Origin: a virus
IMG/VR virus record: IMGVR_UViG_3300033388_003659
Span: 1 to 25,582 of that record
Direction: 5' to 3' (one strand)
Length of the DNA stretch: 25,582 bases
Position numbers and translations under genes: made by a program. The notes under the pieces were generated by a model. That model was not told where the DNA came from, ran no database searches, and saw only the letters and a list, made by a program, of their open reading frames with translations. Positions 1 to 25,582 of this stretch are shown here, in pieces. Positions within the stretch are counted from its first letter, which is position 1; each line of letters begins with the position of its first letter.

Positions 1-863
1 TCTTTAGACCCTATATAGTTTTCTGAACCATAATCATTCAAGGTTTCATAAGTACCAAGACCATCTTCTACACCAGCTATAGGGTATGACCATACATTAT
101 TTTGGTTCCAAACTGTACCCGCACTATATAAACCATCAGTGAAATTATCTGGTTTACTAGGGTAGAATGCTGCCCAACAAGTGTTAGCTCCTGCATAACC
201 ACCAAAATAAGCAAAGTCCCTATCTAACTTAACAGTTAAAGTATCAGCTGATAAAGTACCACTTTTATCTTGTACTTTATACCATAAATAAGGTACTGCT
301 AGTTCTTCCTCAACAATACCATTTGTTTGTGTACTTGTGATTTCATCATTACTCATTTTAACTAATAAGAAATCACCTATTAAGGGTTCGTAAGTATTAG
401 TACCATACGTTGATGATTGTCTGATTGGTACATATTCGGTAGAACCAGTTAAAGATGCTAAAGGTATTTCTGAATCACTTTGTAGTAAATAATCTGTTGT
501 TGTTTTTGCTGTATAACTAGTTGTTGTCGCACTTGTTAGTATTTCAAAAAATCCTAATTCTGGTGCTTGTGTTACTGTTTTAAGTTCTAAAGCTGTTACA
601 TTTGTTAACCCTATAGCTGCCTGACTAGGTAAACTAGTTGTAGTAGGTAGTAGGGTTGTTTTCATTTCTGGTTGAAATGCTTTGGCTCTAATTATATTCT
701 CCATTGTAACATCATAGGTTGGACCTAGTGTTGTATAATCTATTTCGGAATCACCTAATTTAAATGTATTGAATGTTAGAGCTCCACTCGCTAATAAATT
801 TCTACCTTTATTAGTAAGTCTAGCACTTACCACAATATTTGAATTTTTATCTATATAACTCAC
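1..863 (-). CDS. Probable virion structural protein, 3' end off window (partial)
   Basis: An uninterrupted minus-strand reading frame runs from a GTG at 863-861 to the left edge of the window, about 287 codons with no stop. I chose GTG because the only in-frame codons between the preceding TGA and this point are TAT, TTA, TTA, AAA, AAA, AGA and AAA, with no ATG; the first in-frame ATG is some 55 codons further in and would discard a well-formed N-terminus. The protein begins with a polar segment containing SARLTNKGRNLLASG and then FKLGDSEIDY, continues through a Thr/Ser-rich middle, and has a Trp/Tyr-rich part near the edge (AGTVWNQNNVWSYPIAG). No enzyme motif, signal peptide or membrane segment is visible. 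It follows the tail gene cluster on the same strand, so a tail or fibre role is likely, but I do not recognise a named family. Confidence 0.75.
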   Translation of the reverse strand, partial: MSYIDKNSNIVVSARLTNKGRNLLASGALTFNTFKLGDSEIDYTTLGPTYDVTMENIIRAKAFQPEMKTTLLPTTTSLPSQAAIGLTNVTALELKTVTQAPELGFFEILTSATTTSYTAKTTTDYLLQSDSEIPLASLTGSTEYVPIRQSSTYGTNTYEPLIGDFLLVKMSNDEITSTQTNGIVEEELAVPYLWYKVQDKSGTLSADTLTVKLDRDFAYFGGYAGANTCWAAFYPSKPDNFTDGLYSAGTVWNQNNVWSYPIAGVEDGLGTYETLNDYGSENYIGSK

Positions 864-905
864 TTTTCTTTTTTTTAATAAATATCAATAATATTAATTT
901 ATTGT
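864..905 (-). promoter_or_regulatory. AT-rich leader with ATATTTAT motif upstream of the GTG-start gene
   Basis: This 42-base gap is one of the few real spacers in the tail operon. On the minus strand it reads ATATTTAT (plus 885-878), then an almost pure A tract that ends next to the GTG. The same octamer sits 13 and 17 bases before the genes starting at 23721 and 8448; here the distance is 14 bases. It may be a late promoter element or an A-rich translation leader. There is no Shine-Dalgarno sequence. AT richness makes chance occurrence quite possible. Confidence 0.25.
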
Positions 906-3900
906 TTATTGAACTATAAATTTCTCTCTAAACTTATTTATTGCTGATTTTCCAGGTCTTAAACCAAAATAAAAATACGGCATATTGGTTCTTGGGTCTA
1001 CTTGTACTTCGTTAATCACGTTACTGTTTGTGGGTTTTTCTGTGGGGGATATGATTTGATTAGGGTGGTATCTATTGTATAATAAAGTATCTATAGAAAA
1101 TGGTCCAGGTGTATCGTTTGGGTCTATTGTGTCTGCAATACCTGTAATATCCCAAACTTCTGGTTGTGAAAAATCAAACGTACCGTCATTATTTTGATAC
1201 GGTACCGTCACAATGTCGTTTTGAATTTTACAAACCTCTCTAGCTAATTCTTGGTAATTATTTTTTAGTTCGAATTCATGACACTCAATACCATCATACT
1301 CGTTATCTTTTCTCATAAACAAGTTTTTAAACTTACAATTCTCCAACCTCATAATATATAAGAAAACAACTGTGGGGTCTACATAAGATGTTTCATCAAG
1401 TTTTCTAGTTGTTTCTTGTCTATCAAAACCACTTTCACCTCCAGTACCAACTTTTATTACATATGGTGGATTTTGGTCCCCAAGCTGTGAACCAAGACCT
1501 CCTCCTGAACTTGGGGGGTACACGGCTGGGAAGTTATAAGGACTTAGGTCACCTAAATTATCACCAGTGTAAGGGTTAATTTTATCACCAAGTCTTAAAT
1601 CTGGTATGTTACAGAAAGTTGTTGAGTTGTTACTTAAAAAGTCGTTATTTGTTGATATACATGTTGCTATTTCAGCGAACACGTCTTCACACATTTCTAT
1701 TGGGCCTAAACTAACTATCTTAGTAGATGTCATCCAATTACAATAAATGAACTCATTAGTATCGTGTGCTCCGTTTGGTATACCGGGTGAGTTTAATGGT
1801 ACTGAAATATTGGTGTTATTATTTTGGAAAACACCACCTGTAGGTGATACACCACCGACATAATTTCTATCAGCTGGTTCTATTGAAGGACCCAAAATTA
1901 AACACTGACCTTTACTACATGTCTTTTTTAAATAATTACTTTGAGTGTTGAAATTTACGTAATTATCACCACCATAATTTGAACTTCCTGGTCCACAAAA
2001 CTTAGATTTAGTGGTACCATTAGCTTTGTATTTAACAGTTGTTTTAAAAGGGAATAAATAAGCTGAACCATTTAACCAAGCATCAAAAAAAGTAAATTTA
2101 ATAGCTTTAAACTCTCTAGCAGCTTGGAAAATAGCACAACACTTCCATTGTTCTAATTTATCTAATTCATCACAATTAGCTTCGGTTGGTATTATGACAT
2201 TAAAAGAACCACACCTATCTGTTTCACAATTACCACCATTATCTTTAGGGCAACAAGGTGTACTACTAGTACCTGAACCTGTTTGAACAGCACCTGTACC
2301 CGAACAGAAACAATCGTCAAAACCTGAACATGTAAAAAAGACTGTGTATTCACTATCACCACACGGTAATACTAAGCCATCTGGGAAAAGTATAGTTAAA
2401 TTTTCTTTAACAAACTTAAATGGTTGAGCATTAATTAATTTACGACATTTAGCACCATCACTTAATCTAAAATAAGAACAAAATCTTAAGTTACCTATTT
2501 GTATTAAGAATTTAATAACAAAAGCGATAATTTTAATAAATAAACTAATTAAAGCAAACATAAAACTAGCTTTTTTCATTGCTGTAGTGAAAGGTAAATA
2601 ATTATTATTTTCACATTCGTCAGTACCTTTAGGTCCCACAAAACTAAATCTATTACCACCCCTCTTATATTTTTTCATAAATTGGGATAGGGTGTAAACT
2701 TGTTTCCATTCAAAGGTGTGAAAGTCTAAATCTAAGTCACTTTCTACCGTTCTTGGTACAGGTGAATTTGGGTCTTGTGGTTGGGGTGATGTTGATGATA
2801 CTCCACCAAATGTTGGTCCTGGTGGTGCAGTTGCATTATTAGCATTATTAGGGTCTAAATATTGAGCTATATCTGTTGTCCACCTTTGTTGTTCAGTACC
2901 TAAAGTACCACCATGGATTCTATTTAAGGAAGGTACAAGTAAACTAGCTGTGGTTCTTTTTCTAATAACGGTAGCTTCTTCAAATTTAATTTTAAACCTA
3001 TACTTACCTTTTGTGGCGATACCCTTATCTGGTTCATAAGACTTAACCAAATTACCAAACTCATCTGTAACAACTTTATCATAATACATTGGTAATGTGT
3101 AGGCATATGCACCATCATCATCTATTACCTCATTACCTTCTGATGGTGTAAATTCTTCTATCCCTATGGGGTTTTCAAAATCATCATAAGTAACTCTAAG
3201 TATATCAATAACACCAGCTCTAGTATCTAACTCACATTGTTCACCCATATCATTTTTGGGGTTACATCTTTTACTTAAAGCGTTTTTCTTTGTGTCGGTA
3301 AAAATAGAACCCATGAAAATGGATGTTGGTATTATGTCCACTCCTAAATCGAAATCAACTCTAGATATACCAAAATTACAAACCTCAGCATCACCCCAAA
3401 AAGGTACTATATCAACACCTTTATTTTGTGATTTTACTTGCGCTAAATCATCTAAATTTGTGGAAGACCGAAATTTTGTTCTTCCATCGAATAATTTTTC
3501 TGGGAAACCTTGTTCCATTAGTTCATAAGGCCTCATACTTATAATTCCCATATCACTTAAATCAACATCTATATGAACTTCTTGTTGTCCTGTAGGTGCA
3601 CCAAAAATAATATAATCACCAGCATTGTTAGTCCTAGTTGTGTATTTATAGTATTTATCAAAAATTTCTACTTCAATGTCATTAGATGTTAAATTTTCTT
3701 TTGTTGGGAATGTTCCTATAGCTGTGTTAATACTACAAGTAGTATCTCTTAAAAATAAATTATAACGATAACCATCACTATTTCTATCATTAACAGTTTT
3801 GTATGGGTATAATTCTGAAATTAATTCATTCTTTTGGTCTTCGTCAGATATTGGTATGAAAATGGAAATCTTAGCATTAGGGACACCGAAGCCACCATTA

Positions 3901-4073
3901 GTACTTACTCTACCAACTAAAACACCATAATCAGCACAAAAAGAATTATATAAATCATCTTGTGAGATTCTTAGACTAAGAATTTCTAAAAAATCGAAGT
4001 CTTGATTGATTTCAATATTTAAATTAGACTCTTGTCCAGGTGTTGTCCTTATTCTAACACTTTTATTTTGCAT
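906..4073 (-). CDS. Large tail/baseplate-region protein with carboxypeptidase-regulatory-like N-terminal domain and central hydrophobic helix (1055 aa)
   Basis: This is a 1055-residue unknown protein. Residues about 45-172 look like a carboxypeptidase-regulatory-like (Ig-type) beta domain: a VLVGRVSTNGGFGVPNAKISI strand pair at about 51-71, and TNNAGDYIIFGAPTGQQEV at about 148-166. A conserved-looking patch at 245-282 (IPTSIFMGSIF followed by two Cys) comes next. Residues 502-527 form a strikingly hydrophobic stretch interrupted only by two Lys, which could be a membrane-spanning or buried amphipathic helix. After it come many Cys (for example at 571, 582, 588, 590, 607, 608, 616, 621, 634, 645, 646). 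The C-terminus ends YFYFGLRPGKSAINKFREKF. Its ATG shares one base with the preceding stop (TAATG), so translational coupling is likely. A tail role is inferred from context; the function is unknown. Confidence 0.8.
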   Translation of the reverse strand: MQNKSVRIRTTPGQESNLNIEINQDFDFLEILSLRISQDDLYNSFCADYGVLVGRVSTNGGFGVPNAKISIFIPISDEDQKNELISELYPYKTVNDRNSDGYRYNLFLRDTTCSINTAIGTFPTKENLTSNDIEVEIFDKYYKYTTRTNNAGDYIIFGAPTGQQEVHIDVDLSDMGIISMRPYELMEQGFPEKLFDGRTKFRSSTNLDDLAQVKSQNKGVDIVPFWGDAEVCNFGISRVDFDLGVDIIPTSIFMGSIFTDTKKNALSKRCNPKNDMGEQCELDTRAGVIDILRVTYDDFENPIGIEEFTPSEGNEVIDDDGAYAYTLPMYYDKVVTDEFGNLVKSYEPDKGIATKGKYRFKIKFEEATVIRKRTTASLLVPSLNRIHGGTLGTEQQRWTTDIAQYLDPNNANNATAPPGPTFGGVSSTSPQPQDPNSPVPRTVESDLDLDFHTFEWKQVYTLSQFMKKYKRGGNRFSFVGPKGTDECENNNYLPFTTAMKKASFMFALISLFIKIIAFVIKFLIQIGNLRFCSYFRLSDGAKCRKLINAQPFKFVKENLTILFPDGLVLPCGDSEYTVFFTCSGFDDCFCSGTGAVQTGSGTSSTPCCPKDNGGNCETDRCGSFNVIIPTEANCDELDKLEQWKCCAIFQAAREFKAIKFTFFDAWLNGSAYLFPFKTTVKYKANGTTKSKFCGPGSSNYGGDNYVNFNTQSNYLKKTCSKGQCLILGPSIEPADRNYVGGVSPTGGVFQNNNTNISVPLNSPGIPNGAHDTNEFIYCNWMTSTKIVSLGPIEMCEDVFAEIATCISTNNDFLSNNSTTFCNIPDLRLGDKINPYTGDNLGDLSPYNFPAVYPPSSGGGLGSQLGDQNPPYVIKVGTGGESGFDRQETTRKLDETSYVDPTVVFLYIMRLENCKFKNLFMRKDNEYDGIECHEFELKNNYQELAREVCKIQNDIVTVPYQNNDGTFDFSQPEVWDITGIADTIDPNDTPGPFSIDTLLYNRYHPNQIISPTEKPTNSNVINEVQVDPRTNMPYFYFGLRPGKSAINKFREKFIVQ

Positions 4074-5674
4074 TAATAACTATTTTTACCATATTCTAAA
4101 TTGATACCAAATGAAGCTGTATCACTAACAGCTCTGGTAGTTATAACATTATTAAACAATATATTAAATTTTTTAAAAAAGAATACCCTAACTAAGAATT
4201 TTTTACCTAAGTCTTTTGGCATCTCATCCAAAGTAAAAGAGTAGACTCTATTATTTTGATTGAATTCAACTTCATGACTCTGAATGATAGATTCAAAATT
4301 AATATCATCGTGTGTTGTAATTTGTAATATAAAATTACCATCTTCACTACGGTATTGTACATAATCTTCAGGGACACCCCAATTAATTGTAGGTTTTAAT
4401 GACCGATAAAAACCTAAATCCATCATATCAGCACTGTCGTCTGTTAGATAAAAAGCGGTTATAGCGTCTCTAACTTTAATAGGATACTTAGGGTCCATTA
4501 TTAATTTTCTACTATCACTACTACTATGATAATATTCTATATTTTTTGTTAGTGTAATACCATTAACCGTTAATATAATATCACTAAGTGGTTTTAGTGG
4601 AGAACTTAATAATATTTCTTGTCTATCTCTACTTGGGTTGTAGTTTATGGATGGTCTTGTTGAGGCACTAGTAGTTATATCGTTGGTAATGCCTGTAACT
4701 ATAAAACTATCTTTTTGTAGGTAGTCTTCATTTAAATTAAATATATCCTCACTGTTAGCACTATTATTTATGTAACTTACTGTTACAGTATCTAGAAAAG
4801 GTTCTAACTCACCGTTAACTATTTCGAACATACCTACATAAGCTGGTATTGTGATATAATCAAGACCTTCAGTTATTTGAACCCCATTTACGTTCACAAT
4901 AAAACTATTGTTTAAAGGGGTACCATTTATTTGAAATATTGTTGTTTGACCTTCAGCTAAATCTACCGATTCTGTTCTTAAACTAGCGGTACCTAACGGA
5001 CTATTATTAATGTTAGTATTCATAAAGGGTTTACTAGGGTTTACTACCGTAATAAAATACCAACCCTCTGAAAACATGTCATCTACTGTTTGTGTTGTTA
5101 AGTTAAATGTATCTATCTCAAATTTATCATCACATTTTTGAGTTCTAAATAAATTAAAGTCTTTTAATATATATTGTGCGTCTTTTTGTGGTAAATCACC
5201 TTGTACTATAGTTTCGTTTAAACTGTGTCCCGTTATTTTATAATATGGTGTACAATTACTTAATTTAGATTTTTGTCCATGAACTATACCCTCTGAACCA
5301 ATAAAGTCTTGGATATCGAATGTGTGGTAACAAAAATTACCTGTATAACCTGTATATTGAGTATTACCAGTTATATTAAAGGTTAAATTAAAATCATCAA
5401 CTTCCGATAAATTATAAACAGCTGTACAACCAGAAGTGGTGTATGTGCTAGCTGTTGTTATACCACTACAAGCGGTTGTTGTGTAACCAGAAGTGGATTT
5501 GGTTGCCCCTTCTAATGTGTAAAGTGGGTTTCTGAAAACCTCATTACAAACATTTAAGTCGTTTTTAATATTAAAAACATTACTTAAACCATTTCTATCA
5601 ACTTCTAACTTAGATAATTCACTGGGTAATGTTACAGGTAGACTATCAATCTTTTTTTTACATAATATACACAT
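4073..5674 (-). CDS. Unknown tail-cluster protein, beta-rich (533 aa)
   Basis: I do not recognise this 533-residue protein. It opens MCILCKKK, then has a Thr/Ser/Gly/Tyr-rich low-complexity patch at about 79-117 (short runs such as TSGYTTTACSG and NTQYTGYTGNF). The rest is dominated by alternating hydrophobic/polar stretches typical of beta-sandwich virion proteins. Two segments resemble each other: one at about 250-300 (FIVNVNGVQITEGLDYITI) and one at about 363-385 (ILTVNGITLTKNIEYY). Both follow the pattern 'hydrophobic-V-N-G-x-x-(L/I)-T-x-x-x-(D/E)-Y', which suggests an internal repeat of a small beta domain. It overlaps both neighbours by one base (TAATG junctions), consistent with coupled translation. 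No catalytic motif, signal peptide or membrane segment is visible. Confidence 0.75.
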   Translation of the reverse strand: MCILCKKKIDSLPVTLPSELSKLEVDRNGLSNVFNIKNDLNVCNEVFRNPLYTLEGATKSTSGYTTTACSGITTASTYTTSGCTAVYNLSEVDDFNLTFNITGNTQYTGYTGNFCYHTFDIQDFIGSEGIVHGQKSKLSNCTPYYKITGHSLNETIVQGDLPQKDAQYILKDFNLFRTQKCDDKFEIDTFNLTTQTVDDMFSEGWYFITVVNPSKPFMNTNINNSPLGTASLRTESVDLAEGQTTIFQINGTPLNNSFIVNVNGVQITEGLDYITIPAYVGMFEIVNGELEPFLDTVTVSYINNSANSEDIFNLNEDYLQKDSFIVTGITNDITTSASTRPSINYNPSRDRQEILLSSPLKPLSDIILTVNGITLTKNIEYYHSSSDSRKLIMDPKYPIKVRDAITAFYLTDDSADMMDLGFYRSLKPTINWGVPEDYVQYRSEDGNFILQITTHDDINFESIIQSHEVEFNQNNRVYSFTLDEMPKDLGKKFLVRVFFFKKFNILFNNVITTRAVSDTASFGINLEYGKNSY

Positions 5675-6228
5675 TATCTGAAAACTATTTTTTCCTTTCC
5701 TCGTACTAATTTAGAGTCATAAAAAGCTCTCTCTCTCACTAATACGGGGTTATCTATTTGAATTACCCTTTCGGTATATGTATTACCTGGGTCATTCGGT
5801 AAAGGTTGTATAACTATACCATTATCGTTTATTGGTCCATCATTAGAATCGTTGGGTCTACCTGTTGGTGTTACTTCGGTGTCAATACCACCGCGATTTT
5901 CTTCACCCACATCTCCACCAGAATTATTAACTGTAGTTCCTGTTGATGGAGCGAAATCTGTTCCGTATTCAATTACTGTTATTTCAGAATCTACATATTC
6001 GAAATCAAAATCACATTCTTCTATTTCAGTACATATAAGGTCATCATTGTTACACCACTTCTCACCCGAAACAAAAATTGTTGTAGCGGGAACGAATTGT
6101 TCAATCATTCTCACCCAAAAACTTTGGAACACCTTTTTATATTCCTCTAATTGTAATAAAGTAACTTGTCTAGTACAATTAGTAAAGTCAGCAGGTACTG
6201 TTATTGTATTTCCAGTGTAACCAGTCAT
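5674..6228 (-). CDS. Unknown small tail-cluster protein (184 aa)
   Basis: This is a 184-residue protein of unknown function. The N-terminal third is compact and aromatic: a predicted helix with EEYKKVFQSFWVRMIEQFVP, then ATTIFVSGEKWCNNDDLIC with two Cys, then an acidic run (EIEECDFDFEYVDSE). The middle (about 90-150) is a flexible Gly/Asn/Pro/Asp-rich linker. The last 35 residues are charged (VRERAFYDSKLVRGKEKIVF). It lies between the fibre-type gene (3-base gap upstream) and the 533-aa gene (1-base overlap downstream), so it could be a connector or fibre-attachment protein; that is only inference from position. The start ATG at 6228 has an A-rich leader (GATAAAAA) and no Shine-Dalgarno sequence. 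Confidence 0.7.
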   Translation of the reverse strand: MTGYTGNTITVPADFTNCTRQVTLLQLEEYKKVFQSFWVRMIEQFVPATTIFVSGEKWCNNDDLICTEIEECDFDFEYVDSEITVIEYGTDFAPSTGTTVNNSGGDVGEENRGGIDTEVTPTGRPNDSNDGPINDNGIVIQPLPNDPGNTYTERVIQIDNPVLVRERAFYDSKLVRGKEKIVFR

Positions 6229-6231
6229 TTT

Positions 6232-8448
6232 TTATCTTATTAAATATAAACCGATATTTTCATTAATATCTTTCATTTTTATCCACTTGTTAGGGATTTC
6301 TTGTTTATTAAGTATTCTTACTTGTCCTAGTAAAGCCACTTTATTCCATTCGGGTCTTTCTTCTCTTGTTAAGTACTCTTTATCAGCATCAAATTCTTTA
6401 GATAACTTTTTACGTTGTATTCTATGTTTTTTGGTACTTACATTACCTTCTTCATCCACCTTACTAGGTAGTTCTAATTCATGGGATTCATATAAAGTTG
6501 TACCCCACTCATCTTTTTCATATTTACCAACCCATTCACCACCCGCTCCAGAATCTGAATTACCTATTACACCTGGATTAGCTGATATCACACCTATAGC
6601 GTTTTCTGAGTTTTCACAAACTTTTATTTTACTACCAACTAATTCTACTACTGTACCTACTGGTATCTCATTACCTTCTACTGATTCGAAATATTCAGCG
6701 TAATCAGCACCAGCTAGGTAATTACCAGAAGCATTAAAGGTGTTTCCATTAAAGTCAACCCTAAAAGCGTTAGACCTACTAGCTCCAACACCAGAACCAT
6801 TACCGATAGTAAGTAGATTAACAGTTCCACCCACTGACCTATCATTATAAGCTCCAATTGCTGTTTCAAAAATATCAGCTTCATTACCAAAACCATGAGC
6901 GTAACCAAAATCACCATTAACTGAGTTTTGACCTCCAGCAGCTTTAGCGTAATCACCATCTACAGTGTTATTCACACAACTTGCGTGAGAGAAAACACCA
7001 TTTACGGTACTACCACTACCCTCAACATGAGAACCAATACCGTTTGCTGTTGTTGACCAACCTTCCGCGTGTGATGTCCAACCACTAGCTATTGTACTTA
7101 AACCTTCCGCGTGTGAGGATATACCCCATGCTTCAGAATGACCACCTTCGGCGTGAGAGCCCGAACCATAAGCTTTAGTGTTGAAACCTTCTGCGTGAGC
7201 GGCGAGTGGGTCGGGACCACCAGAACCTATATTTGAATTAGCTACTGTGTAAGAACCTTCTGCGTGACAACCATTACCATGTGCTGTTGTGAAATAACCT
7301 TCTGCGTGAGAACCCATTCCACTAACACTTGTCATTACCCCTTCTGCGTGACTGTAATGACCAGTAGCTTGAGTTAAAGCACCGATAGCGAAAGCTAGTT
7401 CACCAGAAGCTGTAGAACCACTATGTTGTACACTACTATGTACTGTAATTGGTGAACAACCGTAAACGTTACTTACATATAAATCTGTTATACAAGTTGC
7501 TGATGTGTTACCTGTGAAGGAACCACCACCTGTAGAACCAGAACAACAAGGTTCTTCCCATACAGCGTTACCACCACTATCTATTGTTAATACATTACCT
7601 TGTGTACCACCTGTAAAATTAAATGTGACACCTTGTAGTGTTGTACTCCCAGAAACATTTAAATCTCCACTAACCCCTAAATCATTAACATCTAAAGTGT
7701 TATTAACTGTTAAATTTTCTGTTGTTAAATCACCATTAATAATAACATCTGACATTATGTTTAGTTCCGGACATCCATATAATCTAACTACATGTAACTC
7801 ATTTATACAGTCACCTGATGTATTACCTGTGAAAGAATCTCCACCAGCTATTGCTGATAAATCTACACTATAGAAATTAGCCCCTAAAATGTTATTATCA
7901 AATTGTAATGTGTTACCTACTAAAGTAGCGTTATCTGTATAAGAATCAGTTGTCCCTCCAGTTAAAATTGTTGATAAATCTACACTATAGAAATTAGCCC
8001 CTAAAATGTTATTATCAAATTGTAATGTACTACCACTAAGTGTTACACCATCTGTGTAAGAATCAGTAGCTCCTGTAAGTATGGATGATATGTCTACATT
8101 GTAATAATTAGCCCCTAAAATGTTATTATCAAATTGTAATGTGTTACCTACTAAAGTAGCGTTATCTGTATAAGAATCGGTAGCTCCTGTAAGTATAGGT
8201 GATATGTCCACACTATAGAAATTAGCCCCTGAAATGTTATTATCAAATTGTAATGTGTTACCTACTAAAGTAGCGTTATCTGTATAAGAATCTATAGTAG
8301 CACCTGTAAATATAGGTGACAATAATGATAAAGGAGCCTTATATGAAGAACCCGCTGGGTCTTGTGAGGTATCATTTGTATTAACAATGTGGATAAAGGT
8401 ATTGTTTGATGTTACCCCTGTCGCTGTTGTTCTTGCTGTTAATTTCAT
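6232..8448 (-). CDS. Trimeric tail fibre/appendage protein with YadA-like head repeats and C-terminal peptidase G2 (intramolecular chaperone) domain
   Basis: This 738-residue protein has a clear fibre architecture. Residues about 50-203 hold four near-identical 38-residue repeats (core SYTDNATLVGNTLQFDNN). Two related segments follow at about 205-240 and 310-345, each with SFTGNTS, CI and a YGC. Residues about 348-535 carry roughly ten 14-residue SHAEG-type repeats, the signature of YadA/haemagglutinin left-handed beta-roll heads, which trimerise. From residue 581 to the end the sequence matches the peptidase G2 / intramolecular chaperone type seen in phi29-group neck appendages: ADYAEYFESVEGN, then AIGVISANPGVIGNS, then YLTREERPEWNKVALLGQV. 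In that family the domain drives trimer folding and is then cut off by autoproteolysis; cleavage here is inferred, with the junction expected near residue 580. The product is probably a host-recognition fibre. A 44-base AT-rich gap lies upstream. Confidence 0.9.
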   Translation of the reverse strand: MKLTARTTATGVTSNNTFIHIVNTNDTSQDPAGSSYKAPLSLLSPIFTGATIDSYTDNATLVGNTLQFDNNISGANFYSVDISPILTGATDSYTDNATLVGNTLQFDNNILGANYYNVDISSILTGATDSYTDGVTLSGSTLQFDNNILGANFYSVDLSTILTGGTTDSYTDNATLVGNTLQFDNNILGANFYSVDLSAIAGGDSFTGNTSGDCINELHVVRLYGCPELNIMSDVIINGDLTTENLTVNNTLDVNDLGVSGDLNVSGSTTLQGVTFNFTGGTQGNVLTIDSGGNAVWEEPCCSGSTGGGSFTGNTSATCITDLYVSNVYGCSPITVHSSVQHSGSTASGELAFAIGALTQATGHYSHAEGVMTSVSGMGSHAEGYFTTAHGNGCHAEGSYTVANSNIGSGGPDPLAAHAEGFNTKAYGSGSHAEGGHSEAWGISSHAEGLSTIASGWTSHAEGWSTTANGIGSHVEGSGSTVNGVFSHASCVNNTVDGDYAKAAGGQNSVNGDFGYAHGFGNEADIFETAIGAYNDRSVGGTVNLLTIGNGSGVGASRSNAFRVDFNGNTFNASGNYLAGADYAEYFESVEGNEIPVGTVVELVGSKIKVCENSENAIGVISANPGVIGNSDSGAGGEWVGKYEKDEWGTTLYESHELELPSKVDEEGNVSTKKHRIQRKKLSKEFDADKEYLTREERPEWNKVALLGQVRILNKQEIPNKWIKMKDINENIGLYLIR
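6844..7407 (-). repeat. YadA-like SHAEG repeat region inside the fibre gene
   Basis: About ten degenerate 42-base units encode SHAEG-x-x-T-x-A-x-G-x-G type peptides (protein residues about 348-535 of the fibre gene). The plus strand repeatedly shows 'ccttctgcgtga' or 'ccttccgcgtg'. One unit near 7200-7235 carries an insertion (Gly/Pro/Asp-rich) that breaks the period. The repeats are coding and in frame; they match known trimeric autotransporter head repeats, not a CRISPR array. Confidence 0.85.
7862..8297 (-). repeat. Four tandem 114-117-base coding repeats in the fibre gene
   Basis: Repeat units begin at about 7862, 7979, 8093 and 8207 on the plus strand, giving periods of 117, 114 and 114 bases. 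Each contains a nearly invariant block including 'ttattatcaaattgtaatgt'. The encoded 38-residue unit is SYTDNATLVGNTLQFDNN followed by I-L-G-A-N-F-Y-S-V-D. The third unit in protein order (DNA unit at 7979) has the divergent core DGVTLSGST. The high nucleotide identity suggests recent expansion by unequal recombination or slippage. Confidence 0.9.
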
Positions 8449-8492
8449 TTTCTATTTTTTATTATATAAATATTATTTCTTTTTTTATTTAT
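8449..8492 (-). promoter_or_regulatory. AT-rich intergenic leader of the fibre gene with ATATTTAT motif
   Basis: This 44-base gap contains almost only A and T. On the minus strand ATATTTAT (plus 8473-8466) lies 17 bases before the fibre ATG, followed by an A-rich leader. The same octamer is found before the genes starting at 23721 and 863. It could be a phage promoter element; no Shine-Dalgarno sequence or stable hairpin is seen. Confidence 0.25.
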
Positions 8493-10145
8493 TTAAAAAT
8501 CCATAAAGTCATATGGTATTCCATCTTGGAAATCAAATCCCCATCCGTCTTGGAATTGTTTTTCTTCTAATACCTTAAAACAAGTTGCTGTTCCAGCACT
8601 TAAGGTAAATCCTGGAGGACATGGTGAATATTCAACACAACATTGCCCACACATATTAAAAGTAAGTTCCATTTCTTTACTATTAATAACTTGTTTGGTG
8701 TGTGGTTCTAATATATTAGATTGTTCCCAATAATCAGTATACCTCCATGGTATGTCAGCATCTGGACTAGGTGCGAATGTTCTATTGATAACACCAAAAC
8801 CTTGTATTAAACTATCATCACCACCTTTTATTATTATACTATCTTGTTCTGTTACACCAGTAAATGTACCAGGGTTATAAACCCAAGATTTTTTATTATC
8901 AATTACTCTTTGTAGTTCAAATCCTGGACATTTTTTGTTGTCCCAAAATACTCTATCTTCTTCTTTGTAACAATCAACTCTAATATTATCTATTCTAATA
9001 TCGTAATCACAACAGTTCTTCAAACCTGCAATAAAAACATCTAAATTGAAAGAGTTGTTATTAACATTGATTAATCTACAACCTAAATCAACCCAACTAT
9101 TAAACCCATCTGTGTCAGAAGTAAAGATTCCTAATTGTTCAACAGTTATAAGTGGGTGGGTTGGTAAGATTGATGCTGTTATTACGTCTGTTACACATTC
9201 TTGTGTCGGTTCTTTAAAAAATAATTTTACTGATATTAATAAATCATCACATTCTTTTGGTGATATTAATTCTTGGTTTAATGATATAGTTATATTATTT
9301 GGGTCATTAACACCATTATCTTCAGTAACAGTTTGACAAATACCTAAACCATCATTCCATTGAACTGGAAAACCGGCCACATCATTAGTACAACATTCTT
9401 GATTTAAAGCGGTTGATATACCATTTAAACTACCAATAACTTGTTGTATGTTAGTTGTTGGTGGTAAATTTGGTGCTAAATAAGGATTTAAAAATATACT
9501 ATCGAAAAAACAAGTTGTGTTTTGGGGTACTAATTTACAATCACCACGACCCCCTAAACCATTAGCAACCCATGAAACAGGTTGTCCAACAACATTTTGA
9601 TTACAACACTCTGGGTTATCTATACCTATAATCGTTAGTTGGTCTATACCACTAATACTTAATTCATTAATTGTAGGACAAGGGTTTGATTCATTAGTAA
9701 CCATACAGGCCCCCCTACCGTTTAGATTAGTTATATATGAGACTGGCATTCCTGTTGTATGTGTATCACAACATTCTGGTGATAAATTATTACCTTGTGA
9801 ATCTAATACCACACCACCTGTGGTTACTATCATCTCTGCTATTGTTGGGCATAGTATTGGACTTAAATCTATGACATCATCATCATCATCATTTGAGCTA
9901 TTACCAGAACCACCAGAGTTACCACTTAAATCATCTAAATCTAAAGCACCACCTCCACCACCTGGTGTTGTATTGTTTTTCTGACAACAACCAGAAGTTA
10001 GTATCCCACCTAAATCTGGTTGGTAAGGTCCGTTTGGTCCACATGATACTGTAGCGAACCCATTATAATTTAAAGCTGTTGGGTCTGTACAACCCACCAT
10101 TTCTGGTCCGCCACCACCTTTACCTCCTCCTGCTTCTTGAGCCAT
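8493..10145 (-). CDS. Cys-rich repeat protein, paralogue of the C-terminal half of the adjacent 1160-aa protein (550 aa)
   Basis: This 550-residue protein starts MAQEAGGGKGGGGPEMVGC and goes straight into a 'GCTDPTALNYN' motif (residues 18-28), a Cys-bracketed unit familiar from Bacteroidota secreted proteins. A Gly/Asn/Asp linker (62-92) follows. At about 95-275 there are three Cys-rich repeats with the pattern E-C-C, then G-x-P-V-x-(W/Y), then G-x-C: ECC at 124-126, 179-181 and 250-252, with GMPVSY, GQPVSW and GFPVQW. Residues 290-400 look beta-rich (a Cys-stabilised carbohydrate-binding-like fold is possible but unproven). The C-terminus has CPPGFTLSAGTATCFKV and ends FQDGIPYDFMDF. The start, repeats and end all resemble residues 688 onward of the upstream gene, so this appears to be a tandem duplicate. 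The product is probably an externally exposed baseplate/fibre decoration. Confidence 0.8.
   Translation of the reverse strand: MAQEAGGGKGGGGPEMVGCTDPTALNYNGFATVSCGPNGPYQPDLGGILTSGCCQKNNTTPGGGGGALDLDDLSGNSGGSGNSSNDDDDDVIDLSPILCPTIAEMIVTTGGVVLDSQGNNLSPECCDTHTTGMPVSYITNLNGRGACMVTNESNPCPTINELSISGIDQLTIIGIDNPECCNQNVVGQPVSWVANGLGGRGDCKLVPQNTTCFFDSIFLNPYLAPNLPPTTNIQQVIGSLNGISTALNQECCTNDVAGFPVQWNDGLGICQTVTEDNGVNDPNNITISLNQELISPKECDDLLISVKLFFKEPTQECVTDVITASILPTHPLITVEQLGIFTSDTDGFNSWVDLGCRLINVNNNSFNLDVFIAGLKNCCDYDIRIDNIRVDCYKEEDRVFWDNKKCPGFELQRVIDNKKSWVYNPGTFTGVTEQDSIIIKGGDDSLIQGFGVINRTFAPSPDADIPWRYTDYWEQSNILEPHTKQVINSKEMELTFNMCGQCCVEYSPCPPGFTLSAGTATCFKVLEEKQFQDGWGFDFQDGIPYDFMDF
9321..9863 (-). repeat. 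Three ECC / G-x-P-V-x-W coding repeats (550-aa gene)
   Basis: Protein residues about 95-275 contain three units spaced by 55 and 71 residues. Each has adjacent cysteines after a Glu, then six or seven residues to G-x-P-V-x-(W/Y), then a single Cys. Units read ECC..GMPVSY..C, ECC..GQPVSW..C and ECC..GFPVQW..C. Further copies are in the upstream gene. Confidence 0.75.
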
Positions 10146-10160
10146 TATATGTTGTTTTTA

Positions 10161-10311
10161 TTATTCATATGTTATACCGTCTATTTGGAATGGGTAACAC
10201 TGTGTAGGTTCGTCACCATATACATCACTCGTTACTGTATAACAAGTGCTTATTGGGTGTTGGTAGGTTTTTTGAACACCGTAAATACATTCTGGTAGTC
10301 GGTTTTATTAT
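10161..10311 (-). other. Probable true C-terminal coding extension in the +1 frame (frameshift)
   Basis: The main frame of the 1160-aa gene ends at a TGA at 10225 with a tail (RMYLRCSKNLPTPNKH...) that looks non-coding in character. In the +1 frame the same DNA reads PECIYGVQKTYQHPISTCYT and continues through PTQCYPFQIDGITYE to a TAA at 10163-10161. That end resembles the paralogous neighbour's end (FQDGIPYDF; C-x-x-G then TCFKV versus TCYTV). The switch must lie between the +1-frame stop at about 10307-10305 and about 10293, giving ...KPTPECIYG... The extension closes the unusual 79-base gap to 15 bases. It could be a programmed +1 shift, a real mutation or a one-base assembly error. Confidence 0.7.
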
Positions 10312-13300
10312 AAAGAAACCGTAATCAGAACCAACACCTGTTTGACTAGTAAAACCAGGGGAAGGATACATTTCTGTGTTAGGTATATCACCGAATGGGG
10401 TGATATTAATAGGTGTACTAGGTAATTGTGCCTTTATCGTATCTATATTAAAATCGTTTAATGTTTTCTGTATAAACAATACCGAATTCCAATTATTTGG
10501 GTCTGCTGCTGGAGCGTTTAGTATTGTTTGTGGTGGTGAAACTGATGATTGTAAATAATCCACACCATTAACTATTAATTTACTCATAGTTAAGTAAACT
10601 TTTTCTCCTAAACTATTAATACCTAAATCACCATTAGGGTGATAATTACCTGTATTTAAACCACTATAAAAAATACCATAAGAAGATTCTATTAATTCAT
10701 ATCTACAAGTATCATATGTTATAGGTATTTGTCTAAAACATTTTGTACCATCCCATTCAAATACTTCACCAGTTTGTTCTAGTAAATAATCTTTACAACA
10801 ATCTTGTTGAAGTGGTAACCCATTTAAATCTACCGCCTCTATTTGTAATACGGAGTTACCACTCGCATTAGTAATTGTTGTTTCAACAAATTCGAAAGGT
10901 GGACATGTGTTTGGTGATACTACTTGTGTACAAATAGTGTTACCTAAATTATCTACAGATATAGCACCACCTCTTCTTGAACAACATTCTGGATTGGTAA
11001 TGTTTTGGTTATCTATACTAACAATAACACACTGACTTGCCGCTAAAACACATTTTGTACCAGTCCAATTGACTGGGTTACCCACAACCTGTTCATTACA
11101 ACACTCAGCAGTTGTTATACCTTGTACGATACCTGCTGGTGATATGTTTATATTACTATTATCACAAGGTGAAGGTGGAGTTATTACTTCACAAGTATTA
11201 GTGTTAGTATTCCAATTAACTGGTACACCAACTAAACTTTCTGTACAACAACCTTGTGGGACTGGGTTACCATCTATAATAGCGTTACCATTTAATATTG
11301 TGTAACTACCTATACAATTTGGACCTTGTGGACCTTGTGGTCCTTGTGGGTCAAGAGGACCAATTCCACCGCCACTACTACCATTAGGGTCATATACACC
11401 TCTATTAGCTGTACAACAACCTTTTGTGTATGAACCAGAACCACCACCACCAGAAACGACCCATGAACTTGTATACCATGAGGAGCAAAGTGAGGTGGGG
11501 TTAGTTGGGTCGGTTATATTTATTACATACCTATAAAACCCTGTTGGACTTGATGGGTCAGCTTCTATAAATTCTGTACCAGCTTGATATATACAACCTG
11601 TAACTATTGGTCCACCACCACCTTTTCCACCACCTTTAGCTTGTCCAGCTGTTTGTTGTCTTAAATTAAATGTAGGGCCATCGTCCAATCCATTTGGATT
11701 TCCTGTTGGTGTGGGTCTACCACCACCTGTTGGTGAAGGTACTGAACCATTTACATTTTCATAATATTCTTGACCACAAAGTAACTTAACTGGTGGACAC
11801 CACCAACAAACTAAATCTCTTTCAGGGTTATTTAGTGGGTCCGTACTGAAGATATCTTCAACTGAAAAGTATTCAGTATTACCGGGTGAGGGAGGTAAAC
11901 TTACGGGTGGTATTAAACTTGGGGTAGTGGGTGGTATCATAGCTGATAAATAATAACCCCCTAATTCGTCACAACATTCTTTAGTTATAAGTGAGGAAGC
12001 TTCAGCTAAAGAAACTAAATCTCCATTAAAGAATGTGGTGTATATGTTAGTATTTGTTAACTCCACGTTTGGTGTTAACTGATTAAAGAAATAGATACCG
12101 TTATCATAAGCTAATGCTGGGGTTGGGCATGGTATTACATCACAACCACCAACAAAGTCTGTTGTGAAACTTATACCTAATGAGTTTGGGCTATCTCCAT
12201 ATGTAAAATCATCTATAGCACCAGCCTGATTTACAATAGCATTTTGTGAAATCATATTATTGTTGTTCATTATTTCAGCAAAATTAGTACCATAATTTTG
12301 AACACCATTATCTATGTTACCATTATCTAATTCGGTAAATATTTGTTCTAAAGTGTTAAAAGGTGTTGTTCCACTAACACTACCATCAAAACCTTCTATC
12401 ATACACTCTAATGGTGATAAGTAAGCTCTACCGTAGTCATAAGGACCTAAATGTGGGTTGTTACCAACCTCAGATAAGTTACCACCATTATACCAAAAAC
12501 CATCCATTTGGTAGTACCAATCATTTGAGTCTGAGGGTATTTTTGGAAATCCGTATTCGTCCATAGGGTAATCACTGACAGATAAATCGTCAATACCTAA
12601 ATCAAAATAATTCGCTATTAATCCTAACGTTCTTTCTACATCTAATCTTTCTTTAGCAATATAGATATACTCATCTAAGCTTACAACACAATTATCTATT
12701 CCGAATAAATTAAGGAAAAATTCTAAGACCTTTCTATGACCTTTTGATTTAAATAACCACCAAGCGTTTATGACTAATCTTCTCCATAACTCTAAATCCA
12801 TTTCATGAATGGATAGATTTCTAGAATACCCAGAAAAGGGTACTATATTAATATTACCATAACCTTCTTGTTGACTATTTTCTGGTAAAACATCATTAAA
12901 TAAATTATTATCGAAGAAACTCAATAGAACGTCTAACCCTAACTCACTAGCTAACATTTTCACTAATTCATCAGGTGTGTTATCTTTTTTATTATAAGTA
13001 ACTACCCTTGAAAACGCTAGTGCGTCAATATATTTTTTAATCTCGTCAAACTCTCTACCATATATTTTTAATAGTTTATCAACCTTTCTTCCATATATAG
13101 GGTTACCACCTCCATCTGTGTCAAATTCTATGATTGAATGGGTTATAAACCTTCTAGTAATTAAACTAGTTTTATACTCATCCATTTTTTTAGAGATACC
13201 CAACCAATTAGTTATATAAGTTTCATATTTATCACCATTAACATCTAGATTATAACCATCTGAGGTTGGCCAAGTTAATCTTATTTTAGATAAAAATTGT

Positions 13301-13707
13301 AAACCTGAATCTGTAGGAGTGGGTACTTGAATGCTAATTGTGTATTGTGGTTCTGTTAGTCTATTAAGGATGTTATTTTCGAACTCGTCTAATAGGTTGA
13401 AGAAATATTTATTTAATACCTCTTCTTTTGGTCTAATATGATAATTAGCTTGACCGAAACCAGAGCTCATAAGTGGTGGCCAAACATTACCTTTAACACT
13501 TAATGTTAATACATTACTACTAGTTGTACTACCTGTAAAATCTAAAATATAGAAATCACCAAATATATTACTAATTTGATAATCTTTAAAACTATTATTT
13601 AAGTTACTTATATCCCCATAATCATTACTCACAGTGAAATCATCTGCTTGGAACCTTAAACCATAATCATTTCTAACTGTTGTTACGGGAACTTCAAAAG
13701 ACTTCAA
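10225..13707 (-). CDS. Baseplate protein with P2 gpI-like region fused to Cys-rich repeat region (1160 aa as read; probably about 1180 aa)
   Basis: The N-terminal 400 residues look like a baseplate wedge protein of the P2 gpI / contractile-system tail protein type: VKMLASELGLDVLLSFF (249-265), then LELWRRLVINAWWLFKSKGH (305-324) and RKVLEFFLNLFGI, the usual 'RR-L-x-x-A-x-x-L-(Y/F)-x-x-KG' helix pattern of that family. After a Pro/Gly-rich hinge (590-700, including AKGGGKGGGGP at 690-700) comes a Cys-rich region with CC pairs at 764, 820, 869, 908 and 970, most followed by G-x-P-V-x-W and a further Cys, plus a short collagen-like PQGPQGPQGP. This half is paralogous to the next gene. The ATG at 13707 overlaps the preceding gene by 14 bases. 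The annotated stop at 10225 is probably reached only in the wrong frame: see the extension to 10161. The gpI assignment rests on motif resemblance and gene neighbourhood. Confidence 0.8.
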   Translation of the reverse strand: MKSFEVPVTTVRNDYGLRFQADDFTVSNDYGDISNLNNSFKDYQISNIFGDFYILDFTGSTTSSNVLTLSVKGNVWPPLMSSGFGQANYHIRPKEEVLNKYFFNLLDEFENNILNRLTEPQYTISIQVPTPTDSGLQFLSKIRLTWPTSDGYNLDVNGDKYETYITNWLGISKKMDEYKTSLITRRFITHSIIEFDTDGGGNPIYGRKVDKLLKIYGREFDEIKKYIDALAFSRVVTYNKKDNTPDELVKMLASELGLDVLLSFFDNNLFNDVLPENSQQEGYGNINIVPFSGYSRNLSIHEMDLELWRRLVINAWWLFKSKGHRKVLEFFLNLFGIDNCVVSLDEYIYIAKERLDVERTLGLIANYFDLGIDDLSVSDYPMDEYGFPKIPSDSNDWYYQMDGFWYNGGNLSEVGNNPHLGPYDYGRAYLSPLECMIEGFDGSVSGTTPFNTLEQIFTELDNGNIDNGVQNYGTNFAEIMNNNNMISQNAIVNQAGAIDDFTYGDSPNSLGISFTTDFVGGCDVIPCPTPALAYDNGIYFFNQLTPNVELTNTNIYTTFFNGDLVSLAEASSLITKECCDELGGYYLSAMIPPTTPSLIPPVSLPPSPGNTEYFSVEDIFSTDPLNNPERDLVCWWCPPVKLLCGQEYYENVNGSVPSPTGGGRPTPTGNPNGLDDGPTFNLRQQTAGQAKGGGKGGGGPIVTGCIYQAGTEFIEADPSSPTGFYRYVINITDPTNPTSLCSSWYTSSWVVSGGGGSGSYTKGCCTANRGVYDPNGSSGGGIGPLDPQGPQGPQGPNCIGSYTILNGNAIIDGNPVPQGCCTESLVGVPVNWNTNTNTCEVITPPSPCDNSNINISPAGIVQGITTAECCNEQVVGNPVNWTGTKCVLAASQCVIVSIDNQNITNPECCSRRGGAISVDNLGNTICTQVVSPNTCPPFEFVETTITNASGNSVLQIEAVDLNGLPLQQDCCKDYLLEQTGEVFEWDGTKCFRQIPITYDTCRYELIESSYGIFYSGLNTGNYHPNGDLGINSLGEKVYLTMSKLIVNGVDYLQSSVSPPQTILNAPAADPNNWNSVLFIQKTLNDFNIDTIKAQLPSTPINITPFGDIPNTEMYPSPGFTSQTGVGSDYGFFIIKPTTRMYLRCSKNLPTPNKHLLYSNE
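10710..11610 (-). repeat. ECC / G-x-P-V-x-W coding repeats (1160-aa gene)
   Basis: Protein residues about 700-1000 hold a series of Cys-rich units: GCC with VYDPNG, GCC with GVPVNW, ECC with GNPVNW, ECC with GGAISVDN, and DCC with GEVFEW, each followed after about 5-10 residues by a single Cys. Spacing is about 40-60 residues. They correspond to the three units in the adjacent 550-aa gene and mark a duplicated domain array. Confidence 0.7.
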
Positions 13708-14173
13708 AAGTACAAATATCGTTTATATTATCATATGTGTAATTTAAAACTGTGTTTCTAGGTGTATATGTGGTGTCTGTTGGTATGTATACGTTGACAT
13801 ATAAAGAACCCTTCCATTTTATTATTATTTGTTCAATTGTGGTTCTTAAATATTCGTAAAAACTACCAAAATAAACATATTTACTTAAATCATCTGGGTC
13901 TAAATTTAAAACTGTTGTTATATTTTGGTTTGATAATAATACAGATTCTTGGTCTGTAATATTTAAAGTTTCTAAACTATAAGATTCTGAAAATGTACCA
14001 GTGTTATACACCCTACTTAAAGGTGCACTAAGGTTACTTGTTAATTCAAAGTTACCCAATGTAAACAAGGTTGAACCTTCGGTGAACTGTTGTCCTACTA
14101 AATTTGGTGAGAAATCACCTTGTCCTATTTTATAAGGTTCTGTTATTGAACCTGGTACAACTTTTATTGGCAT
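13694..14173 (-). CDS. Unknown small tail-cluster protein (159 aa)
   Basis: This is a 159-residue protein without a recognisable motif. It is acidic/neutral and beta-rich with many Thr, Ser, Asn and Leu. A helix-like segment (YFGSFYEYLRTTIEQIIIKW at about 101-120) sits before a beta-rich end (GSLYVNVYIPTDTTYTP). It overlaps the start of the 1160-aa baseplate gene by 14 bases and lies 2 bases after the 300-aa gene, so it is probably co-translated with baseplate components. Role unknown; a small wedge or connector protein would fit the position. Confidence 0.7.
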   Translation of the reverse strand: MPIKVVPGSITEPYKIGQGDFSPNLVGQQFTEGSTLFTLGNFELTSNLSAPLSRVYNTGTFSESYSLETLNITDQESVLLSNQNITTVLNLDPDDLSKYVYFGSFYEYLRTTIEQIIIKWKGSLYVNVYIPTDTTYTPRNTVLNYTYDNINDICTFEVF

Positions 14174-14175
14174 TT

Positions 14176-15078
14176 TTATGCGTTTGGTATATTAGTTATT
14201 GTGTCAAAATCTTTTGAATCATCTATTTCATCAGTTTCTTCTCTAATTTCAAATAATGGTTCACCAGTAAATTGGTCTTGTATTTCGTATAAATTATATT
14301 GTTTATATATGTTATTATCGAAATCGTATATAGTATATTTACCGTCTTGTATACCTTTAGATTGATTACCAAATAATCCATAGGCTAAAGTTTCTGTGTC
14401 ATACTCAACCATCTCTAACTCTATGGTTACTGGATTGAAGTAAGTGTTTGTTATAACTACTCTCTGACCCGGTGAACCAATAAAAGGTATCTTATTTGGT
14501 GTTGTTGAAGATGGGGAAGAGGGAGTTAATGTTGTGAACAATAAGTTAGAGTTATCATTAAATCTATATCTAATAGCTTTTTGTGAGCTATTAGATAAAT
14601 TTTGATTTACAGCTTCAGTTAAATTAGCTGAAGTAACTATTCTATATAGGTTAGGTATTATTTGATTAGTATCATCAAAATATTCAATTCTGTAACCAAC
14701 CATAGAGTCATTTTGAGCTAGGACTGGGGGTAAACCTGCCACATCAAACACTAAACCTTTTATATCTGGATATGCAGATAAAACACCACAATCAGTAATA
14801 GTTGTGTAATATTGTTTAGGTCTAATTAATAAAGTATAGAAACCCTTAGCTGAAAATAAATTAGAAGGTAAGTTTAAATTGTATAAACCAGACATAGTGG
14901 GTAATACACCACCGATAGGTATTGGGTTATCGAATTGTGTTAAAAAATTGTTAGCATCTAAAACTCTCATAGGTGCTTGAGGGGGTATATCTCTACTTGG
15001 TGTGTAAGTGTAAAAAATATCTACATCATCTGGAGATACATTTGCTGGTCTTACTGTACCATAATTTCCTGTTGCCAT
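14176..15078 (-). CDS. Unknown tail-cluster protein (300 aa)
   Basis: This 300-residue protein starts MATGNYGTVRPANVSPDDVD, followed by FYTYTPSRDIPPQAPMRVLD. The centre is beta-rich (GFYTLLIRPKQYYTTITDCG; GLVFDVAGLPP; VGYRIEYFDD), then a Ser/Thr/Pro linker (TLTPSSPSSTTPNKIP at about 184-199). The C-terminal 70 residues are acidic (EIREETDEIDDSKDFDT). No enzyme or membrane feature is visible. Gaps of 5 bases upstream and 2 bases downstream place it within the compact baseplate operon. Structural baseplate function is inferred from context; I cannot name a homologue. Confidence 0.75.
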   Translation of the reverse strand: MATGNYGTVRPANVSPDDVDIFYTYTPSRDIPPQAPMRVLDANNFLTQFDNPIPIGGVLPTMSGLYNLNLPSNLFSAKGFYTLLIRPKQYYTTITDCGVLSAYPDIKGLVFDVAGLPPVLAQNDSMVGYRIEYFDDTNQIIPNLYRIVTSANLTEAVNQNLSNSSQKAIRYRFNDNSNLLFTTLTPSSPSSTTPNKIPFIGSPGQRVVITNTYFNPVTIELEMVEYDTETLAYGLFGNQSKGIQDGKYTIYDFDNNIYKQYNLYEIQDQFTGEPLFEIREETDEIDDSKDFDTITNIPNA

Positions 15079-15083
15079 GTTAT

Positions 15084-15551
15084 TTAATTATTAAAAATTG
15101 TGTAATACCCATTACGGTACTCTTCTAATTGTTCTAAACTTGTTATTTCCTCCATCCTCAAATGTTTTTCATAAACAGAAGATGATTGTCTATCAATAAA
15201 TATCTCACTTTCTATTTTGGGTGGTTCTGATATACCCATTTCTGCCTCTTGTTTTATAACATTAATTTCTTGTTGTGTTATACCAGATGAATTAAAAAAA
15301 TAAATAGTCTGAGTATTTTGTATTATTTGGTTTCTATTATTAATACCCAAATTATTTGATTTACCTAATCTAGTTTGATAACTTATATCATCTATTGTAT
15401 ACTCTATTGATAATGGGTTTGCTAAATCTGGGTTTGATGGGTCTTCGTAAGTAATATTTGTAATACCATTAATACCCACAATGTATGGTTGTGTTTTATC
15501 AAATGTTTTTATCTGATTTAATCTATCGTCTGTATATCCACTTATTATCAT
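15084..15551 (-). CDS. Unknown small tail-cluster protein (155 aa)
   Basis: This is a 155-residue protein. The first 100 residues look beta-rich (PYIVGINGITNITYED, SIEYTIDDISYQTRL). Then two charged helix-like segments follow (QQEINVIKQEAEMG at about 93-106; KHLRMEEITSLEQLEEYRNG at about 128-147). There is no Cys and no known motif. It lies 11 bases after the 1021-aa gene and 5 bases before the 300-aa gene. The ATG is preceded by an A-rich leader (AAAAAAAATAATT) with no Shine-Dalgarno sequence. Probably a minor baseplate component; function unknown. Confidence 0.7.
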   Translation of the reverse strand: MIISGYTDDRLNQIKTFDKTQPYIVGINGITNITYEDPSNPDLANPLSIEYTIDDISYQTRLGKSNNLGINNRNQIIQNTQTIYFFNSSGITQQEINVIKQEAEMGISEPPKIESEIFIDRQSSSVYEKHLRMEEITSLEQLEEYRNGYYTIFNN

Positions 15552-15562
15552 AATTATTTTTT

Positions 15563-18500
15563 TTAGATTAAACTAATTTGTGTTATACCATATGAGGTCA
15601 TTGTAACATTTGACTGTAAAGTATAAGTATAAGCTCCTATTGGTAGGTTTATTGATTCTGTATTTGTGTTAGGGGTTGTAACAGTGTAAGTGATGTTGGT
15701 ATGAACTGTTTGTGTAGATGTATCTGTAATTTCAAATACAATATCAACATCCCCTGAAGTTCCTGGAATCACACTTGTGTCAGTTAATATTTGTAAATTA
15801 TTAGTGTTATTAGGGTTATTGACAGCTATTTCAATAATACCATTATAGTTACCAGGTGTAGACCCTGGTGAGTCGGTTGGGGAATTACTGACATCGAAAG
15901 TAATAGGGCCAGAATTATTATCTATTAAGTTAACACTTGGTATTGGATTGGTTCCACTATTTGGTCCACTAGTTGAACCACTAGTTGAACCACCTGTACC
16001 ACTTGGTGTTGTCGAAGTATTACCAACAAAAACACCTGGTTGAATTGCGGTTGCACTACATTTGAAACAAAATTTACATTTCATACATTTAGCTGATAAA
16101 CAATTTGGGTCATAGAGATTACTACCAGGTGCCCCACCTAAAACTGGTATACATTTATTTGGTAATCTAGTACTACTATTACAAGGTGGTGATACTGGAT
16201 GCCAAGTTACACCGTTTTGTGAAACACTAGTAGTATTAGGAGTCGTACCTAAAGTGTCCTGAAGCATATTATAATTAGTCGTACCATAAGCATATTGAAT
16301 AGCACCACCATGCATTATACCACCTATAAATGTTTCGTCTTCTTCGGTACCTTCTGATGAATTATAAATTTCTACCCCATTTTTACTTCTTATATTCCTA
16401 CAATAATTATTAGCTTTTGAATACGCTAAACCATATCCATTGTAAGTTGGGTTTGTTGGGTCAAAAAATGGTCCATAAAACACATTACTATCAGTTGTTT
16501 GCATGTTAATTTTGGTTTGGGGGTCAAATACTGGTTGGGCTGAACGTGTTGTTAATTGACTATGACATTGTGAACACTCTGAGTCCATATAAGGACCAAC
16601 AATAGACATATTATATGCAGTTGAGTATTGTTTAGCACAACAACCACCTCTAGCGTCAGTAGTACCTACATTCCATACATGATTAACAATTACTTCTGTT
16701 AGTTGGTTATTATCAAAATATTTTATGTTAGCCCTCTCATTCATAGTACCATTTGGTGCCACATCACTTTGTGGTAAAAATATATTACTATTAGATTGGT
16801 CAACTAAGTTTGGGTCTACATTAAATAAGTTATCAACACCACCCAATTGACAGGTTGGTGATGTATTTGTGTAAAAATAATTAGAACTTTGTGGACTTGT
16901 TTTCCACGCATATTTTTTCCAACCACCTGATGAAGCTGGTCCAACAATTTCAGGTGCTGTACCAGTTGTTTGTGTTAATGGGTTATCAATAAAACCGTTG
17001 ACACCATCTATAGTACCAGGTTTAAGGTATATATAAGGTGAATCATATCTAGTTTTACTAAACAAACCATCGTCTACAGAACCTTGGTTATTATTATCTA
17101 TTGTTGGGTAATTGGTATCCCACTCGATGTAACCGTCACCGTTTTTGTCAAAATATGAAACAATATTAGTTGACCCTGGTGGACAAGTTGGTGTCCAATT
17201 AACTAATACTTCTGAAGGGTTTGTTATCCAATTTAAATCATATGATGGTGGTAGTGTTTGAGCGATTGGACTTAATGCGTCATTCCCAAAGTCTCTTTCT
17301 AATGAAATTAGTGAGTTATTCCAAAATATAGTAGACATTACATCTGAATTATTAGGACCCCATGGTAAATAAACAGTTAGGATTCCACTTAAATAATCCT
17401 CCCATATTTGATGTACCTTGTTTTTGGCCGAATTGGGGGAGGTACCCATATCTATATAATAAAAACTCTCCCCTTGATTGTATCTTCCCAATGGGTTAGT
17501 ACCAATTGGTTGTGGGCTACTGTTTGTAACACCTACCTCCCAAACCCATGAACTAGTTGGTGTTTTAGCTGGTGGGGGTGTGGGTGTCGAACCTTGAAAG
17601 ATTTGCAATCTAAAGTCATCTGATGTGGATGATAGGTTGGGGTTTGGGTTTGTTGGGGATTGTTGGTTATAATACGTAATTTTTATTTGTGAACCTATGG
17701 GTGGTGATAGTTCCAAATCTCTGTATGGTTTGGTTGAGTAATAATTAACTGGTAAAGAAGGTCCAAATCCCGTATTTATTAGGTTACCATCAGCAGCTAA
17801 AAACAATCTTACTTTTTTACCTAAAGTCCATGTAGAGTTGTTAAACTCTAAAGATTCTTCTACACTATTAATCATTGGGTTTCCTTGATTAATGACCTGA
17901 AAACCACTACCACTATCAACCTCTATTTTTATTTTTATTCCATTCCAACCACCCTCTATAACTTGTGATGTACCAAAACCACCCATGAAGTAACCATTAT
18001 TATCACCGTTTTGGTTTATAAATCTTAATGTTATAGTACAACTATTGTTTGCCCCACCATTATTACCAACGTTATAGATTTGATAAGAATCATTTAATAA
18101 TAAATTATCGTTCCATGGACCCCAATCAGTATAAACTGTTAAACACTCTAATGGTTCTAAACTTCCACTTCCATAAGCTGGACCAGAACCTACAGAGTAA
18201 TCTTCTGTTGATAAATAAGTACAACAACTGTGGTTTGGGCAAGGTGTGAAAGCTGAATTACCTATTAACGATTCGTTAAAATTATTAGCGTTTGGGTCGG
18301 CACAAAACTCATTAGTTGTTTGTTGTAAATTAGTACCAAGAGTATCACCTGTGATTGGTGTTAGGTTGTTTGTTGGACCATTGTTATTATTGTCGTTAGA
18401 ACCATCATTTGATAAATTCCATAAATTAACCGAATCTATTACTTCAAAGGGTTTGTTCTCACCTAAATTGTAATGACCTATGTTTCTAACATCTTGTTCT

Positions 18501-18628
18501 ATACCGAATTGTATGTTAAAAAAATCAGAATATGGTTTATAAGCAATAGTATCCTTTTTACCATCACCATCGGTGTCGATAACTCTAAAAGATTTATAAA
18601 AAGGTATTTTTCTATTATAAAAACTCAT
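15563..18628 (-). CDS. Large Cys/Asn-rich baseplate-region protein with calcium-loop-like motifs and a CxxCxxCxxC cluster (1021 aa)
   Basis: This 1021-residue protein is of unknown family. Near the N-terminus is DTDGDGKKD (residues 18-26), a calcium-binding-loop-like motif, and a second loop, DKNGDGYIEWD (494-504), matches the EF-hand loop except for the last ligand position. Residues 109-136 (CADPNANNFN, then PC and CC) are a divergent form of the C-T-D-P-x-A-x-N-Y-N unit also found in the 550-aa protein. Paired cysteines occur at 663-664 and in ECSQCH (684-689), and a dense cluster C-x4-C-x2-C-x2-C-x2-C at 843-857 could bind zinc or an iron-sulphur cluster. After a Gly/Ser/Thr linker (870-895) the last 120 residues look like an Ig-type beta domain. 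It overlaps the preceding gene by four bases (ATGA). A baseplate hub or fibre-network role is only inferred. Confidence 0.8.
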   Translation of the reverse strand: MSFYNRKIPFYKSFRVIDTDGDGKKDTIAYKPYSDFFNIQFGIEQDVRNIGHYNLGENKPFEVIDSVNLWNLSNDGSNDNNNNGPTNNLTPITGDTLGTNLQQTTNEFCADPNANNFNESLIGNSAFTPCPNHSCCTYLSTEDYSVGSGPAYGSGSLEPLECLTVYTDWGPWNDNLLLNDSYQIYNVGNNGGANNSCTITLRFINQNGDNNGYFMGGFGTSQVIEGGWNGIKIKIEVDSGSGFQVINQGNPMINSVEESLEFNNSTWTLGKKVRLFLAADGNLINTGFGPSLPVNYYSTKPYRDLELSPPIGSQIKITYYNQQSPTNPNPNLSSTSDDFRLQIFQGSTPTPPPAKTPTSSWVWEVGVTNSSPQPIGTNPLGRYNQGESFYYIDMGTSPNSAKNKVHQIWEDYLSGILTVYLPWGPNNSDVMSTIFWNNSLISLERDFGNDALSPIAQTLPPSYDLNWITNPSEVLVNWTPTCPPGSTNIVSYFDKNGDGYIEWDTNYPTIDNNNQGSVDDGLFSKTRYDSPYIYLKPGTIDGVNGFIDNPLTQTTGTAPEIVGPASSGGWKKYAWKTSPQSSNYFYTNTSPTCQLGGVDNLFNVDPNLVDQSNSNIFLPQSDVAPNGTMNERANIKYFDNNQLTEVIVNHVWNVGTTDARGGCCAKQYSTAYNMSIVGPYMDSECSQCHSQLTTRSAQPVFDPQTKINMQTTDSNVFYGPFFDPTNPTYNGYGLAYSKANNYCRNIRSKNGVEIYNSSEGTEEDETFIGGIMHGGAIQYAYGTTNYNMLQDTLGTTPNTTSVSQNGVTWHPVSPPCNSSTRLPNKCIPVLGGAPGSNLYDPNCLSAKCMKCKFCFKCSATAIQPGVFVGNTSTTPSGTGGSTSGSTSGPNSGTNPIPSVNLIDNNSGPITFDVSNSPTDSPGSTPGNYNGIIEIAVNNPNNTNNLQILTDTSVIPGTSGDVDIVFEITDTSTQTVHTNITYTVTTPNTNTESINLPIGAYTYTLQSNVTMTSYGITQISLI

Positions 18629-19653
18629 TGTATTTTTAACCTATACTGTGTTAATGTTATTGTAGTGTTTGTGTTAGCACCACTATTTGTACCTACTTTA
18701 AAATTATAATATCCGTTATTATTAGATGGGTTTAATATTATCATTTTACTAGTTCTCCAATCATTATTATTAGCTAAAACATTCATTTTAACTGGTGTAC
18801 CTTGTGATGATGGTGGGTTAAAAAATCTAACAACTTCACCTGTTTTAGCATTAAAAAATTTAGCCTCCATATAAATAATTCTATTATTGGTATTACCTCT
18901 GAAATAATCATCGTCTTGAAACCAATATATTCTATCTAATTTAAATTCGGGTTTATTACTACCAAAAACATCTAAATCTTCTGTTGATAACAAATTTCTA
19001 TTTTTAATATCATTACTATCAAAAAAATATAACCTAAAAAAAGATTTTTTAAAGGAATTCTTAACATTAATTTCATTTGGTAAAAAACCAGCTGATTCAT
19101 AACCACTGGTTAGGTTGTTATCATCATACGTATTATTGTTTTTATTAAAGAACCTAAATTTTAAGTTAACATTGGGAAAAACATTGGATGTGTATTTCAC
19201 CCTTTCTCCATTTGATATTGGGTTAATTACTTTCCTAACCTCTTTTTGTGCCCACCTATTTATATCAACTTCTTGGCCGACTTCCATGAAGTTTGTGTTG
19301 ATTGGTATTGAAATGTTTTTAAATAACTTTTGGGGTTGTATAATTGTGTTACCTGAAGATATTAATGAATTAGGTACTGGGTTAAGTGTTGAAGCGGTTA
19401 AAATAAGGTTACTAATGTTGAATTCGTTTGTGTTAGATAAGATAAATCTTCTAGATTTCAATGTACCTACATTACCAATTGGGGTGGTATTTTTAGCATA
19501 ACTATTCATTCCCTCGAACCTATCACTTTCGTATATTTTATGGTATTGTGTAAATTTTTGTGTACCTGTATAGGCACTACTAATCATGGGATTTATTGTG
19601 CCCCCACTTATTAATTTAAAGTCATTCCTTATTTTAAAACTATATATATTCAT
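18625..19653 (-). CDS. Unknown baseplate-region protein (342 aa)
   Basis: I do not recognise this 342-residue protein. It begins MNIYSFKIRNDFKLISGG, has no Cys at all, unlike its neighbours, and is basic and Asn/Phe-rich. Segments such as SFKKSFFRLYFFDSNDIKNR (residues about 197-216) and DRIYWFQDDDYFRGNTNNRI are strongly aromatic. The C-terminal portion has beta-like strands ending TTITLTQYRLKI. It abuts the upstream gene directly (TAA immediately followed by ATG) and overlaps the next gene by four bases (ATGA), so it is translated as part of the gp25-gp6 block. Position after the gp6-like gene suggests a wedge component; not demonstrable from sequence. Confidence 0.75.
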   Translation of the reverse strand: MNIYSFKIRNDFKLISGGTINPMISSAYTGTQKFTQYHKIYESDRFEGMNSYAKNTTPIGNVGTLKSRRFILSNTNEFNISNLILTASTLNPVPNSLISSGNTIIQPQKLFKNISIPINTNFMEVGQEVDINRWAQKEVRKVINPISNGERVKYTSNVFPNVNLKFRFFNKNNNTYDDNNLTSGYESAGFLPNEINVKNSFKKSFFRLYFFDSNDIKNRNLLSTEDLDVFGSNKPEFKLDRIYWFQDDDYFRGNTNNRIIYMEAKFFNAKTGEVVRFFNPPSSQGTPVKMNVLANNNDWRTSKMIILNPSNNNGYYNFKVGTNSGANTNTTITLTQYRLKIQ

Positions 19654-21441
19654 TTAACAAATTTGTATTGGTAATGTTGATTTTAACTCTTTGAATAGAG
19701 GTATGGTCTGTGAGTATTTTTGTCTTTTAATAAAAATATTTTTATTTGTGTATATATAGTTAGAACCATTTAAAAATGGGTAATCTACACCATTAACACC
19801 ATTTTCTATAAAACCCGGTTCTAATAAATCTCTCCATATAATATTACCGTTTGGTAATTTTTCTGAATCACCTGGTATGCCACTTGTAGGTACGTCTGAT
19901 AAAGCTTCTTCTATTAATTCAGAAAACTTTTTAATTTCTATTTTTTGAAAGGGTTTTATATAATAACCATTTTCGAGAGATGGGGATGAATTTAGGGTAA
20001 ATCTGTGAATTATCTCAGATAATTTATTTTCTAGTAAACTTAATCTATTATACTCCACAAAATCACCGTAATATTCAGAAATATATGGGTCACCTTTTTC
20101 TATCGTACCAACATTATTTGGGTTAAAGCTAGATATACGTTCCAAACTATTATTTTGGTCAGCGTAACTATATGTGTAATCCCAATGAGCTGTCACATTT
20201 GACCATCCAAAAGTATTTTCACCCGCTCTTTTTATTGTTGCAATATATAATTCTGTTATAACACCACCCCTATGACTATATAAACCACTTAAATTAACAT
20301 CTTTTAGAAAAGTAAATAACCAAGTATCATTTGCCACACCTAAACTATTTGTGATAGTTTTAGGATATATACTACTACCAAATGCTGTAGCTTTTGAAAC
20401 TTCGTAATCGTTAGATGATATTAATTTAAATTTCCTAATATAGTAGTCTGATGGTGTTCCGTCTAAACGTCTGAAAGGTATACTGATATTATTAATTATT
20501 GTGTTTGGATTATTACCTATTTTTAAATCTATTACACACTTAAATCTATCTATAACCTTTTCTACTCTATGTAAACCATTTAAAAAATAATTATTATCGT
20601 TAACTCTAATATCTATATAATCTGATTCTCTAACATTATGTGTACTAGCCGAAAAGTTTGGGGTAAGGTTACCTGTAGTAATTAGTGTGTAATTAGCGTT
20701 CGATGTACCACCACTAATATCACAACTATTAACCTTCATCATTTCTTTTGTTTTATTAAAATTAATGTCATCATCTGATGGGTTAATAATTTTTTTAAAT
20801 ATTAAATTGTTTTCATTACCAATGTAGTTTGTTTCTAACCTAAATTTTTTATCTAAATCTTCACCTTCTTCTCCTAAATATTCTACTTTATGTATATTAG
20901 TGTATACACTATTCTGTTGGTTACTATATATATAACAAAAGTCACCTTCTAATAAACCATGATTTGTGTAAGTTTTTAAAAACAATTTTTGTTTTTTCCC
21001 TGAAACATCAAACGGGTTTATGGTTTCAATATCCACACCCCTATAAACAGAACTATTTTGTATTTTTTCGTATTTAACCATTTTATTTGGGTATAATATT
21101 TGTAAAACCCAATTGTTTGGGGCTTTGGGTTGGGTTCCACCTATTTGTGAACCATCGAAAAGTGGGTCCCAATCTTCATTGTTAGGTCTTAATGATACAT
21201 TACTGTCTAATATGTTAATAGAATTATCAGTATATAAGTTTAGTCTACCTAAGAATCTATACTTATTAGAATTTAAACGTTCTTCACCAAAAACTTGGTT
21301 TTGACTGATATTTTCTATTATTTTATCTAAATTACTTTTGATGGGACTTAACTTACCATATAAATTTAATTTTAAATTTATATCAGTATCAAGTGCCATC
21401 ATATATTTAGCACTACCAATTAATTGTTTAATCCTTTCCAT
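19654..21441 (-). CDS. Unknown baseplate wedge-region protein (595 aa)
   Basis: This 595-residue protein directly follows the gp6-like gene with one base between stop and start (TAG-T-ATG). The N-terminal 60 residues are helical (MERIKQLIGSAKYMMALDTD; KSNLDKIIENISQNQVFGEE). A long beta-rich body follows with motifs such as LFLKTYTNHGLLEGDFCYIY (about 153-172). Near the C-terminus are IIWRDLLEPGF and VDYPFLNGSNYIYTNKNIFI, then KRQ. There is no membrane segment. In T4-type phages the wedge is built from gp6, gp7, gp53, gp25, gp8 and others, so a gp7- or gp8-like role is possible, but I cannot see diagnostic similarity and leave it unnamed. Confidence 0.75.
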   Translation of the reverse strand: MERIKQLIGSAKYMMALDTDINLKLNLYGKLSPIKSNLDKIIENISQNQVFGEERLNSNKYRFLGRLNLYTDNSINILDSNVSLRPNNEDWDPLFDGSQIGGTQPKAPNNWVLQILYPNKMVKYEKIQNSSVYRGVDIETINPFDVSGKKQKLFLKTYTNHGLLEGDFCYIYSNQQNSVYTNIHKVEYLGEEGEDLDKKFRLETNYIGNENNLIFKKIINPSDDDINFNKTKEMMKVNSCDISGGTSNANYTLITTGNLTPNFSASTHNVRESDYIDIRVNDNNYFLNGLHRVEKVIDRFKCVIDLKIGNNPNTIINNISIPFRRLDGTPSDYYIRKFKLISSNDYEVSKATAFGSSIYPKTITNSLGVANDTWLFTFLKDVNLSGLYSHRGGVITELYIATIKRAGENTFGWSNVTAHWDYTYSYADQNNSLERISSFNPNNVGTIEKGDPYISEYYGDFVEYNRLSLLENKLSEIIHRFTLNSSPSLENGYYIKPFQKIEIKKFSELIEEALSDVPTSGIPGDSEKLPNGNIIWRDLLEPGFIENGVNGVDYPFLNGSNYIYTNKNIFIKRQKYSQTIPLFKELKSTLPIQIC

Positions 21442-21442
21442 A

Positions 21443-23305
21443 CTAAGACTCTGTTACGGTAGAACTTCTTTTTACCCTCACTTTTATATCACTTTGTGGT
21501 TTTTTGATTTCAAACATTGAGTCTTGGTCACCGAACAAAGCGTAATCCTCTAATAAATCAATTCTTTTTGAATTATTAAAGGGTATTTGTGTTTGTAAAT
21601 TCTGTGGTAATGACTTTTGGGTGGTTTGGTTTAATGAGTAATCACCACCTATTCTATTATAAACTCTAACGTCAATAACATTTAATACACCACCAACGTT
21701 ATTGATATTTTCAACTAATTGAGCCATATATATATTATCACCCATCTCCCATTTTTTAATATCAAAATAATTTTTAATACTTTGTATTACATTATTTATA
21801 ACCTCAGACTGATTAACAACTTTATCTATAAATAAATCAACTTCAAAAGCTAGATTAATTATTTTACCGTCTCTAATTGAAACGTAATCATTAATCATTC
21901 TATAATCTGCTAACCATGTAGCTATATTTTCTTTTAATGTGTTGGTTGAGGTGTTGGTTAATTTACCATCTGAATCTAAACCTAAAATATAAACTTGTAT
22001 TTTATTTTGTTCTTCAGTGACTAATTGTCTATATGGTGAACCAAATTTACCTGGTATTTTAGCTATTATAGCCTCATAATCTTTAATTGTAACCGCTCTA
22101 TTTTGAGAAGCGAAATTATACCTTGTTAGTTGTTTAATTTGGTCCACAGTGGGGGTTCCAGCTCCGCCAATAGCGGGTATTGGGTTGTTAACCTTTAAAG
22201 ATGATAGTATTGTTTGATTTACTGCGTTACTAGGTCCATTCACTACCATATTTATAGAACCAAGTCCATTTATAATATTTGGACCAACGTTACTACTTGG
22301 TCCACCACCGACCCTATACCTCATAAATAGAGTTGTGTTAGGTTTTAAAATCTCACCTAATGAAGTTGTATTAATAAAGTCACCTATTTTAATACCTGTT
22401 TGTGATATAGTATCTAATTGGTCTAAACCAGATTTACTACCACTACCAAAAGTTAATCTACAAAAGTTATTATCAGTGAAATCTTTCACAAACTTTTTAG
22501 TGGTACTAACATACTTACCGGGTTTAACAGCTGGGTTATCACTATCTCTACTTGAATCCTCAATAAATATTTTATCCTCAGCTAAAGAATCCATTTCATA
22601 CCACCTTAAATTTGGGTCAATGAATTGGTCTAGTGTCGGATTGGTCACGAAATCTGTACCGTCCATTGTTATAACATTTTCTATGGATAAAACATTTGTA
22701 TCTGGTAAAACTAATTCAAAAAATGGTACTGAATCCTTTTTACTTATAACTTTTTTAAATATTTTAGTTGTACCATTAATAACTAATTCTCTTTTAACTA
22801 TTGTATAACTAACAATGGTGTTATTATTATTAATATTAGGTAGAATTAATCTATTAGGTACACCACCTGTAGTGTAAGGGGAGTTAAAATCTATATCATC
22901 TAGGTTTTCAAAAAACTGACCACCACCCGCTACTTGTGAACCATATCTTATTAAAGGTGCGTACCTATTGTCCCAAGTGTCACCTCTAACTGGTAGTGTA
23001 ACACTAAAATCCACTAATGTTATACTTGGTCTTAATCCTGGTATTTTTAACCCTAGAGTTCTAGATATAGCTAAAACATTTTTTCTTTCTTGTGCGTAAT
23101 CTAACTGTGTTTCCTGTAACATCCTATCTGTTTGGAAAGATAACATATCAGCCACAGCTGCGTTAAGTTCTAATAACATCATACCAACTGAAGCGTCATT
23201 AAAATCTGAAAATATTTCTGGGTAATATAATTTAATGAAATCTACCAACTCATTCCTAACGTCAGCGAAGTTTCTAGAAAAATAATTTATCTTTTTTTCT
23301 GCCAT
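21443..23305 (-). CDS. Baseplate wedge protein, gp6-like / baseplate J family (620 aa)
   Basis: This is a structural wedge protein that, in contractile tails, forms the ring joining the baseplate wedges. The N-terminus fits the family closely: VDFIKLYYPEIFSDFNDASV (21-40), LLELNAAVADMLSFQTDRML (44-63) and the 'R-K-N-V-L-A-I-S-R-T-L-G' helix (75-86). The C-terminal half has the baseplate-J hallmark: YNFASQNRAVTIKDYEAII (396-414), then VQVY-type strands (IQVYILGLDSDGKL) and the region 'W-L-A-D-Y-R-M-I-N-D-Y-V' (464-475). The length is close to that of T4 gp6 (about 660 residues). It sits 11 bases after the gp25-like gene, the usual order in contractile systems. The start ATG has the leader AAATAAAAAAAA, again with no Shine-Dalgarno sequence. 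Confidence 0.9.
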   Translation of the reverse strand: MAEKKINYFSRNFADVRNELVDFIKLYYPEIFSDFNDASVGMMLLELNAAVADMLSFQTDRMLQETQLDYAQERKNVLAISRTLGLKIPGLRPSITLVDFSVTLPVRGDTWDNRYAPLIRYGSQVAGGGQFFENLDDIDFNSPYTTGGVPNRLILPNINNNNTIVSYTIVKRELVINGTTKIFKKVISKKDSVPFFELVLPDTNVLSIENVITMDGTDFVTNPTLDQFIDPNLRWYEMDSLAEDKIFIEDSSRDSDNPAVKPGKYVSTTKKFVKDFTDNNFCRLTFGSGSKSGLDQLDTISQTGIKIGDFINTTSLGEILKPNTTLFMRYRVGGGPSSNVGPNIINGLGSINMVVNGPSNAVNQTILSSLKVNNPIPAIGGAGTPTVDQIKQLTRYNFASQNRAVTIKDYEAIIAKIPGKFGSPYRQLVTEEQNKIQVYILGLDSDGKLTNTSTNTLKENIATWLADYRMINDYVSIRDGKIINLAFEVDLFIDKVVNQSEVINNVIQSIKNYFDIKKWEMGDNIYMAQLVENINNVGGVLNVIDVRVYNRIGGDYSLNQTTQKSLPQNLQTQIPFNNSKRIDLLEDYALFGDQDSMFEIKKPQSDIKVRVKRSSTVTES

Positions 23306-23316
23306 TTTTTTTTATT

Positions 23317-23721
23317 TTATATTTCTATTATTACAAAGTCAGCTTTTTGTAATGCTCCTTCGGTAAATATATAATCAATCCTAACTACAGCTGAATGTTC
23401 TGGTCTAACATTAAATTCACCCTGTTCTGGATATTCTACTTTTAATTCTGTTACTACTAAATTGGGGATATATTTGTCTATAGCTGTTTGTATTTCAGAT
23501 TTAATATTACTATGAGTTTGACTATCATTTTGTTCAAAAATATATTGCCTTAAATTACAACCAAAATCTGGTAAATAAAGTCTATCACCAGGTGTTGTTA
23601 ATAGTAAATGTATTAAATCAGATTTAATAGCTTGTTTACCTTGGTCGTTTAATTTTAGAAAATAGTTTTTCTTTGTATCATCCTCAAAAGGAAAAGCTAT
23701 ATTAATGTATTTATACCCCAT
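23317..23721 (-). CDS. Baseplate wedge protein, gp25-like (GPW/gp25 family, lysozyme-related fold name only) (134 aa)
   Basis: This short wedge protein belongs to the GPW/gp25 family that contacts the sheath-baseplate junction in contractile tails and injection systems. The central motif DLIHLLLTTPGDRLYLPDFG (residues 35-54) matches the family pattern 'I-x-x-L-L-x-T-x-x-G-x-R-x-x-x-P-x-F-G', followed by CNLRQYIFE. The C-terminal strands (VVTELKVEY, SAVVRIDYIF) also fit. The length of 134 residues is typical. It is the first gene of the tail operon, 123 bases after the RNR stop and downstream of a terminator, and it is followed 11 bases later by its usual partner, the gp6/baseplate-J-like gene. 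ATG at 23721 has the A-rich leader AATAAAAAACAA. Confidence 0.9.
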   Translation of the reverse strand: MGYKYINIAFPFEDDTKKNYFLKLNDQGKQAIKSDLIHLLLTTPGDRLYLPDFGCNLRQYIFEQNDSQTHSNIKSEIQTAIDKYIPNLVVTELKVEYPEQGEFNVRPEHSAVVRIDYIFTEGALQKADFVIIEI

Positions 23722-23790
23722 TTGTTTTTTATTAATAAATATTCAATTATATAATTTATGGTAAAATACTGAAATGTAAATTTTAGGCAT
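23722..23790 (-). promoter_or_regulatory. Leader/promoter region of the tail operon
   Basis: This is the AT-rich spacer between the RNR terminator and the gp25-like gene, where a promoter for the tail operon is expected. On the minus strand it contains ATATTTAT (plus 23742-23735) 13 bases before the ATG, and a TATAAT hexamer (plus 23751-23746). No good -35 hexamer stands at standard spacing from the latter. The octamer recurs before the genes starting at 863 and 8448. Assignment as a promoter rests on position and this weak recurrence. Confidence 0.35.
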
Positions 23791-23820
23791 AAAAAACCCC
23801 CAATTAAGGGGGTTATTTTT
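23791..23820 (-). terminator. Rho-independent terminator after the ribonucleotide reductase gene
   Basis: On the minus strand the sequence reads AACCCCC, loop TTAATT, GGGGGTT, then a run of T: a seven-base-pair stem with a six-base loop and U tract (stem at plus 23795-23801 and 23808-23814). It begins about 30 bases after the RNR stop. The mirror-image A and T tracts would let it act on both strands. G/C-rich stems are conspicuous in this AT-rich sequence. It separates the nucleotide-metabolism gene from the tail operon. Confidence 0.9.
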
Positions 23821-23844
23821 TATCCTTTGTTTTTTTTTATGTTA

Positions 23845-25582
23845 CTATACCTTTTCGACACCATTTTTTGACATTTTGGTTAAATCTATATCAATTTCAC
23901 AAGCTCCACCAGCACAAGCTAGTTCACCACTTAAATCTGTATTATCTTCTAATTCTATAACTTTAGATAAATCAATGTTTGTTAAAGACTTCATCATTTT
24001 TTTATAAGTTTCGACATCACAATCTTCGAATGGTGCTTGGTCATATGTACCACCATTATAAGGTAATACAGACAAACCGTTATAATACTTACGATTAGTC
24101 CACATCCACTCTCCAGCTAACTCCCAATCTTCTGGTTTTAAAGATACGGTTGCTGACACATTATGTGTGTTTTGACCTGTCCTATGACCTGGATTAATCC
24201 ATTCTTGTGATACTTTCTTAACCCTTTCTAATAAATCAAATGGTGATTCATGTCTTAATATAGAACCTTCTGGTGCTTTTTGTGGTACTGAGATTACAGC
24301 GGTATCGTGTGGTCTAAATAATTCGTCTTCTACTAAATCAGGGTGATTTGTGACTAAATAATTATAAATAGACTCATTCTTACCTACTCTCATTCTTCTA
24401 ACATAATAATCGTTATGCCAAGCGTGAATACCAGATGAAGTACCCAATGTTAAAGATGTTGTACCAGCTGGTTTAACTGTAGTAGTTCTAGCTGATTCGT
24501 TTATACCTATAATATCAGCAATCCTTTTATTCTCTTCTTTAACAATATCTGCGGCTTCAGTCATGTCATAACCCAACACAACACCTGAACCAATACCAGT
24601 CATAGATACACCTATTAAAGCATCTTTCTCTGTGGTTCTTTTCCATATATCCCTTAAGTAATGGAAATCTGTATAACCAGCTTGTAATGTACCAATAAAG
24701 GATGCTGCCTTTACTCTTTCATTTAAATCTTCCTGTGACTCAATATTGGATACGTTTACTTCACATAAATTACAGAACTGAAATGGTCTTAGTGCTATCT
24801 CACAACATGGGTTGGTTCCCCAATCTTTATCATAAGTAAAATAAATACCTGGTTCACCAGCATTTGATAATTCCACTCGTTTCCATAAATCTAAGAAAAA
24901 ACTTTTTGTAATTCTATTTCTTAATAATACAGCTGAATTATTAGCTCTACCCCTTTGTGGGTTTAACTCCCACCAATTACCTGATTTACAAGAAATCATT
25001 TCATTGTCATCAGCTGAAAATAAACTAATAAGTGCTGCTCTTCTAATACCACCAGCTAATACTGCATCAGCAATATAACAAATTATATCATGAGTTTCTA
25101 AAGTAGTTAATTTCTCACCATCTTTTTTATTATCTAAAACACCAGTGATTTTAAGTATACACTCTTTTAGTGGTTGGGGTCCTGGTGCTTTACCACCTGA
25201 TGTAACCAACATAGCTCCTTTTGGTCTAATATCTGAAAAATCGAATCTTGGTGTAGATGAATTAGTACCTAGGTAAGATTTCATTAAAACTTTTATTGCG
25301 TCAGCCCAACCTTCGATTGAATCTGCTATAACAAACCTTCTTGTTCTATTAGGGTTTGGTTTTCTAATTTCTGGTAATTTTTCCACATGATGATTTTGTA
25401 CTGAATAACCTACACCTGTACCACCTAACAATAAAAACATTGTTTCTGAAAATGCGTCTAAGTGGTCGATAGGTAAATAAGCACAGTTATAAATTCTATT
25501 TGGTGAAATTTCAATTGGTTTACCACCGAATTGCATACTTCTCATTGAGGGTAATACTTTTTTGTCGTATACAAATTTATAT
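23845..25582 (-). CDS. nrdJ: Ribonucleoside-triphosphate reductase, adenosylcobalamin-dependent class II monomeric type (partial, 5' end off window)
   Basis: This enzyme reduces ribonucleotides to deoxyribonucleotides using a cobalamin-generated thiyl radical. The frame is open to the right edge (residues YKFVYDKKVLPS precede MRSMQFGGKP), so the ATG at 25545 is internal and about 100 N-terminal residues are missing. Counting from that Met: NCAYLPID (20-27) carries the first redox Cys; MFLLLGGTGVGYSVQ (36-50) is the conserved loop; NPCCEI (245-250) carries the predicted radical Cys (247) and Glu (249), with the second redox Cys eleven residues on (258, CNL); TTVKPAGTTSLTLGTSSGIH (355-374) is the phosphate-binding region; and C-x4-C (544, 549) near the C-terminus is the re-reduction pair of the Lactobacillus leichmannii-type enzyme. 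The Cys after the radical Cys, where NPCGE is common, is notable. A strong terminator follows 25 bases after the stop. Confidence 0.93.
   Translation of the reverse strand, partial: YKFVYDKKVLPSMRSMQFGGKPIEISPNRIYNCAYLPIDHLDAFSETMFLLLGGTGVGYSVQNHHVEKLPEIRKPNPNRTRRFVIADSIEGWADAIKVLMKSYLGTNSSTPRFDFSDIRPKGAMLVTSGGKAPGPQPLKECILKITGVLDNKKDGEKLTTLETHDIICYIADAVLAGGIRRAALISLFSADDNEMISCKSGNWWELNPQRGRANNSAVLLRNRITKSFFLDLWKRVELSNAGEPGIYFTYDKDWGTNPCCEIALRPFQFCNLCEVNVSNIESQEDLNERVKAASFIGTLQAGYTDFHYLRDIWKRTTEKDALIGVSMTGIGSGVVLGYDMTEAADIVKEENKRIADIIGINESARTTTVKPAGTTSLTLGTSSGIHAWHNDYYVRRMRVGKNESIYNYLVTNHPDLVEDELFRPHDTAVISVPQKAPEGSILRHESPFDLLERVKKVSQEWINPGHRTGQNTHNVSATVSLKPEDWELAGEWMWTNRKYYNGLSVLPYNGGTYDQAPFEDCDVETYKKMMKSLTNIDLSKVIELEDNTDLSGELACAGGACEIDIDLTKMSKNGVEKV

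Follow-up and report, generated by a model that had tools for sequence, protein, structure and literature searches.

We consider it probable, at roughly three chances in four, that D, one of two neighbouring cysteine-rich proteins encoded in this uncultured-virus record, is a fibre hub, and that a trimeric fibre docks by its N-terminus onto a D peptide bearing three F[QM] anchors. In the arrangement that we propose, U and D are adjacent baseplate-associated proteins carrying tandem copies of an old four-cysteine repeat (C..CC..C), each copy folding as a hairpin, a CC helix, and another hairpin and probably serving as a disulfide-stapled spacer. D consists of such repeats, a predicted jelly-roll core, and then a variable slot, which in this phage is occupied by a 17-residue peptide whose three F[QM] anchors recur every eight residues. 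Fibre F, a trimer encoded by a gene of its own, would bind this peptide through its conserved N-terminus, presumably with one anchor per fibre chain, and such docking would allow fibres to be swapped as whole genes. The F gene sits at the slot, so that D is divided between a 550-aa ORF and a 184-aa tail ORF. The features of the window (i.e., the whole 25.6-kb record, 25,582 nucleotides), in which U, D, F, and the D tail all lie on the (-) strand, are as follows:

13694..14173 (-), 159-aa ORF holding the N-terminus of U (63% identity to the intact U of locus L001, 1398 aa long, over residues 1-158)
10225..13707 (-), U, baseplate-associated (orthologues in >40 IMG/VR loci)
12673..12810 (-), gpI-like KGT motif RRLVINAWWLFKSKGHRKVLEFF in U (hhalign against the P2 gpI family, E = 0.001, 35 columns)
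11596..11649 (-), Gly-rich linker of U, AGQAKGGGKGGGGPIVTG, resembling the start of D (sequence comparison)
10738..11316 (-), four ECC units of U, at 11191-11316, 11050-11166, 10930-11031, and 10738-10905 (regex and HMM)
8493..10145 (-), D, a Cys-rich protein of 550 aa (5.1% Cys) and putative fibre carrier, with orthologues in 26 non-redundant loci
9984..10094 (-), GCTD..NYN.FA..C..GCC module, typical of the D N-terminus (begins most D proteins)
9336..9851 (-), three ECC units of D, at 9705-9851, 9537-9680, and 9336-9512 (regex, HMM, and profile comparison; AlphaFold pLDDT about 70-93)
8952..9311 (-), D core, predicted beta-sandwich (jelly roll), carbohydrate-binding-module-like (AlphaFold pLDDT about 90)
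8646..8951 (-), most conserved stretch of D, VIDNKKSWVYNPG..NRTFAPSxDADxPWRYTDY (holds most invariant columns of the 26-member alignment)
8496..8567 (-), putative fibre socket peptide EEKQFQDGWGFDFQDGIPYDFMDF (found in exactly those D proteins adjoining a fibre gene)
6232..8448 (-), fibre gene F, 738 aa (PF11962 Peptidase_G2, E = 3e-34; phrog_4775 pre-neck appendage, E = 4e-27)
8320..8448 (-), putative fibre N-terminal plug MKLTARTTATGVTSNNTFIHIVNTNDTSQDPAGSSYKAPLSLL (same N-terminus in at least 77 environmental loci outside the D family)
5674..6228 (-), D tail, detached 184-aa ORF (52% identity to the single-ORF D of L001 over its residues 641-826, and 75% to the corresponding detached ORF of L003, 181 aa long)

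The central evidence is the association between the peptide and fibre genes. Across 26 related loci, the peptide (KQFQDGxxFDFQDGxxYDFMDF, at the junction of D core and tail) was present in all seven D proteins with a fibre gene in the slot and in none of the 19 without one (Fisher p = 1.5e-6); one locus (L060), with a variant fibre N-terminus, was scored as fibre-bearing by eye, and the regex alone gives p = 3e-5. Peptide and fibre agreed in 6 of 6 independent phylogenetic pairs, and the association has been gained or lost repeatedly. A strict peptide regex matched 12 of 874 ORFs of at least 200 aa, every one of them the D of a fibre locus. Among loci selected for the fibre N-terminus, 48 ORFs ended in the peptide, and 41 of these lay immediately 5′ of a fibre ORF, compared to 15 of 859 other ORFs; when loci were picked by the peptide, a fibre ORF came next in most untruncated viral cases (37 strong and 2 weak regex matches, and 1 by eye). 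Because the peptide precedes a tail-fibre gene in many unrelated environmental phages, the C-terminal peptide of D is probably a plug-in socket for exchangeable fibres. The peptide region of the D model was of low confidence.

Peptide and fibre N-terminus might instead travel together as a genetic cassette only, without contact in the virion, and the usual position of the peptide, at the end of the ORF immediately 5′ of the fibre gene, fits that idea. We regard it as unlikely, as some proteins carry the peptide internally, at a distance of 0.7 to 2.5 kb from the fibre start (L172, L184, L187, L191, L194, and L036), and it also lies within single-ORF D proteins (L085 and L088). Moreover, the spacing of the anchors was exactly 8/8 in 94 of 98 peptides, under a regex that permitted other spacings, and was kept on unrelated carriers, namely ~100-aa adaptors, large TPTPT-linker proteins, D, and internal sites of large proteins; linkage alone would not conserve spacing. 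A recognisable socket near the fibre gene was not found in seven loci (L131, L132, L144, L147, L150, L186, and L195), some of which are fragments with little upstream sequence, and in two others (L246 and L290) the peptide-ending ORF was followed by another kind of protein. Matches to the peptide pattern in bacterial genome contigs were limited to three chance hits in short frames, and were not used for host assignment. The docking reading could be taken further, with F[QM]-x6-F[QM]-x6-F[QM] as a general adaptor from a single chain to a three-fold fibre, one anchor per chain, and thus a standard swap socket on unrelated carriers in many environmental phages; we hold this broader version tentatively, at somewhat less than even odds.

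The fibre itself comprises the N-terminal plug, SHAEG repeats, and a C-terminal self-cleaving chaperone of trimeric appendages, Peptidase_G2 (PF11962, 118.9 bits against a cut-off of 25). This chaperone domain resembles that of the Peptidase_G2/IMC appendages of the phi29 gp12 type, from which F differs in its N-terminus and in its SHAEG repeats. In KP32/Przondovirus Klebsiella phages, fibres and spikes attach via a short conserved N-terminal segment to an anchor on another tail protein, and whole receptor-binding protein (RBP) genes are exchangeable (PMC13073335). F-type fibres likewise have a short conserved N-terminus, here paired with a candidate dedicated anchor, a likeness to those RBP systems (PMC13073335) that is by analogy alone: the KP32 anchor is a T4gp10-like domain in RBP1, whereas here it would be a peptide of 17 residues and three anchors, present on many unrelated carriers, and Pfam reported no T4gp10-like domain in D. 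Among isolated phages, Cellulophaga phage phi13:1 (Cbastvirus ST) has a structural protein detected by MS/MS, gp15, with a related N-terminus (LTDRDEIVNVSDDDYIHVVDVSDTTDDPTGTSKK), and the next protein, gp16, also MS/MS-detected, starts with a FQDKNDYALQDKNILLF segment that likewise has 8/8 spacing. The match is weak (E 0.09-0.9), however, the socket-like segment belongs to the following gene, at its N-terminus, and the phage has no U or D.

To our knowledge, most tail fibres of uncultured phages are unrecognisable, because their sequences vary and are absent from family libraries. A two-part signature of carrier peptide and fibre plug would reveal fibres and their carriers in metagenomes, and makes the fibre-exchange mechanism testable with short peptides. 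No family was found for U, D, the adaptor, or the fibre N-terminus in Pfam, PHROGs, or the PDB, PDB sequence searches with U, D, plug, and adaptor gave nothing convincing, and U, D, and the 300-aa and 1055-aa neighbours had no match in isolated phages. A single-sequence search of viral contigs with D found no relatives, which were recovered only once an alignment was used as the query. A literature search turned up no paper on the GCTDPTA motif or on cysteine-rich repeats in baseplates. The Cys-rich U/D pair appears to be an undescribed protein family, and disulfide-type repeats in a phage baseplate are unusual.

Having considered the fibre, we turn to what U and D share. A sequence-only reading of this DNA had proposed that a Cys-rich C-terminal module was duplicated across the two adjacent genes, and the shared part of that proposal holds. 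Both proteins have a Gly-rich stretch of the form GGGKGGGGP..GC (D 6-19, U 691-705), and both carry a GCC and ECC/G-x-P-V-x-W/C units (BLASTP E = 4e-6), with four CC-containing repeats in U (regex positions 798, 848, 893, and 935) and three in D (99, 156, and 212). Since U and D are both Gly/Cys-rich and the BLASTP E-value is modest taken alone, their likeness might be the shared composition of two unrelated secreted-type proteins, an idea to which we give next to no weight and which the present HMM, profile, and model data exclude. An HMM built on D units alone scored 35.7 bits against the U of the window and 66 bits against the best U, whereas none of 960 shuffled sequences scored above 9.5 bits; the profile-profile comparison of the unit regions gave E = 3.7e-13 (score 85, shuffled maximum 21.6); and the models predict identical strand order and a CC helix in both proteins, with units 1 and 4 of U folded confidently. 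The C..CC..C units thus form one family, those of one protein being detected by an HMM built on the other, and they were confined to U, D, or ORFs lying between them.

The same data bear on a recent tandem duplication, in which the C-terminal half of U would have been copied to give a separate gene, D, with one copy anchored and the other free or of different specificity. In its favour are the adjacency of the genes and the common Gly-rich linker and repeats, as well as the GCTD module, which was found in U in L001 and L002 only: U and D of L001 have nearly identical modules, and that of U in L002 is similar to the D module of the window, so module exchange does happen. We nevertheless give a recent duplication little credence, and its strong form is contradicted by several results. 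The best match of 119 of 139 units is the same protein type in another genome, which indicates that U and D diverged long ago; at the DNA level, the two copies resemble each other no more than in a codon-shuffled control; and the U-D pair was found in 24 of 24 tabulated loci, so the duplication predates this lineage. Beyond the repeat module of about 200 residues, the second halves are unrelated: the U region after the units did not match the second half of D (hhalign E = 0.11, used in place of a shuffle null with one outlying score of 132.9), and U lacks any equivalent of the D jelly-roll core and NKKSWVYNPG region. By sequence comparison, therefore, the repeats of U and D are homologous and appear to form an ancient family, and D is not a free-standing copy of half of U. 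For the further suggestion that D assembles around U or presents an alternative binding head, we found no evidence; the data favour a role for D in carrying a fibre that is encoded by a gene of its own.

U has a conserved N-terminal ~640 aa (including the 159-aa part), the Gly-rich linker, four ECC units, and its own C-terminal domain. Its true N-terminus is the separate 159-aa ORF (13694-14173), which forms one gene with 10225-13707, and the frame is broken twice in this record, once at the join, within a CTTTTGAAGT tandem duplication, and once near 10225-10310. The alternative frame beyond the second break ends in ..YGDEPTQCYPFQIDGITYE, a sequence that agrees with the U C-termini of other phages but not with D, contrary to the earlier expectation that frame correction would reveal a shared ending. 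Given these breaks, a working U may be missing from the window itself. An anchoring gpI-like domain had also been proposed for U. Weakly consistent with this, the KGT motif in the helical part of its N-terminal region matched the P2 gpI family profile (probability 21%), and the U proteins of two relatives gave weak, below-cut-off matches to TIGR02242. In contrast to P2 gpI (Tail_P2_I), U is several times larger, and Pfam gpI had no match among 41 U proteins; the PF09684 (Tail_P2_I) profile likewise matched nothing in the window or in 8 relatives, even when hits up to E 10 were allowed. No match to U reached a family cut-off in Pfam, PHROG, or NCBIfam, and a fold search with the weak U model returned nothing usable.

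In the window, the core/tail junction of D is the peptide, followed by F and then the detached D tail. Of the 26 loci, 17 encode D as one ORF and nine have it split, in separate branches, and the fused and split states switch at least nine times on the tree. Intact D in most relatives, together with the twice-broken U of this record, would fit a 550-aa ORF that is a broken relic, the fibre gene insertion having destroyed D and left two pseudogenes. This is very unlikely given that the split recurs across those nine loci, that both pieces retain start codons, tight packing, and conserved motifs, that the D of L003 is split without an insert, and that what closes the 550-aa ORF is a conserved peptide, not random sequence. 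For the D core, fold comparison gave best VIA Z values of 8.0 (EclA lectin domain), 7.9 (Tuc2009 RBP head), and 7.3 (CBM15), so low that they may reflect a common arrangement, and a viral structure library returned loose, long alignments only. Finally, the stretch at 8646..8951 is the most conserved of D yet was modelled with low confidence, and may therefore possibly be an interface.

The window is a 25,582-base virus record from IMG/VR. The genes for its upstream Cys-rich protein (U) and downstream Cys-rich protein (D), and those associated with them, are all on the minus strand, with T4-type baseplate wedge genes upstream:

23317-23721, gp25-like baseplate wedge gene
21443-23305, gp6-like baseplate wedge gene
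10225-13707, minus strand, U
8493-10145, minus strand, D

Relatives were collected by two queries, U itself and an alignment of D. Loci containing D keep the order 300-aa protein, U, D, 533-aa protein and 1055-aa protein, apart from small rearrangements, and in 19 of 24 loci U adjoins D with a gap no wider than 82 bp. The remaining five have one or two additional ORFs between U and D, and in all five the repeat described below occurs in an extra ORF (L069 6762-7952, L073 6613-7530, L079 6264-8225, L076 6242-8928, L084 6240-6560; several are Cys-rich), which indicates that this locus apparently generates further repeat copies. The U frame of the window is interrupted twice, near 13694-13707, inside a tandem CTTTTGAAGT duplication, and near 10225-10310, a 159-aa ORF being the N-terminus of U; these breaks may reflect mutation or assembly error. 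U of the related locus L002 is broken at a third, different site (9932-9968). The tail genes tested from the window had no match among isolates, unlike the ribonucleotide reductase (23845-25545), which shared 68% identity with its Microcystis phage Mel-JY01 homologue.

Homologous Cys-rich units, as the sequence-only reading had proposed, were found in both U and D. BLASTP of D against U gave E = 4e-6, the pattern C-x(14-50)-CC-x(5-28)-C recovered 90 units in U and 49 in D (24 loci), and an HMM built from D units only scored U proteins at up to 66 bits (35.7 bits for U of the window; top score 9.5 among 960 shuffled control sequences). When the unit regions of five close loci were compared profile to profile, E was 3.7e-13, and matches to a combined unit HMM were confined, among the non-redundant loci listed, to U, D and the ORFs between them. 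AlphaFold predicted a hairpin, a short helix bearing the CC and a second hairpin in U and D alike, and their C..CC..C layout is suggestive of two disulfides in each unit. The further claim that D is a free-standing copy of the C-terminal half of U did not hold, as the proteins differ outside the units (hhalign of the U end against the second half of D, E = 0.11). The best match of a unit was in the same protein type of another genome for 119 of 139 units, and the DNA similarity of the U and D copies fell inside a codon-shuffled null; together these sequence comparisons indicate an old U/D duplication. U and D apparently still undergo some exchange, as judged from the GCTD module, which is usually the D N-terminus and, among U proteins, is confined to those of L001 and L002; the module of L001 U is nearly identical to the copy in L001 D. 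The modules were seemingly copied between U and D (L001 7536-14224, L002 9932-11518), and that of L002 U resembles the D module of the window.

D comprises three units, a jelly-roll core (279-398) and a highly conserved NKKSWVYNPG..PWRYTDY region. The structures nearest to the core were sugar-binding domains and phage receptor-binding heads (Z at most 8), a likeness that is suggestive only. In L001, L002, L004, L050 and others, a variable stretch of D is followed by a tail containing FQSFWVRMIEQFVPATTIFVSGEKW. The window encodes this tail as a separate 184-aa ORF (5674-6228), and between it and D lies a 738-aa fibre gene, whose product has SHAEG repeats together with a Peptidase_G2 chaperone domain (E = 3e-34). 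On a tree built on the 300-aa protein and the N-terminal part of U, fibre presence at this core/tail junction (the slot) switches six times, and split versus single D nine times. The downstream proteins of L011, L016, L032 and L038 are 1300-1800 aa long and Cys-rich, with repeated CPSGYTL..C motifs around inserted domains; they are probably remote variants of D that have several slots.

Wherever a fibre gene occupies the slot, D carries a common peptide, at its end or at the same place internally:

Peptide in D of fibre loci
Window: KQFQDGWGFDFQDGIPYDFMDF
L058: KQFQDGIDFDFQDGQRYDFMDF
L082: KQFQDGQNFEFQDGESYDFMDF
L060: KQFQNNVNFDFQDGVEYDFN
L075: KLFQTGNKFQFMDGKNYIFQ
L085, internal: KQFQDNFYFDFMDGFPYQFMDD
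L088, internal: KMFQDDECFIFMDGDSYDFQDG

The peptide was present in 7/7 D with a fibre gene versus 0/19 without one, including D split without an insert (L003, L069, L071, L073), giving p = 1.5e-6, or p = 3e-5 if L060, whose variant fibre N-terminus was judged by eye, is not counted as having a fibre. All six independent pairs agreed on this link (p = 0.03, the minimum attainable with six), and each of the 12 matches to a strict peptide pattern among 874 ORFs 200 aa or longer was a D of a fibre locus.

The link extended beyond the D family when the conserved fibre N-terminus (the plug), LTxRxxATGVTxxDLIHIVxTxDTSQNPAGSSYKA, was sought in viral_contigs via a DNA pattern. Among the matches listed, 48 of 907 distinct ORFs of these loci end in the peptide; a plug-bearing fibre ORF comes directly after 41 of the 48, and a variant-N-terminus fibre ORF follows four more. 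Several seeming exceptions carry the peptide within a large nearby protein (L172, L184, L187, L191, L194, L036), and starting from the peptide instead recovered the same link. Carriers are mostly small proteins of ~100 aa, others being a 1296-aa protein and a 449-aa ORF with TPTPT linkers, and the three anchors of the peptide were spaced by exactly 8 and 8 residues in 94 of 98 peptides even though free spacing was permitted. In the libraries against which these parts were searched, no match for carrier, plug, U or D reached the family cut-off, and the PDB gave no convincing match. Among isolates, a similar plug was seen only in Cellulophaga phages, whose plug-bearing protein was detected in virions by MS/MS. 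In Cellulophaga phage phi13:1 (5393-6445), gp16 directly follows the plug-bearing fibre gp15 and begins with YLFQDKNDYALQDKNILLF, with the 8/8 spacing of the peptide.

We propose that U would be anchored to the baseplate, that U and D would both carry repeat spacers stapled by the presumed disulfides, and that the D slot would bear a putative socket, the peptide, for a trimeric fibre encoded next door. Where relatives lack this peptide, the slot is filled by a linker or a different domain. The nearest described principle is that of Klebsiella phages, in which receptor-binding proteins pair via an anchor and a conserved peptide (PMC13073335); it works in a similar way, but its parts differ from the socket and plug here. 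Socket peptides also occur in tandem (L160:5726-6081, L164 on the minus strand, L258, L282, L293), the first closing a large protein (574-742 aa in L258/L259) and the second closing the next, ~100-aa adaptor, an arrangement that suggests serial connectors.
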